A stretch of DNA of 61,337 nucleotides. Source: Fibrobacter sp. UWR4. GTDB lineage: Bacteria > Fibrobacterota > Fibrobacteria > Fibrobacterales > Fibrobacteraceae. Of this stretch, positions 1 through 61,337 are shown in pieces (position 1 is the stretch's first letter; each line of letters starts with the position of its first letter). The DNA lies in contig NZ_QGDU01000021.1 of NCBI RefSeq assembly GCF_003149045.1, positions 1-61,337 on the forward strand, written 5' to 3'. The notes below the pieces were generated by a model, which saw nothing but the letters and a program-made list of their open reading frames with translations, did no database searches and had not been told where the DNA came from. The translations under genes were made by a program, and so were the position numbers.

Positions 1-62
1 TCTCGGTTAAGTCTCATCGCTTGTCCTTTTCTTGGTCGAAAACGCAAGTTAGAAACCTAACC

Positions 63-96
63 ATCCCTAGAATTCACTTTCTAGGGATTTTTTTTG
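63..96 (+). terminator. Rho-independent terminator of an upstream gene or RNA
   Basis: The perfect inverted repeat ATCCCTAG (63-70) and CTAGGGAT (81-88) is followed by a run of T. It ends a transcript that begins before the window. Bases 1-62 contain no recognisable ORF; the small stem GTTAG-AAAC-CTAAC just before the terminator could be the 3' end of a structured RNA, but I cannot identify it. Confidence 0.75.
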
Positions 97-119
97 TTTT
101 CAGCCTAGATCGGATTTAC

Positions 120-149
120 TTGACGATGAGAATCCGCGGAGTTTATATT
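120..149 (+). promoter_or_regulatory. Sigma70-type promoter for the 160-558 gene
   Basis: TTGACG at 120-125 and TATATT at 144-149 are separated by 18 bases. The same TATATT -10 box recurs before many genes in this window. Only 10 bases separate the -10 box from the start codon at 160, and that interval contains GGGAGGAA. Confidence 0.6.
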
Positions 150-159
150 TGGGAGGAAT

Positions 160-558
160 ATGAAGTTCTTTATTGCAGTTATTTTTGTTTTGTCAGGAAT
201 CCTGTTTGCGCAAGAAAGTATTCCGCATGTGGACTTCCATCAACCCATTGTTTATGAAGCTGGAACTGATGTTGATGTGGGTGTTTCTGCTTCTCACAAA
301 GGTAAAGGCTTTAATTATCAGCTGGTACTTGCTACGGTTGGTGTTGCTGTTTCATATTTGGGTTTTCTGGATGCAATTGATTATGATTCAAAAGCAGAAG
401 AACTGCTCAAAGATCCTGATTTTAGTAGCAAGGCTGCCTATCTGAGTCAACGCGAAAAAATTCAGGACTATGATTCCCGAAGAAATACGGAGGCGATTGT
501 CGCTTCAGCCTTTTTTGCTGCTTCCGTATTCTTTCTTGTAAGCTATATCTTAGATTAG
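160..558 (+). CDS. Small exported or membrane protein, function unknown
   Basis: This 132-residue protein has an N-terminal signal peptide (about residues 1-18, ending FAQES), a central hydrophobic stretch (about residues 51-65, VLATVGVAVSYLGFL) and a C-terminal hydrophobic segment (about 110-131). GGGAGGAAT lies directly before the ATG and fixes the start. The FISUMP gene begins only 8 bases after the stop and has its own AGGAGG, so the two are probably one operon driven by the promoter at 120-149. I recognise no family. It may be a small inner-membrane or envelope protein that accompanies the downstream lipoprotein; that role is inference from position only. Confidence 0.7.
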   Translation: MKFFIAVIFVLSGILFAQESIPHVDFHQPIVYEAGTDVDVGVSASHKGKGFNYQLVLATVGVAVSYLGFLDAIDYDSKAEELLKDPDFSSKAAYLSQREKIQDYDSRRNTEAIVASAFFAASVFFLVSYILD

Positions 559-566
559 GAGGTTTT

Positions 567-1886
567 ATGAATAAGAAACTTATTTCTGGATTAATGTTTG
601 CTGGTGGTTTGCTTTGTGGCTGCACTGATCATGTGACTGAACTTGATGAAGCCTATGAACTTAACGGTGTCAAGATCAAGGATTTTGTCTTTAAGGATAG
701 CCGTGACGGAAACCAGTATAGTGTTGCCGTAATTGGTGGAAATGTATGGATGGCTGAAAATCTCAGGTATGCTGATAGCTCCAAGTCCAAGAACCTTAAA
801 GGTAATACCTGGTGTTACGAGGATAAAGAGGAAAACTGCGACAAGTATGGACGCTTGTACTCCTGGACTGCAGCACTCAATTTGGATTCCTCCTCTTTGA
901 CATCTAACTCTGGCTATGGTTGCATTAATTGTAATGAAAGAGGTGTCTGTCCCGAAGGCTGGCACATTCCCTCACGTAACGATTGGGTTAATCTGAGAGA
1001 TTATGTGGATGTGCATAATGCAAAGGAATCTGTCGCTCGAAGCCTTAAGTCGAAAACTGGCTGGAAATCTGTAGATTCTGTTTCTACGGGTGTGGACCGT
1101 TTTGGCTTTAATGCCGCTCCCAGTGGACGTCATAATAACGATGGCGATTACATGGATGCAGAAAAGTTCCTGTTTTTCTGGTCTTCTGTAGAAAGTGATG
1201 CGGGTACTGCTGTTGGCTGGACCTTACGTTACGACAATGAATATCTGGATTATGGTGAATACTATAAGAACCACGGCCTGTCTATCCGCTGTGTTATCGA
1301 CACGAACCGTGTAGTCTTCGATACGACAAAGTCCTTTGTCGCTCCGGGAAAAATTCCCCTTGACTTTGGGTACGATTCCATTAAGGTAGAGGACAAGTAT
1401 TACCATACAGTCGATATTGATGATCTTACCTGGATTGCTGAGAATATGAGCGTGGAAAAGGGTGATAGCTGGTGCTATAAGGATAATGCCGATTCCTGTG
1501 CTAAGTACGGCCGTCTGTATTCCTGGAACACCGCTATGGATCTTTGCCCCGAAGGTTGGCGTTTGCCCACTACGGATGATTTCTATCGCCTGTATAATTT
1601 TGCATGTGGTGCTAATGCTCTGCGTTCCATGGATAACTGGGCGAAGGAACAGGGCGATGATATCTTCGGATTCTCAGCACTTCCTGCTGGCGGCTATGAT
1701 GGGGATGGCTTCTTTGATCTTCATTCCAGTGCATACTTCTGGTCTTCCAAGGAAAATTCCAAGATTGAAGGTGAAGCCTATGCCTTGTTCCTGAATTACT
1801 ACAACAATTCTGGTGAAGGTCAGCCTGCTCGCAAGTCTAACGGCTATTCCGTCCGCTGCGTCAAGGATTCAAAATCCGCTGAGTAA
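567..1886 (+). CDS. FISUMP-domain lipoprotein with two FISUMP repeats
   Basis: The 439-residue product starts with a lipoprotein signal peptide; the lipobox LLCGC puts the lipidated Cys near residue 19. Two FISUMP (Fibrobacter succinogenes major paralogous) domains follow, at about residues 45-245 and 265-435. Each has the family order: DSRDGNQYSVAVIG-type opening, WMAENLRY or WIAENM, a CxxxxENCDKYGRLYSW-type block, CPEGWHIPS or CPEGWRLPT, FWSS, and a final SIRCV or SVRCV. The domain is typical of Fibrobacter cell-surface proteins; its biochemical function is not established. AGGAGG lies just before the ATG. The operon partner is the small exported protein upstream. Internal duplication of the domain is the main oddity. 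Confidence 0.88.
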   Translation: MNKKLISGLMFAGGLLCGCTDHVTELDEAYELNGVKIKDFVFKDSRDGNQYSVAVIGGNVWMAENLRYADSSKSKNLKGNTWCYEDKEENCDKYGRLYSWTAALNLDSSSLTSNSGYGCINCNERGVCPEGWHIPSRNDWVNLRDYVDVHNAKESVARSLKSKTGWKSVDSVSTGVDRFGFNAAPSGRHNNDGDYMDAEKFLFFWSSVESDAGTAVGWTLRYDNEYLDYGEYYKNHGLSIRCVIDTNRVVFDTTKSFVAPGKIPLDFGYDSIKVEDKYYHTVDIDDLTWIAENMSVEKGDSWCYKDNADSCAKYGRLYSWNTAMDLCPEGWRLPTTDDFYRLYNFACGANALRSMDNWAKEQGDDIFGFSALPAGGYDGDGFFDLHSSAYFWSSKENSKIEGEAYALFLNYYNNSGEGQPARKSNGYSVRCVKDSKSAE

Positions 1887-1916
1887 TTGACGACGCTAGA
1901 TTCAAGCGCTTGTAAT

Positions 1917-1957
1917 AAAAAAGAACCGCAACCAAATGGCTGCGGTTTCTTTTTTTT
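1917..1957. terminator. Bidirectional terminator between convergent FISUMP gene and argH
   Basis: AACCGCA (about 1924-1930) pairs with TGCGGTT (1941-1947). There is an A-run before the stem and a T-run after it, so it can stop transcription from both sides. Confidence 0.75.
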
Positions 1958-1960
1958 CGA

Positions 1961-2028
1961 TGTCAAGCTAAACTTGTTTCAGCATCAACTTTTACAGCCG
2001 ATGCCGAGCTTCCTCGGCATGACTGTGG
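1961..2028. repeat. Dispersed palindromic repeats of the TGTCAT...ATC type
   Basis: Two adjacent imperfect palindromes lie between the convergent genes: one around GCTAAACTTGTTTCAGC (1967-1983) and one perfect, ATGCCGAG-CTTC-CTCGGCAT (2001-2020), followed by GAC. Related palindromes occur at 9173-9192 and 16546-16572. They contain no ORF. Confidence 0.55.
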
Positions 2029-2042
2029 CGAACGGCGTCACT

Positions 2043-3500
2043 TTATGCCTTCTTAAACTTCTTAAGCAGTGCTTCGGCCTTAACGAACTGCTGCTTCACA
2101 GACTTAGGACCGGTACCACCTTCGATGTTACGGCGACCAACGCTGTATTCGAAGGTGAGAGTCTTCTTCATCTTCTGCACATCGGGAACGCCGGCGGCTG
2201 CCCAGGATTCGTCGGACAGTTCGGTGAATTCCTTGCCGCTGCGAGCGGCTTCGCCCACAAGGCTACCCACAACGTGGTGAGCGTCGCGGAAGGGAACGCC
2301 TGCTTCCACCAGCAAGTCAGCCAGGTCGGTAGCCAGCAGCGCCGGCAGCATCTTGGCTTGCATCTTGTCGAAGTTGAAACGTGCAGATTCCAGAGCTTCC
2401 TTCATGACGCGGAGGATAACCTTCACGTTGTGAACGCTGTCGAATACCGGTTCCTTGTCTTCCTGCAAATCTCGGCTGTAGGAAAGGGGAGCGCCCTTCA
2501 CCAGAGTGTACATGGCGCTGAAGTTACCCAGCATACGACCAGACTTGCCGCGGATCAGTTCCATGGAGTCGGGGTTCTTCTTCTGGGGCATCATGGAGGA
2601 GCCACTGCTGAAGGCATCGTGCAAGGTGAGGAAACCGAATTCGCTGGTGCTCCAGTTCACGAAATCTTCGGCGTAACGGCTCATTGTGTTTGCGATGATG
2701 GCGAGGTCAGCGTTGAATTCCAGCATCATGTCGCGATGGCTTACGGCGTCGATAGAGTTGGGGCTCACATCGTTAAAGCCAAGTTCTGCAGCTACGAGCT
2801 TACGCTGGTAGGGGAATGCGGAACCCGCCATAGCACCGCTGCCCAAGGGCAGCTGAGAGTGCAGTTCCAGGAAGTTGTCCAAACGCTTTACATCGCGGGA
2901 AACGGCGAAGAACATGCTCATCAGATAATGGCTGAAGTAGATGGGCTGAGCCTGCTGCAGGTGGGTGTAGCCCGGCATCAGCTTGCCGAAGTACTTCTTG
3001 GAAAGGTCCAGGACCACTTCCATCAATTCAATTTCAAGAGAGCGGATTTCTGCAGCGCGATGACGCATGTACAGCTTAAAGTCGGTGCAAACCTGGTCAT
3101 TGCGGCTACGGCCGGTATGAATCTTCTTGCCCAGAGCGCCGATACGTTCGGTGAGAACGCGTTCCACGGCCATGTGAATGTCTTCGTCGGAAGGCTGCCA
3201 CAGGTTCTTGCCTGCATGATAGTCGTCCAGAATAGTCTTGAGACCGTCGCAAATCTTCTTGTATTCAGCCTTGGTCAGCACGCCGGATTCCACCAGGCCC
3301 TTGCCGTGACCGATGCTACCTTCGATATCTTCTTCGATCAGTTCTGCATCGAAGTGGAGGCTAAAGGAGAGGTCCACCATGGACTGAGCCATACCGCTAG
3401 CGAAGCGGCCGGTCCACATGTTGGTCTGTGTACCCTTCTTGGAATCTTTCTTTGCAGCGGACTTTGCTGCTGCCTTAACGGTCTTTGTATTCTTGGACAT
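2043..3500 (-). CDS. argH: Argininosuccinate lyase
   Basis: The product (485 residues) catalyses the last step of arginine synthesis, splitting argininosuccinate into arginine and fumarate in the cytoplasm. It carries HTGRSRNDQ (substrate-binding block) and the fumarase/aspartase-superfamily signature GSSMMPQKKNP near residue 300, which contains the catalytic serine loop. Length agrees with the family apart from a Lys/Ala-rich N-terminal extension of about 30 residues before TNMWTGRF. I chose the ATG at 3500 because GAGG lies 8-11 bases before it; an in-frame TTG further upstream overlaps that ribosome binding site. No other arg gene is adjacent, and the radical SAM gene upstream reads the same way about 60 bases away. 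Confidence 0.95.
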   Translation of the reverse strand: MSKNTKTVKAAAKSAAKKDSKKGTQTNMWTGRFASGMAQSMVDLSFSLHFDAELIEEDIEGSIGHGKGLVESGVLTKAEYKKICDGLKTILDDYHAGKNLWQPSDEDIHMAVERVLTERIGALGKKIHTGRSRNDQVCTDFKLYMRHRAAEIRSLEIELMEVVLDLSKKYFGKLMPGYTHLQQAQPIYFSHYLMSMFFAVSRDVKRLDNFLELHSQLPLGSGAMAGSAFPYQRKLVAAELGFNDVSPNSIDAVSHRDMMLEFNADLAIIANTMSRYAEDFVNWSTSEFGFLTLHDAFSSGSSMMPQKKNPDSMELIRGKSGRMLGNFSAMYTLVKGAPLSYSRDLQEDKEPVFDSVHNVKVILRVMKEALESARFNFDKMQAKMLPALLATDLADLLVEAGVPFRDAHHVVGSLVGEAARSGKEFTELSDESWAAAGVPDVQKMKKTLTFEYSVGRRNIEGGTGPKSVKQQFVKAEALLKKFKKA

Positions 3501-3560
3501 TATAAAGTTCCTCAAAAAATTTACAGGCGTAAAAATAGAAAAAGGAAAGAAAGACGGAGC

Positions 3561-4475
3561 TTACAAAGATGGAATCTCTGGTTTGTTCAGGTCTTCTCCG
3601 TTCAGAATTTTCTCTACGGTGGAGATGATCCTGTCTCGTTCTCCGCACCAGTCCGGTGCTATTAAAAGTTCACTGGGGCTTTCCCCGCTGAATCTTTCAA
3701 TAGCCGTTTCCATTCCAATAATCTTGATCATTTCTGCTACGGCTTTGCAGTATTCGTCAAATGTTAAAAGCTTTATTTCTCCATTGGAGAAATCTTCTGC
3801 CATGGCGGTCCCCACCACAATATGCAGAGGATGTATTTTGACTGCTGCCAAGTGCAAATCTCGGACTACTTGAGCGGTATGCTTGAAATCGTCCATGCTT
3901 TCACCAGGAAGGCCGACGATAACATGGGTGGTTACCCAGAGGCCTGCTGCCTGGCAGCGAGCCACAGCATCTTCGAATTCCTTGAGAGTATGCCTACGGT
4001 TGATTCCTGCCAAGGTTAAATCGTTGGCGGTCTGCAGGCCGATTTCTACAATAATGGGCTTCTTTTTGTTTAAGCTAGCTAGATAATCTACTTTGTCTTG
4101 TTCTAGACAATCCGGGCGTGTACCGATGGCGAGACCTGCAATTTCGGGATGCTTCACAATGGGGTCGATAATTCCCTTCAAATGATCCAGCGGCGCATGG
4201 GTGTTTGTATAAGGCTGTAAATAAGCGAGAATGCCCGCATTAGGGTATTTGCCTCTAAGCTTGGGTACAAACTTTTCCAATTGTTCAACAATGCTTACCT
4301 TTGCCTGATCGAAAACAGGACTAAAGCTGCGGTTGTTGCAGTAGCTACAGCCTGAAAAGCCTTTGGTGCCATCCAAATTAGGACAACTCATGCCTCCATT
4401 TAGGGGAAGCTTTCTTACCTTGAGATAGTTCGGAAAAATTTCAAGAAGCAGGTCTCGATATGGTTTGTACTTCAT
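3561..4475 (-). CDS. Radical SAM protein of the TIGR01212 / YhcC family
   Basis: This 304-residue protein has a Cys cluster near residues 31-47 (CPNLDG...GCSYCNNRSF), which is the iron-sulfur binding arrangement of the TIGR01212 family of radical SAM enzymes. GTRPDCL and VEIGLQ, typical of Elp3-like radical SAM barrels, follow. YhcC-type proteins are widespread, and their substrate is not established as far as I know. No Shine-Dalgarno sequence precedes the ATG at 4475; a TTTAAT box ends 8 bases before it, so the mRNA may be leaderless. The gene lies downstream of the terminator of the outer-membrane protein gene, so it needs its own promoter. It may be cotranscribed with argH. Confidence 0.85.
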   Translation of the reverse strand: MKYKPYRDLLLEIFPNYLKVRKLPLNGGMSCPNLDGTKGFSGCSYCNNRSFSPVFDQAKVSIVEQLEKFVPKLRGKYPNAGILAYLQPYTNTHAPLDHLKGIIDPIVKHPEIAGLAIGTRPDCLEQDKVDYLASLNKKKPIIVEIGLQTANDLTLAGINRRHTLKEFEDAVARCQAAGLWVTTHVIVGLPGESMDDFKHTAQVVRDLHLAAVKIHPLHIVVGTAMAEDFSNGEIKLLTFDEYCKAVAEMIKIIGMETAIERFSGESPSELLIAPDWCGERDRIISTVEKILNGEDLNKPEIPSL

Positions 4476-4487
4476 AAGCCAAAATTA

Positions 4488-4520
4488 AATAAAAATAAAA
4501 GGGCGAGCCGAAGCCCGCCC
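4488..4520 (-). terminator. Rho-independent terminator of the 4545-5804 gene
   Basis: On the minus strand GGGCGGGC and GCTCGCCC form a stem (4501-4520) with a CTTCGG-like loop. A T-rich tract follows toward 4488. Confidence 0.8.
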
Positions 4521-4544
4521 GATTAAGGTCGTTTTAAGCCCTTA

Positions 4545-5804
4545 TTAGAAGGTCAGGAGCATACCGAAGTTGCCAACGAGACCTGCCCATGCAGCAGAGC
4601 TCAACTGATCAGCAATGGATGCTTCAAGAATCAAGTTCTTGTACTGGAAACGGAGACCAGCGTTTGCCATGGGAGCGTTGGTCTTCATGGACCACTGAGA
4701 AGCGTCGGTCTTGGAAGCCTTAACTTCTTCGCCATAGTGACCCAGGACCTTCCAGTCGTAGTTTGCGCCACCATAGAGGATCCAGTTTTCGTTCAGAGTG
4801 ATTTCTGCGAGAACGTTCGGAGTGGTGTACAGACCGAAGTAGCTTCTGTCGGAACCGGTTTCATCAAAGAAGATGAACGGAATGCGGGTGTTGGTACCGA
4901 TGAAGACCTGTGCCATATCGGAGCTCAGCACGGGGAATGCAATGTTTGCATAGGGCTGAATTTCGAAGAATGCGTCATCGTGGGTAACTTCAGTCTTGGT
5001 GTTGCCAGCTTCGGTAATGGTTTCGCTAGCCTGGCGGAGAACGTTCAAACCAACAGACCAGAAGAAGGTCTTGGCAGAAGGACCATTGGAAATGTTCACG
5101 TTCAAGCCCAGATCCCAGTAGTCGTTATCGGTTTCTGCAGCGTCGGTTTCGGTATCAACTTCTTCGTTGAAGGTAAGCCAGTAAGCGTTTGCAGTCAGGT
5201 CGAATGCGCCCAGGCTCATACCGAACTTCAGGTTGATCACGTCGCCTGCGGCGGTTGTAGAGGTGGATTCTTCATTGTCACCAACTTCTACGCTTTCCCA
5301 AGTCTTGTCCAGACCGAAGTCCAATGCAAAGCCCATGCCGCCAAATGCCATACCGACGGTGATGATGCCGAGATTTTCCAAGTCACCAGTCTGGGGGAGA
5401 CCCTTGGTGATGTTGCCGAGGCTAGCGGTGTTGTCGAACGCTGCCAGGTAGGTGATGCCGCCCTTGGTCAGTGCCAAGGTAGCGTTTTCGCCGGACGGTT
5501 CAACATAAAGGAGGTTGCTGCCATACATCTTGTAGGGAGAAAGCATGTTGCCGCCGATAGTAGCAGCGCCAGCTTCGTTACCAACCATGTTGTAAGCATT
5601 GCCATGGAGAACGTTGAATACGCCGTTGGGTGCTGCGACGGGTGCGTCCTGTGCAGTTGCCTGAGCAGCCGGTGCAGATTCCTGAGCCGGAGCAGACTGT
5701 GCAGCCGGGGCGGAATCTTCTTCGTATTCGTCGTCTTCGTAGTCCTGAGCGACTGCTGCGGACATGGTCATTGCGGTAGTAAGAGCAATAAGTTTGAAAT
5801 TCAT
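4545..5804 (-). CDS. Outer-membrane beta-barrel-like protein with acidic/Ala-Pro-rich N-terminus
   Basis: The 419-residue product has a signal peptide (MNFKLIALTTAMTMSAAVAQ), then an acidic DYEDDEYEED stretch and an Ala/Pro/Gln-rich linker to about residue 55. The remainder is rich in alternating aromatic and small residues, as expected of amphipathic beta strands, and ends in Phe (GMLLTF), a usual end for outer-membrane barrels. I recognise no specific family. The ATG at 5804 was preferred over one 12 bases upstream because it starts the signal peptide directly and GGGAG lies just before it. A TATATT box (minus strand near 5834) precedes it. It is monocistronic, with a strong terminator. Another Ala/Glu-rich barrel-like protein is at 52959-54449. 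Confidence 0.75.
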   Translation of the reverse strand: MNFKLIALTTAMTMSAAVAQDYEDDEYEEDSAPAAQSAPAQESAPAAQATAQDAPVAAPNGVFNVLHGNAYNMVGNEAGAATIGGNMLSPYKMYGSNLLYVEPSGENATLALTKGGITYLAAFDNTASLGNITKGLPQTGDLENLGIITVGMAFGGMGFALDFGLDKTWESVEVGDNEESTSTTAAGDVINLKFGMSLGAFDLTANAYWLTFNEEVDTETDAAETDNDYWDLGLNVNISNGPSAKTFFWSVGLNVLRQASETITEAGNTKTEVTHDDAFFEIQPYANIAFPVLSSDMAQVFIGTNTRIPFIFFDETGSDRSYFGLYTTPNVLAEITLNENWILYGGANYDWKVLGHYGEEVKASKTDASQWSMKTNAPMANAGLRFQYKNLILEASIADQLSSAAWAGLVGNFGMLLTF

Positions 5805-5926
5805 GATATCTCCCATAAAATGTTCTAAACCTAAATATAGAAATGGATGTGAGATTATATATGTATAATTTAAGTTAACATGGTAAACTTAAATTCATAC
5901 TTAACTTGTGTGTAACATTTTATCTC

Positions 5927-5961
5927 GAAAAAAAAGACAAGGTTTCTTCCGAAACCTCGTC
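5927..5961 (-). terminator. Rho-independent terminator of serS
   Basis: The stem GAC-AGGTTTC with GAAACCT-GTC (5936-5961) has a TTCC loop. On the minus strand it is followed by a run of T. Confidence 0.85.
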
Positions 5962-6007
5962 TGTAAAAGTTACCTTACAAACGTTTGCTTGTACTGCTTG
6001 AAAAGAA

Positions 6008-7294
6008 TTACTTCTTAGGCTCAATCTTTTCCATACCGCCCATGTACGGACGCAGAACTTCAGGAATCAAGAGGGAGCCGTCCTTCTGCTGGTAGTTGTC
6101 GCAAATGCCAACCATCACGCGAGGAGTGGCGAGGCCAGAACCGTTCAAGGTGTGGACGAAGGTGTTCTTGCCACCGATCTTGGTCTTGATGTTTGCACGA
6201 CGTGCCTGGTAGTCTTCGAAGTTGGAGCAGCTAGAAACTTCCAGCCACTTCTTTTCTACAGGAGCGTAGACTTCCAGGTCGTAGCACTTTGCTGCACCGA
6301 AACCCAGGTCGCCCTTGCAGAGGGCCAGACGATGGTAGGGGAGGCCAAGCTTTTCCAGGAGCATTTCGCCGAAGCGGGTCAGTTCTTCGTGATCTTCGTA
6401 GGAGTGTTCCGGATGAGCGAAGTAAACCATTTCCACCTTGTTGAACTGGTGGAGACGGAGAAGACCGCGGGTGTCCTTACCGTAGGAACCGGCTTCGCGA
6501 CGGAAGCAAGCGGAGTAGGCGCAAATGCGCTTCGGCAGTTCGGATTCCGGAATGACTTCGCCGGAGTAGAGGTTGGTCAGCGGAACTTCTGCAGTGGGGA
6601 TGAGGAACAGGTCGTCATCCTTGTCGCAGCGGTACATGTCTTCTTCGAACTTGGGGAGCTGACCGGTGCCGCGCATGGTGTTGCGGGTAACCAGGTACGG
6701 CGGAGTGAATTCTTCGAAGCCAGCCTTCTGGTGTTCGTCCAGGAAGAACTGGATGAGGGCGCGTTCCAGGCGAGAGCCGAGACCGCGGTAAACCGGGAAG
6801 CCGGAACCGGAAATCTTTGCGCCACGTTCAAAGTCGAAAATGCCAAGGCGTTCGCCGAGAGTCTTGTGGTCGACGCGTGCGAAGTCATCGTTCTTGGTGT
6901 AGTAGTCGAAGGGAATGGGGCCGTCCTTTTCGACCTTGTTGTCGGAGGAGTCCTTACCTTCGATGGAGCGGGGAGCGATGTTGGGGACGTGCATGAGCAT
7001 TTCGGTCTGCTTGTATTCCAGATCCTTCAGCTTCTTGTCCATTTCGTCGATCTTGTTTCCCAGTTCGCGGGTAGCGGCCTGGGCGGCGTCTGCATTTTCG
7101 CCCTTCTTCTTCAGTTCACCGATGAGCTTGGACTGAGCGTTACGTTCGCTCTTGAGGCGTTCCACTTCGGTGAGGAGGGGGCGGCGTTCTTCGTCGATGG
7201 CGAGAACATCACGGAGACTTACGGTAGTATACTTCTTTTCGGTTTCAGCAATGTAATATTCCGGATTTTCACGGATTTTCTTGATGTCAAGCAT
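6008..7294 (-). CDS. serS: Seryl-tRNA synthetase
   Basis: The 428-residue class II aminoacyl-tRNA synthetase charges tRNA-Ser and tRNA-Sec with serine in the cytoplasm. The N-terminal third (residues about 25-105) is the long antiparallel coiled-coil tRNA-binding arm. The catalytic core follows, with class II motif 2 (CFRREAGSYGKDTRG) and motif 3 (GSGLATPRVMVGICDNYQ). Length is normal. GAGG lies about 7-10 bases before the ATG. It is a single gene, closed by the terminator at 5927-5961. The upstream region shows no T-box sequence. Confidence 0.96.
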   Translation of the reverse strand: MLDIKKIRENPEYYIAETEKKYTTVSLRDVLAIDEERRPLLTEVERLKSERNAQSKLIGELKKKGENADAAQAATRELGNKIDEMDKKLKDLEYKQTEMLMHVPNIAPRSIEGKDSSDNKVEKDGPIPFDYYTKNDDFARVDHKTLGERLGIFDFERGAKISGSGFPVYRGLGSRLERALIQFFLDEHQKAGFEEFTPPYLVTRNTMRGTGQLPKFEEDMYRCDKDDDLFLIPTAEVPLTNLYSGEVIPESELPKRICAYSACFRREAGSYGKDTRGLLRLHQFNKVEMVYFAHPEHSYEDHEELTRFGEMLLEKLGLPYHRLALCKGDLGFGAAKCYDLEVYAPVEKKWLEVSSCSNFEDYQARRANIKTKIGGKNTFVHTLNGSGLATPRVMVGICDNYQQKDGSLLIPEVLRPYMGGMEKIEPKK

Positions 7295-7646
7295 GTTATG
7301 CCTCGGTTAGATAAAATTTTTCAGGAGAAAAGATAGTAAAAGGTTCCCGCGCGGGGGAGGTGGTTCTCCACAAAGTGGACAATTCTCACTATGGCTCAGA
7401 GAGCCAAGTGTTCATTAGTCACAGCTCCGGAAACATAAAAAAAACAAGAGTTTTCCAAAAAATCCTGTAAGGAACGTTTTGTAATTCAATCTTTACGCAT
7501 TTCCGTTGTTGTATTACCTTACAACGTTTATTGAAGTGCTTGAGGCGTCCTACCGTAATTTGTACGTAGATTTAAATTGAGGATGTTTTGGAGTGTAACA
7601 TCATAAAACAGGCCAAAAAGGGTTGGCCTAAAGGAAGGTTGGGTAA
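7295..7646. other. Intergenic region between divergent serS and esterase gene
   Basis: These 352 bases hold no convincing ORF. They include a 10-bp palindrome CCCGCGCGGG (7346-7355), a small hairpin TGGCTC-AGA-GAGCCA near 7393, and a hairpin AGGCCA...TGGCCT (7610-7629) placed just before the ribosome binding site AAGGAAGG of the esterase gene. The last could affect its translation. The region presumably holds both promoters. Confidence 0.5.
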
Positions 7647-9104
7647 ATGAGAATTATCGGATTGCTGCTTCTTGCTGTTTCGCTTACTTTCGCACAGTGG
7701 GGTGGCGGCGGTGGAAAATCCATCAACGATTTTAAGAAGATCTCTGTTTCGGGTCGAGACGTCCATGTGTGGGCGCCTTCCGGCCTTGCAGACAACAGCC
7801 CCTTGCTTCTTTCCTTGCATGGCATGGACCAGGACCCCAATTACCAGCAGCAGAATACCCACTGGGAAGCTGTTGCGGATACTGCAGGCTTTGTTGTGGC
7901 CTACCTTAGAGGCGGTACGGGATTTAGCACCTGGGATATTAGCGGCGATCAGGATACCAAGTGGGTCACCCAAATTATTGACCAATTGGCCAAGGGTTAC
8001 AAAATTGACATCAAGCGTGTGTACCTTTCCGGTTTCTCTATGGGTGGCATGTTCTCCTACCATGCCATGAGTAAAATTGCCGATAGGATTGCTGCTTTCG
8101 CACCTTGTTCCGGTTACCTGATGGGTGGTGCTGGCGTTGCCATGCGTCCGGTTCCTATTTTCCATGTCCATGGAACGGGCGACGATGTGGTGGGCTATAG
8201 TGGTCTTGAAAACAACCTGGGCAGTTACCGTAAGCAGTTCAATTGCCCTTCCCAGGCTGAAGTCCAGAATAACTATCCCCACACCGGTGACAAGGCAACC
8301 CTCTATACCTGGGGTCCCTGCGATGGTGGTGTCTACGTAAAGCACTTGAAGCTGGAAGGACGCGGTCACATGCCTTCCCAGAATGAAGTTTCCGACATCT
8401 GGAACTTTGTGAAGAACTACTCCCTGGATGGAGTTGCCGAACCGATTGTTGTTCCCACGGATCGCGATACCGTGTTTAACGGAACTTTCTCCGATTCCCT
8501 GAAACTCGCGGGCTGGAACTTGACGGTCCATAGCGGCGAAGGCTCCCTGAAGCACACCGATGGCGCTGCAGAAATCAATGTGACTAAAACCGGCACCAAT
8601 GCCTATGATGTCCAGATGATCCAGAAGGGCATGCACTACGAAAAGGGCCAGAGCTACAAGCTGACTTTCGATGCCTACGGTTCTGTGGCAAGATCTTTGG
8701 AAGTGAACCTGGAAAAGGATACCGACCCGTGGACCAGCTACCTGGGCGAGGCAAAGACCTTTGAACTGAGCACCGAAAAGAAGTCCTATGAAATCCAGTT
8801 CACCATGACGGAAGCTACCGATGACAATGGCCGTATTTCCATTAATGCAGGTCTTGCAACTGGCAGCGTGTTCATCGACAATGTGGTGCTGACCAAGATT
8901 GAGGAGCCTACTTCCATTGCCAAGGGAACCCTGTTGAACAACGAAGGAACCTTTAATGTGTACAACATGAAGGGATCTTTTGTCTGCAGGTTGGAAAAAT
9001 CCCGTATGGGTGATGTCCAGACTCAATTGAATGGGATGAAGTTGAGCAAGGGCTTGTATATTGTGAAAAATGGCAATATGAACAAGATCTTTGCTGTAAA
9101 GTAG
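7647..9104 (+). CDS. Secreted CE1-type carbohydrate esterase with C-terminal binding and sorting-like modules
   Basis: The 485-residue protein starts with a signal peptide (residues 1-16). An alpha/beta-hydrolase domain of the CE1/feruloyl esterase-LpqC type fills about residues 25-270: oxyanion region LLLSLHGM, nucleophile GFSMGG (Ser near 131), acid in HGTGDDVV, and His in GRGHMPS. A beta-rich region (about 285-425) resembles a CBM4/9-like carbohydrate-binding module. The final 60 residues (GTFNVYNMKGSFV...GLYIVKNGNMNKIFAVK) look like the type IX secretion C-terminal sorting domain. It probably removes feruloyl or acetyl groups from xylan outside the cell (inference). It is convergent with a second secreted esterase at 9193. 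Confidence 0.85.
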   Translation: MRIIGLLLLAVSLTFAQWGGGGGKSINDFKKISVSGRDVHVWAPSGLADNSPLLLSLHGMDQDPNYQQQNTHWEAVADTAGFVVAYLRGGTGFSTWDISGDQDTKWVTQIIDQLAKGYKIDIKRVYLSGFSMGGMFSYHAMSKIADRIAAFAPCSGYLMGGAGVAMRPVPIFHVHGTGDDVVGYSGLENNLGSYRKQFNCPSQAEVQNNYPHTGDKATLYTWGPCDGGVYVKHLKLEGRGHMPSQNEVSDIWNFVKNYSLDGVAEPIVVPTDRDTVFNGTFSDSLKLAGWNLTVHSGEGSLKHTDGAAEINVTKTGTNAYDVQMIQKGMHYEKGQSYKLTFDAYGSVARSLEVNLEKDTDPWTSYLGEAKTFELSTEKKSYEIQFTMTEATDDNGRISINAGLATGSVFIDNVVLTKIEEPTSIAKGTLLNNEGTFNVYNMKGSFVCRLEKSRMGDVQTQLNGMKLSKGLYIVKNGNMNKIFAVK

Positions 9105-9125
9105 ATTTCGTCAAGAAAGCCTATG

Positions 9126-9161
9126 AAAAAAGTCCATGGCAGTAATGCCGTGGACTTTTTG
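9126..9161. terminator. Bidirectional terminator between the two esterase genes
   Basis: AGTCCATGGC (9131-9140) pairs with GCCGTGGACT (9147-9156). There is an A-run on one side and a T-run on the other. Confidence 0.8.
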
Positions 9162-9170
9162 CATGACTGG

Positions 9171-9195
9171 TCATACCGAACTTGTTTCGGTATCA
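9171..9195. repeat. Dispersed palindromic repeat
   Basis: ATACCGAA-CTTG-TTTCGGTAT (9173-9192), preceded by TCATG..GGTC-like sequence, resembles the palindromes at 1967-2020. It touches the stop codon of the SGNH gene. Confidence 0.5.
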
Positions 9196-10164
9196 GTTGT
9201 GTCTATCTAGACGAATCTTTTTTGTGACAGTTCCTGCTTTTACAATGAATGCGCCAGCATGTTCTATTCGGAGAGAACTTGTTCCGTTGATTTGTACTTG
9301 TTTCACCTGCGTTCCGTTCAAATCAAACACCTGAACTTTACCTACGTAGTTTTCGATGGAAATGATGTCTTTCTGGATGTGTATCCCTGCTTTAGCGACG
9401 GTTGAGTGTCCTTGAATTATGGTGGTGCTTTCCGAGGAACTGGATTCTGTTTCGGAGGAAGAACTGGATTCCATAGCAGGAATGTTGCCCTTGTTCTCAA
9501 TTGCGCTTGCAATAATTCGGGCCAATTCCTTGGCGCCAGTGGCGTTAGGGTGGACGTTATCGCTTAGCAGCCATTCGGGCTTGTTGAACTGTTCGTGGAG
9601 ATCGATAAGAGGAATGCCTTTTGCTGTTGCTGCAGCCTTGATGATGGGATTAATCTGGTTTACGATGGCAGTGTCCGTAATGAACCAGTCCCAGTTATTG
9701 GCGTAGGGCTGTAGGGTTGCGAAAACTTTGGGCGCCTGCGTCTGATGGGCGAAGGTGTCGATTAGAGCTTCGTAATCTTTCTGCAGTTCTTCCTTACTGA
9801 TGTCTTGGGGATAGTAGTTGAATCCGGTGGAACTGCCTGCTCCGTCATGGAAGTACTTGGAGTCGTTAGTGCCCAGCTCAATAACTACAATGTCAGGAGC
9901 GAAATCGTATGCCTTAGTAAAAGTTTCCTGCTTCCAGTAGGATTCGCTGGATGCCTTATGGAACATTTTTCCGGAATTGCCGAAATTTTGTACCTGGTAT
10001 TCGCTGCCGAGAAATTCCTGAAGATGATCGGGATATTTCTTGTCGTTCCAGTTAAGACCGTAGCCTTCTGTAATACTGTTGCCGACGCAGGCGACTTTTG
10101 TAATTGCCTGTGCATTTATCGTCAAAAATGCTGCACTCACGAAAACAAAACTTTTTAATCCCAT
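9193..10164 (-). CDS. Secreted SGNH/GDSL esterase with C-terminal sorting-like tail
   Basis: The 323-residue product has a signal peptide (about residues 1-20, ending NAQA). The SGNH-hydrolase blocks are all present: GNSITEG (block I Ser), GNSG (block II Gly), LGTNDSK (block III Asn) and DNVHPN (block V Asp and His). A Ser/Glu-rich linker (ESSSSSETESSSSES) follows, then a C-terminal region (KVQVFDLNGTQV...FIVKAGTVTKKIRL) like the type IX sorting tail of the neighbouring esterase. It is probably an acetyl esterase acting on plant polysaccharide. The ATG at 10164 was chosen because AAGGGA lies about 7 bases before it; an in-frame upstream ATG has no such site. Confidence 0.85.
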   Translation of the reverse strand: MGLKSFVFVSAAFLTINAQAITKVACVGNSITEGYGLNWNDKKYPDHLQEFLGSEYQVQNFGNSGKMFHKASSESYWKQETFTKAYDFAPDIVVIELGTNDSKYFHDGAGSSTGFNYYPQDISKEELQKDYEALIDTFAHQTQAPKVFATLQPYANNWDWFITDTAIVNQINPIIKAAATAKGIPLIDLHEQFNKPEWLLSDNVHPNATGAKELARIIASAIENKGNIPAMESSSSSETESSSSESTTIIQGHSTVAKAGIHIQKDIISIENYVGKVQVFDLNGTQVKQVQINGTSSLRIEHAGAFIVKAGTVTKKIRLDRHN

Positions 10165-10274
10165 ATTCAATCCCTTGAAGTCCAATTAAAGCAGCCTTGC
10201 TGACGTAGGCCTGCATCGGCTTATAATTCCTGCAAATTGAAAGATAACATAAACTTTTTACCAATGAAAATTTC

Positions 10275-10280
10275 TAATAT
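10275..10280 (+). promoter_or_regulatory. -10 box close to the lptE start
   Basis: TAATAT ends 6 bases before the ATG at 10287, with no Shine-Dalgarno sequence between. Transcription would start at or next to the start codon. Confidence 0.4.
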
Positions 10281-10286
10281 TCGGAC

Positions 10287-10802
10287 ATGCTTAAATCGTT
10301 GAGAACATCTCAAGCCTTGCTGTTCGTGTTTCTTGCCTTGTGTGTAACATTCCTCTCGGGCTGTTACAGTTTTACTGCCAGTACGCTTCCCAGCCATATC
10401 AAGACGGTGAACATCCACGAGGTGGATGATAAGACTATGGATGCTGTTCTTGCCAATGATATTCGTGCCGCCGTTCTGGATATGTTCAAGAAAAATGCGG
10501 GCGGTGTCCGAGTGGTGAACGGCGAAGCCCACTCCGATTTTGAAATTACTTTGCTGTCCTATACCAATAAGCCCATGGATTATAACAGCAATAGCGATGT
10601 GGAAACTTATCGCGTGACGATCCGTGTAGGTGTCAAGTTCTATGATAATGTAAAGGAACGCATTATTTATGAAAATAAGTCCCTTTCTGCAGAAGGGACT
10701 TATGATGTTCAGGCTAACGAAACGGAAGACCGTCACGGTCAGAAACGCGCCATCGAAAAACTTCAGGACCTGATTATCACGAATGCGTTAGCTAAGTGGT
10801 AA
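10287..10802 (+). CDS. lptE: LptE-like lipopolysaccharide assembly lipoprotein
   Basis: The 171-residue protein has a lipoprotein signal with lipobox LSGC (Cys near residue 26), followed by CYSFTASTLPSHIKTVNIHEVDD. This opening, a GCYSF/GCGYxF start followed by an 'xxLPxHIKTVxIP' stretch, is typical of LptE family members in Bacteroidota and Fibrobacterota. LptE plugs the LptD barrel that inserts lipopolysaccharide in the outer membrane. Residues 100-150 (YRVTIRVGVKFYD) form the expected beta strands. The stop overlaps the end of the convergent Nudix gene by 11 bases. No lptD gene is adjacent. The assignment is from pattern recognition. Confidence 0.75.
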   Translation: MLKSLRTSQALLFVFLALCVTFLSGCYSFTASTLPSHIKTVNIHEVDDKTMDAVLANDIRAAVLDMFKKNAGGVRVVNGEAHSDFEITLLSYTNKPMDYNSNSDVETYRVTIRVGVKFYDNVKERIIYENKSLSAEGTYDVQANETEDRHGQKRAIEKLQDLIITNALAKW

Positions 10803-11280
10803 AATCTTCCACCTTCACGGGTTCTTCATTTAAAAGAGCCTCGGTCAAGGTGCTTCCCTTATAAGTTAGCTTCAGGCTGAAGAAGGGTTCCCCCCGTTCC
10901 AGCAAGGCCAAGAAAATCAAGTCCCCGTCCCAGTGGGGTAATTTAATCACGTCTGCCTTAGGTACCCATTCCAGATTGCCTTCGTCGCATTCCTTTAGGT
11001 CGCCAGTCCACTGTGTGGCGGTAAACAGATGCATGAACTCGGTCTGGTCCATCCCGTCGCTAATGAAGGTCACGATGCCGCGGTACTTGGGTTTAATTAA
11101 GGTTAGACCCGTTTCTTCCAGAGCTTCGCGCTTGATGCAATCCTCAGGAGATTCCCACTCCTCGAACTTTCCGCCGATGCCAATCCACTTGTCCTTATTG
11201 ATATCGTTCTTCTTCTTGACGCGATGGAGCAGCAGGTACTTGTTATCCTGCTCGATGTAACAGAGGGTGGTGTTTATCAT
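10792..11280 (-). CDS. Nudix hydrolase (MutT/8-oxo-dGTP diphosphatase type)
   Basis: The 162-residue protein has a complete Nudix box, GX5EX7REUXEEXGU, beginning GGKFEEWESPEDC and ending REALEETG (about residues 37-59). It binds the metal and cleaves nucleoside diphosphate-linked substrates. The opening MINTTLCYIEQDNKYLLLHR is typical of the MutT-like 8-oxo-dGTP diphosphatases of Firmicutes and Fibrobacter. The exact substrate cannot be read from the sequence. Its 3' end overlaps the convergent lptE gene. Confidence 0.88.
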   Translation of the reverse strand: MINTTLCYIEQDNKYLLLHRVKKKNDINKDKWIGIGGKFEEWESPEDCIKREALEETGLTLIKPKYRGIVTFISDGMDQTEFMHLFTATQWTGDLKECDEGNLEWVPKADVIKLPHWDGDLIFLALLERGEPFFSLKLTYKGSTLTEALLNEEPVKVEDFTT

Positions 11281-11308
11281 GGTTAAGGATTGATGGTTAA
11301 GGATTGAT
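11281..11308. repeat. Perfect 14-bp tandem duplication
   Basis: GGTTAAGGATTGAT is present twice, head to tail, immediately upstream of the Nudix start codon. The rest of the interval to 11427 is AT-rich and holds no gene. A stretch near 11358-11400 has short GAGCGAAACTC- and AAGCGAAGCGAA-type repeats. Confidence 0.7.
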
Positions 11309-11427
11309 AATTATGAGAAAGAATGAAGGATGTAGAATGAATTATCATTAACCTCTAGGAGCGAAACTCCGACCTCATACCTCAAGCGAAGCGAACCCTT
11401 GAACTAGTGATTAGTGAAGGATGAAGG

Positions 11428-12216
11428 TTATGGGCGGTTGCTGATTTCGTTCTCGTTGCGAAGGTCATTGAGCGTTTCCGTGATGGAGTCAAGAACCAGT
11501 TCCTGCTTGCTTTCCATGGCGTTGAAACGCTTTCTCAACCAGTTAATGAGGGCGTATGCAATAGGTGTTGCGCAGATTGCTTCGATTGCAAGTTTACCTG
11601 GGAATTGCACCACGATCATGCTGATCAAATCTTCTGTAGGAACGGTACCTGCAAAGGCAATCAGTACGAAAATAGACGTGTCTACAATGTATCCGAAAAC
11701 AGAGGAACCGATGGTTCTTACCCACAGGAGCTTTCGGCCTGTCTTTTCGCGGATTTTTACCATGGTCCAGGCGTTGGTCAATTCACCCAGCAGGAATGCA
11801 ATTAGGGATGCAACCGTAATTCTAGGGACAAAGCTGAAAATGGTGGAGTAGGCGCTGGCGGTTTCTTCCGTAAAGTCCGGATAGGGGAGGGTGGTTCCGA
11901 TGAAGGTGAACACTGCCATGAATACCTGGCAGAAGAAGGTGAGCCAGATGACCTTGCGTGCGGTTTTAAATCCCCAGATTTCCGTAAGTACGTCCCCCAG
12001 CATATAGGCAAGAGGGAAGGTGATGGTTCCTGCGTCAAAGACGGTGATGCCGCAAACGGACAGCAGTTTTACTGCCATCACGTTGGAGGTGAGATAGCAG
12101 GCGACCATGAGGCCTGCAATAATTACCAGTGGGGAGAATGGGTCACGCTTTGCACCGATATCAAAATCGTTGATGCCTGCGTCGGTTTTTTCAAGGTTTT
12201 CCGTAACTTGTTTCAT
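11428..12216 (-). CDS. yhhQ: Queuosine precursor transporter, YhhQ/VUT family
   Basis: This 262-residue inner-membrane protein has about six hydrophobic segments. It carries the family block AYMLGDVLTEIWGFKTARKVIW (DUF165/YhhQ signature) and a second conserved part, SVFGYIVDTSIFVLIAF. YhhQ proteins import 7-cyano-7-deazaguanine or 7-aminomethyl-7-deazaguanine for tRNA queuosine. The N-terminal 30 residues are polar. I looked for a preQ1 riboswitch in the 35 bases upstream and saw none. Neighbours do not include other queuosine genes. Confidence 0.88.
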   Translation of the reverse strand: MKQVTENLEKTDAGINDFDIGAKRDPFSPLVIIAGLMVACYLTSNVMAVKLLSVCGITVFDAGTITFPLAYMLGDVLTEIWGFKTARKVIWLTFFCQVFMAVFTFIGTTLPYPDFTEETASAYSTIFSFVPRITVASLIAFLLGELTNAWTMVKIREKTGRKLLWVRTIGSSVFGYIVDTSIFVLIAFAGTVPTEDLISMIVVQFPGKLAIEAICATPIAYALINWLRKRFNAMESKQELVLDSITETLNDLRNENEISNRP

Positions 12217-12250
12217 AATGGTTCAAAAAATAGCTTTTGTCAGCAGATTT

Positions 12251-12976
12251 TCAATGTTGTGTTTTCCGACGAAGGCTTACATTGGCAGAAATTGCAAAAC
12301 GTTCCCGATTTGGATTAAAATCCAGGAACCCGTAATGTGCGTCAATGCCTACAGAGAAATTTTCAAATCTAAAGTTGATGTATGCTCCGAAACCTGCTTC
12401 CAGGGTGGATTTTTCTTCGTTATCCCTTCTTGGAATCCAGACGTTCCTGGTAATGTATTCTTCTACACCTATACGGAATACATCCCCAATGGGTAACTGC
12501 TGAATGATGGATATGCCGCCTGCGAATGCGCCAAATAAATCTTCTATAGCGCCGACATAATCAACGTCTTTTTTCTCGTCATCAATATCACTCCAGTAGT
12601 CGTCGTATTCTTCGTCATCATCGTCCGTGTCGATAAAACATACTGGGCAAACAATGACGGCGATTCCTAATGCCCACGGCATGGATAACCAGCCTCGAAC
12701 AGCTGCATAATCGTTGCCGGTACCGAATGTTATGTAGGGGGAGGGCTGAAATCCGAATCCCCACACGGTGCCGTTGCTGGATTTCAAAAAGTCGTACGCT
12801 ACGGGGGAGTCCCATCCATCCTCTTTTTTATCGTACTGGGAATATTCCGCTCGTACAGAATGATGGGTTTCGTAGGAAGATTCCATTGCATCCATGAACG
12901 CAGCTGTGCTAGGCGGGTGCATGGTGCATCCCGTCAGCAGGAGCAAAATCGTTACGGATATCAGTAAGTAACGCAT
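12251..12976 (-). CDS. Lipoprotein, probable outer-membrane-associated, function unknown
   Basis: The 241-residue protein has a lipoprotein signal (lipobox LLTGC, Cys near residue 17). The middle has a hydrophobic stretch (WLSMPWALGIAVIVCPVCF), followed by a strongly acidic run of Asp, Glu and Tyr. The last third (GAYINFRFENFSVGIDAHYGFLDF...FAISANVSL) looks like beta hairpins of a small barrel. I recognise no family. TAAGGT directly precedes the ATG, and a TATATT box ends 9 bases before it. It is separated from the VOC gene by only 22 bases, which hold that promoter. Confidence 0.7.
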   Translation of the reverse strand: MRYLLISVTILLLLTGCTMHPPSTAAFMDAMESSYETHHSVRAEYSQYDKKEDGWDSPVAYDFLKSSNGTVWGFGFQPSPYITFGTGNDYAAVRGWLSMPWALGIAVIVCPVCFIDTDDDDEEYDDYWSDIDDEKKDVDYVGAIEDLFGAFAGGISIIQQLPIGDVFRIGVEEYITRNVWIPRRDNEEKSTLEAGFGAYINFRFENFSVGIDAHYGFLDFNPNRERFAISANVSLRRKTQH

Positions 12977-12998
12977 ACCTTAAATAATATAAAATGCG

Positions 12999-13379
12999 TT
13001 ATTCGTGGATTTCTAGGGGCAGGTCGTCGGGATCGCTGAAGAAAGTCATCTTTTTTCCCGTGTAATCATCTATACGGATCGGTTCAGTTTCGATTCCTTT
13101 GGCGTTCAGTTCACGAACAGTTTCTTCTACGGAATCCACTCGGAACGCCAAGTGGCGAAGTCCGTTTGCCTCGGGGTAGCTGGGGCGGGGCGGCCTTCCT
13201 GGAATGATGAACAATTCCAACTCCATGCCATCCAACTGCAGGTCAATCTTGTAGTCTCCACGTTCTGCACGATAGTTCTCGCGGATGATTTTAAATCCTA
13301 AAAGGTCCACATAAAAATGCTTGGACTTCTCGTAATTACTGCCGATGATGGCAATGTGATGGACTTGTTTTAAATTCAT
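12999..13379 (-). CDS. VOC-family (glyoxalase/YaeR-like) metalloprotein
   Basis: The 126-residue product is a two-repeat vicinal oxygen chelate protein: QVHHIAIIGSNYEKSKHFYVDLLGF opens the first beta-alpha-beta-beta-beta unit, and GLRHLAFRVDSVEETVRELNAKG the second. Metal ligands would be His in HHIAI, Glu in LELFI, His in RHLAF and Glu in the final PLEIHE. The closest named group is YaeR/SMU-type glyoxalase-like proteins of unknown substrate. The ATG at 13379 was chosen because the domain begins there; the reading frame upstream of it is open but non-homologous in character. Confidence 0.85.
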   Translation of the reverse strand: MNLKQVHHIAIIGSNYEKSKHFYVDLLGFKIIRENYRAERGDYKIDLQLDGMELELFIIPGRPPRPSYPEANGLRHLAFRVDSVEETVRELNAKGIETEPIRIDDYTGKKMTFFSDPDDLPLEIHE

Positions 13380-13503
13380 TGGAATCCCGATTTTGAAACT
13401 ACAGAAGAAAGTAGTTTTTATTAGTGGACTATGCAGGAGTTTAATAAGAGGGGAGCGTATGCTACTATATTCATTGCACAAGGTGCATGACAGATCGCCT
13501 CGG

Positions 13504-14580
13504 CTAGAATACAATCTGGTTTCTTCCGTTGTTCTTTGCTTCGTAAAGTTTCTTGTCGGCGTCTTTAATCCAGGCATCTATGCTTAGGTCTGGATGATAT
13601 TTGGAGATGCCTACAGAAATAGTAAAGTGGAAAGTTTCGTTTTCGGAACGAACCACCCTGTTTCGAATTTGTTCTAGCAATGTTTCCATGATGCTTGGTG
13701 GAACGATCTTTTCGTCCCCGCTAACCAGGAATTCTTCACCGCCCCAGCGGCTGATGGTGCAGTCCTTGCAGATCTTCTTCATCATGTTTCCAAGGATCAT
13801 AAGGACCTGGTCGCCAACGGCGTGACCGTAGGTGTCGTTAATCTTCTTGAAATAATCTACGTCAATCATGGCGATCCACATGGAATCGTGTTCCACGTTC
13901 GGGGCTGTAGATTCCTCAAGATGGGACGTCATGTAATATCTGTTGGCAAGACCGGTCAATGCATCAAAGTCGGCCTGCTTCATGAGCTTCTTTTCTGAGT
14001 CGATAATCATGCCTGTGGTAACACGGGCAAAACTGATCAGGAAAAAGCTGACGCTTGTAATATTGATTCCCAGGAACAGCAGGGTGGGGATCCCCTCAAT
14101 GCGATAAATCGGACCGTTCTTGACGGAATACAGGGAGGATAGCAAACAGGACAGAACGATGATGATGGAGCAGAGGTTTGGCTTGGGGTCTTCTCCGCCA
14201 AATTTGGTCTGCATGTACTTGATGTAGTAGATGAGGGGAATGGTCGATAAGGAATAAAGCTGAAATCCGTAATCGTAGCCCAGATGGATGGTACAGATGG
14301 CCATGTATACGGTCATCTGCAGATAAATGGACCATGTGGCCTTAATAAACTGGTATTTGCGGATGAGTAAATAATGGGCGAGGTAGACGATGGCGACAAA
14401 AATCGAGTAATAGGCAAGGAACGTCGCTCCGATGACGTAATATACAATCATCATCAAAATCACGAGGACCAGAAGGATCGTGTTTGTCAGGAAGCTTAAC
14501 TTCTGTATGTCTTTTACGGATTTGGGCATCTTGTTTTTAATATAGGTATAATTTTGATGTTTTTTGATTTTTTTTACCAT
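13504..14580 (-). CDS. Membrane diguanylate cyclase (GGDEF)
   Basis: The 358-residue protein has about six hydrophobic segments in residues 30-190 and a GGDEF domain in about 195-355. It contains DALTGLANR, the active-site motif GGEEF (in ISRWGGEEFLV) and FTISVGIS. It should make cyclic di-GMP at the inner membrane. No RxxD inhibitory site is visible five residues before GGEEF. The ATG at 14580 is taken as the start; a TAATAT box on the minus strand ends 9 bases before it. That box overlaps the promoter of the divergent FISUMP gene. An HD-GYP protein, a likely antagonist, is 7 kb away. Confidence 0.9.
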   Translation of the reverse strand: MVKKIKKHQNYTYIKNKMPKSVKDIQKLSFLTNTILLVLVILMMIVYYVIGATFLAYYSIFVAIVYLAHYLLIRKYQFIKATWSIYLQMTVYMAICTIHLGYDYGFQLYSLSTIPLIYYIKYMQTKFGGEDPKPNLCSIIIVLSCLLSSLYSVKNGPIYRIEGIPTLLFLGINITSVSFFLISFARVTTGMIIDSEKKLMKQADFDALTGLANRYYMTSHLEESTAPNVEHDSMWIAMIDVDYFKKINDTYGHAVGDQVLMILGNMMKKICKDCTISRWGGEEFLVSGDEKIVPPSIMETLLEQIRNRVVRSENETFHFTISVGISKYHPDLSIDAWIKDADKKLYEAKNNGRNQIVF

Positions 14581-14588
14581 CAAATGCC

Positions 14589-14595
14589 TATATTA
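14589..14595. promoter_or_regulatory. Overlapping divergent -10 boxes
   Basis: TATATT on the plus strand (14589-14594, for the FISUMP gene) and TAATAT on the minus strand (14590-14595, for the diguanylate cyclase) share five bases. Polymerase could probably use only one direction at a time. Confidence 0.45.
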
Positions 14596-14613
14596 TTTCT
14601 AAGGGGCTTTCTT

Positions 14614-14631
14614 ATGAGGGACTATTTGTAG
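14614..14631 (+). CDS. Possible five-codon leader ORF coupled to the FISUMP gene
   Basis: ATG AGG GAC TAT TTG TAG is preceded by AAGGGG at a normal distance (14601-14606). Its stop is directly followed by the ATG of the FISUMP lipoprotein at 14632. The lipoprotein start itself has no well-placed Shine-Dalgarno sequence, so ribosomes could reach it by termination and restart. This is an inference from base order. Confidence 0.35.
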   Translation: MRDYL

Positions 14632-15228
14632 ATGAAAAAGCATCTTTTGGCGCTTTTTAGCGCGTTGTTTTTGTTATCCGCTTGTGATTTGCTGGATCCT
14701 GATGAACATGTTGTGGAACTGCCTCGCACTTTGAAGTATATGGGCGAAACAATTGAATTCGTCCAGGTTGGAGATCAACTCTGGATGAAAGAGAATTTGA
14801 ATGTGGGGTCTGGCGAAGAGCGATGTATGGTGGGACTGTCAAGATACTGCGAAAAGTTTGGCCGTCTGTTCTTCTGGGAAGAAGCCTTAAATGCTTGTCC
14901 CGCTGGTTCGCATCTTCCAAGCTATGAAGAGTGGAAAAAACTTACTGATTTTCTATATCTCAATGAAAAATATGTGAAGTATTTCACCAACCAACTTGGG
15001 GGCTATCTGGATGTAGATTATTGGGGAAATCATATATCGGCAGATATTGGAAATAGTGTCTATTTTTGGAGTTCTACTGAAATTGACTTGAATGACGATG
15101 ACGACAAACCTGCCTTATATGGCGGAACATTTCAATACTCAACGCAGAATGGTTATAAACTTTCCCAGATTCGAAAGGACGTGGGACTTTACATTCGTTG
15201 TGTGATGAATGAAAAGCCTTCTAACTAG
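14632..15228 (+). CDS. FISUMP-domain lipoprotein
   Basis: The 198-residue protein has a lipoprotein signal (lipobox LLSAC, Cys near residue 18). It is followed by a single FISUMP domain: IEFVQVGDQLWMKENLNVG, then CMVGLSRYCEKFGRLFFWEEAL, CPAGSHLPSYEEW, YFWSSTE and LYIRCVMNE. The paralogue directly downstream (15257) has the same order of motifs, so the pair arose by tandem duplication. A TATATT box lies at 14589-14594. The role of the domain is not known; surface location is expected from the lipid anchor. Confidence 0.85.
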   Translation: MKKHLLALFSALFLLSACDLLDPDEHVVELPRTLKYMGETIEFVQVGDQLWMKENLNVGSGEERCMVGLSRYCEKFGRLFFWEEALNACPAGSHLPSYEEWKKLTDFLYLNEKYVKYFTNQLGGYLDVDYWGNHISADIGNSVYFWSSTEIDLNDDDDKPALYGGTFQYSTQNGYKLSQIRKDVGLYIRCVMNEKPSN

Positions 15229-15256
15229 ATTGCATAATGAGAATTGCTGAAAAAAT

Positions 15257-15898
15257 ATGACGATGAAAAAATTTTCTGCTCTTTTATTTTCTCTTTTCGT
15301 AATGGCTTTTTCACTTGGGGCCTGCAGCCTTGTGGAATCCGAGGAAGAAATTGCTGAGGAATTTCGCAGTCTTACCGTCGGTAATCAAACTCTTGATTTT
15401 GTTCAGGTTGGAGAACTTTGGTGGTCCACTAAAAATCTCTACCTGCATAATGATGAGAAACATTGTGCTCAGGGGTTGTTATCCAATTGCGAAAAGTACG
15501 GCAGTCTCTATACTTGGACCGAGGCCATGGGGATTTCGCCGGAGTACGAAGATTTCTATTATGAGCAATACGAAGATTTTCAGCAGGGCTTATGCCCCGA
15601 GGGATCTCATTTGCCTAGTAGGCAGGAAAGGGATACGCTCATAAGCCACCTATTCGGAAGTTTCGCAAGCTACCAAAAGTATTTTAATAATCAGCGGGGC
15701 GGCTACTACGACGACTATCTTTATGATTCCTACAACGATGTGGGTTATAAGGCCTATTTCTGGACCTCTACAGAAAGTAGTAACAGCTCTGAATATTCCT
15801 ATTTCGCAGATGTGCTTTATTGTTACAGCGACGGCTATTGCAGTTCCACAAACAAGACAAAGACTAGCAAGCTCTATATCCGCTGCGTCATGAATTAA
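15257..15898 (+). CDS. FISUMP-domain lipoprotein, tandem paralogue
   Basis: The 213-residue product has a lipoprotein signal (lipobox LGAC, Cys near residue 22) and one FISUMP domain: LDFVQVGELWWSTKNLYLH, CAQGLLSNCEKYGSLYTW, CPEGSHLPSRQER, YFWTSTES and LYIRCVMN. Relative to its neighbour it has a Tyr/Glu-rich insertion (EYEDFYYEQYEDFQQ). It may start at 15257 or at the in-frame ATG 6 bases later; neither has a good ribosome binding site. The two genes are 28 bases apart and probably cotranscribed. Confidence 0.82.
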   Translation: MTMKKFSALLFSLFVMAFSLGACSLVESEEEIAEEFRSLTVGNQTLDFVQVGELWWSTKNLYLHNDEKHCAQGLLSNCEKYGSLYTWTEAMGISPEYEDFYYEQYEDFQQGLCPEGSHLPSRQERDTLISHLFGSFASYQKYFNNQRGGYYDDYLYDSYNDVGYKAYFWTSTESSNSSEYSYFADVLYCYSDGYCSSTNKTKTSKLYIRCVMN

Positions 15899-15911
15899 CA
15901 AAAAAAATGCC

Positions 15912-15917
15912 TATATT
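15912..15917 (+). promoter_or_regulatory. -10 box for the 15938 gene
   Basis: TATATT, 20 bases before the ATG, in the same GCCTATATTA context as the box at 14589. Confidence 0.45.
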
Positions 15918-15937
15918 AGAGCTATCGGGGTTAGCTT

Positions 15938-16498
15938 ATGAAATGTCCTTCCTATAAATTCCTTGGTTTATTTGCGGGCCTGTTCTGCTTTGCCATGAAT
16001 AGCCATGCTCAGCTTGTGCTGTTGCCTGTCCAGTCGGATTCTTTGGCTAATCCAAATCTTGATGGACCTGTCCGTTTCGACAAGAATCCTCAAATCGTCG
16101 AGTCACAAAGCACTGGCCTTGGATTTAATGTTGCCGCGGACGATACGGTAGGGGCGGATAAGTTTTACATAGGCAAAGACTCTCTTGCCATGTATTGCAA
16201 GACGACCGTTGTCCAGGGACGCAAAAAGAAAAAGGAAAAGCGCTACTGCTGGATTCCCGAAATTCCAGAGGCTGTGCAGAAGCCCGTAAAAGAGATTAGC
16301 TGTACCGATGACTGTCCCATCACTGAAGAAAGCTGGGACCGTGAACAGAAAATGAAGGAACGCAAAAAGGACAGGCGAGATCCTCATGAAAAGGACATGG
16401 ATCGGGAACGAAGGACCGCTTTTCGTGTGATGTTGAAAGCAGCGCCTTTTATGGCGGCAGGGGCTTTGTGTCATCTTGATGCGAGCTGCTCAGAGTAA
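15938..16498 (+). CDS. Secreted protein of unknown function
   Basis: The 186-residue protein has a signal peptide (about residues 1-25, ending NSHAQ). The mature part has four well-spaced Cys (YCKTT, RYCW, SCTDDCP), a Lys-rich patch (GRKKKKEKRYCW) and a long charged segment (REQKMKERKKDRRDPHEKDMDRERR). It ends with a short hydrophobic stretch and CHLDASCSE. I recognise no family. GGGG about 9-12 bases before the ATG may serve as ribosome binding site. It is closed by a strong terminator. Confidence 0.65.
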   Translation: MKCPSYKFLGLFAGLFCFAMNSHAQLVLLPVQSDSLANPNLDGPVRFDKNPQIVESQSTGLGFNVAADDTVGADKFYIGKDSLAMYCKTTVVQGRKKKKEKRYCWIPEIPEAVQKPVKEISCTDDCPITEESWDREQKMKERKKDRRDPHEKDMDRERRTAFRVMLKAAPFMAAGALCHLDASCSE

Positions 16499-16509
16499 TC
16501 TGAATCGAA

Positions 16510-16541
16510 AAAAAGACCCGCTTTGAAGCGGGCCTTTTTTG
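16510..16541. terminator. Bidirectional terminator
   Basis: CCCGCTT-TG-AAGCGGG with an A-run before and a T-run after, between the convergent secreted-protein gene and metG. Confidence 0.85.
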
Positions 16542-16545
16542 AATT

Positions 16546-16572
16546 GTCATTCTCGCGAAGGCGAGAATCTAG
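16546..16572. repeat. Dispersed palindrome TGTCATTCTCGC...GAATCTAG
   Basis: ATTCTCGC-GAAG-GCGAGAAT (16549-16568), preceded by TGTC and followed by CTAG, has the form of intergenic palindromes found in many copies in diverse genomes. It ends three bases before the metG stop codon. A fragment, CGCTAGATTC, occurs near 1893. Confidence 0.55.
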
Positions 16573-16574
16573 CG

Positions 16575-18668
16575 TTAATGCACTCCGTTTCCTTCCGGAA
16601 CGTCGCAGGTCACGGCCTTGCCGCCGATTTCCAGCGCGATGGGTGCAGCGCCTTCGCCTGCAGTGCAGAACACTTCGCCGTTCTTGACGGAGAGAGCGAT
16701 CTTGTCGAAATCCTTCAGCTTCAGTTCGCGCGGTTCGCTGGGAGAGACTCCCTTGAACAAAGCGCGGTCACCGGGCTTTGCTCCTTCAGGTACGGCCACC
16801 AGGCGGCACTTGTGGGTTTCCGGTTCCAGGTCGCCTGCGAAGAGCATACCTGCGCTCATGATACCGCGAAGGGGTGCGGGCTTCAGGTTTGCGAACAAAA
16901 GAATCATGCGGTCCTTCAGTTCAGAAGCTTCGTAGCTAGCCTTCAGGCCTGAACAAACGGTGCGGAGTTCGCCTTCGCCTGCGTCCACCTTCAGAACATA
17001 GAGGGAAGTTGCATCCGGATGGTCTGCCACTTCCACGATCTTTGCTGCGCGAAGGTCCATGGCGGCAGGAACATCGGCAGCGGTCAGGGGCTTGTTCTGC
17101 TTGGGCTTGGCCTGCTGCTGTTGCTGCTGGGGATTCACTTCTTCGTCGATGCGGGGGAACAGGGGCTTGCCTTCGCCGAAGACTTCGCCACCCTTCAACA
17201 GACCCCAGACCAGATCTTCGGCACTTTCGAACTTGGTGCCCAGCATGGTCAGGCCTTCTTCTGCCTTGGTGGGGATCACCGGCCACAGCATGCAAAGGCT
17301 GAGGCGTACGGCTTCTGCGGCCACGTAAAGAACGGTAGCCAGTTCATCCTTGAGAGCCGGGTCCTTGGCCAGCTTCCAGGGAGCCTTGATTTCGAAGTAG
17401 CGGTTGATGCTACGGACAAGGCTCATGATGTTTTCGATGGACTGGGACAGGCGAGCCTGGGGCAGGTCCTGCTTAATGTCTTCGATGACCTTCTTGGCCA
17501 AGTTCATTACGTCGTTGGCGGCGTCATCCATAGTAACAGCTGCGGGCAGCTTGCCTTCGAAGTTGGTAAGCACCAGCTTGTGGACGCGATTCAGAACGTT
17601 GCCCAGGTCGTTTGCCAGGTCGGCGTTAATGCGACGGACAAAGGAATCGTGGGTGAAGTTTGCGTCCTGGCCAACCACCATTTCGCGTGCCAAGTAGTAA
17701 CGGAAAGCGTCGTTGCCGTACTTTTCCATGTAATCCATGGGCTTCACAACGTTACCGGCAGACTTACTCATCTTTTCGCCGCCGTTCACCAGCCACCAGC
17801 CGTGAGCCAGGATGTGCTTGGGCAGAGGAATGTCCAGAGCCATGAGCATAGTGGGCCAGTACACGCTATGAGTGGTAAGAATGTCCTTACCGATCAGGTG
17901 GTAGGTGGCGGGCCAGATGGGAGTGCCATCGGCATAAGTCTTGTGGAATGCGGTAGAGGCGCTCACATAGTTAAGCAGAGCGTCGAACCAGACGTAGGTC
18001 ACGTAGTCCGTGTCGAAAGGCAGAGGGATACCCCAGGAGAGGCGAGCCTTCGGGCGGCTAATGCAGAGGTCGTTCAGCGGTTGACGCAAGAAGCCCAGGA
18101 TTTCGTTACGACGGTAGTCGGGAACAATCCAGTCCGGGTTGGTGTTCAAGTGGTCGATGAGCTGCTGCTGATACTTGCTCATCTTGAAGAAGTAGTTCTT
18201 TTCCTTCAGCCATTCCACCGGGCGGTGGCTAATGGGGTCGCACTTGTTTTCGTCCAGTTCGTCTTCGGAGAAGAAACGTTCTTCGCCGACAGAGTACCAG
18301 CCTTCGTATTCCTTGGAATAGATTTCGCCCTTGTCCCACAGCTTCTGCAGGCATTCCTGCACGTAAGCCTTGTGTTCGGGATAGGTGGTGCGGATGAAGA
18401 AGTCGTTGCAGATGCCCATCTTCTTCCACAAATCTTCGAAACGGTGGTAGTATTCGTCCACGTGTTCCTGCGGAGTCACTTCGCGCTTGGCAGCAGCACG
18501 CTGCACCTTCTGGCCGTGTTCGTCGGTACCAGTCAAAAAGTAGGTCTGGTAGCCGAGAATCTTGTGGAAGCGAGTGAGAATGTCTGCAAGGACGGTGGTG
18601 TAGGAATGACCGATATGGGGTGCGTCATTCACATAGTAAATCGGAGTAGTAACGTAAAAGTTCTTCAT
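16575..18668 (-). CDS. metG: Methionyl-tRNA synthetase with C-terminal tRNA-binding domain
   Basis: The 697-residue class I synthetase charges tRNA-Met. It contains PHIGH (residues 17-21) and KMSKS (near 300), a connective region with few Cys (zinc-poor type), the anticodon-binding helical domain, a Gln-rich linker (NPQQQQQQ) and an EMAPII/Trbp111-like OB-fold from about residue 590 (AAKIVEVADHPDATSLYVL...LKPAPLRGIMSAGML). The start at 18668 begins the catalytic domain directly. No Shine-Dalgarno sequence is present; TATCTT ends 9 bases before the ATG, so the gene may have its own leaderless transcript although it follows the upstream gene closely. Confidence 0.96.
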   Translation of the reverse strand: MKNFYVTTPIYYVNDAPHIGHSYTTVLADILTRFHKILGYQTYFLTGTDEHGQKVQRAAAKREVTPQEHVDEYYHRFEDLWKKMGICNDFFIRTTYPEHKAYVQECLQKLWDKGEIYSKEYEGWYSVGEERFFSEDELDENKCDPISHRPVEWLKEKNYFFKMSKYQQQLIDHLNTNPDWIVPDYRRNEILGFLRQPLNDLCISRPKARLSWGIPLPFDTDYVTYVWFDALLNYVSASTAFHKTYADGTPIWPATYHLIGKDILTTHSVYWPTMLMALDIPLPKHILAHGWWLVNGGEKMSKSAGNVVKPMDYMEKYGNDAFRYYLAREMVVGQDANFTHDSFVRRINADLANDLGNVLNRVHKLVLTNFEGKLPAAVTMDDAANDVMNLAKKVIEDIKQDLPQARLSQSIENIMSLVRSINRYFEIKAPWKLAKDPALKDELATVLYVAAEAVRLSLCMLWPVIPTKAEEGLTMLGTKFESAEDLVWGLLKGGEVFGEGKPLFPRIDEEVNPQQQQQQAKPKQNKPLTAADVPAAMDLRAAKIVEVADHPDATSLYVLKVDAGEGELRTVCSGLKASYEASELKDRMILLFANLKPAPLRGIMSAGMLFAGDLEPETHKCRLVAVPEGAKPGDRALFKGVSPSEPRELKLKDFDKIALSVKNGEVFCTAGEGAAPIALEIGGKAVTCDVPEGNGVH

Positions 18669-18702
18669 ATGGCGCGCAAGATAGAAAAAATTGCAATATG
18701 TC

Positions 18703-19746
18703 TTACTGGTAATATCTGATTTGGTACTTGTATTTCTGGTATTCCTTGAATTCTTTTGTTTTAGGATCCTTCCTAGAATAGACACTTTCTATAACATTCC
18801 CGAAATCATCAGTGGTAATGCGGGTGACCGCATGTAAATTTCCTGCGTAGTCGTAGTATTCTTCACGAACTAGCTTTCCGTCTTCATATTTCAGGAATTT
18901 GGTGAATCCTCCAGATATGATTTTGGAAACTCGACCGTCCTCGCCGTATTCGTATTGAGTATGTTCCTGAGTGTCGCTAATGTCGCTGGAATAAACCAGG
19001 TCCACAATTTTTCCGTCTTGATTTCGCTGGATGGACTCGTAAGAATAAAGCTTTCCGTTGTAGGATACGCTTCTTTCCTTCACTTTCTTGCCGTCAGAAT
19101 CATATGTGAAGGAAACCGCATCTTTCCCGTGGTATTGACCTTCAATCTGGATGGAAGAAATGTTGTGTTGTTCGTTATAGATTCGTTCCAGCTTGTGGGC
19201 GAAGGGATAAATAACCCTCAGATCCTGTGTTTTGCCGGTTTCATCTACGAGAAAACTGATTTTATAGATCGCTGAGGATGTGTCCTGCCTGGTATAATAC
19301 CAGCGGGTACCTCCGTCTTCTTTTTTCTGGGAGCTAGTGATGACGGAATAAATCTTTTTCGTATAAGCTTCCCTACGTAACAAACGTCCGTCGTCATCCA
19401 GTATACTCTTTCTGCTGATAAGTACTTTGCCCAGCGAATCCTTCACGTTCCACTCGGTTTCTACCTTGTCCTTGTTCCAGACCTTGAAAAAGGATGCTTT
19501 AAGATGTTCTGCACCGGCGGAATCGATATGAAATAGCTCTGCACTTAAATTTTCCACATCTCCCATGAGTGCGCGGTTTTCTTGGTCTTGAGGCTCTATG
19601 TAAGGCATGACTTTGCCTTGCTCATCAAGAATGCTGAAAAACGTAAATGCCTTGGCCACTTGTATGTTGGAACATCCGTACAACGAGAAAAGAAGGAAAG
19701 CTGTTAAAAGCTTTCCTGCTAAATTAAAAAATGGATGATTGTTCAT
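18703..19746 (-). CDS. Lipoprotein with YD/RHS-like repeats
   Basis: The 347-residue product has a lipoprotein signal (LYGC, Cys near residue 25). From about residue 110 onward it has degenerate tyrosine/aspartate repeats: DDDGRLLRREAY, YDSDGKKVKERSV, NQDGKIVDLVY, YGEDGRVSKIISG, YEDGKLVREEYYDYAGN and DDFGNVIES. Such YD-type repeats form beta strands and occur in RHS proteins and in many surface lipoproteins; no toxin domain is present. It begins 11 bases after the stop of the 19758-21068 gene, and metG follows after 34 bases, so it lies in the middle of a possible three-gene transcript. Confidence 0.7.
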   Translation of the reverse strand: MNNHPFFNLAGKLLTAFLLFSLYGCSNIQVAKAFTFFSILDEQGKVMPYIEPQDQENRALMGDVENLSAELFHIDSAGAEHLKASFFKVWNKDKVETEWNVKDSLGKVLISRKSILDDDGRLLRREAYTKKIYSVITSSQKKEDGGTRWYYTRQDTSSAIYKISFLVDETGKTQDLRVIYPFAHKLERIYNEQHNISSIQIEGQYHGKDAVSFTYDSDGKKVKERSVSYNGKLYSYESIQRNQDGKIVDLVYSSDISDTQEHTQYEYGEDGRVSKIISGGFTKFLKYEDGKLVREEYYDYAGNLHAVTRITTDDFGNVIESVYSRKDPKTKEFKEYQKYKYQIRYYQ

Positions 19747-19757
19747 TTGTTTGTGTT

Positions 19758-21068
19758 TTAGAAACTGTTTGTATTAAAATTAATACCAATGTTGAAGAAC
19801 AAAGCGGGAATGAACTGGATGGGAGAAATTGCAAGACCCAGTTCAAATCGGTTGATTCCGGAGTCCACAAACAGGGAAGTCTTGGATTCAATGTACTTCA
19901 TGCTTTCATTGACCGGAATTGTAATAGCTTCGCGAAAACCATAGGGTGTTTTGCTCTTCATATAGTATTCGCCAAACAGTTTAACTCCGTGAATCAGCTT
20001 GGTTTCTGCTTCTTCGGTATCGTCGTCAGAATAACTCCAGCGGTTTTCCTTTTCTTTACCTGCTGTCGCCCAAACGTATGCTCCGTAGCCTGCGCCAAAT
20101 CCAAGACAGGTGCCACTTGTGGCGGAACAACGGACTAATCCAAGAGATACTTCCCAGTTGACGCCCATTTCGAGGAGGCCTTCAATGATTGCAGAGGAGT
20201 CACGGAATGCCTTGCTGTCTTCCAGGTAGTTGTCTGTCAGGTAGCCGATATTAAGGCCGACTGTACCGATCAGCTCAATTTTTTTGTTGTGGGCAACTGT
20301 TCCCCAGGGCATTGCGGAGTACGCTTCCTGATCGTATTCGAATTTTCCATTCTTGGCGGATTCGTTCAGGGACGGGTATTCTTCCTTGGTGACCACTTGA
20401 CTCCAGGGTCTTGTAAATTCCTTGAATCCGTGGCCATCGCGGACGAAATCTTTGATTTCATATCCGGAATGGACGATGATGGAGTCTTCCTGGAGAAGAG
20501 CGCTTTTTCTGGAAATGCTATGGAGAATTCCGTTGCCTCCCCAGATCAAGGCGGTGCCATCGTTTACAAACTGGAATCTCTTGCCTTTTCTCGGGTTGAT
20601 ATTGATGGACTCCAGAACTCCGTAACGAAATACAAAACTGAAGTTTCCTGCAATCTCTTCCACTTCATTCTTGATTTTCGTCAGGCTGTCATTTCCAAAG
20701 GCTTCGGTTCTCTGTCTTGCCTGCTTCTCGGATTCTGCCTTCACAATATCCATTAGGGGAGAATTGGTGAAAAATCCAGGAGAATAGACGTCCTTGTCAA
20801 AAAGATCGGAACATTCTTCCGTCCACTTTTCAAGAATACCCTTTACCTCTGCAGTGTGGTTTTCGTCGAAATGGATAACAAGACTGTCATTTTGATAGTC
20901 TGCCTTAAGGTACTGCTCGGGGGCATATTGGGGCAATGCCAGGACGGTGAGTTTCTGGATACATTCGTTGGCGTGAACTTTCAAGTTCATGTTATCCTTC
21001 TGGTCTGCCCATGCTGCGGATGCCAGAAGGCTAGAGATTGCCATTATTTCAAGAGTTCTCTTGAACAT
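19758..21068 (-). CDS. Exported protein of unknown function, probable outer-membrane protein
   Basis: The 436-residue product has a signal peptide (MFKRTLEIMAISSLLASAAWA). The N-terminal half is charged (KADYQNDSLVIHFDENHTAEVKG). The C-terminal half has alternating hydrophobic/aromatic strands (GTVGLNIGYLTDN, WEVSLGLVR, FGAGYGAYVWAT, GVKLFGEYYMKSK, FELGLAISPIQFIPALFFNIG) and ends NFNTNSF, consistent with an outer-membrane barrel. AAAGGAGG about 7 bases before the ATG at 21068 decides the start; the frame is open for about 20 more codons upstream. A TTATATTT box on the minus strand lies about 40 bases upstream. Confidence 0.7.
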   Translation of the reverse strand: MFKRTLEIMAISSLLASAAWADQKDNMNLKVHANECIQKLTVLALPQYAPEQYLKADYQNDSLVIHFDENHTAEVKGILEKWTEECSDLFDKDVYSPGFFTNSPLMDIVKAESEKQARQRTEAFGNDSLTKIKNEVEEIAGNFSFVFRYGVLESININPRKGKRFQFVNDGTALIWGGNGILHSISRKSALLQEDSIIVHSGYEIKDFVRDGHGFKEFTRPWSQVVTKEEYPSLNESAKNGKFEYDQEAYSAMPWGTVAHNKKIELIGTVGLNIGYLTDNYLEDSKAFRDSSAIIEGLLEMGVNWEVSLGLVRCSATSGTCLGFGAGYGAYVWATAGKEKENRWSYSDDDTEEAETKLIHGVKLFGEYYMKSKTPYGFREAITIPVNESMKYIESKTSLFVDSGINRFELGLAISPIQFIPALFFNIGINFNTNSF

Positions 21069-21163
21069 GCACTTTCCTCCTTTAAAGTGTGCTTTTTTCG
21101 GATGGGAAATATAACTTTTTCTAATATTCACCTCGATAACACAAAAGTATTACTTTGTAATTT

Positions 21164-21769
21164 ATGCTGAAATTGTACTTGACCACCTGTCCGGATGACT
21201 TTGCCGGTGAATATGACGATATTGAGGAAATGTTTAAGCGGGGGCTTTCTCGTCTTATCCTTAAGAAGCGTCGCGGAACCGCCGATGACTATGAGCGCTG
21301 GCTGCTTTCCTTGCCCATGGAATATCGTGAACGGATTTGGGTGTGGGGTACTCCCGATACGGCGGAACAGCTGGATGTCCGTGGCTGTGTGGCAGAAGCA
21401 GGTTCCTTCATGAGGGAGGTTCCCGAGTCCTGGAAACGTGTGAACTGCATTGCCTTCTGCCGATCCCTAGAACAGGTGAAGGATTTACCTGACTGGGTGG
21501 CAGGAGCCCTTGTAGGACCTGTTTTTCAGCCATTTTCTGCCTTAGAGCCTGTAAAAACTCTGGCAGATCGTGCCGAGTCACTAGAAAAATTGGCTGAGGA
21601 AATGTCTGAATTAGGTGGAAGAGTCCCGCTTATTGTCTTTGGGGGCTTTGATCAGGATAATCTTTCCGAGGCCAAGAAACTTCCTGTTTCTGGTGTTTCC
21701 CTGCTGGGTGGAATCTGGAATTATGCGGATTCCTTAAATGCCTTTATAAAGACCTCTAGGTTTGTCTAA
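21164..21769 (+). CDS. ThiE/TenI-like thiamine phosphate synthase family protein
   Basis: The 201-residue protein opens MLKLYLTTCPDDF and ends with the phosphate-binding end of a TIM barrel: GPVFQPFS, then PLIVFGGFDQDNLSEAKKLPVSGVSLLGGIWNYADS, which matches the ThiE/TenI plan (PL.a.GGi...n...... G..gvav...i). The pyrophosphate-binding Lys/Asp residues of true ThiE are not obvious. It could therefore be a TenI-like regulator or isomerase rather than the synthase. No Shine-Dalgarno sequence precedes the ATG. No other thiamine genes are nearby. Confidence 0.65.
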   Translation: MLKLYLTTCPDDFAGEYDDIEEMFKRGLSRLILKKRRGTADDYERWLLSLPMEYRERIWVWGTPDTAEQLDVRGCVAEAGSFMREVPESWKRVNCIAFCRSLEQVKDLPDWVAGALVGPVFQPFSALEPVKTLADRAESLEKLAEEMSELGGRVPLIVFGGFDQDNLSEAKKLPVSGVSLLGGIWNYADSLNAFIKTSRFV

Positions 21770-21904
21770 AAAAATGGATGGAGTGTGTTCTATATCACAT
21801 CCGTTTCTTAAAAAAAACTTTCTCATTTGTGTTTTTTGACGAAAAAAGGCGATTTTTGTTCCAAATTGGAATAAAATAAATTGTCCCATTCCAAAATCAT
21901 AACA

Positions 21905-21910
21905 TATATT
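21905..21910 (+). promoter_or_regulatory. -10 box directly before the REC-HD-GYP start
   Basis: TATATT ends 6 bases before the ATG at 21917. AGGGG lies between them but only one base from the ATG, too close for a normal Shine-Dalgarno sequence. Confidence 0.45.
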
Positions 21911-21916
21911 AGGGGC

Positions 21917-22987
21917 ATGGATAGCTCATTCGCTAAGATTCTCGTTATTGACGATACGAAAACCAACATTGAAGTGTTGGAAGGTATCTTGTGCGGTGAG
22001 TACGACATGTATGTGGCCCTCAACGGAAAGAAGGGCTTGCTCCTGACCGAAAAGGTAAAACCGGATCTTATTCTCCTGGATGTGATGATGCCGGAGATGG
22101 ATGGCTACGAAACCCTCCGCCAGATGAAGGCCCGGGGCCTTGTGGACGATACTCCGGTCATTTTCCTGACTGCAAAGGCTGACGCCAAGAGTGAACAGAC
22201 TGGCTTGGACCTTGGTGCAGTGGACTACATTGTCAAACCCTTTAATCCGGATCTTGTTCGCCTTCGTATCAAGAACCAGCTGGAATTCAAGCACCAACGT
22301 GATCATCTCCACGAACTAGTGGATGAAAAGACTCGAGATCTTCGCAAGACTTTGAAGGTCCTGCTGACCAGCCTTGGTGCCCTTTCTGAATATCGTGATA
22401 CGGATACGGGCGAACACATTAAGCGCACTCAGGTTCTTGTCCAGATGCTTGCTGAAAGACTGAAGAACCATCCTGATTTTAGCGCCGCTATTCCTAGCAA
22501 GGAATACATTGACTTTTATGCAACCGCAGCTCCCTTGCACGATATTGGCAAGGTGGGTATTCCTGATGAAATTCTCCATAAGCCAGCAAGGCTTACGGAC
22601 GAAGAACGTGAAATCATGAGTAAGCATCCCCAGATGGGATACGACGTGGTGTACAATGCTACCCGTGAGTTGACGAATCATCCTTTGATAAAGATTGCTG
22701 CGGATATAATTTTGAATCACCATGAACGTTGGGATGGCAAGGGCTATCCTAATGGAATCAAGGGAAATGAAATCCCTGTTGGCGCAAGACTGATGGCAGT
22801 TGCTGACGTCTATGATGCCCTGGTTTCCCGTAGACCCTACAAGGAACCGTACCCTCATGAAGTTGCCGCTGCCGAAATTCAGAGTGGTCGCGGTACGCAG
22901 TTTGACCCTGCAGTTGTGGATGCCTTTATGGAAATTCAGTCCCTGCTGCCTGCCCTTTACGAACAGTTTAAGGACGGAATTATTTAG
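21917..22987 (+). CDS. Response regulator with HD-GYP domain (cyclic di-GMP phosphodiesterase type)
   Basis: The 356-residue cytoplasmic protein has a receiver domain in residues 1-125, with phosphoacceptor Asp55 ([13 protein letters not shown]) and the conserved Lys in VDYIVKPF. A short coiled linker follows, then an HD-GYP domain in about 145-350. HD-GYP motifs seen are GEHIKRT, LHDIGK (His208-Asp209), [13 protein letters not shown] and [13 protein letters not shown]. It probably degrades cyclic di-GMP under control of a histidine kinase. The hybrid kinase gene begins 11 bases after its stop, which makes that kinase the likely partner. The upstream TTG-initiated extension of the frame was rejected. 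Confidence 0.92.
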
Positions 22988-22998
22988 GGAGTTGTCCC

Positions 22999-25900
22999 AT
23001 GACTCAAAATCCCTTAAATGACAAGCGTCGTCGCCTAAGATGGCGCATTTCTTTTGTTTATGCCATTCCCATGCTGGTGGCATCCGTTGTTCTTGTATGC
23101 TTTTTCTATTTCATGGTCCGCTCCATGTTCGTTACCTCTGCGTATTCTTCTGCAGAAAGCAACTTGAAGAACAAGGTGGTCTATAGCGTCGAGAAGCTTT
23201 TGACGGATTATGAAAAAGACTTCATGGACTTGGCCAAGAAAGCTCAGTACTATCAGGCAGGAGCCCTAAAGGGGCAAACATCCAAGCAGATTCTTCGGGA
23301 TGATGGCGTGGTAGACCTGTATTATGGCTCCAGTAAGGGTGAGTATAGTTCTGCTAGGGGTATGAAACTGGAAAGCGGTAAGTCCGAATTCCGTACAACC
23401 GCATGGTATCTGGAAGCAGCCCGAAAGAAGGGGCTTGCGTTCTCTGGACCGAACGTTCGCCGTGATTTGGGAAAGATGACCATGACCTTGTCCCATCCCA
23501 TTTGGGATAAGAATAAGAGGGTCACTTCCGTTATTGCGGAAGATCTGGATTTGCATGAGATCCGCACGTCTATGGGATCCCTTGCTCGTGATGAAGGTGG
23601 TATCACGTTGCTCCTGAGCAAGGAAAACGATAACCTGATCACCTATTTCCCTTATGAAACCAATATGGGTAAGGTGGTCCAGGATACGGTGGAAAACTTG
23701 CTGGAAATGGTTTCCGGAAGTTTTAGCGCGGATACATTAAGTGCCGCAGAAGTCCTTCGTTTTGAAAGAACCAATGAACATCATCAGCGCATGGTGTTCA
23801 TGGTGGTGAGTTTAAAGAATAAGCCATTCTACGTGATTCATGCCGCCCAGCAGAACCGCATTGTATCCGGCGTGGAAAACCACATTTCTGCATTCATTCT
23901 TCTGGTTGTCCTTGCTGTGATTATCCTGATGGGTGCCGCCGCCATCGTGTCCCATATGCTGTTTAGTCGGTATATCCAGAGAGACCTGAGCGATAGCGTG
24001 AGCTCGAGTACCATGTTCGACACTTTGCTAGGAAGTGATAACTTTAGGATTATCCTGACGAATGATACCTTTGATATCCTCCACGCCAGCGCTTACGTCA
24101 TGGACTTCCTTACGGATGGGGATGATATTAAGGGTCAAATTCTCTTTAAGTACATTGATTCTGATCAGTTCAAGAAGTTTGCACATCGTGTGGCGATGGG
24201 CGGTGAAATGCACGCCAGTGAACGCAAGATTCGTGTGCCAGTAAAGAGCTTTAATGGGGAAATCGCATGGTGGGGAATCTTCTTCCAGGTGCTGGTGGAA
24301 GATAACGGTGAAATGCGTTACCTCTTTATGATTACCGATGAAACCAGCGGTATTCAGAAGGATACCATCCTTGACACCATCATGATGTCTGCTGATCACT
24401 CTATCCTGATCATTTTCGACAGATACCTGAAGGTGACCTATATTTCCAAGCAGTTGGCCGATTTCTTTGGCTGCGAATGGAAATCCCTGATTGGTCTTAA
24501 GCTGGATGAACTGAAGGACATTGGTCTTCCAGAGAATATGATCCGATCCTTGAAGAGGTCCTTCAGCAAGCAGGATCTTTGGAAGGATTCCTTTGAATTA
24601 AAATCCGAGGCCTTGCATACCAGCGTCTGGTTCCGTGGCGAAGCCTGTACCTTGGCCATGCAGGAAACTCTGGTGGGCTACATGCTTTCCATGATCGATA
24701 TTTCCGAAGTGGTGGCAGCTCGTGAAATTGCAGAACAGGCTACCCAGGCAAAGAGCGAATTCCTGGCCAATATGAGTCATGAAATCCGTACGCCTATGAA
24801 TGCCATTATCGGTATGGCCCACCTGACTTCCGAAACACAGCTGGATGAACATCAGCGCGGATTTATCGATCGAATTAGCGCCGCAGCGAAGTCCTTGCTC
24901 GGAATTATCAACAACATCCTGGACTTCTCCAAAATTGAAGCCAAGAAGCAGGAACTTGAAAATACACAGCTTGTGCTTCAGGATGTGCTGGGTGAGGTGG
25001 CTGCCCTTGCGGAAGTCCGTATTGATGGAAAACCCATTGAACTGATCGTGGATATCGATCCTGAAATTCCGGAAATCCTGATGGGTGACCCTCTACGAAT
25101 TTCTCAGATCTTTACCAACCTGATCAATAATGCAACCAAGTTTACGGAAAAGGGAAACATCACCCTCCGTGTTGAAATGCTCCAGCGCAATGCCGGTAGT
25201 GTCAAACTGTCCTTCAGTGTAATTGATACTGGCATCGGTATGACTCCGGAACAGCGTAGCCGTCTGTTTAACGCTTTCACTCAGGCGGATGGCTCTACAA
25301 CGCGTAAGTATGGCGGTACTGGCCTGGGCCTGGTGATTTCCAAGTCCCTGGTGGAATTGATGGGTGGCCAGATGCAGGTGGAAAGTGAACCAGGTGTTGG
25401 TTCCAGGTTCTTCTTTACAATCACGTTGCCCATTGCACCTGCCTCTGCCGCTCAGCCCAAGTGGATGGACGTGGAGGATTTCAAGGGAAAGAATATTCTC
25501 CTTGTGGATGATTGCGCCAACCTGAGAACGGTCTTGCGCCGTTACTTGACCATGTTACAGTGCGTCGTGGAAGAAGCTTCTTCTGTGGATGAAGCCCTGG
25601 ATTTGATTCAGGCTCATGATGAAGCAGGGGAGGATCCCTACGATTTGTTCCTGGTGGATTACGAAATGCCTATCCTGAACGGATTCGATTTTGTTCATGG
25701 TCTAAATGAAAAGATGGTCCTTGTTCCTAAGGTGCTGATGCATCCCATTCACTTTGACGAAAGTGACATGAGCAGGGCTTTGGGCCTGGGCTTTTGTAGT
25801 TGTGTTCCTAAGCCTCTCCAGATGGGCTCTCTCCTGAGTTCCATGCAGGAAGCCGTTGGACTTGAACCGACCTACAAGAAGGCGAAGAAGAAAGAAAAGA

Positions 25901-26970
25901 GCAAGATTTACTTTAAGGAGGCAAAGGTCCTGCTGGTGGAAGACAACCAGATGAACCAGGAACTGGCTGTGTCCTTGCTGAATAGCGTGGGTCTTACCGT
26001 GGTTGTTGCTAACAATGGTAAGGAATCCCTGGAGGTATTGAAGAAGGATGCCTTTGATCTGGTGCTGATGGATATTCAGATGCCTGTGATGGATGGCTTG
26101 ACCGCAACTAAGGAAATTCGTGCCCGGGAAGATGAATACTTCAAGAAGGTTCCGATTCTTGCCATGAGTGCCCGAGCCTTCCAGAAAGATACGGAAGAAT
26201 GCTTTGCTGCAGGTATGAATGCCCATATTGTGAAACCTATCGATCCGTCCCTGCTATACGAGGAAATGGCGAAGTTCCTGGCGGTTGCATCCGAAACGCC
26301 TATGGTTGCCACTGCCGATACGGAAAAGGAAGCTATTTCTCCGGAAGATCGCGAATTTGTGAACCAGTTCCAGAAGGTTCGTGATTTCGATGCGGAAACG
26401 GGCTTCTATCATGCCAATAGCAGCCGTAGCATTTACCTGAAGATTGTGCAGGGCTTTGTCCGTGATTATGGCAACAGCAGCTTTGATCTTCATCGTCTGC
26501 TGGAAAATCATGATTACGAATTGGCTTCCCGTACGGTACATACCATCAAGGGATTGTGCGGTACAATTGGTGCAGGTCAAACACAGAAACTTGGATCTGA
26601 ACTGGAGGAACAGCTGTCTGAAAAGACCTGCAATCCTGCTCTCTTAAGTTCCTTTGAAAATAGCCTGAAGAATTTGATTCAGGATTTGGAAGTTGTTCTA
26701 GTTAATGTTGTCCAGGAAAATACGGAATCGGCCCCGAAACAGGCTGATCCTGAAGCTCAGGAGAAGCTGAAGACCGCCGTAACTGCCTTGAAGGATGCGT
26801 TGGATAACTGTTCTTCGACCCTCTGTAAGCGTATTCTGGATGATGTGGAATACATTTCCTTTATTCCGGAACAGGAACGCCTGCTTCGTAAACTGAAGGA
26901 ACAGATTGATGATTATGACTTCACTGAAGCCGCTGAAACCCTTGAGGCTCTTGAAAAAACTCTAGCATAG
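22999..26970 (+). CDS. Hybrid sensor histidine kinase with two receivers and an Hpt domain
   Basis: The 1323-residue inner-membrane kinase has, in order: a TM helix (about residues 15-38), a periplasmic sensor region (about 40-290, dCache-like by size), a second TM helix (about 292-318), two PAS-like regions (about 345-455 and 465-575), HisKA with His594 ([10 protein letters not shown]), HATPase with DTGIGM near 742 and GTGLGL, receiver 1 with Asp887, receiver 2 with Asp1025 ([13 protein letters not shown]), and an Hpt domain with His1181 ([10 protein letters not shown]). This is a BarA/multi-step phosphorelay design. AGGGAG lies before the ATG. It is cotranscribed with the REC-HD-GYP gene. 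The Hpt can relay phosphate to that protein's Asp55 (inference). Confidence 0.92.
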
Positions 26971-26984
26971 AAAGCCTGATTTGG

Positions 26985-27269
26985 CTAATGCAGAACCATG
27001 GCTGCCATAAAGGCTAATGCCACGATAATGGCCGCGATGGTGCCCACGACACCCATTCCCTTGGACCTTTTCTTGTTGCCCAGGGAGTCCTCTCCAAATT
27101 CATTTTCTAGGATTTCGTCGTAGTCGGGGAGTTCTTCGTCGGCAAATTCTGCGCCGTCCTTCCAACCTGTATTTTTGTCGCTGCCACAGTGACGGCAGAA
27201 GGTGGCGTCAGGTTTAAGTTCGGCGCCGCAGTGGGGGCAAGTCATGGTTACAGAATCGTTTGTTTTCAT
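26985..27269 (-). CDS. Small zinc-ribbon membrane protein
   Basis: The 94-residue product starts with a zinc ribbon, CPHCGAELKPDATFCRHCG (two CxxC pairs). An acidic stretch (DEELPDYDEILENEFGED) follows, then a C-terminal TM helix (VVGTIAAIIVALAFMAAMVL). The ATG at 27269 was chosen because TATATT on the minus strand (27277-27282) ends 7 bases before it; an internal ATG at 27245 directly before the first Cys is also possible. It lies 19 bases after the 27289-28170 gene. Function is unknown. Confidence 0.72.
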   Translation of the reverse strand: MKTNDSVTMTCPHCGAELKPDATFCRHCGSDKNTGWKDGAEFADEELPDYDEILENEFGEDSLGNKKRSKGMGVVGTIAAIIVALAFMAAMVLH

Positions 27270-27288
27270 AGAAGGCAATATACAAAAC

Positions 27289-28170
27289 TTACTGGATCTG
27301 CTTTCGATGCATTTCTTTTTCTGCATCGGGGATAATATCTTCCAGTTTGCCGGTGTTTAAATCGTAACGGTAGATGAAGGTTTCGTTTTTGTGTGTTTCT
27401 GGACGGTCCCTATCTTTTACAACGAAGATGAGGGTGGGGGTATTCTTGATCATGTAGTAGTATTCAATTTCCATATGGGGCAGTGAGACTACTTTCATGG
27501 AACCCGCATCTATATCGTATAGATAGAAGTCTCCATTGTCGTCCTGGTTGAGATAGCCGTCCTTATTGGTGTCGTTTTCCGTTCCGATAAAGGCCAGGTA
27601 GCGCTTCTTTCCGTTGCGGATAATACTTAAGTTCCAACCGGTAAAGCGTTTGTCCATGATTGACTTGTGGATTTTGCCTGCGTCATTTTCATAGACCAGG
27701 TTGACGAACTGTTCTGTATAATAAGACTTGAGGAAGGCGGTATCAGGCTTTCGAACTCTCTTGACAGGGGTATCTTCTTTCTTTTCTTCCAGGGACATGG
27801 CCGTTGCCAATTCCGAGGGGGAATCTTCATCAAAGACGACTTCATCTACGCTTGCTTCATAAAAACCGAAGCGGTCGAAACGGCGTTCTGGCTTTTCCAT
27901 GGTTCTTGCCACGACGGGAACGACGAATTCCATCTTTTCAGGATTGAGAACGATGATGTCTTTATAGGAAATGTACTGGGTGTTTTCCTTTTTCTTGTTG
28001 TTCTTTTCCGCCACTTCTTTGGAAATGCTGCCATTATTTCTGTCGTATTCCGATTCTGTTGGGAACAGGACCTCACTAGCGAACGTGTATGCCAAACCGA
28101 ACATTAAAAATAGCGTGGGTATGGAGATGATGGCGAAAACAATGCGATTATACTTTTGAAGCTTGGACAT
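27289..28170 (-). CDS. Membrane-anchored protein of unknown function
   Basis: The 293-residue protein has one N-terminal TM helix (about residues 10-32), then a Lys/Asn-rich linker. The soluble domain, probably periplasmic, contains WNLSIIRNGKKRYLAFIGTENDTNKDGYLNQDDNGDFYLYDIDAG. The stretch DTNKDGYLNQDDNGD looks like an EF-hand/dockerin-type calcium loop, and the 'GTENDTNKDG...LYDIDAG' arrangement suggests a beta-propeller-like repeat. AGGAGG lies 5 bases before the ATG. The zinc-ribbon gene follows closely on the same strand. I recognise no named family. Confidence 0.68.
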   Translation of the reverse strand: MSKLQKYNRIVFAIISIPTLFLMFGLAYTFASEVLFPTESEYDRNNGSISKEVAEKNNKKKENTQYISYKDIIVLNPEKMEFVVPVVARTMEKPERRFDRFGFYEASVDEVVFDEDSPSELATAMSLEEKKEDTPVKRVRKPDTAFLKSYYTEQFVNLVYENDAGKIHKSIMDKRFTGWNLSIIRNGKKRYLAFIGTENDTNKDGYLNQDDNGDFYLYDIDAGSMKVVSLPHMEIEYYYMIKNTPTLIFVVKDRDRPETHKNETFIYRYDLNTGKLEDIIPDAEKEMHRKQIQ

Positions 28171-28249
28171 AAGAACCTCCTATTTTTATCCTCCTTAAAC
28201 TAAAAATGTTTTGGACGAAAAATTCAAAAAAATCTTGTAAAACAATGGA

Positions 28250-28527
28250 TACTATAAAAAGACCCGCCTTTGAAGGGCGAGTCCTTTTTAACTTCACTAA
28301 GTTAGGCGAGCAAGGCTTAGTGCGAGCGGTCTATCCGTGAAAAAAGGCACTCGGTAGAACCGAGCGCCTTTTTGAGAGCGAGCGCTTAACGCAGGTACTT
28401 GTCCTGATTCTAGCGCGAACGGTCTCTATCCGTGAACGAAAAAGACCTGCCTTGTAGGGCAGGTCCTTTTCGTGAGAGCGAGTGCCTAACACAGGTTCAT
28501 CACCCGAGTTTAGCACGAGCGGTCATT
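28250..28527 (-). repeat. Three-fold tandem terminator-like repeat downstream of fba
   Basis: Three related units of about 93-100 bp are anchored by TAGTGCGAGCGGTC (28318), TAGCGCGAACGGTC (28411) and TAGCACGAGCGGTC (28511). Between anchors lie hairpins with A- and T-runs on either side: GACCCGCC..GGCGAGTC (28261-28282), GGCACTCGG..CCGAGCGCC (28346-28368) and GACCTGCC..GGGCAGGTC (28444-28465). The stems differ in sequence while the flanks are conserved. The last anchor abuts the fba stop codon. There is no ORF. The likely effect is efficient termination of fba transcripts. Confidence 0.7.
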
Positions 28528-29524
28528 AAAGCTTGTCGTTAGAACCAAGAACGTCAACGATCTTGTGTTCGTACATCTTCTGCATGTTTTCGCGAGCCGG
28601 CTTCAGGTACTGACGCGGGTCGAAATGATCCGGGTGTTCGTTGAAGTACTTACGAACTGCAGCAGTCATAGCGAGACGAGAGTCGGAGTCGATGTTGATC
28701 TTGCAAACTGCAGACTTGGAAGCCTTGCGGAGCTGTTCTTCCGGAATACCAACTGCATCGGGGAGCTTACCGCCGTTTTCGTTGATGGTCTTAACTTCGT
28801 CCTGAGGAACGGAAGAAGAACCGTGGAGAACGATGGGGAAGCCCGGGAGTTCCTTTTCGATGGCTTCGAGAACGTCGAATGCCAGGGGAGGCGGAACCAG
28901 GATGCCGTCAGCGTTGCGAGTGCACTGTTCCGGCTTGAACTTGTAAGCACCGTGAGAAGTACCGATGGAGATTGCGAGAGAGTCGCAACCAGTACGGGTA
29001 GCGAAGTCAACAACTTCTTCCGGCTTGGTGTAGTGAGAAACTTCAGAAGCAACTTCGTCTTCAACACCGGCGAGAACACCGAGTTCAGCTTCAACGGTAA
29101 CGTCGTGAGCGTGAGCGTATTCAACAACCTTCTTGGTGAGGGCGATGTTTTCTTCGTACGGGAGAGAAGAACCGTCGATCATAACGGAAGAGAAGCCGTT
29201 GTCGATGCAGTCCTTGCACAGTTCGAAAGAGTCACCGTGGTCGAGGTGGAGAACGATCTGCGGATTTGCGCAGCCCAGTTCCTTAGCGTATTCAACAGCA
29301 CCCTGAGCCATGTAGCGGAGGATAGTGCCGTTAGCATAGTTACGAGCGCCCTTAGAAACCTGCATGATCACCGGAGACTTCTGCTTAACGGAAGCCTGAA
29401 CGATTGCCTGCATCTGTTCCATGGTGTTGAAGTTGAAAGCCGGGATAGCATAGCCACCAGCAACAGCCTTCTTGAACATTTCCTTGGTGTTAACCAAGCC
29501 GAGTTCCTTGTAAGAAACTGCCAT
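28526..29524 (-). CDS. fba: Class II fructose-bisphosphate aldolase
   Basis: The 332-residue zinc enzyme interconverts fructose 1,6-bisphosphate with dihydroxyacetone phosphate and glyceraldehyde 3-phosphate. It shows VLHLDHGDSFE (catalytic Asp and zinc His), EAELGVLAGVED, AISIGTSHGAYKF (zinc His) and VLHGSSSVP (phosphate binding). Length and order match class II enzymes of the long type. GAGG is well placed before the ATG. The codon choice is strongly biased, as expected for a highly expressed gene. A three-fold repeated terminator region follows it. Confidence 0.96.
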   Translation of the reverse strand: MAVSYKELGLVNTKEMFKKAVAGGYAIPAFNFNTMEQMQAIVQASVKQKSPVIMQVSKGARNYANGTILRYMAQGAVEYAKELGCANPQIVLHLDHGDSFELCKDCIDNGFSSVMIDGSSLPYEENIALTKKVVEYAHAHDVTVEAELGVLAGVEDEVASEVSHYTKPEEVVDFATRTGCDSLAISIGTSHGAYKFKPEQCTRNADGILVPPPLAFDVLEAIEKELPGFPIVLHGSSSVPQDEVKTINENGGKLPDAVGIPEEQLRKASKSAVCKINIDSDSRLAMTAAVRKYFNEHPDHFDPRQYLKPARENMQKMYEHKIVDVLGSNDKL

Positions 29525-29641
29525 TGTTTTACCTCTTGTTTGTTTATTGGCGACTTGCGCCGCCGGTTTAAGATTACAGGCCGGAATTTAGAAAATTTGA
29601 GTCAATTTGGAAACAGTTTCCGGCAAAATATGTGATTTCGA

Positions 29642-30787
29642 CTACTTGGCAGGCTGTTCTGCTGCCGGTGCAGGCTGTTCTGCCGCGGGAACAGACTGTT
29701 CTGCTGCCGGTGTGGCCTGTTCTGCCGCCGGTTGTTGGGCCTGCAGAGCCTTGTCCTGGATCACCAGATCCACACGACGGTTCTTCTGGCGACCTTCCTT
29801 GGTGGAGTTGTCTGCAATAGGCATGGTCATACCCAGGCCCTTGGCGGTAAGACGGCTTGCGTCGATACCCTGGTCCACCAGGAACTTCATCACGTTGTCG
29901 GCACGCTGCTGGGACAACTTCATGTTGTGTTCCTCGGAACCCGTATTGTCGGTGTTACCTTCGATAGAGACGCTGAACTGCTGATAGACAGAGAGGATGC
30001 CGGCAACCTTTGCAAGGCTGGTCTTCAGGTCCTGCTTCAGGTCGGCCTTGTTCACGGCGAACAGAATGTCGGACATGGAGAGGATAATGCCACGGGCGTC
30101 CTTAGACACCTGAATCATCTTGGACTGAAGCTCGTTCAGCTTGTTCATGGCTTCCTGCTGGCGAGCTTCTGCCTTGGCGCGTTCTTCGGCTAGAGCCTTC
30201 TTTTCTGCTTCCAGGGCGGCCTGTTCTTCGGCCAGCTTCTGCTGGAGTTCTGCTTCACGTTCACCAGCAGCCTTTAGTGCTGCTTCCTGGGCGGCTGCTT
30301 CGGCCTGGAACTTTTCCTGATTCTTCTGCATTTCTGCCTGGAGGCGGGCTTCCTGATCCTTGGACTGGGACAGTCGAGCCTTTTCTGCTTCCAGATCTGC
30401 TGCCAGGCTGGACATCTTGCCGCTACGGGCGCTGGCGATCTGTTCCTGGATGGCTTCGATGGAGCGGTTGGTTGCATTGCGCTTTTCCCAGTTTTCTGCA
30501 ATCTTGTTGCGGAGAGTCTGGGTTTCTGCCTGAAGCTTAATGATGCTTGCGTACTTCTGGCAGTTGTCTGCCAATGCCGGGATTCGTTCGGAATCTTCGT
30601 CGTCGGCCATAACCGTAAGAAGTTCGTTATAGACGCCCTGAGCCTGTGCTAGGGTCAACTTTGCGGAAAGAGCGTTTGCGGGAATGGTGGCTTTGGCTTC
30701 GTTCAACGCTGCCAGGCATTCGTCCAGAGGGGCGGCGAAACTCATGGAAGCTGCCAGAAGGCCCAGAGAAATAATCTTCTTGTTCAT
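29642..30787 (-). CDS. OmpA-family protein with coiled coil and Ala/Pro/Glu-rich tail
   Basis: The 381-residue product has a signal peptide (residues about 1-18), a long Ala/Glu/Lys coiled coil (about 70-215) and an OmpA peptidoglycan-binding domain (about 225-345) with GNTDNTGSEEHNMKLSQQRA and NRRVDLVIQ. An unusual tail follows, made of repeated PAAEQ units to the end. It probably links the outer membrane or periplasm to peptidoglycan. Its ATG overlaps the stop of the lipoprotein gene upstream (TAATG), so translation is coupled. Confidence 0.85.
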   Translation of the reverse strand: MNKKIISLGLLAASMSFAAPLDECLAALNEAKATIPANALSAKLTLAQAQGVYNELLTVMADDEDSERIPALADNCQKYASIIKLQAETQTLRNKIAENWEKRNATNRSIEAIQEQIASARSGKMSSLAADLEAEKARLSQSKDQEARLQAEMQKNQEKFQAEAAAQEAALKAAGEREAELQQKLAEEQAALEAEKKALAEERAKAEARQQEAMNKLNELQSKMIQVSKDARGIILSMSDILFAVNKADLKQDLKTSLAKVAGILSVYQQFSVSIEGNTDNTGSEEHNMKLSQQRADNVMKFLVDQGIDASRLTAKGLGMTMPIADNSTKEGRQKNRRVDLVIQDKALQAQQPAAEQATPAAEQSVPAAEQPAPAAEQPAK

Positions 30788-31182
30788 TACTTTGCCTCCT
30801 TCTTGGTTTCCTTGTCCAGAATGCTCTGATAGATGAGCTTTCTTTCTACGTCAGCGCGGAGTTCCTTTTCCACCTTTTCGTTTTCCTTCTTGGCCTGATC
30901 GCGTTCTGCGGTTGCCAAGGCAAGGCGGAGTTCGAGATCAGCCTGTTCGGCGAGGGCCTGAGCCTGTTCTTCTTCGCCATCTGCCTGCAGGGCCTTTGCG
31001 GAATCCAGTTTGGCGGTTGCATCGGCGGTGACTGCTGCGTCAAGCTTGGCGTCATTTGCCAAAGTCATGGTTGCTTCGGCCTGACCGAGGGAACGGGTGG
31101 ATGTATTCTTGTTGCCTGCACAGCCGGTAAGGGCCAAGAGTGCAGTCAAAGCAATACTACTAGCGATATACATTGCCTTCAT
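30787..31182 (-). CDS. Small coiled-coil lipoprotein (DUF4398-like)
   Basis: The 131-residue protein has a lipoprotein signal (lipobox LTGC, Cys near residue 21). The rest is an Ala/Glu/Lys/Gln-rich helix (QAEATMTLANDAKLDAAVTA...LAEQADLELRLALATAERDQAKKENEKVEKE), in the style of DUF4398/Lpp-like envelope proteins. AAAGGAG before the ATG at 31182 decides the start. It overlaps the OmpA gene downstream by one base and presumably works with it in the envelope. Confidence 0.8.
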   Translation of the reverse strand: MKAMYIASSIALTALLALTGCAGNKNTSTRSLGQAEATMTLANDAKLDAAVTADATAKLDSAKALQADGEEEQAQALAEQADLELRLALATAERDQAKKENEKVEKELRADVERKLIYQSILDKETKKEAK

Positions 31183-31329
31183 GAGGGTCACTCCTTTACT
31201 CAAATTTTCGCACTAAAACTACAAATTTTTGCGTATAAAATATCCTAGCTCACAGAAAACTTTTTTTACTTGATGTAAAAGAATGTTTATGATAGATTTA
31301 AAGGAAGGTGTATTGGTCTGGAGTGAATT

Positions 31330-32544
31330 ATGATTGCTAGCTATTCCCGTCTTGTCTCAGGAACAATATTTTCTGTTTTCCTGGCATTTGTCCCTAATGC
31401 CATTGCAAAGGTGGATTATCATCTAAATAAGGTGGAGAATCCCTCCGAAGACGAACTGGATGCTTACAAGCGTATTTCTGCCGCTATGGATTCTGCGGTT
31501 TTCATCTATAACAAGTATACGCATCTTAGCAAGCATATCGAGGTCCACTACAATACTGGAGTCCAGACTGCCGACGCCAGCTATAATGGAACCATGCGTT
31601 TTGGTGCAGGTCGCGCCTATATGAACGTGCGTACTGCCCTTCACGAAATGGGACATACTATGGGTATGGGCACCACCACCGAATACAGAAACATGCTTAA
31701 GGATGGCGTTTTCCAAGGGCCCATCGCTCAGGCTAAGGTCAAGGAATTGACCGGGGACCCGACCACCGTTTTAAAGGGTGACTCCCAGCATTTTTGGCCC
31801 TTCGGCTTGAACTACGATAGCGAAATGAAGTCAGAGCAGGACCTGATCAACCATGCTCTGATGGTGGAGGCCATGTATCAGGATATCTTCAAGGAAGCAT
31901 TCTTTATGGAGGCTCGCGTGGAGTATATGGCTGATGGGCGTTGCATGGGCATTACCGAAAGTAACGGCCTGGAAATGATGGACTGTTCCGGCGACCGCAC
32001 TATCGCCAAAGTCTGGAGCATCGGGGAAAATCCGGTAACCTACAGATTTGAATTCGGTGACAGGGTCATCGATGTTCCTAATGAGTCAACTGCCGCGGGG
32101 ATTGTTATTGGAACTTATTCCTGGAATGGAGGTGCTCACCAGAGGTACGTTTTTGAAGTAGCTCCCGTAAATACTCCTGATGCCTTCTACCTGCAGAATT
32201 TCAAGAGCAAACTTTACTTGCTGCCAGATGGCAAGAATATTGTTCAGGATCAGCGTAGTCGTGATATTCAGTCTGGTGTATGGATTTTGCGTAAACCTTC
32301 CGATTATGCGGGGGATACGACCTCTGTCGTTCCTGGTGATACTGTGGTGCCTGTAGATTCCGTTGTTCCGGGCGACACTGTTGGCTCTGATTCCCTGGTG
32401 CAGGATTCATCTGCTACGGAAGGACTGAACAAGAGGGCTGTTGTTTACCCCCGTACCCTTATGCTTCCTGCGAGAAAGTTTGATGCCATGGGCCGCTCCG
32501 TAAAGTGGGAGCGTAAACAATCTAAGTACATCAAGCTTTTCTAG
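31330..32544 (+). CDS. Secreted metallopeptidase-like protein with C-terminal lectin-like region
   Basis: The 404-residue product has a signal peptide (about residues 1-26). HEMGHTMGMG (about 107-116) fits the HExxHxxG zinc-binding motif of metzincin-like peptidases, but the third ligand position reads as Gly or Thr rather than His. The second half (VWSIGENPVTYRFEF..., FYLQNFKSKLYLLPDG) resembles a ricin-type beta-trefoil. A Val/Pro/Asp/Thr/Ser linker and a short C-terminal basic region follow. GGAG precedes the ATG. The substrate is unknown and the peptidase role is inferred from the motif only. A tandem hairpin array follows the stop. Confidence 0.7.
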   Translation: MIASYSRLVSGTIFSVFLAFVPNAIAKVDYHLNKVENPSEDELDAYKRISAAMDSAVFIYNKYTHLSKHIEVHYNTGVQTADASYNGTMRFGAGRAYMNVRTALHEMGHTMGMGTTTEYRNMLKDGVFQGPIAQAKVKELTGDPTTVLKGDSQHFWPFGLNYDSEMKSEQDLINHALMVEAMYQDIFKEAFFMEARVEYMADGRCMGITESNGLEMMDCSGDRTIAKVWSIGENPVTYRFEFGDRVIDVPNESTAAGIVIGTYSWNGGAHQRYVFEVAPVNTPDAFYLQNFKSKLYLLPDGKNIVQDQRSRDIQSGVWILRKPSDYAGDTTSVVPGDTVVPVDSVVPGDTVGSDSLVQDSSATEGLNKRAVVYPRTLMLPARKFDAMGRSVKWERKQSKYIKLF

Positions 32545-32580
32545 ACGATGTTCGCTATAGCCTACTGTGGCGATGCGGTA

Positions 32581-32961
32581 CGAAGGACTAAATCTCGCTG
32601 TCGCCTGTGTTTGGTCCTTTGAATCGGGACGCAGTGTGGTAGAAGAAAGGACTAGACTGCGTGAGTGCGCACATTTGGTCCTTTTTTTTGTCCTTTCATT
32701 GATGGAAAATTAGTGCATCGAAGGACTAAATCTCGCTGTCGCCTGTGTTTGGTCCTTTGAATCGGGACGCAGTGTGGTAGAAGAAAGGACTAGACAGCGT
32801 GAGTGCGCGCATTTGGTCCTTTTTTTTGTCCATTCGTTGATGAAAAATTAGTGCATCGAAGGACTAAATCTCGCTGTTGCCTGTGTTTGGTCCTTTGAAT
32901 CGGGACGCAGTGTGGTAGAAGAAAGGACTAGACTGCGTGAGTGCGCACGATTAGTCCTTTG
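32581..32961 (+). repeat. Hairpin array A: three tandem 138-bp units, six conserved-arm hairpins
   Basis: Copies begin at 32581, 32719 and 32857 with an exact 138-bp period; the third is partial. Each unit has two 37-base hairpins with arms AAGGACTAA or AAGGACTAG and TTGGTCCTT (TTAGTCCTT in the last) around a 19-base loop. Arm starts are 32583, 32647, 32721, 32785, 32859 and 32923. The mismatched arm positions are G-U pairs in plus-strand RNA but not in minus-strand RNA. In units 1 and 2 the second hairpin is followed by eight T. The array lies between a + gene and minus-strand tRNA genes; 32545-32580 and 32962-33032 hold nothing I recognise. Confidence 0.85.
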
Positions 32962-33032
32962 TTTGCGTTTTCGGATAACTAAATAATGTTTGTTCTGGAT
33001 GGAATAGATGGTGGAAGGGGGAGGTATGCAAA

Positions 33033-33060
33033 AAAGGACCTTCTTTCGAAGATCCTTTTT
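33033..33060 (-). terminator. Terminator of the tRNA-Val/tRNA-Asp transcript
   Basis: GGACCTTC-TTTC-GAAGATCC (33036-33055). On the minus strand it is followed by a T-run. Confidence 0.75.
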
Positions 33061-33062
33061 AG

Positions 33063-33138
33063 CGGGATAGACGAGGCTTGAACTCGCAACCTCCGGCGTG
33101 ACAGGCCGGTGCTCTAACCAAAATTGAGCTACCACCCC
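33063..33138 (-). tRNA. tRNA-Asp (anticodon GTC)
   Basis: The minus-strand cloverleaf has acceptor GGGGTGG / CTATCCC, D arm GCTC..GAGC, anticodon stem CCGGC / GCCGG with loop CTGTCAC, and T arm GCGAG-TTCAAGC-CTCGT. Discriminator base is G. CCA is not encoded. It is the second tRNA of a two-tRNA unit. Confidence 0.92.
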
Positions 33139-33162
33139 AAATCGTTTCCGATTTTTCGGTAG

Positions 33163-33237
33163 TGGGCGATAACGGATTCGAACCGCTGACATTCTGCTTG
33201 TAAGGCAGACGCTCTGAACCAGCTGAGCTAATCGCCC
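33163..33237 (-). tRNA. tRNA-Val (anticodon TAC)
   Basis: The minus-strand cloverleaf has acceptor GGGCGAT / ATCGCCC, D arm GCTC..GAGC, anticodon stem TCTGC / GCAGA with loop CTTACAA, and T arm AGCGG-TTCGAAT-CCGTT. Discriminator base is A. CCA is not encoded. It lies 24 bases upstream of tRNA-Asp. Confidence 0.93.
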
Positions 33238-33254
33238 GAAAGGGTTGTTCAGGA

Positions 33255-33455
33255 TTACTGAACTTCGTCCTTATTGTCTTTCTTGCCCTTCCAGAGAATT
33301 CCTACAGGAATAATCACCAGGTAGGCGAGGCAGAGAATAAGGGGTGCAACCGTAAGGGAAACCGGATTTTCTGCAGGGCCAGTAGCGAGGCAGAAGAAAC
33401 CGATAACCAGAAGGACAACGCCAAGAGCAATAAGAAGAAGATTCTTTTTTGTCAT
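33255..33455 (-). CDS. Small two-helix membrane protein
   Basis: This 66-residue protein has two TM helices (about residues 5-24 and 31-54), a short loop ATGPAENPVSLTVAP and a basic/acidic cytoplasmic tail (WKGKKDNKDEVQ). Its plan resembles DUF3098-type small membrane proteins, but I cannot confirm the family. TAGGTG lies upstream of the ATG, and a TATATT box lies about 35 bases upstream on the minus strand. It is followed by the tRNA-Val gene 17 bases downstream, so it may share its transcript. Confidence 0.7.
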   Translation of the reverse strand: MTKKNLLLIALGVVLLVIGFFCLATGPAENPVSLTVAPLILCLAYLVIIPVGILWKGKKDNKDEVQ

Positions 33456-33550
33456 GTGTCACCTACCGTTTCACGATTACGAAGCCAAATATACAAAGTT
33501 ATAGTGTCTTGTCAAGGTGAATTGCTGAAAAAAGTCAAGTTTTTTAATCA

Positions 33551-33626
33551 CAAACCACCCCTAAGAGGGGTGGTTTGATCTACCCCTAGAAGGGGTTATT
33601 ACTGCCAGCGCCTTAATGACGCTGGC
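33551..33626. repeat. Three hairpins at the downstream end of the IS200-like element
   Basis: CAAACCACCCCT-AAG-AGGGGTGGTTTG (33551-33577, perfect 12-bp stem), ACCCCT-AGA-AGGGGT (33582-33596) and GCCAGCG..CGCTGGC (33604-33626). They follow the transposase stop. IS200/IS605 elements carry subterminal hairpins instead of inverted terminal repeats. Confidence 0.55.
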
Positions 33627-33656
33627 TTTCTCTTCGTTCAAGCCATTGTGGACTGA

Positions 33657-34109
33657 TTACCGGCCACCCTTGAAAGGGTCGGTGTATTCTTTTGTAGCCA
33701 GCTTATCTTCTATTTGATCAGCTTTCTCCTGCTCTCGGATATACTTCTGTACGGTCGCAGTGTTTAAACCCACCGTACTCACGTAATACCCCGTAGCCCA
33801 GAAGTGTTTATTACCGTACTTGTATTTCAAGTTGGCATGCCGCTCAAAAATCATCATCGCTGATTTACCTTTTAAGTAGCCCATAAAATTCGAGACCGAA
33901 TATTTGGGAGGTATTGAAAGGAGCAGATGAATGTGGTCGCACATTAGATGCCCTTCAATTATGGTCACACCTTTCCATTTGCACAAATCTTTTATAATTT
34001 GGCGGATATCAGCCCGCAATTCGTAAAAGATAACTTTGCGACGGTACTTGGGAGTAAATACGATATGGTATTTGCACACATACTTTGTGTGCGCTAGACT
34101 TTCTGCCAT
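33657..34109 (-). CDS. tnpA: IS200-type Y1 transposase TnpA
   Basis: The 150-residue single-strand DNA transposase has the HUH motif in CDHIHLLLSIP and the catalytic Tyr in VQKYIREQ. Conserved openings YVCKYHIVFTPKYRRKVIF and FMGYLKGKSAMMIFE are also present. Length is normal for IS200 TnpA and the frame is intact, so it may be active. The ATG at 34109 was chosen because GGAGA lies upstream and the protein starts with the usual short MAESLAHTKY. Its ribosome binding site lies in one arm of a long inverted repeat (34113-34176), which would lower translation. Confidence 0.92.
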   Translation of the reverse strand: MAESLAHTKYVCKYHIVFTPKYRRKVIFYELRADIRQIIKDLCKWKGVTIIEGHLMCDHIHLLLSIPPKYSVSNFMGYLKGKSAMMIFERHANLKYKYGNKHFWATGYYVSTVGLNTATVQKYIREQEKADQIEDKLATKEYTDPFKGGR

Positions 34110-34112
34110 TTT

Positions 34113-34176
34113 GGAATGTCTCCATTTTGATAGTGTTGGCTTGAACAACTAAACATTACCAATTTGGGGACATTCC
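34113..34176 (-). promoter_or_regulatory. Inverted repeat that can sequester the tnpA ribosome binding site
   Basis: In the minus-strand RNA, GGAAUGUCCCC (34176-34166) can pair with GGAGACAUUCC (34123-34113), 10 of 11 positions. The second arm contains the GGAGA ribosome binding site just before the tnpA ATG. Translation repression by a 5' stem is known for Salmonella IS200; here it is inferred from pairing. Confidence 0.55.
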
Positions 34177-34209
34177 TTTTTCAAAATTCGGAATTGCTTA
34201 AGCTTTAAT

Positions 34210-34257
34210 CCACCCGCATAGCGGGCGGTTTTTACATCCGCCACGTTCGTGGCGGAT
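34210..34257. repeat. Two hairpins at the upstream end of the IS200-like element
   Basis: CCACCCGC-ATA-GCGGGCGG (34210-34228, one mismatch) and ATCCGCCACG-TT-CGTGGCGGAT (34236-34257, perfect). They lie upstream of tnpA on its strand. Confidence 0.55.
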
Positions 34258-34275
34258 AATCCCTAAAGGACTAAC

Positions 34276-34306
34276 AAAAAAGCACGGCTTTCTAGCCGTG
34301 CTTTGT
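34276..34306 (-). terminator. Terminator of the phoH-pgpH operon
   Basis: AGCACGGC-TTTCTA-GCCGTGCT. On the minus strand it is followed by six T. Confidence 0.85.
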
Positions 34307-34340
34307 GATTTCCTATAGAGCCTCTATTGATGACAATGTC

Positions 34341-36638
34341 TTACTTCTGTCCGGGATACTTTACTCGGGTGTGATAAGTTCCGTCCAGACTGTTCAGGAA
34401 AGCCTTTTCCAACTTGGATAGATCCTTGATGGAAAGATTACTTTCGTTGAACTGGCCTTCCATGTAGCGACCTTCAATGGTCTTATGGATCATGGCTCCC
34501 AGCGCTTCCGGGGTAGTGTCTGTCATGGATCGGCTCGTTGCTTCAATAATGTCCGCCAGCATAAGAATTGCGGTTTCCTTGCTTTGGGGCTTGGGACCCT
34601 TGTAGCTGAAGTCTTCAATTTTAACTTCGATTCCCTTTTCCTTTGCGTTTTCCAGAGCCTTATGGTAGAAGAACTGGATGACAGAGGATCCATGGTGTTC
34701 CTGGATACCTGCTGTAATGAGTTCTGGAAGCTTGTAGTCGTTCTTTGCCATTGTCACGCCCTGTTCTACATGGGATACAATCAACTTGACGGACTGCAGG
34801 GGATCCAGATTGTTATGGGGGTTGATGCCTTGCTTCTGGTTTTCTGTGAAATATTCCGGGCGCATGGTTTTACCGATGTCATGGTAGAGTGCCATTACGC
34901 GAACCAGTAGGGAGTTGGCACCAATGCTGTCGGCGACCTTTTCTGCCAGGTTGGAAACCTGAATGCTGTGATGGAATGTGCCAGGAGCCATTTCGGAAAT
35001 GCGCTTCAGTGCAGGACGGTTGAAGTCGGACATTTCCATAAGGGTGAGGACTGTGGTGATGCCGAAGATTTTTTCCATCAAGTGGATGAGGGCTACTGAT
35101 GCAAGGGCGGTACAGATCATTACGTTTGCCGCGCCGATGATCAAATTGTGATAGAAAATGTCGAAGGAAAGACGGTTTCGGAGCAACAGCATGAGGGCAA
35201 CTACCGCAGCCATGGTAATGATACCGGTGAGAATCCCCCACAGGAACTGAACTCGGTAACGCATTCTTGCGAGAGGATAGGTGGTGGCAAACATCACTGC
35301 AAATGCACAAATGCCTGCTGCCATGTCATATCCGTTAAGGATTCCAAAAATCAGGGAGGAGAATGTGGTGAATGCAAGGCCGATACGTCGGTCGTAAAGT
35401 ACCGTCGCGATTACAGGGGCCAGTGCAAAAGGATAAAGCCACATGATGTCGAAGTTTTCGGATAGGAACGGAATTTCAACTTCCAGCTTGGCAATATTTC
35501 CGGAAAGGTGATGTACCAGCCAGAAAACAATCAGCTGCATGAGGGTGAGGACCATAAGGCTCCACAGCTGACGAGGATTCTTGAACATGCCGCGGGACGG
35601 TGTAAATATGAAGAACACCATAAAGAAGGAGATAATCACCACGAAAATAAGGGCGTTACCGTAAATGGCGGTAAAGGTCCTGGAATTTTCTTCACGCTGC
35701 TGTGCAATCTGGAGTGCTTCAATCTTTTCAAGAATGTCCTTGGTGACGGGAGCGCCTTGAGCCACAATTTCCATACCGCGGGGAATCATGCCCTTGTTGA
35801 GGGTCACCTTGCTGCGGGCTTCCTCGCGGCTGGCCTGAGTTTCCTTTTCCAGGTAGAAGACGTTGGGCTGGACGAACAGGAACAGGGTTTCGTAGAAGGC
35901 GGAAAGCAGTCCTTGATCTGTGGGGAAACTGTTCTGGAGCTGGGCGAAAGCTTCGTCAATGCGGCGCTGCACCGGCTGCACGTTGGCGACTTCAACAGTC
36001 ACGTTCTCATTATCTTTCAGGAGTGTGATGTTGGGACGTGTATAGATGATGTGCTTGATATTCTGGGGCAGATTGTAGTTGCCGATGAAAAGCTGGAGGG
36101 CCGTTTCCGTGGGGGCGATGACCGTGTTGGAAATGCCTTTCTGCAACATTTGGTTAAATACGGAAAGCAGTGAATCGCGAGCCTTGGAATTCTGACTCAA
36201 GGGCTTAATGGCTGTTGTAGAAATGCGTTGCTTTAAGCTTTCGTAATAACGGCCAGCCTGGGTCACCTTTGTCTGGATGGTGGAGTCGGAACCCTCGACG
36301 TTGCTGGCCTGATTGATTTGGTGCTGAAGGTTTCCATACTGGGCGACTTTCTGCAGGAAGTTCTTCAGTTCGTCGTACTGGCGCTTGGATTCGTCGGAGT
36401 TGTATTCGAAGATGGCGTTGACCTTTTCGGCCGCACGATTGCGTTCCGCTTCGATTTCCTGGGCGGACTTGGGAACTTCAAAGTTGAAGGGCGCGATGAT
36501 GGTTCGAGGACTTGCCTGACCCAAGTGAGGACGCTCCGCCTGGAGGGCGATGTTCTTGTCCGGAAACAGGAAAATGGCGGCGATGGCAATCAGCGCCCAA
36601 CCAATGAGGAGGTGGATTTTCATCTGTTTCTTTCTCAT
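34341..36638 (-). CDS. pgpH: PgpH-type 7TM-HD protein (cyclic di-AMP phosphodiesterase family)
   Basis: The 765-residue protein has an N-terminal TM helix (about 7-25), a large extracytoplasmic 7TMR-HDED domain (about 30-315), about seven TM helices (320-505) and a cytoplasmic HD domain (about 535-750). HD motifs include [36 protein letters not shown] and [13 protein letters not shown]. Family members degrade cyclic di-AMP; that activity is transferred from homologues. It is the last gene of the lipoprotein-phoH-pgpH operon, 11 bases after phoH. GAGAG precedes the ATG. phoH and pgpH (yqfF) are neighbours in many bacteria. Confidence 0.92.
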
Positions 36639-36649
36639 TTTATAACTCT

Positions 36650-37603
36650 CTACTTGTCTTTTTGCTCGTAGGCCATCAGGATGTCCTTTACCAGGTGGTG
36701 GCGGAGAACGTCTGTGGCGGTGAAGTTAATCTGTGCAATGCCAGGGATTCCTTGAAGAATGTCCATGGCGTGGACAAAGCCGGACCTTTGCCCCTTGCCC
36801 AGGTCTACCTGGGTTGCGTCGCCGGTGATGATAGCCTTACTATAAGGACCGAGACGGGTGAGGAACATCTTCATCTGTTCGGGAGTGGTGTTCTGGGCTT
36901 CGTCCAGAATGATGAACGCGCGTTTCAGGGTGCGGCCACGCATATAGGCGAGGGGGGCCACTTCAATGGCTCCGGCTTCTTCGTAACGGCGGAGTTTTTC
37001 TGCCGGCAGGAGTTCGGACAGGCTATCCTGAATGGGGCGGAGATAGGGGGCAATCTTTTCCTTTAGGTCGCCGGGCAGGTAACCTAGGGATTCGCCAGCT
37101 TCTACAGCGGGACGTACCAGGCAGATCCGTTCTGCCTCGTGGCGTTCCAGGCTTGCGACTGCCAGGGTGACTGCCAGGAACGTCTTGCCTGTTCCTGCTG
37201 GCCCTTTGGCGAAAATCACGTCGTTCTTTTCCACTGCCTTGACCAGCTCTGCCTGTGCTGGAGTCTTTGCGAAAACGGAAACCCCAAGACGATTCCTGAA
37301 AATAGGGGTGGAAGGGATTTCTTCGCCTTGGACTTCCCCTGTCAGTTCCAGAGGTTCCAGAAGGCGCTCCACTTTCCTTGCGGTAATAGGTCTGCCGTTA
37401 CGGGCGGCGATTTTTAGCTGGTCCAGTATGGCGAAGACTCCGGAAATGTTTCCATTTTCACCTGCCACGATGGTCAGACCAGGAAGTCGAGTTTGTATCT
37501 CAACGGAAAAACGGCTCTCCAGTAATCGGAAAACCGTTTCATTCTCGCCTGAAATAGTACGTTTCAGGTCGTCTGAAATTGAATAGCGCTGTACTTCGCT
37601 CAT
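36650..37603 (-). CDS. phoH: PhoH-family ATPase
   Basis: The 317-residue protein has an N-terminal KH-like region (about 1-105) and a P-loop ATPase core: Walker [51 protein letters not shown] (Walker B) and [10 protein letters not shown]. PhoH/YbeZ proteins are linked to RNA metabolism and ribosome maturation, often beside ybeY, which is not present here. The ATG at 37603 lies 4 bases after the stop of the lipoprotein gene and has no clear Shine-Dalgarno sequence, so it probably depends on translational coupling. Confidence 0.92.
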
Positions 37604-37607
37604 CAAA

Positions 37608-37919
37608 TTATTCTGCGTCTTCTGCAGTAGACATGCCAAGCTTGTTCTTGGCGTCGAAGATTTCCTTACGGAGCTTGTGGTTATCTTCGTTGATAGCGGT
37701 AGCTTCCTGTTCAGTCTTCTTCAGCTTATTTTCGTCGATGACTTCCTTGGGAGGTTCCTTCTTCTTCTTGGCGGAAGACTTTGCACCACCTTCAGAGGAT
37801 TCAGCAGCTACATCATCATCATATTCGTCGTCAGAACCGCCGTTAGAACCAGCGCAAGCAGTAAACATAGCAACGGTCATAGTTGCAACGATCAATTTCC
37901 AATTTTTAAAAAGAGACAT
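37608..37919 (-). CDS. Small charged lipoprotein
   Basis: The 103-residue product has a lipoprotein signal (lipobox FTAC, Cys near residue 22). The mature part has an acidic run (DDEYDDDVAAESSEGG), a Lys-rich run (SSAKKKKEPPKE) and a C-terminal helix (NKLKKTEQEATAINEDNHKLRKEIFDAKNKLG). No family is recognised. GGAG lies before the ATG, and a TATATATTTT box lies about 35 bases upstream on the minus strand. It heads the operon with phoH and pgpH, with only 4 bases before phoH. Confidence 0.75.
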   Translation of the reverse strand: MSLFKNWKLIVATMTVAMFTACAGSNGGSDDEYDDDVAAESSEGGAKSSAKKKKEPPKEVIDENKLKKTEQEATAINEDNHKLRKEIFDAKNKLGMSTAEDAE

Positions 37920-38072
37920 TTATTCAGGCTCCATTCTAGTCTGTGATGGCTAAAATATATATAACTAAATCTTGAATAAATGTAAAATTCATAAAAAAAT
38001 AGGGCTTTTAGGCCTAAAATTTGAACATTTGCCTTAAGATTGCCTAATTTTTGTGGTGCAAGAGGTGTAATT

Positions 38073-39422
38073 ATGTCCGTTTCTCCCTATTCCCAAGTAT
38101 TTCTTTCTTCCGACAACTACAATTCCAGGAAACTTTATAAGAAACGCAGGCAACAGATGATGAAGGAACTGGATTCCTTCTGTGTTTTTGCTGGAATGCC
38201 TATGGACCCGGGTGGGGAAGAGGCGTTTTCCCAGACTTTTACCCGTTTTATGCAGGAACCTGCCTTTCTGTACCTGACAGGCATTAACCAGGCTGGGTGC
38301 TATCTGCTTTTGGATCCTAGAAATGGGGATGAAATCCTGTTTGTGCCCCATAAGGATCCATTCAAGGAATTCTGGAATGGAAAGCGCCTGGGATATCTGG
38401 AAGATGACGATGAAGTTGCCAGGATTACGGGAATTGACGATGTGCGTCCTGTAGACGAACTTTTCGATACGATCATCGAAAGGGCCAGGAAGAAACCATC
38501 CTGCGGCCATGCCTATGCCTATTATTTCGAAAAATTTCCTGGGGACCATAATGATATGTTCCGTAAGGAGATGCTGAAGGCTTTGAAGGGCACTGGTGTT
38601 AAATTGAAAAGTGCTGCTCCCATTCATTGGAGGTTGCGCCTTCCGTTGGAAAAGGAACGTGTTCTGGATGCGAGAAAGGCCCAGGATGCTACGGATTTGG
38701 CCTTCAGGGAAGTTTTGGGTAAACTATCTACGCTGAAAAATGAACGTGAACTGGGACTTCTGCTGGATTATGAAATGCAGCGCCGTAGTGATGGTGACCT
38801 TGCGTTCCCCACAATCGTTGCTGGGGGTGAAAATGCCTGCTGTCTTCACTATGTGAAGAAGGATGAGCCTCTGGAAAAGGGGGAACTGGTGCTTCTTGAC
38901 TTTGGGACCCGTATTGGCTCTCTTCATAGTGATATTTCCCGCACCGTTCCTGTGAATGGGAAGTTCAATCCTCTCCAGAAAATGTTGTACGAAATCGTTC
39001 TTGACGCCCAGACGGAATACCAGAAGTTTGTCCGTCCTGGAGTGTCCCTAAAGGAAATCGGCATGGTTCCCTGGGATTTTATAATGGACGCCTTGGAAGA
39101 TCGTCTTGTAAAGGGAGCCAAGGGTAAGTACAAGCTGCTCTATGATAAGCGCCCCCATGGTGTAAGTCACTTTATCGGGGAGCAGATTCATGAAGGAAGT
39201 CCTGAATCTAGATCACTGGACGTGGTTCTTGAACCGGGAATGCTGATTTCTTGCGAACCAGGTCTTTATGGCGAATTTTCAGCAACCATTGGCGGGAAAA
39301 AGTACGTGGAGAAGATTGGAATCCGCATTGAAGATGATCTTCTTCTTACAAAAAATGGTTTTGAAAATATTTCGGCCAATATTCCTAAATCCGTGAAGGA
39401 TTTGGAACGTCTAATACAATGA
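38073..39422 (+). CDS. Aminopeptidase P-like M24 metallopeptidase
   Basis: The 449-residue protein has an N-terminal creatinase-like domain (about 1-170; FLYLTGINQAGCYLLLDP) and a pita-bread catalytic domain (about 180-440). Metal-ligand motifs of M24 are LVLLDFGTRIGSLHSDISRT (two Asp), HGVSHFIGEQIHE (His), LEPGMLISCEPGLY (Glu) and GIRIEDDLLLT (Glu). It should remove N-terminal residues before proline in peptides. AGAGG before the ATG at 38073 decides the start; the longer open frame has no such site. Confidence 0.92.
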   Translation: MSVSPYSQVFLSSDNYNSRKLYKKRRQQMMKELDSFCVFAGMPMDPGGEEAFSQTFTRFMQEPAFLYLTGINQAGCYLLLDPRNGDEILFVPHKDPFKEFWNGKRLGYLEDDDEVARITGIDDVRPVDELFDTIIERARKKPSCGHAYAYYFEKFPGDHNDMFRKEMLKALKGTGVKLKSAAPIHWRLRLPLEKERVLDARKAQDATDLAFREVLGKLSTLKNERELGLLLDYEMQRRSDGDLAFPTIVAGGENACCLHYVKKDEPLEKGELVLLDFGTRIGSLHSDISRTVPVNGKFNPLQKMLYEIVLDAQTEYQKFVRPGVSLKEIGMVPWDFIMDALEDRLVKGAKGKYKLLYDKRPHGVSHFIGEQIHEGSPESRSLDVVLEPGMLISCEPGLYGEFSATIGGKKYVEKIGIRIEDDLLLTKNGFENISANIPKSVKDLERLIQ

Positions 39423-39477
39423 TTATTTCTTTAAAAAGTTAAATTTTTGAAGAATTCAAGTTTTTACGAGGTAACTC

Positions 39478-42400
39478 ATGTGGAAAGTTAGGGGCGCTGC
39501 TCGCTACTTTTTGTCCATCCTGGCCACTACCTTTGTACAGATGGCTGTGTTTATTTATGCCCAGAAGATTCTTTCCGGCTCCTTTGCTGATGCAACTAGC
39601 GGTCAGACCTGGCAAAATTTCATGCTGCAGATTTTCTTCATCGCGCCTTATGTGGTGATGGTCTTTTTTGCGGGCTTTTTCACCAATAAGTTTTCCAAGA
39701 ATAAGGTACTTGCCTGGTCCTCTTTGCTGATGACTGCATTCATTATTGCCCAGTCTGTGTTGGTCACATGTGGTTGCCCTCGAGTGGCATTCTGGCTTTC
39801 CATCGGCTTGAGTTGCGGCTTTGCCATTCATAGTGCAGCCAAGTACGGAATCCTTAAGGAAATGTTCGGTGTCCGTAATCTGAGTTATGCCAACGCTTTT
39901 CTCCAGATTTTCAGCCTGATTGGCTTGATTTGTGCTTCCTGGTTTGTAATTGTGGGTGTGAACCTGATTGATGTTTCCCAGCTTAAGAATTACGAAGCGG
40001 TTCATCGCCTTACTTCTCATTCTGTTGTCATTCCTTGGATTGTGACTGGTATTAGCGTTCTTGGCACCATTGCAAGTTTCTTGGTTCCCAAGGTCAAGTA
40101 TGAAAATAAGAACGTCAATCTATCCAAGGTGAAGAAACATCTGAGTCTTGGTTGGCGCGTTCCTACTCTCCGAGCATCCATTATCGCCCTTTCCATGTTC
40201 TGGGCCCTGGCCCAGGTGTTCGTGCTGATGTTCCAGGATGTATCTGGATCTCATACGATCAACATGATTAGCACTTCCATGCCCTTTGCTGTGGCAGGCC
40301 TAATGGTGGGTGCTATTTTTGCTGCATCTCGCTCTAAGGACTTTATTGAAACGGGCTTTATTCCCATGGGCATGATTGGCGTATCCCTGTGCATGTTCTT
40401 TGTCCCGTTCCTCATAAATCCCTTGGCCTTGATTGTGCTTTATTCCTTGACTGGATTCTTTGGCGGTATATTCCTGGTGCCGGTAAATGCCCTGCTCCAG
40501 TATAACACCCGTCCTAATAATTCCGGCTCCGTTCTTGCCTTTGCGAACTTGATCCAGGCTGTTGTCCTGATCGTATTCCTGTTCTTGTTCTCCTTTATGG
40601 TGCATTACACGGATATTCGTCCTCAGCGCTATTTCCTTGGAATCGCCATTATTTCTGCGGTCGTGTTCTTCTGGACCATTTCCAACCTGCCTCAGGCTCT
40701 GCTTCGTTCCATGCTGAAGCTTGTGTTCAACCGCTATCGTATTCGCGTTCATGGGGTGCAGAACATTCCTAACGAAGGACCGGTGCTTTTAGTTGGTAAC
40801 CATCATAGCTTCATTGACTGGGCCATGATTCAGATGGCTTCTCCTCGCGCCCTTTGCATTGCTAGCAATAAAGACCATTTTGAACGTTGGTATCTGCGTG
40901 CAATCCTAAAGCGTCTGGGGATGATCCGTATTGACAATCGTCATCCGGCTGTCGCCATGGAAAAAATCCATGAGGCGCTCCTTGCCGGGAACGCCGTGGT
41001 GATTTTTCCTACGGGTGAAGTGTCCAAGTCCCCTCATGTGGAACCGTTCAACATTGACTATTCCAAGGCTGTTGAAGGAACCGATGCCTCCATTATTCCC
41101 TTCTACATTCAGGGCCTTTGGGGAACGAACTTCAGCTACAGCGGCTCCGATATGTTTGGCGCCTCTTCTGACCGTGCCGTGACGGTTGCCTTTGGCGAAC
41201 CTATTCCCGCAACCACACCTCCTAACGAGGTTCGCGCCATTGTCCGTAAGGTTTCTATCGATGCCTGGAAGTATGCCGTGGACTTTACCCGCCCCATTGC
41301 GGAATCCTGGATCCGTACCTGCAAGAGGTACGTGAAGAATGGTCCTGCGATTTACAGTCCCGATGGTGGACATTTGTCTGGCTACAAGCTGATGGGTGCC
41401 GTTATGGCCTTCAGATGCCTTTTGAAGAAGAAGCTGGGCAAGAAGGAACAGAATGTTGGCATTATGCTTCCGCCGAGCCCTGCAGGTGTGATTGTGAACC
41501 TGGCTCTCTGGGTCATGGGCAAGACGAATGTGAACTTGAACTATACCTCCTCTGTGGATAACGTAAAGTTCTGCTGCGAGAGGGCTGATGTAAAGACGAT
41601 AATTACAAGCCGTCAGTTTGTGGAAAAGCTGAAAGGTCGCGGTAACGATTTTTCTCAGGTGGCAAGCGACAAGGTACGTTTGTTCTATGCGGAAGACCTC
41701 ATGAAGGAAATTCCCAAGGCAAAGATCGCTTTCTTCCTGGTCCTTTGCGTAATGATGCCGTCCTGGGTGATTCGTATGGTGTTCTGCAAGCGAACCTCTA
41801 TGGATGACAATGGTGTGATCGTGTTCAGTTCCGGTTCCGAAGGTACGCCTAAGGGGGTTGAACTGACTCAGCGCAACCTGATGGGTAACATCCAGCAGCT
41901 GGCTTGTATCTTGAATGTGAGCCGTGGCGATGTGATGCTTTCTGAACTTCCGTTGTTCCATAGCTTTGGCTTGACGGTGACGACCTTGCTGAACCTTACG
42001 GAAGGTTGTCCCATTGTGGCTGTTGCTGACCCGACGGACGTGAAGACCATGGCCCGCGTCTGCTGCGAATTCCATGTGACATTGATGGTTGCTACCCCCA
42101 CATTCCTGCGCGCCTTTACGGTTAGCCGTTATGTGCATCCCCTGGTGTTTAAATCCGTGCGCCTGATTATCGCCGGCGCAGAAGCCATGCGTCCGGAATT
42201 GTCTACCGCATTCCGCTTGAAGTTCGGTATTGAAGTTCTTGAAGGTTATGGCTGTACCGAAACTGCTCCGGTGGCTTCTACCAATACGGAAAACACCTTG
42301 ATGAATGACTATACCACTCTGCAGGTCAATAACAAACCGGGCACTGTGGGTCCTGCGCTTCCGGGTACCCAGTTCCTCATTGTGGATCCGGATACTAACG

Positions 42401-42906
42401 AACCGTTGCCCACGGGTGAAGCTGGTATGATTCTCATTGGTGGCTGCCAGGTAATGAAGGGCTACCTGAAGGATCCGGATCGAACCAACAGCGTGATTGT
42501 CATGAAGGATGGCATCCGTTATTATCGTACGGGTGACAAGGGGTATCTGGACCAGGATGGATTCCTTACTATCGTGGACCGCTATAGCCGCTTTGCAAAG
42601 TTGGGCGGTGAAATGGTTAGCCTGGGTGCTGTAGAAAAGAAAATTCAGGATACCAAGGTCCTCGAGGGCCTAGACTATCTCGTTACTACAGTTCCTGATG
42701 CGGCGAAGGGCGAAAAGATTGTCCTTCTGTATCAGGGTGAAATGGAATCTAAACAGCTCCTTTCTGAACTTCGTGCAAACGATTTCCCGCCTATTATGCT
42801 TCCGTCTGCAGCGTTCCCGGTGGAAAAGGTTCCTAAGCTGGGTACAGGAAAGGCAGACTTTACCGCCGCCAAGAAATTGGCTCGAGAATTGATGGGGATT
42901 AAGTAG
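39478..42906 (+). CDS. aas: LplT-PlsC-Aas three-part lysophospholipid acylation protein
   Basis: The 1142-residue membrane protein joins three activities. Residues about 1-410 are a major-facilitator lysophospholipid flippase (LplT-like, about 12 helices). About 420-610 form a PlsC-type acyltransferase with NHHSFIDW and the FPTGEVSKS block. About 640-1140 form an AMP-binding acyl-ACP synthetase with FSSGSEGTPKGVELTQ, GYGCTETAPV and YRTGDKGYLD. In E. coli LplT and Aas are separate proteins that regenerate phosphatidylethanolamine. The fused form occurs in several phyla. GAGG precedes the ATG. The following membrane protein overlaps its stop by one base. Confidence 0.92.
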   Translation: MWKVRGAARYFLSILATTFVQMAVFIYAQKILSGSFADATSGQTWQNFMLQIFFIAPYVVMVFFAGFFTNKFSKNKVLAWSSLLMTAFIIAQSVLVTCGCPRVAFWLSIGLSCGFAIHSAAKYGILKEMFGVRNLSYANAFLQIFSLIGLICASWFVIVGVNLIDVSQLKNYEAVHRLTSHSVVIPWIVTGISVLGTIASFLVPKVKYENKNVNLSKVKKHLSLGWRVPTLRASIIALSMFWALAQVFVLMFQDVSGSHTINMISTSMPFAVAGLMVGAIFAASRSKDFIETGFIPMGMIGVSLCMFFVPFLINPLALIVLYSLTGFFGGIFLVPVNALLQYNTRPNNSGSVLAFANLIQAVVLIVFLFLFSFMVHYTDIRPQRYFLGIAIISAVVFFWTISNLPQALLRSMLKLVFNRYRIRVHGVQNIPNEGPVLLVGNHHSFIDWAMIQMASPRALCIASNKDHFERWYLRAILKRLGMIRIDNRHPAVAMEKIHEALLAGNAVVIFPTGEVSKSPHVEPFNIDYSKAVEGTDASIIPFYIQGLWGTNFSYSGSDMFGASSDRAVTVAFGEPIPATTPPNEVRAIVRKVSIDAWKYAVDFTRPIAESWIRTCKRYVKNGPAIYSPDGGHLSGYKLMGAVMAFRCLLKKKLGKKEQNVGIMLPPSPAGVIVNLALWVMGKTNVNLNYTSSVDNVKFCCERADVKTIITSRQFVEKLKGRGNDFSQVASDKVRLFYAEDLMKEIPKAKIAFFLVLCVMMPSWVIRMVFCKRTSMDDNGVIVFSSGSEGTPKGVELTQRNLMGNIQQLACILNVSRGDVMLSELPLFHSFGLTVTTLLNLTEGCPIVAVADPTDVKTMARVCCEFHVTLMVATPTFLRAFTVSRYVHPLVFKSVRLIIAGAEAMRPELSTAFRLKFGIEVLEGYGCTETAPVASTNTENTLMNDYTTLQVNNKPGTVGPALPGTQFLIVDPDTNEPLPTGEAGMILIGGCQVMKGYLKDPDRTNSVIVMKDGIRYYRTGDKGYLDQDGFLTIVDRYSRFAKLGGEMVSLGAVEKKIQDTKVLEGLDYLVTTVPDAAKGEKIVLLYQGEMESKQLLSELRANDFPPIMLPSAAFPVEKVPKLGTGKADFTAAKKLARELMGIK

Positions 42907-43802
42907 TGAAAGGTTTATCGCCCATAAGAACAGCTCGTGTAATTGCCGGTGCATTCGCCATTTCCGGTGGAATTCTGCTGACCGTATGTCTGTTGCTCCA
43001 GAAGTTGCTGGACTTTTTGCCCATGGCTCAAGGGATGGTTCATGATGGCCTGGCCTTGTATAACAGTTTCTCTGGCCGCCTTGCAGTGTCAAACATTGCC
43101 GGCCATAAGGAACTGCTGGACCAGCTGAACAACATGAAGCAATTGCTGCCTTCCGATGCTTTGGTGGGAACCGTCAACTTGGTTCTTGTCGTCCTGATGG
43201 TGGTGGCGGCAATTATTCTCGTTGTCGCCTTGGTGGGCTTGATTCGCCCCTCCCTGATGATTTCGGTGATGCTGAAGTTGAAACTTCTTTCTGTGATGGA
43301 TGAGAACGGCAAGGAAGAAGTGGATAACGGCATTGCCGTCATGATGGAAAAGCTTGGAAATGTACGGCTGAAGACTTTGGCAATTCCTGCGGCAATTGTG
43401 GCAGGAATCGTCGCGGTTGGCTTTGGCATCTATGGTATATCCAGACTATGTGAGAAACCTGCCGAAGAACTGGTCCTTGACCTGGAGCAGAAAGCTACGG
43501 AATATGTGACCACCCAGAAGGCTTTCTTTGGAAAGAACAAGAGGGTTGGCTATGCCAAGGATTTGGAAATCCCTGAAGTTGTGGAAACCGATGTTTTTGA
43601 ATACAACATAATGGGAAATAAGTTTGTCGCAACGAACCGTATTGATCTGAATGGTTGTACCAAGGGGAATACCTGGACCATATCCTCTTATGCTGACGGG
43701 GTGTTCTCCAAGGAACTGAAATTCTCCAGAAAGCCTCCCCAGGATTCCAGTTGCATCAAGCTGCTGCCGGACTTTAAGAACGTAGGTCGCAGGAAGCGTT
43801 GA
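42906..43802 (+). CDS. Membrane protein with pilin-like C-terminal domain
   Basis: The 298-residue product starts with GTG in the overlap TAGTG with the aas stop. It has TM helices at about residues 12-34, 88-112 and 158-178. The C-terminal 110 residues (ATEYVTTQKAFFGKNKRVGYAKDLE...CTKGNTWTISSYADGVFSKEL...SCIKLL) resemble the globular part of type IV pilin-like proteins: a helix with the YVxxQKAFF pattern, then strands and a late Cys pair. This similarity is my reading and not certain. Coupling to aas suggests an envelope or lipid role. The start codon and function need homologues to settle. Confidence 0.65.
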   Translation: MKGLSPIRTARVIAGAFAISGGILLTVCLLLQKLLDFLPMAQGMVHDGLALYNSFSGRLAVSNIAGHKELLDQLNNMKQLLPSDALVGTVNLVLVVLMVVAAIILVVALVGLIRPSLMISVMLKLKLLSVMDENGKEEVDNGIAVMMEKLGNVRLKTLAIPAAIVAGIVAVGFGIYGISRLCEKPAEELVLDLEQKATEYVTTQKAFFGKNKRVGYAKDLEIPEVVETDVFEYNIMGNKFVATNRIDLNGCTKGNTWTISSYADGVFSKELKFSRKPPQDSSCIKLLPDFKNVGRRKR

Positions 43803-43826
43803 CGGCAAGGAAATCTTTTCTATATT
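43799..43826 (+). promoter_or_regulatory. Promoter of tRNA-Arg
   Basis: TTGACG (43799-43804) and TATATT (43821-43826) with a 16-base spacer. The -35 box overlaps the stop of the upstream gene. Confidence 0.65.
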
Positions 43827-43870
43827 TGCTCCCGCTTACGATATAGACAGACATCTATAAAGTAGTTGTT

Positions 43871-43943
43871 GCCTGGATAGTTCAGTTGGATAGAACGGGT
43901 CCCTCCTAAGGATCAGACTCGCGTTCGAATCGCGATCCGGGTA
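43871..43943 (+). tRNA. tRNA-Arg (anticodon CCT)
   Basis: The cloverleaf has acceptor GCCTGGA / TCCGGGT, D arm GTTC..GAAC, anticodon stem GGTCC / GGATC with loop CTCCTAA, and T arm TCGCG-TTCGAAT-CGCGA. It reads AGG codons. Discriminator base is A. CCA is not encoded. It is a single-tRNA transcript with its own promoter and terminator. Confidence 0.93.
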
Positions 43944-43947
43944 TTTT

Positions 43948-43978
43948 AAAGCTCGCTTAGTGCGGGCTTTTTTTTTGA
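43948..43978 (+). terminator. Terminator of tRNA-Arg
   Basis: AAAGCTCGC-TTAGT-GCGGGCTTT followed by a run of T. Confidence 0.85.
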
Positions 43979-44019
43979 CTGGAATTTCTTGCTTGCGGAT
44001 TTATTACTACTTTGTGGAT

Positions 44020-45657
44020 GTGAATAAGAAATACGTCGCCTTTATTGTTTTTTTCTCTGTGCTTCTGCTGTTGCCGTTTATGGTACAGACCGTGGCTGAC
44101 TTGCGTGGGGAAAAACGTTTTGTTTCCTTCGATATTTTCAAGGATGCGGTCTACACGCCCTTTAAGCGTGAGTCGTCCCTGAATGAGGGGGCGGCTAAGC
44201 TTGATGAGGCTTGGCGTAATGCTCGTGAAGCGATTGCCGGCGGAAAGGATGCTGCTGAGGCTTTGGAACCTGTTGTTTCTGCATTGTCTGACCTGGAAGC
44301 TGTCGCCTTGACGGTGAATGGTTATGCTCAGCTGGACTCCGCTGAAGCGGACTACAAGTTACTGAAAAAGGCGGATACCTTACTAGCCTCCTTGGAAGAT
44401 GAACCAGAAAGCTTCCCTCAGGTGGATAGCTGCCTAAAGTCTGTGATTGGCAACTTTAGTGAATATTCCCTGAGTCGAGCATTCCATGGTATTAAGCATT
44501 ATGGCGTCTGGCAGGGAAGCTATTTGCGTGCATTTGAAAAGAAAGTGGAAGATGAAAACGCCTTGGTCCTGGCCTTGCGCCCCAAGTATCAACTGGCGGT
44601 GTGGAATCTTTTTAGTGATCCTGGAGAAAAGGTTGTCCTGGGACATACGAATCGGGATGATGACCGCTGGCTTTTCTATAGACAGGATGTTGAATTTCTG
44701 GTACAGCCGTCCCCCTTCGATGTTCGAGCCGCCAAGCTCGACAATCCGGTGGTTGCCATTACCAAGTTCCGCGACCAGCTGAAGGCCAAGGGCGTGGAAC
44801 TGCTGGTGGTTGTGGTGCCGGGCAAGCCCTCCATCTATCCGGAACGTCTTACGGGAAATGACGGGATCCATCCGGTGATGGCAGGCGGTGATTATCGCGG
44901 TCACGGCAAGATGATTCTGGATACGCTCTCTTCCCTCGGATTTAATACCGTAGACCTTTACACCCCGCTGTGGAAAGCCAAGTCTGACGATAGCAAGCTG
45001 GGTGCGCTCTACCTGAATGATGATACCCACTGGACGCCTCGTGGCGCAGAACTTGCTGCTCAGGTCATCTCCGAAAAAGTCAAGCAGATGGGGGAGGCTG
45101 GCCTGGATCTTGGCGCCGCCAATATGGATTACGTTACCGCAGATAGCCTGGCGGACCGTATGGGTGATATCGGGGAAATGAGTGGCTTGAACAAGCATGA
45201 TGTTTTCAAGATCCAGCAGGTGACTGGTCTTGTAGTTTCACAGCAGACTGTTACGGAACGAACAATCCCGCGTCAGGAATCTGTCGTCACGGATCCTGCT
45301 ACGGTTGCAACTGCAGATTCCTCCGCTCAGGTTGCTGCTGACTCCGTGGTGTACGACACCTCTAGCGTACCTTTTAAGGATGATTTCCGCAAGTCCAGGA
45401 TTTTGATCCTCGGGGATAGCTTCAGCCGAATTTACCAGACGGACGCTCCGGTGAACGCTGGCTGGATTGCCCATTTTGCAAAGAACATGAGTCGTCCTGT
45501 GGCAAGTATTGTGAGCGATGGCGGGGCAAGTACCTTGGTCCGCGAAAAGCTGGCTCGTAAGGCTGGTGTACTTAAGGGCAAGAAACTCCTTATCTGGGAA
45601 TTTGTGGAACGTGACCTGCGCTTCGGTGCCGAAGGCTGGAAGGACGTTAATTTTTAA
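44020..45657 (+). CDS. AlgX/AlgJ-like SGNH-type polysaccharide O-acetylation protein
   Basis: The product (545 residues from GTG at 44020) has an N-terminal TM anchor (YVAFIVFFSVLLLLPFMV) and an extracytoplasmic part. Its region from about residue 245 is an AlgX/AlgJ/DHHW-type SGNH domain: FRDQLKAKGVELLVVVVPGKPSIYPE, LYLNDDTHWTPRGAELAAQ (catalytic Asp-His) and ILILGDSFSRIY (GDSF Ser block). Such proteins move acetyl groups onto exopolysaccharide together with an AlgI-type membrane acyltransferase, which is not in this window. The start is uncertain; GTG at 44014 is an alternative, and an earlier GTG at 43960 lies inside the tRNA terminator and was rejected. Confidence 0.8.
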   Translation: MNKKYVAFIVFFSVLLLLPFMVQTVADLRGEKRFVSFDIFKDAVYTPFKRESSLNEGAAKLDEAWRNAREAIAGGKDAAEALEPVVSALSDLEAVALTVNGYAQLDSAEADYKLLKKADTLLASLEDEPESFPQVDSCLKSVIGNFSEYSLSRAFHGIKHYGVWQGSYLRAFEKKVEDENALVLALRPKYQLAVWNLFSDPGEKVVLGHTNRDDDRWLFYRQDVEFLVQPSPFDVRAAKLDNPVVAITKFRDQLKAKGVELLVVVVPGKPSIYPERLTGNDGIHPVMAGGDYRGHGKMILDTLSSLGFNTVDLYTPLWKAKSDDSKLGALYLNDDTHWTPRGAELAAQVISEKVKQMGEAGLDLGAANMDYVTADSLADRMGDIGEMSGLNKHDVFKIQQVTGLVVSQQTVTERTIPRQESVVTDPATVATADSSAQVAADSVVYDTSSVPFKDDFRKSRILILGDSFSRIYQTDAPVNAGWIAHFAKNMSRPVASIVSDGGASTLVREKLARKAGVLKGKKLLIWEFVERDLRFGAEGWKDVNF

Positions 45658-45666
45658 GAGGTTTGT

Positions 45667-45930
45667 ATGGCAAGACATGGTACTCCCACTCCGGGACAGG
45701 CAATTTTGGAAGGTATTGAGTGGCTCAAGATGGACAAGGCTGAATTTGGCCGCCGTCTTGGAGTGACTCCCGAAGTTCTGGAAGGCCTTATTGCTGGCAC
45801 CCAGACCATTACTACCGAAATTGCTGCTGCTCTGGAATCCGTGACTGGAAGTCCTGCAGCGTATTGGAAAATGTTGGAACGCAAATCCCGTCGCGCCTCT
45901 GCTGAAGCACAACCCTCTGAAAACGTTTAG
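45667..45930 (+). CDS. HigA-like helix-turn-helix regulator without a HigB partner
   Basis: The 87-residue protein begins with the HigA-type TPGQAILEGIEWL and has a helix-turn-helix (KAEFGRRLGVTPEVLEGLIAG) followed by TITTEIAAALESVTGSPAAYWKMLERKSR, the VapI/HigA antidote pattern (ITPELALRLAKALGTSPEFWLNLQ-like). No HigB toxin gene flanks it: upstream is the AlgX-like gene (9 bases), downstream pmbA (9 bases). GAGG precedes the ATG. It may be a plain transcription regulator derived from an antitoxin. Confidence 0.82.
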   Translation: MARHGTPTPGQAILEGIEWLKMDKAEFGRRLGVTPEVLEGLIAGTQTITTEIAAALESVTGSPAAYWKMLERKSRRASAEAQPSENV

Positions 45931-45939
45931 AAGATTGCT

Positions 45940-47268
45940 ATGAATATTATTGAAGCCGTTTCCTACATGTGTGACCTGGCCAAGGGCCAGGCTGAACAGT
46001 TTGACGTAATCGCAAGCACCTCTCATTCCGAAGGCTTGTCCGTTTTTCAGGGCAAGGTCCAGAATACTGAAATTTCTGATTCCGTTGGCCTGGGTGTCCG
46101 TGTGATTAAGGATGGCCATCCGGGTTACGCCCATACGGAACGTCTGACCAAGGATGCAATCGCCCAGACCTTGAAGGATGCCCTCTGCCATACTCAGTGG
46201 ACAGAAGCAATTGATATTCAGTTGCCCTCTGCAGTGGATATCCCGGAAACTTACCCCAACTACAATCCGGCATTGGAATCCTTGAATCTGCAGCAGATGA
46301 AAGATTTCTGTATTGAACTGGAAAAGCAGACTTTTGCAAAATCCAAGGAAATCGAAAACATTCCTTATCTGGGCGCAGACATGAATACCGCATCTTCAGT
46401 CATTGCGAACAACACTGGCCTCATGTACAAAGGTAAGTCCAACTATGCCGCAGTAGGCGCTGGCGCTGTTGCGTCTCGTGATGGCGTCAAGAAGCTGGGC
46501 AATTACGTGAAGTCCGGTCGTGACTGGAATGAATTTTCCCTGGATGAAGTTGCGTCCAAGGCTGCAGAATATGCAACGGAACTGTTTGGCGCCAAGAAGA
46601 TTGAAGGCGGCAAGATTCCGGTGGTGTTCTCCGAACGAATTTCCGCACGCATTCTTGGGATGTATACATCACCCTTCATTGCGGAAGCCATGCAGAAGGG
46701 GCAGTCACGCCTGGCTGGTAAGGAAGGCGAAAAGATTGCAGGCGAAAAGTTCTCCATCATTAATGATCCTATGGGGGACATGTTTGTCCATAAGATTCGT
46801 TTTGACTCCGAAGGCTGTGTTGCCAAACGTGTGGAAGTGGTAAAGGATGGTGTGTTCACTAGCGCGCTGTACAATCTGGAAACCGCAGCGAAGGCTGGCT
46901 GTGAAACTACTGGTAACGGCTCCCGTGATTTCGGTAGCAAGATGGGTACCTGCTTTAACAACTTGCTGGTTCCGCCGGGAACGATGACTACCGCAGAACT
47001 TCTGAAGCTGTTCCCCAAGTGCCTGCTGGTGGTTCGCCTGGAAGGTGGTTCTGGTTGTAATTCCATTAGTGGCGAACTCTCTATGGGCGCTCATGGTTTC
47101 TGGTGCGAAAATGGCGTTATCCAGCATCCGGTGGATGGCGTTACCTTGAGTGGAAATATCTTTGACATCTTCCAGAATATAGTGGAAGTGGGGAACGAAT
47201 ACAAGGACAAGTTCAGCAGTTACCAGGTACCCGCTCTCGCAATAAGTGAACTGAGTGTAAGCGTTTAA
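45940..47268 (+). CDS. pmbA: TldD/PmbA family metalloprotease component (PmbA/TldE)
   Basis: The 442-residue protein has the TldE/PmbA pattern: GLSVFQGKVQNTEISDSVGLGVRVIKDGHPGYAHTE near the N-terminus, IPVVFSERISARIL in the middle, and LLVVRLEGGSGCNSISGELSMGAHGFWCENG near the end. It lacks the HExxxH zinc motif of TldD, as expected for the E subunit. TldD/TldE act on peptides such as microcin precursors and the CcdA antitoxin in E. coli. No tldD is adjacent. It is preceded by the HigA-like gene, which is of interest given that activity, but a link is speculation. Confidence 0.9.
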   Translation: MNIIEAVSYMCDLAKGQAEQFDVIASTSHSEGLSVFQGKVQNTEISDSVGLGVRVIKDGHPGYAHTERLTKDAIAQTLKDALCHTQWTEAIDIQLPSAVDIPETYPNYNPALESLNLQQMKDFCIELEKQTFAKSKEIENIPYLGADMNTASSVIANNTGLMYKGKSNYAAVGAGAVASRDGVKKLGNYVKSGRDWNEFSLDEVASKAAEYATELFGAKKIEGGKIPVVFSERISARILGMYTSPFIAEAMQKGQSRLAGKEGEKIAGEKFSIINDPMGDMFVHKIRFDSEGCVAKRVEVVKDGVFTSALYNLETAAKAGCETTGNGSRDFGSKMGTCFNNLLVPPGTMTTAELLKLFPKCLLVVRLEGGSGCNSISGELSMGAHGFWCENGVIQHPVDGVTLSGNIFDIFQNIVEVGNEYKDKFSSYQVPALAISELSVSV

Positions 47269-47298
47269 TCGCGCCAATTTGACGTTTACTTCGTTGAT

Positions 47299-47562
47299 TT
47301 AGGACTATTTCCGTTTTTTTCGGGAAATAGTCCTTTCTTTTTTTGCTTGCCTGGAGACAGGGAAGGACTAATTTGCGCGATTTTTTCTTTTAGTCCTTTG
47401 CGCAGTCGAACGACGAAGGACTAAATCGCTTGAAATGTTCTTTTAGTCCTTGTGGCCTCATGAAACAAAGGACTAAATCCTTCAAATTCTGCTCTTAGTC
47501 CTTCGCCCCTGAAAAAAAGAAGGACTAACTTGCTCTAAACGGCTTGTTAGTCCTTCTTTTTC
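47299..47562 (+). repeat. Hairpin array B: five conserved-arm hairpins, regular spacing
   Basis: Hairpin 1 is AGGACTATTTCC..GGAAATAGTCCT (47301-47334) followed by a T-run, a good terminator for pmbA. Hairpins 2-5 start at 47363, 47416, 47468 and 47520 (spacing 53, 52, 52). Each is exactly 36 bases: AAGGACTAA, 18 variable bases, TTAGTCCTT. Loop sequences are unrelated, and so are the 16-17-base spacers between units. Hairpin 5 is followed by CTTTTT. The array fills the 313-base gap between convergent pmbA and lgt; no ORF is present. Its arms match array A at 32581-32961. Confidence 0.88.
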
Positions 47563-47581
47563 AAAAACTGTAGCGAAAATG

Positions 47582-48466
47582 CTATTTCCCGGGCGTTGTA
47601 TCTACGTTCCTGCGCTTCTTTCCGCGGTAGATTAGCACAATCATCCAGATGATGCCGGCGAGGATCATCAAGCTGCAGAGGGTCTGGCCGCGGCTCATGC
47701 CGAACAGATCGTTACGTCCCAGGTGTGCGTCAGATTTGCGGAAGAATTCAATAAAGAAACGGAAAAGACCATACCCCATCAGGTAGAGGCAGGGCATCTT
47801 GTCCTTCAGGAATTGAACCTTACGTAGGTTGTATAAAATCACGAACAGGACAATTCCTTCGAATGTCATTTCGTAAAGCTGGCTGGGATGGTGGAGAATC
47901 GGATTTTCAACAAAACTGTCGTGAGCCATGGGGAACCACATGCCGATAGGACTGGTGGTCACTTCGCCATAAAGTTCACCATTGATAAAGTTGCCGAATC
48001 GTCCCCAGGTGTAGGCGAGGGGTGCTACCATGAATGCGACATTCAGACCTTTCCATACGTCCATCTTGTTTCGCTTGAGACCGATGAATGTAAAGATGAT
48101 TCCAAGAATGAGACCGCCATGGTAACTCATGCCGGCAATACCTGTAAAGTGGAAACCTAGGGCGTCGTGACTTACAGGAAGAATAATCTCGGAAGGATTT
48201 GCCAGGTAGTAGCCCGGCTTGTAGAAGAATACGTAACCAAGGCGAGCGCCGATGATGATACCTGCAATAATCCAGGTGAAGAGGCTGTCGATCTGGTCCT
48301 TGGTGAAGCCGATCTTTTCCTTCTTGTTCACGTAAGTATATGCTGCGTATGCGGTGGCAAAGGCAAAAATGTACATGACGCCATACCACTTTACTTCAAA
48401 GCTACCTAAGGCAAAGGCGGTGCCATCCATGTATGTGGGAATCAAGTTCCACCAGGATAAATCCAT
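47582..48466 (-). CDS. lgt: Prolipoprotein diacylglyceryl transferase
   Basis: The 294-residue inner-membrane enzyme transfers diacylglycerol from phosphatidylglycerol to the lipobox Cys of prolipoproteins. About seven TM helices are visible. The Lgt signature GRFGNFINGELYGEVT (about residues 156-171) contains the essential Arg and Asn; HPSQLYE and GMSRGQ are also present. AGGAGT lies before the ATG. The many lipoproteins in this window are its substrates. It follows the PBP gene on the same strand after 25 bases, so it is probably in an operon with orn and that gene. Confidence 0.95.
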   Translation of the reverse strand: MDLSWWNLIPTYMDGTAFALGSFEVKWYGVMYIFAFATAYAAYTYVNKKEKIGFTKDQIDSLFTWIIAGIIIGARLGYVFFYKPGYYLANPSEIILPVSHDALGFHFTGIAGMSYHGGLILGIIFTFIGLKRNKMDVWKGLNVAFMVAPLAYTWGRFGNFINGELYGEVTTSPIGMWFPMAHDSFVENPILHHPSQLYEMTFEGIVLFVILYNLRKVQFLKDKMPCLYLMGYGLFRFFIEFFRKSDAHLGRNDLFGMSRGQTLCSLMILAGIIWMIVLIYRGKKRRNVDTTPGK

Positions 48467-48491
48467 GTTCTACTCCTATAGTCCTTCTAAA

Positions 48492-49850
48492 TTACTTTTT
48501 TTCGTTGCCCCAGAGAGCCTGGTGTGCCCAGTAGTTGATGACCATTGCGGATACCTGGGTTGTGGGCTGGGGGCGGATGCCCTGAGGGTCGTAAACCTGC
48601 ATGACCACCAGGATGATTGCCTTGTTAGGGTCATCCTTGGATTGTGCGAATCCCATGAACCAGTCGTATCTTCCGTAAGGATCCTTGCCGTCCAGGGAAC
48701 CGGTCTTACCGCCGATGTTCAGGGCGTTGTAATTCTTGCGGGCCATGTGTCTTGTGGAAATGTTCTTGCGGGCGGTTCCGTGGGTGACGGAACGGATCAT
48801 GGCCTGACGAAGTCCGTAGTAGGTGTTTTCGCTAAACTTGCCAACGTCCAGTGCCAGACGGCTCTTGGGGGCGAAACCATCCAGGTTTGTGGCCCAGGGA
48901 ATTTCCAGAGGCTTTTTCATGAGGATGGCGCGGACCTGTGCTGCTGCCTGCAGGGGAGACAAGGTGGTGGCGTCCGTAAAGCCGCATGCCACTTCCGCAA
49001 GGCCATAGCCCGTATCAGGCGGAGCGTAGTTAGACCTGTTGGGCAGACTTCCCGGGAAGTTCATGTTGTAGCCCAAGTTCTTTGCTGCTGCCTTCAGTCG
49101 GCTAGCCCCTATATTCAGGCCGATAATGCCCAGGGGCGGGTTGTAGGAGTGGGCGTAGGCATCCTGCATTTCTGCGGTGGGACCCTTGTAGTTTTCGGGA
49201 ACGCGAAGCTGGTTCTTGTACAGGTGATGTGCTCGACCTATTAGCGGGATGGGAGTATTCAGCGAGTAACGGTTGCTTTCCATGGCCGCTGCGATGGTCA
49301 CAGTCTTTGCCAGGGAGGCGGCAGGGAAGGTGTTACGGATCAGATAGTCCGGTTTGCTCTGGACGACTCCGTCCTTCTGTTCACCCCAGGCGATGATTTC
49401 GTTGCTCTTGGCGTCCACAACCAGAACCATGGCGTGCTGGGGCTTAAAAGACCTGAGCATATTGTCGATTTTTTCTGCCAGGAATGGGTTCTTCTGATTT
49501 TTAATATGCGTATAGTCGATAACCTCTTGTTTTTGAGGTTCCGTATTGGAGGACGCGGTTTCTGCAGGTCTCTCGGCGGCAGTGGGCGTGGGGTTGTCCT
49601 GATCGATGGCGGATTCCTCGGCCGCGGTTACGGGAGTGGCGGAAGTGTCTTCCTGCTCTTCCATGGCCATGGCGGTCATCTGTTCTGTGGTGGGTTCCTC
49701 TGCTACGTTGGGATTTTTACCGTTGGAAGATAGGCATGAGCCGATTCCTGTGCAAAGAAGGACGAAAACAAAAATGGCTAAAGCGCGGTTACGCATGCGG
49801 GCCGCATGGGAAATCTGCTTTTTGGGTTCGATATAGGGCTTGAGGGACAT
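48492..49850 (-). CDS. Penicillin-binding transpeptidase
   Basis: The 452-residue protein has an N-terminal TM anchor (ALAIFVFVLLCTGIGSCL), a Glu/Thr/Pro/Ala-rich linker to about residue 105, and one transpeptidase domain. Active-site motifs are SLAK (SxxK, in FPAASLAKTVTIA), SYN (SxN) and KTGS (in GGKTGSLDG). No dimerisation or transglycosylase domain is present, so it is a short class B-like enzyme or a beta-lactamase relative. The cell-wall role is inferred from the motifs. Its ATG follows the orn stop with no gap (TAAATG), which indicates coupled translation. Confidence 0.88.
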   Translation of the reverse strand: MSLKPYIEPKKQISHAARMRNRALAIFVFVLLCTGIGSCLSSNGKNPNVAEEPTTEQMTAMAMEEQEDTSATPVTAAEESAIDQDNPTPTAAERPAETASSNTEPQKQEVIDYTHIKNQKNPFLAEKIDNMLRSFKPQHAMVLVVDAKSNEIIAWGEQKDGVVQSKPDYLIRNTFPAASLAKTVTIAAAMESNRYSLNTPIPLIGRAHHLYKNQLRVPENYKGPTAEMQDAYAHSYNPPLGIIGLNIGASRLKAAAKNLGYNMNFPGSLPNRSNYAPPDTGYGLAEVACGFTDATTLSPLQAAAQVRAILMKKPLEIPWATNLDGFAPKSRLALDVGKFSENTYYGLRQAMIRSVTHGTARKNISTRHMARKNYNALNIGGKTGSLDGKDPYGRYDWFMGFAQSKDDPNKAIILVVMQVYDPQGIRPQPTTQVSAMVINYWAHQALWGNEKK

Positions 49851-50405
49851 TTAAATACGTTCTTTGAAGATTGTCTTGCGGTAGTATTCCAGTTCTGCAA
49901 TGCTTTCGCGGATATCATCCAGTGCCTGGTGGCGTTCCATTTTCTGGAATTCGGGCAGGTTCGGATACCAGCGGAAAGTCAGTTCCTTGATGGAGCTTAC
50001 GTCGATATTTCGATAGTTCAGCCATTCGGAAAGTTTGGGCATGTACTTATAGATAAAGCGTCTGTCCTGGGTAATGGAGTTCCCGCAAAGCAGGTTGCCG
50101 CCTTTTTCTGTGTAAGGCTTGATCAGGTCCAGAACCATCTTCTCGCAGTCAGCGACGGTCAGTTTCGACTTGCGGCAGCGATCCACCAGACCACTTTGGG
50201 TGTGATGTCGCTTGTTCCAGTCGTCCATGCCTTCAAAAACATTTTCGGGCTGATGTACGGCAAGAACCGGTCCCTCGGTAATCACCTTGAGATTTGGGTC
50301 GGTCACGATGGTGGCCACTTCAAGGATTACATCCTTGTCGGGGTTGAGACCTGACATTTCAAGGTCTATCCAGACGAGATTGGGGGAACTTTTCCATCTT
50401 ACCAT
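49851..50405 (-). CDS. orn: Oligoribonuclease
   Basis: The 184-residue DEDDh 3'-5' exonuclease degrades two- to five-base RNAs, including pGpG from cyclic di-GMP breakdown. Motifs are WIDLEMSGL (Exo I), CGNSITQDRRFI (Exo II) and HQALDDIRESI (Exo III). Length is normal. No Shine-Dalgarno sequence precedes the ATG; TAAATT ends 9 bases before it. Its presence fits with the GGDEF and HD-GYP proteins in this window, although it is also a general housekeeping enzyme. Confidence 0.95.
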   Translation of the reverse strand: MVRWKSSPNLVWIDLEMSGLNPDKDVILEVATIVTDPNLKVITEGPVLAVHQPENVFEGMDDWNKRHHTQSGLVDRCRKSKLTVADCEKMVLDLIKPYTEKGGNLLCGNSITQDRRFIYKYMPKLSEWLNYRNIDVSSIKELTFRWYPNLPEFQKMERHQALDDIRESIAELEYYRKTIFKERI

Positions 50406-50536
50406 AGTGCGGCAAATTTAGCTTTTTTGATGAAAAAGACTGATTTCCCATGCCGTTCGTCAGCCTTTTTAGCCCTTTTATCAAAAACTTACATTTTGTA
50501 TACATTAAAACACTTTAATGTAAGTTCTTTGTTTGC

Positions 50537-50542
50537 TATATT
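50537..50542 (+). promoter_or_regulatory. -10 box for fabF
   Basis: TATATT in the context GCTATATTTGG, 49 bases before the ATG; the -35 position reads TTTAAT, which is weak. Confidence 0.4.
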
Positions 50543-50591
50543 TGGCGCAGCTAAAACAAACTAATAATCTCAACATTTGGGTTAAGAAATT

Positions 50592-51821
50592 ATGGAAGAA
50601 GTTGTAATCACTGGTATGGGCTGCGTTTCTGCCCTTGGCAACACTCCCGACCTTCTCTGGGACAACCTCCTGGCTGGTAAGTCCGGTATCACTCCGATTA
50701 CTCGCTTTGATGTTACCAATTTCACCACCAAGTTCTCTGCCAGCGTCAACGAATTCGTTGCAGACGAATACTTCTCTGCTCGCGACCAGTCTCGCTATTC
50801 TCGCAGCATCCAGTATGCCGTTTATTCCGCATACAAGGCTCTTGCTAATGCTGGTGTTGACCCTGCTGCTGAAGATCCGAGCCGCGCCGGTGTGATTATC
50901 GGTTCCGGTATCGGTGGCATGAAAATCTATACCGACACTTGCGTTGCCTATGCAACTCGCGGTCCTAGCCGTGTGTCTCCGTTCTTCATCCCTATGGCAA
51001 TTACTAATATGCCTGCTGGTGAAGTTTCCAACCGTATCGGCTGGATGGGCCCCTGCTTCGCAGTGACCTCCGCTTGCGCTACTTCCAACCACGCCATTGC
51101 CGCTGCATACGACGCCATTCGTCTTGGCCGTGCAGATATCATGCTGGCCGGTGGTGCTGACGAAACCGTTAACGAAGTTGCTGTTGCTGGTTTCTGCTCC
51201 ATGAAGGCTCTTTCCAAGCGTAATGACGACCCGACCACCGCTTCCCGCCCCTTCGATGTTGATCGTGACGGTTTCGTGATTGGTGAAGGTGCCGGTGTTC
51301 TCGTTCTCGAAAGCCTTTCTCACGCTCAGAAGCGTGGCGCAAAGATCCTCGCTCGCGTTGCTGGCGTTGGCATGAGCGCAGATGCTCACCACATGTCCGC
51401 TCCCCGCGAAGATGGCGAAGGCGTTCGCATGGCTATCGAAATGGCTCTCCGTGATGCAAAGATCGCTGCTTCCGACGTTGGCTACGTCAACACCCACGGT
51501 ACTTCCACTCCCCTTGGCGACGTTGCTGAATGCTCCGCTCTTGAAAAGGTCTTCGGTCTCCGTGATACCCTCAAGATCAACTCCTCTAAGTGCATGATCG
51601 GTCATGCTCTTGGTGCTGCTGGTGCTCTCGAAGCAATCATCACCATCAAGTCCCTCCAGAACCAGATGATTCACGCTACTACCAACGTGTTCAACCAGGA
51701 CGAACGCATCCACTTCGACGTTTGCGCCAACAAGAACACTGCACATAGCTTCAAGTATGCTATGTCCGATGGCTTCGGTTTCGGTGGTCACAACAGCGTC
51801 GTGCTCTTGGCTAAGGATTAA
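50592..51821 (+). CDS. fabF: Beta-ketoacyl-ACP synthase II
   Basis: The 409-residue condensing enzyme extends fatty acyl chains with malonyl-ACP. It has the catalytic triad: Cys162 in TSACATSNHA, His in NTHGTSTPLGD and His in MIGHALGAAGALE. VITGMGCVSALGN at the start and GFGFGGHNSVV at the end are typical. Codon choice is strongly biased as in fba, consistent with high expression. No acpP or other fab gene is adjacent. It ends with a strong terminator. Confidence 0.96.
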   Translation: MEEVVITGMGCVSALGNTPDLLWDNLLAGKSGITPITRFDVTNFTTKFSASVNEFVADEYFSARDQSRYSRSIQYAVYSAYKALANAGVDPAAEDPSRAGVIIGSGIGGMKIYTDTCVAYATRGPSRVSPFFIPMAITNMPAGEVSNRIGWMGPCFAVTSACATSNHAIAAAYDAIRLGRADIMLAGGADETVNEVAVAGFCSMKALSKRNDDPTTASRPFDVDRDGFVIGEGAGVLVLESLSHAQKRGAKILARVAGVGMSADAHHMSAPREDGEGVRMAIEMALRDAKIAASDVGYVNTHGTSTPLGDVAECSALEKVFGLRDTLKINSSKCMIGHALGAAGALEAIITIKSLQNQMIHATTNVFNQDERIHFDVCANKNTAHSFKYAMSDGFGFGGHNSVVLLAKD

Positions 51822-51846
51822 TAGATCGAAATCTCGAGCTTCATGA

Positions 51847-51882
51847 AGAAACTTCCGACATTGTCGGAGGTTTCTTTTTTTA
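51847..51882 (+). terminator. Terminator of fabF
   Basis: GAAACTTCCGACA and TTGTCGGAGGTTTC pair over 12-13 bases and are followed by seven T. Confidence 0.9.
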
Positions 51883-51906
51883 TCTAGAAAAACCGCATCA
51901 AGTTTC

Positions 51907-51912
51907 TATATT
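51907..51912 (+). promoter_or_regulatory. -10 box directly before the DUF2279 gene
   Basis: TATATT ends 8 bases before the ATG at 51921 with no Shine-Dalgarno sequence between. Confidence 0.45.
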
Positions 51913-51920
51913 TGCTCTCC

Positions 51921-52877
51921 ATGAAGATCTTGTCCAAAACGTTGCTGGCATCCACGCTATTGTCTGCGGGATTGGCTCAGGCTGATAATTTCCTGGGACC
52001 CCTTACCTGGCGAGATTCCACCTGGGATTATCGTTCTGAAGATCCTCAGAATATCCAGGCTGAAGTTTCCGTACCTAAGCTTTCTGCAGTGATTGGCTTG
52101 ACTGCAGCTGTTTATGGTGCTGCCTATGGCTTTGTTTTTGCAAAGGGCTGGTGGGACGAAGAAGGCAATGATTTCCACTTCGAGAATGATTTTGATTATG
52201 CCCTCAACTTGGATAAGCTGGGGCATTTTGCATCTGGGGTGCTTCTTGGCGAAATTTTTTACGAAGGTTACCGCTGGGCAGGAATTTCCGAATTCCGTTC
52301 CTACTTGTTTGCAGGTCTGTCTGCTGTATCCACCCATATTGCCATTGACGTAAAGGATGGGTACGCGCCAAAGTGGGGCTTCAGTATTTTTGACGTGCTA
52401 TCGGGATCTCTAGGGGGCTTCTTGCCCATGGCGGAACGCTATGTGCCCCTGTTCAAGTACGTGGATCTCAAATGGAGCTACTGGATTAATTCAAATGCCT
52501 ATTATGACCAGGAACACGATGCTTCTGGCGGTGGAATCTTTACGGATGACTATGTGAACCAGACTTTCTGGGCATCATTCAAGCCTTATCGTATGTTGCC
52601 TGCTTCCGTTCGGAAGTATTATCCCAGTTGGCTTGCTGTTGCGGCTGGACTTAGTATTGACGAAGGCGTGTTCACCAAGGAATATAAGCATCATCATAGA
52701 TCTGTTGCTCATAGGGAAGTCTATATTGCTTTGGACTATGATCTGGAAGCCTTTAGACCCCAAAGTCGCTGGGCTAGAACCCTCATTAAGTACCTGAATT
52801 ACATTAAGTTTCCTGCTCCCACCGTGCAGGTTTATCCTGACGTGAAGTGGTTCCTACTTTATCCTATCAAGTTCTAA
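51921..52877 (+). CDS. DUF2279 (YfiM-like) envelope protein
   Basis: The 318-residue product has a signal peptide (MKILSKTLLASTLLSAGLAQA). The conserved DUF2279 core is LDKLGHFASGVLLGEIFYEGYRWAG, FAGLSAVSTHIAIDVKDGYAPKWGFSIFDVLSGSLGGFLP, with the typical His and Asp positions. The family is found in outer membranes or periplasm of Gram-negative bacteria and has no established activity. The ATG at 51921 was chosen over an in-frame TTG at 51912, which is part of the -10 box. It ends at a strong terminator. Confidence 0.82.
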   Translation: MKILSKTLLASTLLSAGLAQADNFLGPLTWRDSTWDYRSEDPQNIQAEVSVPKLSAVIGLTAAVYGAAYGFVFAKGWWDEEGNDFHFENDFDYALNLDKLGHFASGVLLGEIFYEGYRWAGISEFRSYLFAGLSAVSTHIAIDVKDGYAPKWGFSIFDVLSGSLGGFLPMAERYVPLFKYVDLKWSYWINSNAYYDQEHDASGGGIFTDDYVNQTFWASFKPYRMLPASVRKYYPSWLAVAAGLSIDEGVFTKEYKHHHRSVAHREVYIALDYDLEAFRPQSRWARTLIKYLNYIKFPAPTVQVYPDVKWFLLYPIKF

Positions 52878-52902
52878 TTTTTTTTGTTTTTAAAGAAAAA
52901 TC

Positions 52903-52939
52903 CATAAAAAAGGCCCCGCTTTACAGCGGGGCCTTTTTT
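52903..52939. terminator. Bidirectional terminator
   Basis: GGCCCCGCT-TTAC-AGCGGGGCC with an A-run before and a T-run after, between convergent genes. Confidence 0.9.
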
Positions 52940-52958
52940 ATCGTTCTAACAGTCTACA

Positions 52959-54449
52959 TTAGAAGCTGAATACCATTTCAGCGCCCATGCGGAATGCGAC
53001 ATCGTCGTCATCGTTGTTGTCGCCAACGGGGATGTCGAACATACCGGTAGCCATGATGGACAGGTTTTCAACCGGTTCGATATAGACGCGAGCACCGAGA
53101 TCCAGGGTGGAGATGTCTGCGTCGTCATCCAGGGTGTTGGTGTGGAATTCAACAGGAATACCGATCTTGATGAATTCTGCGAACTTGAATGCAGGTTCTG
53201 CATAGGCGAACATGTATTCCGGAACGTCGTTAGCAACTTCGTTACGGCCCAGGTCGTCGTTAGACAGGAATGCATAGAAGAAGGAGGTCTTGATCTGGAA
53301 GATGGATACTTCGAAGCTGGGTTCTGCCAAGATGGTGTGTGCAGCAGAAGTCATGTCAACGTTGCCACCGTCAGCCAGGTAGTCAGCATGGAAGCCGTAA
53401 ACTGCGCGGAAGCTGAAGCCACCGAGAGTAAGGCCTGCGTCGATACCAGCATGGAGTTCGTTGTGTTCAGCTTCCTGGTAGGACTTGTAGTCTACGTACG
53501 GACGGAGGTGCTGACCAGCATAGTTGAATTCATATGCCAAGTGGAGGTTGTAGTTGGCATCGTCATCAGCAGCAACGCGGAAGTCGTTTGCGTTACGAGC
53601 AAAGCCGAAGCCCAGTTCGAGACCGGCAAGGCCGATCTGCATACCGCGGATGTCATGTTCCTTCATACCTGCGGCGGTGTAGGTCGGATCGTCATAGTCG
53701 TAGTAAGCCTTGAATGCGCCTTCCATGAAGGTCAGGTCGCCCACCTGAACGTAGAAGAAGTCAGCCGGCTGATACTTGATCCATGCGCCGTTGTAGCCAA
53801 CACCAGCGTTTTCAGCTGCTGCGTCAGCTTCGAGGCCAACGAAAGCGGTCCACTTTTCGTTGAACTTAACGTCGAAGTTCAGGTCGACGGTAGTAGCATA
53901 TTCGTGCTTCAGGTCGCCATCTGCAAAGATATCGTTGGTGTAAGCATCCAGTTCAACTTCACCGGACATCTTGACTTCCATGTTAGCCTTGGAAGTGCCT
54001 TCGTTCATGGAAGCCTTCAGAGCGTCCATTGCGTTGCCAGCTGCATTTGCAACTTCGGAAACGTCGGTGTTTTCTGCGGGAGCAGCTTCTTCAGCCTTCT
54101 GAGCTTCGGCAGCAGCCTTTTCTTCTTCAGCCTTCTTAGCTTCAGCAGCGGCCTTTTCTTCTTCAGCCTTCTTGGCTTCAGCAGCGGCCTTTTCTTCTTC
54201 AGCCTTCTTAGCTTCAGCAGCAGCCTTTTCTTCTTCAGCCTTCTTGGCTTCAGCGGCGGCCTTTTCTTCTTCGGCCTTCTTGGCTTCATCGGCCTTGGCT
54301 TCTTCAGCAGCCTTTACAGAGTCTGCCTGGGCAACAGCCGGAGCTGCTTCCTGTGCGGGAGCTGCGGCGGGAGCTGCAGCGGGTGCCTGTGCAAATGCGC
54401 CAGCGGCTGCGAGGCCGAGAGCGATTGCGGAGAGCTTCATCTTGTTCAT
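52959..54449 (-). CDS. Outer-membrane barrel protein with Ala/Glu/Lys 12-residue repeats
   Basis: The 496-residue product has a signal peptide (MNKMKLSAIALGLAAAGAFA), an Ala/Pro linker and a repetitive helix made of about six copies of KKAEEEKAAAEA (about residues 55-120). A barrel-like C-terminal part (about 160-496) with alternating strands follows, ending EMVFSF. The terminal Phe is the usual outer-membrane barrel signal. The repeats could span the periplasm or contact peptidoglycan (inference). AAGGAGA lies before the ATG at 54449 and decides the start. Its strong codon bias suggests abundance. It resembles the 4545-5804 protein in plan, not clearly in sequence. Confidence 0.8.
   Translation of the reverse strand: MNKMKLSAIALGLAAAGAFAQAPAAAPAAAPAQEAAPAVAQADSVKAAEEAKADEAKKAEEEKAAAEAKKAEEEKAAAEAKKAEEEKAAAEAKKAEEEKAAAEAKKAEEEKAAAEAQKAEEAAPAENTDVSEVANAAGNAMDALKASMNEGTSKANMEVKMSGEVELDAYTNDIFADGDLKHEYATTVDLNFDVKFNEKWTAFVGLEADAAAENAGVGYNGAWIKYQPADFFYVQVGDLTFMEGAFKAYYDYDDPTYTAAGMKEHDIRGMQIGLAGLELGFGFARNANDFRVAADDDANYNLHLAYEFNYAGQHLRPYVDYKSYQEAEHNELHAGIDAGLTLGGFSFRAVYGFHADYLADGGNVDMTSAAHTILAEPSFEVSIFQIKTSFFYAFLSNDDLGRNEVANDVPEYMFAYAEPAFKFAEFIKIGIPVEFHTNTLDDDADISTLDLGARVYIEPVENLSIMATGMFDIPVGDNNDDDDVAFRMGAEMVFSF
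54091..54288 (-). repeat. 36-bp coding repeats in the outer-membrane protein gene
   Basis: About five and a half near-identical 36-bp units encode the KKAEEEKAAAEA repeat. Third-position differences between units show some age. Copy number could vary by slippage. Confidence 0.75.
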
Positions 54450-54567
54450 CTCTATCTCCTTGAGATTTGTTATTGTGAAAAACACAATGCAATTTAGTTA
54501 CTTTTTACTGATTTTTGAACCCCTTTTTTTCAAAAAATCGCCTATTTTCAGTTGTGAAATAATTTTG

Positions 54568-54573
54568 TATCTT
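54568..54573 (+). promoter_or_regulatory. -10 box directly before the 54580 FISUMP gene
   Basis: TATCTT ends 6 bases before the ATG; no Shine-Dalgarno sequence is present. Confidence 0.35.
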
Positions 54574-54579
54574 TTTGAT

Positions 54580-55176
54580 ATGCAACGAGTTTACGACATT
54601 TGTCCGTTTTTTACATGTTCCGTTATAGGTTTTTCCCTGCTTGTAACTTCCGTATGGGCGCTACCCCAGACGGGTACGTTTAAGGATAACCGAGACGGGA
54701 AGACGTATAGGACCGTAGTGATCGGTTCCAAGACCTGGCTTGCGGAGAATTTGAACTATAAAACCAAGAGTGGCAGTGAGTGCTACGACGGAAACGAGGC
54801 GAATTGCGCGAAATTTGGCCGTCTTTACACCTTTGAAGCCGCCCGAAAGGCCTGCCCTGCAGGCTGGCATCTTCCTGAGAATGAGGAATGGACCTGGTTC
54901 AAGACCTTTATTGAGGACAGTGATGGTAAGGAGGCCGCCTGGATGAGCCTGAAATCCCGTGACAAGTGGGACGGCTCCGATCGATACGGTTTTGACGTGG
55001 TTCCTGGAGGCAAGGCTACCGATGGATTTATGGATCTGGGGATTTCCGCCCATTTCTGGAGCGCAACGGAAGAGGACGGTGACGCCTTTGGCTGGCACCT
55101 TGCTCCTCCAGGGGATTTTTCCCGTGATTTTGACATTAGCACCAATATGTACTCGGTGCGTTGTCTAAAAAACTAG
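54580..55176 (+). CDS. FISUMP-domain secreted protein
   Basis: The 198-residue protein has a signal-like hydrophobic start (CSVIGFSLLVTSVWA, about residues 12-26) and one FISUMP domain: FKDNRDGKTYRTVVIGSKTWLAENLNY, CYDGNEANCAKFGRLYTFEAA, CPAGWHLPENEEW, FDVVPGGKAT, FWSATEE and YSVRCLKN. This is close to the textbook FISUMP sequence. The start was put at 54580 because the reading frame further upstream runs antisense through the Ala/Glu repeats of the neighbouring gene. Unlike the other three FISUMP proteins it has no clear lipobox. Confidence 0.85.
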   Translation: MQRVYDICPFFTCSVIGFSLLVTSVWALPQTGTFKDNRDGKTYRTVVIGSKTWLAENLNYKTKSGSECYDGNEANCAKFGRLYTFEAARKACPAGWHLPENEEWTWFKTFIEDSDGKEAAWMSLKSRDKWDGSDRYGFDVVPGGKATDGFMDLGISAHFWSATEEDGDAFGWHLAPPGDFSRDFDISTNMYSVRCLKN

Positions 55177-55199
55177 ACTAGACCGCCTGCTTCACTAAA

Positions 55200-56171
55200 T
55201 TAGAACTTGTGGTTCCAGCTGAAGGCAATTCGGTAGAAGGACCATTCACGACCGCTCTTGACCAGGAGCGGTTCTTCGTCTGAGTTTTCGTGCATGGTGG
55301 CAAAGCTTCGACCGCCTTCGAAGGTAATGAGGCTCATGAGGGAGTTCTTGTAGTTGAGCCTGAAGTTCATTAGGAGGCTCAGGTCGATCCACATGAAGTC
55401 CCCATCAAAAGCGCGGTAGATCTTGTTGTAGTCTGCCGGATCGTAGTGTCCGTAGAATTCGGCCATGACACCCACCATCTGGAGGATGATTGGCATCTGG
55501 TAGCCAAGGACGCCGGTAATGTAGTACTGCCAGCCGTTTGCCTCGCCGGGGAATACTTGCCAGCACCAGATATCGCCGTCATCCACGCCGGTAATCCCTT
55601 CGTAAATCCATTTGTAGGTGGCCTGCATGACCACATGGCTCCAGTCCCCGCTAATGAGGGCGCCGGTATCGAACTGGAAGGTGGCAGATGCCCAGTAATC
55701 ATAATAATAGTGGGCGAAGGGGGTAAGACTCTTGTATTCCTGTTTCTTCAGGCTATAGACGCTCATTCCGTCAAAGCCGAGAGGATTCCAGCCTGTACCG
55801 ATGGATCCGCCTGCAGAGAATACCAGGAAGGGAACCGGGGTAAAGTCCAGGGATACCAGGGGGCGGACAGAAAGAGGGGAAAGCTCAAAGGTGCCGTTGA
55901 ATTTCAGGTCGGCGTCCTTCAGCAACCAGTGTTCGCCCAGGGGTGTGGGGAGGGTGTAAGTGGCGTTGAAGCGGGTTACGGCCTTTGCGCCGCTGAATGG
56001 GCCATTCAATCCTGCGAAGTGGTCGTCTCCGGTTTCGTAATCCACGTCGGTGTAGATTGCGGCGACTGTGGTAAGGGACAGGGAAAGGGGATTCTTCTTC
56101 TGGGTGTCGCCCTCTTCGGCAAAGAGTGCAATGGGCAACAGGGACAGGGCGAGCAACTTCTTGAAATTCAC
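55200..56171 (-). CDS. Probable outer-membrane protein, function unknown
   Basis: The 323-residue product starts with GTG (56171), with AAGG about 12 bases before it. It has a signal peptide (MNFKKLLALSLLPIALFAEE). The remainder is rich in aromatic residues arranged as beta strands (LDFTPVPFLVFSAGGSIGTGW, FAHYYYDYWASATFQF, FYRIAFSWNHKF) and ends in Phe, consistent with an outer-membrane barrel. No family is recognised. It is convergent with the FISUMP gene, separated by only 23 bases without an obvious terminator. Confidence 0.7.
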   Translation of the reverse strand: MNFKKLLALSLLPIALFAEEGDTQKKNPLSLSLTTVAAIYTDVDYETGDDHFAGLNGPFSGAKAVTRFNATYTLPTPLGEHWLLKDADLKFNGTFELSPLSVRPLVSLDFTPVPFLVFSAGGSIGTGWNPLGFDGMSVYSLKKQEYKSLTPFAHYYYDYWASATFQFDTGALISGDWSHVVMQATYKWIYEGITGVDDGDIWCWQVFPGEANGWQYYITGVLGYQMPIILQMVGVMAEFYGHYDPADYNKIYRAFDGDFMWIDLSLLMNFRLNYKNSLMSLITFEGGRSFATMHENSDEEPLLVKSGREWSFYRIAFSWNHKF

Positions 56172-56258
56172 GGGGTATACCTTTTTTTTCTGAACCTTCT
56201 TGCTCTAAAAGATAATTTATCAAAAAAAGAAAAACATGCTAATTTGATGGATTTATAG

Positions 56259-56264
56259 TATAAT
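56259..56264 (+). promoter_or_regulatory. -10 box directly before the MFS gene
   Basis: TATAAT ends 7 bases before the ATG at 56272; no Shine-Dalgarno sequence is present. Confidence 0.4.
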
Positions 56265-56271
56265 TCAAAAT

Positions 56272-57603
56272 ATGGTTTTCCTTCTGATTGTCATCTACGT
56301 CGCCTTTATTGGTCTCGGGCTGCCCGATACCATTCTTGGTGCTGCCTGGCCGTTGATGCAGAAGGACCTGTCGGCCCCGTTATCTGCTGCGGGATTGTTA
56401 TCCATTATTGTAAGTGTCGGAACCATCATTTCAAGCTTGTTTACTCCCGGATTGGTTTGCCGGATGGGGACGGGTAAGCTGGTGGTGTTCAGTATTGCCT
56501 GTACGGCGGTTGCGGCTGCCGGGTATGGAATTTCCCAGACATTCTGGATGATGTGCCTTTTCGCCATTCCGATGGGGTTAGGTGCTGGTGCCATCGATGT
56601 TTCCTTGAATAATTTTGCCGCCATTCATCTGGAATCCAAACATGTGAACTGGCTTCATGCTAGCTGGGGTGTGGGGGCTTGCCTTGGACCTGCCATTTTA
56701 TCCGCTTCCGTATTTTTGGGGACGGGCTGGCGTGGCGCCTATGAATTGAATGCGGTCTTACTGGGCGGGATTGTTCTGCTAATGATTTTTTCCCTACCGC
56801 TTTGGACACGGACGGAAAAGCGGAAGACACCAGATGTTGCGGGTAGTGCGAATCGTAACAAGCCAGAACCGGAAGAAATTTCCCTTCGGGCAGCATTGTG
56901 CGTTCCAGGAATGAAGTTATCCTTTTGGACGTTCTTCTTCTACTCCGCACTGGAAATTTCTACAGGGCTTTGGTGCGGTACCTACCTGGTTGCCCGTGGT
57001 TTTGATCCTGGGGTAGGGGCCCTTGCTGTTTCCATGATGTTTGCAAGCGTCATGATTGGACGTGTTGTCAGTGGCTTCTTTGCCATCCGCTTTACGGATA
57101 TGCGCCTAGTCCATGCGGGAATCGCCATCGTGATTGTGGGCTGCTTCGCCTTGATTTTGCCCTTGCCTCTATGGTTTACTCCCGTGTGCATTTGCCTGTT
57201 GGGGCTAGGTTGCGCTCCTGTCTATCCTTCCCTGATTCATGCTACTCCCGCTCGTTTTGGAGAGGTTCTTTCGGGACGGGCCATCAGTATCCAGATGGCG
57301 GGTTCCTATGTAGGTTCAGTCCTGATGCCTCCTACATTCGGATTTGTTGCGTCCCATTTCTCCGTAGCGCTTTGGCCGGTGGCTCTGGCTTTTTTTGTGG
57401 GAGGGCTTCTGGCCTGCGTCTGCCTGCTGGATTTTGTAACGCGAAAAAAATTGAATAACGCTTTTGCGGCTGAGCGCATTATGGATGTCTTGCACCAGTT
57501 TTCCCAGTTGGAGGCTGCCCGCAAGAGGATGCGTAAGGAACGCAGGCGGGCCAAATGGAAAGCCAAGCAGATTCAACTACAGAAAGCTCGTAAGAAACTC
57601 TAG
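56272..57603 (+). CDS. Major facilitator superfamily transporter
   Basis: The 443-residue protein has about twelve TM helices. It opens with FIGLGLPDTILGAAWPLMQKDL, a start common to FucP/YfkF-like sugar or drug carriers. GAGAIDVSLNNFAA and the loop after helix 2 (CRMGTGKLVVF) match MFS design. A long basic C-terminal tail (about residues 405-443, RKRMRKERRRAKWKAKQIQLQKARKK) is unusual and would lie in the cytoplasm. The substrate cannot be inferred. The pcrA gene follows 76 bases later with its own promoter. Confidence 0.85.
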   Translation: MVFLLIVIYVAFIGLGLPDTILGAAWPLMQKDLSAPLSAAGLLSIIVSVGTIISSLFTPGLVCRMGTGKLVVFSIACTAVAAAGYGISQTFWMMCLFAIPMGLGAGAIDVSLNNFAAIHLESKHVNWLHASWGVGACLGPAILSASVFLGTGWRGAYELNAVLLGGIVLLMIFSLPLWTRTEKRKTPDVAGSANRNKPEPEEISLRAALCVPGMKLSFWTFFFYSALEISTGLWCGTYLVARGFDPGVGALAVSMMFASVMIGRVVSGFFAIRFTDMRLVHAGIAIVIVGCFALILPLPLWFTPVCICLLGLGCAPVYPSLIHATPARFGEVLSGRAISIQMAGSYVGSVLMPPTFGFVASHFSVALWPVALAFFVGGLLACVCLLDFVTRKKLNNAFAAERIMDVLHQFSQLEAARKRMRKERRRAKWKAKQIQLQKARKKL

Positions 57604-57642
57604 TGTTTTGGGGGAGTTTCTGCGGATAAGGTCTAAAATCTC

Positions 57643-57671
57643 TTGACGGATACTGCACAAAAGTGTATCTT
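57643..57671 (+). promoter_or_regulatory. Promoter of pcrA
   Basis: TTGACG (57643-57648) and TATCTT (57666-57671) with a 17-base spacer. The -10 box ends 8 bases before the ATG, so the transcript should start at or beside the start codon. Confidence 0.65.
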
Positions 57672-57679
57672 TGTGCGGT

Positions 57680-59986
57680 ATGGATTTGCTTTCAAAACTA
57701 GATACAGAACAGCGTGAAGCTGTAGAGACTACGGAAGGTTTCGTTCGCGTCATTGCGGGCGCCGGTTCCGGCAAGACCCGGACGCTGACCCACCGCTATC
57801 TGTATCTGGCAAAGGAGCTGGGGATTTCCCCATCCAATATTCTTTGCGTCACCTTTACCAACAAGGCCGCTGGCGAAATGAAAAGCCGTATTCGTACCAT
57901 GCTGAAGGGGGACGATTCCGGATACATTTCCACCTTTCACGGTTTTTGCGTCCAGTTCCTGCGGGAGGATATCCATGTCCTGAATTATCCCAAGGAATTC
58001 ATGATCCTGGATGAAGATGACCAGAAGGCCTTGATTAAAAAGTCCTACGCGGAGCTGGGCTTGCATCTGAACGATCTGAAAATCAGTAGCGTCATGGATT
58101 TTATAGGGGGACGCAAGGCCAACGAGACGGATTATGTATCCCTCTTTGCCGAAAAGAATGGGGAAGATTTGCTGGAACTGATCGAATCCGCACCCGATAA
58201 ATGGCATAAGGTTTACTACCGCTATCTTTATGAACAGCGGAAAAATTTCGCCCTGGATTTTGATGACCTCATATTGGTGACGCTCTATATTCTGAAGCGC
58301 TTTCCGGAAAAGCTTGAAAAATGGTCCAAGCGCATGATGTATATCATGGTGGACGAGTTCCAGGATATTGACGGCCAGCAGTATCAATTGGCGGAACTGC
58401 TCAGCAGCTACCATAAGAATCTTTTCGTGGTGGGGGATCCGGACCAGACCATCTATACCTGGCGTGGTGCGGATGTGAACCGTATTCTGGATTTTGATCG
58501 TCACCACGATGGATGCAAGACTATTCTCCTGCAGAACAATTACCGTTCCACCCCCAGTATTCTGAAAGTTCCTGATTCAGTCATCCGGAATAATGAATTT
58601 CGTATCCAGAAGGTTTTAAAGCCTGTACGCGCAGGTGGCAAGACTCCGGTTTTCTATCACGCCAAGAATACCCGCAAGGAAGCGGAATGGATTGTGGAAC
58701 GCATCCAGCAGGCAGTGGAAAACGGGGTGGATTACAAGGATATTGCTGTTCTTTACCGCATGCATTCCCAGTCCCGCTCTGTAGAAGAAGCCTTGATGAG
58801 TAAGGAAATCCCTTACAAGGTTTATAGCGGTATCGGTTTTTACCAGCGCCAGGAAGTGAAGGATGTTCTTTGCTATTTGCGTATGCTGGTCTATGGCGAT
58901 GACCTGAGTTTTATGCGTGTGGTTAATACGCCTAAGCGCATGTTTGGCCCCAAGAAGCAGGCCATACTTGCAGCCTATGCCGAACGCCGCGGGCTCAATC
59001 TTTACGACGCCCTATTGGAAATTTATGTGGCCGCTGCCGCCGAAGATGCCGCGGTAGAGAATGATTCTGTCAAGCCGGATCTGGATTGTTCCGCTTTCAT
59101 GTCCCGTACGAAAGTCGGGGCGTTTGTCCAGCTGGTCGAAAAGTACCGTAGTGCCTATAAGGATATGGCCGTAAGCGACGTATTGACCAAGATGCTTCGT
59201 GAGTCGGGCTACGAGGAAATGCTCCGCCTGGATGGGGACGATGACCGCCTTAGTAACCTTGCTGAATTAAAGCAAGGCGTCATGGAGTTTGAAAAGAATT
59301 TCGAGGAAGACGCCACGTTAGATGAGTACCTGCAGAATATCGTATTGTTCACGAATGCCGACACTGATGGTTCCGCAGACGCAAATTCCGAAAATGGGGA
59401 TGCCGCCGAAAAGTCCCGCAAGAATCGCGTCCAGCTTATGACGATCCATAACGCCAAGGGGCTGGAATTCCCCTATGTGTTTGTTTGCGGATTGAACGAG
59501 GGATGTTTCCCGGTGAAGCGCGTGAAGAACAAGATCCAGCTGGAAGAGGAACGTAGGCTTGCTTACGTGGCCCTGACCCGTGCGGAAAATGTTCTCTGCA
59601 TGAGTGATTCTGAGGATAGCGCCGGTGGCGATGCCCAGTGCCGTTACCCGTCCCGTTTCCTGCTAGAGATGAACATGGATGACTTGGATGTGGTCCAGGG
59701 CTTTAGCGACGAATGGTACCAGGCTGCCAAACAGCATATTGCGGAGGTTGATCGCAATCGCGAACTTGGGGAAGGTCTTGACCTAGATGATTCAGGCGTG
59801 GATGGAGTTTCCGGCAAGAAGGCGCCTGTGGCAAAATTTGCGGAAGGTGACCGTGTGGTCCATAAAATAATGGGCGCCGGTACCGTAGTAGGCATCGACG
59901 CCGAGAATTTCTATTACGAGATCAAGTTCGATAAGATCGCGACCCACAGGGCCATTCAGTTTGACTATCCTCTAGAGGCCGAATAG
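57680..59986 (+). CDS. pcrA: UvrD/PcrA-type superfamily 1 DNA helicase
   Basis: The 768-residue ATP-dependent 3'-5' helicase acts in nucleotide excision repair and replication restart. Motifs visible are Walker A GAGSGKT (about 31-37), FTNKAAGEM (Ia), STFHGFCVQFLRED, VDEFQDI (II), GDPDQTIYTWRGAD (III), NYRSTPSIL, MTIHNAKGLEFPYVFV (V) and RRLAYVALTRAE (VI). The C-terminal FAEGDRVVHKIMGAGTVVGID is the SH3-like tail of PcrA. The ATG at 57680 was chosen over an in-frame TTG that lies in the promoter. Its last 15 bases overlap the end of convergent pgpA. Confidence 0.95.
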   Translation: MDLLSKLDTEQREAVETTEGFVRVIAGAGSGKTRTLTHRYLYLAKELGISPSNILCVTFTNKAAGEMKSRIRTMLKGDDSGYISTFHGFCVQFLREDIHVLNYPKEFMILDEDDQKALIKKSYAELGLHLNDLKISSVMDFIGGRKANETDYVSLFAEKNGEDLLELIESAPDKWHKVYYRYLYEQRKNFALDFDDLILVTLYILKRFPEKLEKWSKRMMYIMVDEFQDIDGQQYQLAELLSSYHKNLFVVGDPDQTIYTWRGADVNRILDFDRHHDGCKTILLQNNYRSTPSILKVPDSVIRNNEFRIQKVLKPVRAGGKTPVFYHAKNTRKEAEWIVERIQQAVENGVDYKDIAVLYRMHSQSRSVEEALMSKEIPYKVYSGIGFYQRQEVKDVLCYLRMLVYGDDLSFMRVVNTPKRMFGPKKQAILAAYAERRGLNLYDALLEIYVAAAAEDAAVENDSVKPDLDCSAFMSRTKVGAFVQLVEKYRSAYKDMAVSDVLTKMLRESGYEEMLRLDGDDDRLSNLAELKQGVMEFEKNFEEDATLDEYLQNIVLFTNADTDGSADANSENGDAAEKSRKNRVQLMTIHNAKGLEFPYVFVCGLNEGCFPVKRVKNKIQLEEERRLAYVALTRAENVLCMSDSEDSAGGDAQCRYPSRFLLEMNMDDLDVVQGFSDEWYQAAKQHIAEVDRNRELGEGLDLDDSGVDGVSGKKAPVAKFAEGDRVVHKIMGAGTVVGIDAENFYYEIKFDKIATHRAIQFDYPLEAE

Positions 59987-60553
59987 GGCTACGATTACGA
60001 ACATCAGTATTCCAGCGTACACACCGCCTAGCAAGTCATCTGCCATAACGCCCCATGCTCCGGGGAAGGCTTCGAACTTATGGATACCCAGGGGCTTCAG
60101 AATATCGAAAAAGCGGAACAGGGCGAATGCGATTCCCAAAATCCAGGGGTGTGCCAGGATGCTTGCCGTGGAAACGAAAGCGACGGACATGAAAATACCG
60201 CAAACTTCATCAATGACGATCCAGCCTGGATCTTCAGTTTGTGTATCCTTCATGGCTTTCTTCACGAAAGGGATGGCGGCAAAGAAGACGAAGAGGGCGG
60301 CGGCAAAAAAGGCGATGTTCAAGCCAGCGCTGTATCCCGCGAAAGTCAATTCCGGGCATCCGATCTTTGCAAACAGCAAAGCCATAGGGTAGGCTACGAT
60401 AGCGGCTGCCAAACTTCCCATGGTGCCGGGAGCCTTGGGGCTCATTCCAGAACCGAAGAAGGTACAAATCTGTGCGGAAACAAAATCCGTACCGCGCCAC
60501 TGGTGAGGCACACGCTTCTTGCCGTATTTTTCCCTAAGCTCTTCCTTGTTCAT
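59972..60553 (-). CDS. pgpA: Phosphatidylglycerophosphatase A
   Basis: The 193-residue inner-membrane enzyme removes phosphate from phosphatidylglycerol phosphate. It has about four TM helices and the PgpA motifs GMSPKAPGTMGSLAA, DPGWIVIDEVCGIF (acidic catalytic residues), RFFDILKPLGI and GAWGVMADDLLGGVYAG. The ATG at 60553 is preceded by a TATATT box ending 7 bases before it and by no Shine-Dalgarno sequence. Phosphatidylglycerol made here feeds Lgt, encoded elsewhere in this window. Confidence 0.94.
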   Translation of the reverse strand: MNKEELREKYGKKRVPHQWRGTDFVSAQICTFFGSGMSPKAPGTMGSLAAAIVAYPMALLFAKIGCPELTFAGYSAGLNIAFFAAALFVFFAAIPFVKKAMKDTQTEDPGWIVIDEVCGIFMSVAFVSTASILAHPWILGIAFALFRFFDILKPLGIHKFEAFPGAWGVMADDLLGGVYAGILMFVIVALFGL

Positions 60554-60560
60554 GCCGGCA

Positions 60561-60566
60561 AATATA
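60561..60566 (-). promoter_or_regulatory. -10 box directly before pgpA
   Basis: TATATT on the minus strand in the context ACTATATTTGCCGGCATG. Confidence 0.45.
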
Positions 60567-60670
60567 GTCAAAATTCCATAAGGATAAAAATCAAAAAAAA
60601 CAAAGACTATTGCGAATACGAAAAGAGTGTATATTTATACCGTATTTAATAAGTTTGAAGAGGATGTTAA

Positions 60671-60877
60671 ATGAGATTTTTACTAGTGACCCTCATTTAT
60701 GCAATTCTGTTTTTCTCAGATATTTCAATGAATTTTTTTGAGAAGATATTATTTGGTGGAATATATGTATTGTGTTTTCTGATGGAAATTTGGGGGATAA
60801 TTATCAACCGGAAAATGGGTATATTTAAAATGTCAAAAATCAACAAGTCCAGCTTGGATAATACAGAAGAGAGATGA
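60671..60877 (+). CDS. Small AT-rich two-helix membrane protein
   Basis: This 68-residue protein has two hydrophobic segments (about residues 2-16 and 26-46) and a polar basic tail (NRKMGIFKMSKINKSSLDNTEER). GAAGAGG lies at a good distance before the ATG, and TATATT lies upstream near 60630, so it is probably a real gene. The base composition is clearly more AT-rich than the rest of the window, which points to acquired DNA. No family is recognised. Confidence 0.55.
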   Translation: MRFLLVTLIYAILFFSDISMNFFEKILFGGIYVLCFLMEIWGIIINRKMGIFKMSKINKSSLDNTEER

Positions 60878-60886
60878 CAGTCAAAA

Positions 60887-61042
60887 ATGCTCATTTTATT
60901 ACTAATTCTATCACTGTATTTTTTTATAGAAGCTCTAGTTAAAAAAGAAACAAGACTTTGGGGCAGTTCTGTTGTTACAAAAAAACATCATCCAAAAACA
61001 TATAGAATATATTTGTTTTTTTATTTTGTTCTTGTGTTGTGA
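60887..61042 (+). CDS. Very small membrane ORF (51 residues)
   Basis: This ORF starts 9 bases after the stop of the 60671 gene and encodes MLILLLILSLYFFIEALVKK, a polar middle (ETRLWGSSVVTKKHHPKTYR) and a second helix (IYLFFYFVLVL). The two-helix plan resembles its neighbour. GAGAG upstream is about 12 bases from the ATG, a weak site. It could be a real small protein or chance in AT-rich DNA. Confidence 0.35.
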   Translation: MLILLLILSLYFFIEALVKKETRLWGSSVVTKKHHPKTYRIYLFFYFVLVL

Positions 61043-61232
61043 TGTTTATGAAAAGGCTCAAATTTTTGTTGGCGAAAAATATGAACAGATTGGTAAAATT
61101 GGTGACTTTATTAGTGGTGCTGTGGGTGGTCCTGGACCAGTTACAAGTACGACTAGAGGAGGTACTATTGAAGGAGGAGCTGCTCTTATAAGGGGCTTTG
61201 GTGAAGAAGCGTATAATGAGTTTGAAAAATAG
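60972..61232 (+). CDS. Small ORF with lipobox-like start and Gly-rich tail, possibly a remnant
   Basis: The open frame has no ATG; TTG at 60972 is the first start. The predicted start has a hydrophobic stretch ending FILFLCCD, lipobox-like, then YEKAQIFVGEKYEQIGKIG and a Gly-rich part, SGAVGGPGPVTSTTRGGT, ending GFGEEAYNEFEK. It overlaps the ORF at 60887-61042 in another frame. The C-terminal half looks like real protein sequence, so this may be the end of a decayed gene or a gene with a non-ATG start. It is followed by a terminator, which supports transcription. Confidence 0.4.
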   Translation: MLQKNIIQKHIEYICFFILFLCCDVYEKAQIFVGEKYEQIGKIGDFISGAVGGPGPVTSTTRGGTIEGGAALIRGFGEEAYNEFEK

Positions 61233-61260
61233 TTTTTTTATTGGCTCTTCATCAACATGT

Positions 61261-61288
61261 GTGGGTGGCTTCGCCACCCTTTTTTGTT
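61261..61288 (+). terminator. Terminator after the small AT-rich ORFs
   Basis: GGGTGGC-TTC-GCCACCC followed by seven T. The remaining bases to 61337 hold nothing recognisable. Confidence 0.85.
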
Positions 61289-61337
61289 GACTTTCGCCTA
61301 AATTAAACAAAAAATGGGCTATTTTCTAAAATTTAAT

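Follow-up and report, generated by a model that had tools for sequence, protein, structure and literature searches.

In RAYT-REPIN systems, an enzyme gene is accompanied by a neighboring cluster of palindromes and by dispersed palindromes with free spacers (PMC3116915, PMC8049555) and the palindrome end carries a GTAG or CGTC tag (PMC3733652). A second point of reference is the EDxHD endonuclease I-Bth0305I, which was reported as a dimer on a target of nearly 60 bp (PMC3943268). The array described here lies in a 61,337-nucleotide stretch of Fibrobacter sp. UWR4 (hereafter the window) and, with a probability of roughly two in three, represents a series of double-stranded DNA sites that belong to a cognate nuclease-like protein, largely undescribed. 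No description of such arrays, or of their pairing with a nuclease-like gene, was found in the open-access literature (subscription papers lay outside the scope). The earlier note on this DNA knew of no described family with these arms, and this holds in databases and open-access literature alike.

The array occupies positions 47301-47554, in the convergent intergenic region between a pmbA/tldD-like gene and lgt, and consists of five 34-bp palindromes of the form AGGACTA-N20-TAGTCCT. Its units and the flanking genes are as follows.

45940-47268, + strand: flanking pmbA/tldD-like metallopeptidase gene (Pfam PF19289/PF01523/PF19290)
47301-47334, unstranded: palindromic unit 1 (AGGACTA-N20-TAGTCCT); doubles as a strong hairpin of the intrinsic-terminator type for the + strand gene
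47364-47397, unstranded: palindromic unit 2 (AGGACTAA-N18-TTAGTCCT), by pattern search
47417-47450, unstranded: palindromic unit 3, by pattern search
47469-47502, unstranded: palindromic unit 4, by pattern search
47521-47554, unstranded: palindromic unit 5; read on the - strand, it also resembles a terminator hairpin for lgt
47582-48466, - strand: flanking lgt, prolipoprotein diacylglyceryl transferase (Pfam PF01790)

The earlier note had described four hairpins of fixed 9+18+9 geometry with a period of 52-53 bp, preceded by a first hairpin, and with loops and spacers unlike one another. All of this is borne out. An exact search of the window for AAGGACTAA-N(10-26)-TTAGTCCTT gives four matches, at 47363, 47416, 47468 and 47520, always with N18, where 100 dinucleotide shuffles give an expectation of 0, and the direct spacings between these matches are 53, 52 and 52 bp. 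Unit 1 falls in the same 34-bp frame as units 2-5 and stands 63 bp (6 turns) from unit 2. The loops and spacers do differ from one another, which rules out simple tandem duplication as the origin of this array; such duplication is real in a few other arrays (the second array of the window, L266, L254, L256 and L269).

A de novo scan of the window for arrays returned two only, whereas none of 120 simulated 2.5-kb pieces gave any array with the same detector. The second one is of the same arm type:

32584-32958, unstranded: second array, six 35-bp units (AGGACTAR-N19-TTRGTCCT), by de novo scan

Its units are spaced by 64 or 74 bp, and a 138-bp block is present three times, a tandem duplication. 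This array adjoins tRNA-Asp and tRNA-Val genes (- strand, 33062-33237). Further along, the - strand at ~33650-34150 reads like a putative IS200/IS605-type transposase gene, and a copy of AAGGACTAA occurs at 34266, near the end of this IS200/IS605-like element.

Arrays with GGACTA arms recur well beyond the window. The 3.6-Mb genome holds about eight of them, and the enrichment of the paired arms, whose absence would have told against the earlier note, is strong, the exact arms with a spacer of 18-19 occurring at 13 places against 0 for the reversed control pattern. A search of Fibrobacter genomes, which the same note had suggested, shows that nine of the 80 genus genomes carry the exact 34-bp motif, at 1-30 copies each. 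Outside the genus, the same arrays are found, among the matches listed, in a Clostridiales MAG from goat omasum (G096), with a pitch of 53-54 bp. The G096 arrays (L192, L182 and L216) lie close to TACCCC-GGGGTA palindromes resembling CsoR/CstR-type operators. Two other possibilities were discarded. The arms are not a genome-wide uptake or motif signal, as AAGGACTAA is not over-represented overall (59 copies vs 97 for the reversed control), and the high match count in the Oscillatoriales cyanobacterium USR001 comes from another repeat, long and dispersed, in which the motif is embedded. In USR001 (L116, L123, L138 and others) and in Kamptonema (L128, L150), the unrelated repeat is a dispersed, long imperfect palindrome with AGGACTAA-N18-TTAGTCCT, present at many loci.

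The spacing of the units follows the DNA helix. Unit-to-unit distances in GGACTA arrays are best fitted by a period of 10.46 bp (R 0.95, n=112), and the fit holds when restricted to the 69 distances that are neither duplicated nor orthologous (R 0.94); arrays with other arms give 10.55 bp (R 0.94, n=88). The distances themselves are 52-54, 63-64, 74, 83-84, 94-95, 105-106, 115-116, 137, 158 and 221 bp, with a few exceptions to whole-turn spacing, such as 42.5 and 97. At the lgt locus, the distance between the third and fourth hairpins is 84 bp in G024 and G073, 53 in G009 and 73 in G057, such that orthologous arrays differ by ~3 and ~1 turns. Between the lgt arrays of G024 and G073, the arms differ at 2/64 sites and the loops and spacers at 63/243 (p 1e-5), with G009 and G057 behaving similarly, and the variable segments of orthologous arrays show point changes. 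A ACAAATTAAC-like motif recurs between the units of the lgt-locus arrays (L081 in G024, L084 in G073, L088 in G009 and L099 in G057) and is also seen near other arrays of the genus. Each unit contains two inverted half-sites of ~9 bp at a fixed distance (consensus WAGGACTAAW) around a middle that is free in sequence and, on average, A/T-rich. Such an architecture is that of a palindromic double-stranded DNA site suited to a dimer, with the copies set along a single helical face.

The same palindromes could instead act as RNA hairpins, either as tandem terminators or as an RNA scaffold, and an RNA with repeated protein-binding hairpins was among the roles offered in the earlier note. Covariation argues against that role. 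Loop pairing beyond column composition gives no significant overall signal (p 0.07), the first three loop positions being slightly paired (z 3.0, 1.9 and 1.7) and the remaining positions not at all, and at arm position 6 (T/C) pairing is at chance (101 vs 100.4), with the two arms varying independently. Pairing does co-vary at the outermost positions (-1 and 1), apparently because genomes differ in whether both arms have A or T (and A or G) at these positions. Rfam gave no match above its gathering score, and only sub-threshold ones. Folding favors RNA at the two ends of the array, where unit 1 has a predicted RNA fold of -17.9 kcal/mol followed by TTCTTTTTTT and unit 5 one of -24.7 kcal/mol with a T-rich tail on the - strand, but the folding of the inner units is no more than moderate (z -1.8 to -2.5), and a stable hairpin with a U-tract, looked for in every unit as a test for intrinsic terminators, occurs in the outer units only. 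The arrays resemble tandem intrinsic terminators in their outer units, with stem and U-rich tail near gene ends, and differ from them in inner units that lack such features, in helical phasing and in a linked protein gene.

Placement also lends something to the RNA interpretation. Dispersed GGACTA arrays sit at gene 3' ends, in 14 convergent, 12 codirectional and 0 divergent intergenic regions, compared with 6/13/7 for the intergenic regions of the window (p 0.01 for divergent, p 0.045 for convergent), and at the lgt array locus the array-less genome G052 has an ordinary terminator. A transcription barrier between convergent genes, another role named in the earlier note, is partly right: the outer two units are good intrinsic terminators, but many arrays lie elsewhere than between convergent genes. 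Because overall loop complementarity is not significant, arm position 6 varies independently and spacing is by whole turns, the palindromes are not primarily RNA hairpins. As that reading also leaves the 10.5-bp phasing without a reason, we consider it very unlikely, and the palindromes are very probably recognized as double-stranded DNA rather than as RNA.

Double-stranded sites could also be ordinary operators of an unlinked transcription factor, since cooperative regulators typically have phased half-sites arranged as palindromes. Against this, the dispersed GGACTA arrays avoid divergent promoter regions (0/26), and the arms co-vary with a neighboring nuclease-like gene rather than with the genome in general, and we regard this explanation as extremely unlikely. 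The earlier note had listed both helically phased operator sites and repeated enzyme targets; the phasing, at 10.5 bp, and the enzyme, a nuclease-like gene beside an array, both held, and the regulator fared as just described.

That gene, encoding ~280 aa, adjoins one GGACTA array in each nuclease-bearing genome. Homologous array-adjacent proteins of this size were first read in G049, G009 and the Clostridiales G096, by inspecting the array-adjacent genes of those genomes in which copies are few (gene calls near arrays came from a codon-score script). Extension by tblastn found nuclease-like genes beside arrays also in G000, G024 and G057, and such genes are present in G075 and G070 as well. 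The genome of the window itself encodes a matching gene at contig 7:99153-100001 (- strand); a four-unit array of its own lies upstream, in the interval that separates it from lspA.

We next consider what this protein family may be. Neither Pfam nor NCBIfam gave a credible match for any of 72 aligned members, and a test for HUH (Y1) enzymes found no Pfam transposase match among these 72, the C-terminal fold being PD-(D/E)XK-like. The predicted model (pLDDT 91) shows a hairpin of long helices carrying a beta tip and, at the C terminus, a PD-(D/E)XK-type domain. In structural comparison, the fold nearest to the C-terminal domain is I-Bth0305I (Z 8.7, rmsd 2.6, 89 aa), with Bax1 (Z 8.2) and Vsr (Z 6.8) also close, and the N-terminal helical part returned only generic coiled-coil matches. 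SKSE, PDF and WEHxG motifs are conserved, and K178, E180, D210, E225 and H226 are invariant in 84/84 members. The protein can be described as a predicted nuclease domain of PD-(D/E)XK/Vsr/EDxHD-like type behind a helical N-terminal domain.

Of the 80 genomes of the genus, 48 encode the family, each with as many as eight members; outside the genus, it occurs in one sister-genus genome of the phylum and in 6/398 genomes of the phylum of G096. Relatives in the latter phylum have very long or regular arrays (L341 of G318; L353 and L349 of G238), with at least 16 units at 53 bp, 9 at 75 bp and 6 at ~74 bp. Family genes are chromosomal and lie between housekeeping genes; among annotated phages and viral contigs there was no full-length relative and one partial relative (73% coverage). 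Recurrent neighbors, considered as partner genes, were explained by shared loci such as miaB. At the miaB-like gene locus (L279-L287, L299-L301, L307, L311 and L319), different genomes carry family members with at least two or three arm types, as would be expected of a hot spot or of arms that diversified in situ.

Arms and proteins are paired locus by locus. At 67 of 84 family loci we found three or more phased palindromes bearing the arms of the paralogue encoded there. These were scored as upstream at 55 loci and as 'downstream' at 12 others, some of which are mis-picks (in G000, a same-arm array ~11 kb away was picked instead of the adjacent one); at the other 17 loci the detector returned no array. 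Control loci, which were lgt loci without GGACTA arrays, had an array in 0 of 25 cases. Across the paralogues, more than 20 arm sequences share the same geometry and phase, including TGCTACYA, GGGTACCAAA, GCAGACCAAA, TTACATACT, GGGGCRTATAA, GTACCTATAA and GGTTACTAA. The arms track the protein tree, with 11 Fitch changes for 11 arm families over 47 tips against at least 29 in shuffles, and GGACTA arms appear on several separate branches of the midpoint-rooted tree. The correlation of arm distance with protein distance is weak (Mantel rho 0.12-0.18), and an assignment of arm specificity to the N-terminal domain by this test was dropped, as it did not separate the domains.

The pairing extends to whole genomes. 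GGACTA arrays occur in 7/7 genomes with a GGACTA-arm nuclease and in 3/73 without one (80 genomes, p 4e-8), a count in which gene-adjacent arrays are included; 5 of the 7 are shown to have dispersed ones, and for single gene-adjacent arrays the same-genome association could be hitch-hiking. GGACTA arrays without a detected cognate gene are found in G073, G011 and G056, all incomplete (82-88%), and the absence of a gene is soft because several genomes are incomplete MAGs. G084, which is 100% complete, has kept TGCTAC units with no family member detected. Dispersal was checked genome-wide for two arm types, and both lie in intergenic regions, the GGACTA arrays at the gene 3' ends noted above and the TGCTACYA arms in 11 genomes, plus one likely chance match. 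Together with the tree, this pairing suggests that the arms are likely to be recognized specifically by the nuclease-like protein.

A nuclease gene beside a regular alternation of conserved and variable segments is also seen with CRISPR and TIGR arrays. Here, in contrast, the repeats are inverted rather than direct, unit spacing varies by whole helical turns, and orthologous variable parts drift by point mutation, without spacer-like gain or loss. The EDxHD/Vsr-like homing endonucleases (I-Bth0305I) are similar in the fold of the C-terminal catalytic domain, with Bax1 and Vsr nearly as similar, and in conserved residues of E/D/H type; they differ in the N-terminal domain, and the gene described here is not in an intron or phage, has many chromosomal sites and has arms adapted to each paralogue.

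These nuclease features raise the possibility that the system targets its own chromosome, the arrays being cut under some condition, such as stress or phage, to give programmed chromosome breakage or recombination between arrays. The invariance of the nuclease residues in all 84 proteins fits such a role, as do the half-site/spacer/half-site layout, which is like that of dimeric nuclease targets, and a match of the PADLOC candidate-defense model PDC-S68 (E 2e-22), although PDC-S68 is a candidate model only and matches the C-terminal domain only. Yet a cell would pay a high price for dozens of such sites between housekeeping genes, and no partner or sensor gene is generally conserved beside the nuclease-like gene across arm types, and we judge self-targeting unlikely.

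Mobility offers a further explanation, in which the palindromes would be REPIN-like non-autonomous elements copied to new places in the genome by the nuclease-like protein in place of a RAYT transposase, their conserved ends and free spacer reflecting substrate recognition. The organization of RAYT-REPIN is indeed matched closely, with inverted conserved ends, a variable spacer constrained mainly in length, extragenic dispersal, arrays beside the cognate enzyme gene and one repeat class per enzyme version (PMC3116915, PMC8049555). In line with mobility, G052, the closest relative by Lgt (94% identity), lacks all GGACTA arrays together with the GGACTA-type gene. However, no recent copies were seen between arrays at different loci, visible duplication is mostly local and in tandem, and mobility alone predicts neither 10.5-bp phasing nor whole-turn indels; copying of this kind is rather unlikely. 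The differences in kind are also plain. The enzyme here has a PD-(D/E)XK/EDxHD-type fold, and that of RAYT is an HUH (Y1) tyrosine transposase; the arms are 8-10 bp, and WAGGACTAAW has no GTAG or CGTC tag; the spacer is fixed at ~18 bp, the arrays are phased at 10.5 bp and copies number in the tens, not hundreds. Compensatory changes in the hairpin spacer, a RAYT-REPIN feature, are absent here, with no significant overall loop complementarity. Since this enzyme has no relation to RAYT, the palindromes show neither the tag nor spacer covariation, and the phasing is new, the arrays and their nuclease-like gene are not a member of RAYT-REPIN.

Our best reading is a two-part system, consisting of a sequence-specific nuclease-like protein and its cognate phased arrays of double-stranded DNA sites. 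A symmetric dimer would sit on each palindrome, with the N-terminal domain reading the half-sites and the PD-(D/E)XK/EDxHD-like domains held over the spacer, a geometry that would make the protein a natural analogue of ZFN and TALEN. Successive dimers may then align along one face of the helix. Where the array lies upstream of the gene, binding could provide autoregulation, for which we see an even chance. Dispersed arrays could retain the protein on the DNA, serving for docking or titration, a tentative proposal for their main role beside regulated self-cleavage and element spread. Selection would maintain them for as long as the genome has the protein, and its loss would be followed by theirs; their outer units may double as intrinsic terminators for neighboring genes. 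Given the conserved nuclease residues, it is a serious alternative that the protein cuts in a regulated manner or helps to move the arrays, and an active nuclease with many chromosomal sites would need a restraint, which is a point against our reading.

In broader terms, the chances are balanced that these arrays represent an undescribed class of bacterial two-part system: diversified, sequence-specific PD-(D/E)XK/EDxHD-like proteins, every one of which has an arm code of its own, with phased palindromic arrays upstream of the gene and across the chromosome, exchanged horizontally between gut Fibrobacter and Firmicutes, and offering natural ZFN/TALEN-like recognition modules with readable target codes. 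A repeat of no known owner is hereby linked to a specific, widespread and unannotated protein family, and the pairs of arm sequence and protein, with over 20 different arms, amount to a natural protein-DNA code. It becomes possible to test directly by what rules recognition works, what helical phasing is for and why a cell keeps many nuclease sites in its own genome. The system suggests that a REPIN-like lifestyle, in which an enzyme lives with a population of palindromes, may have arisen again with a second, unrelated enzyme.
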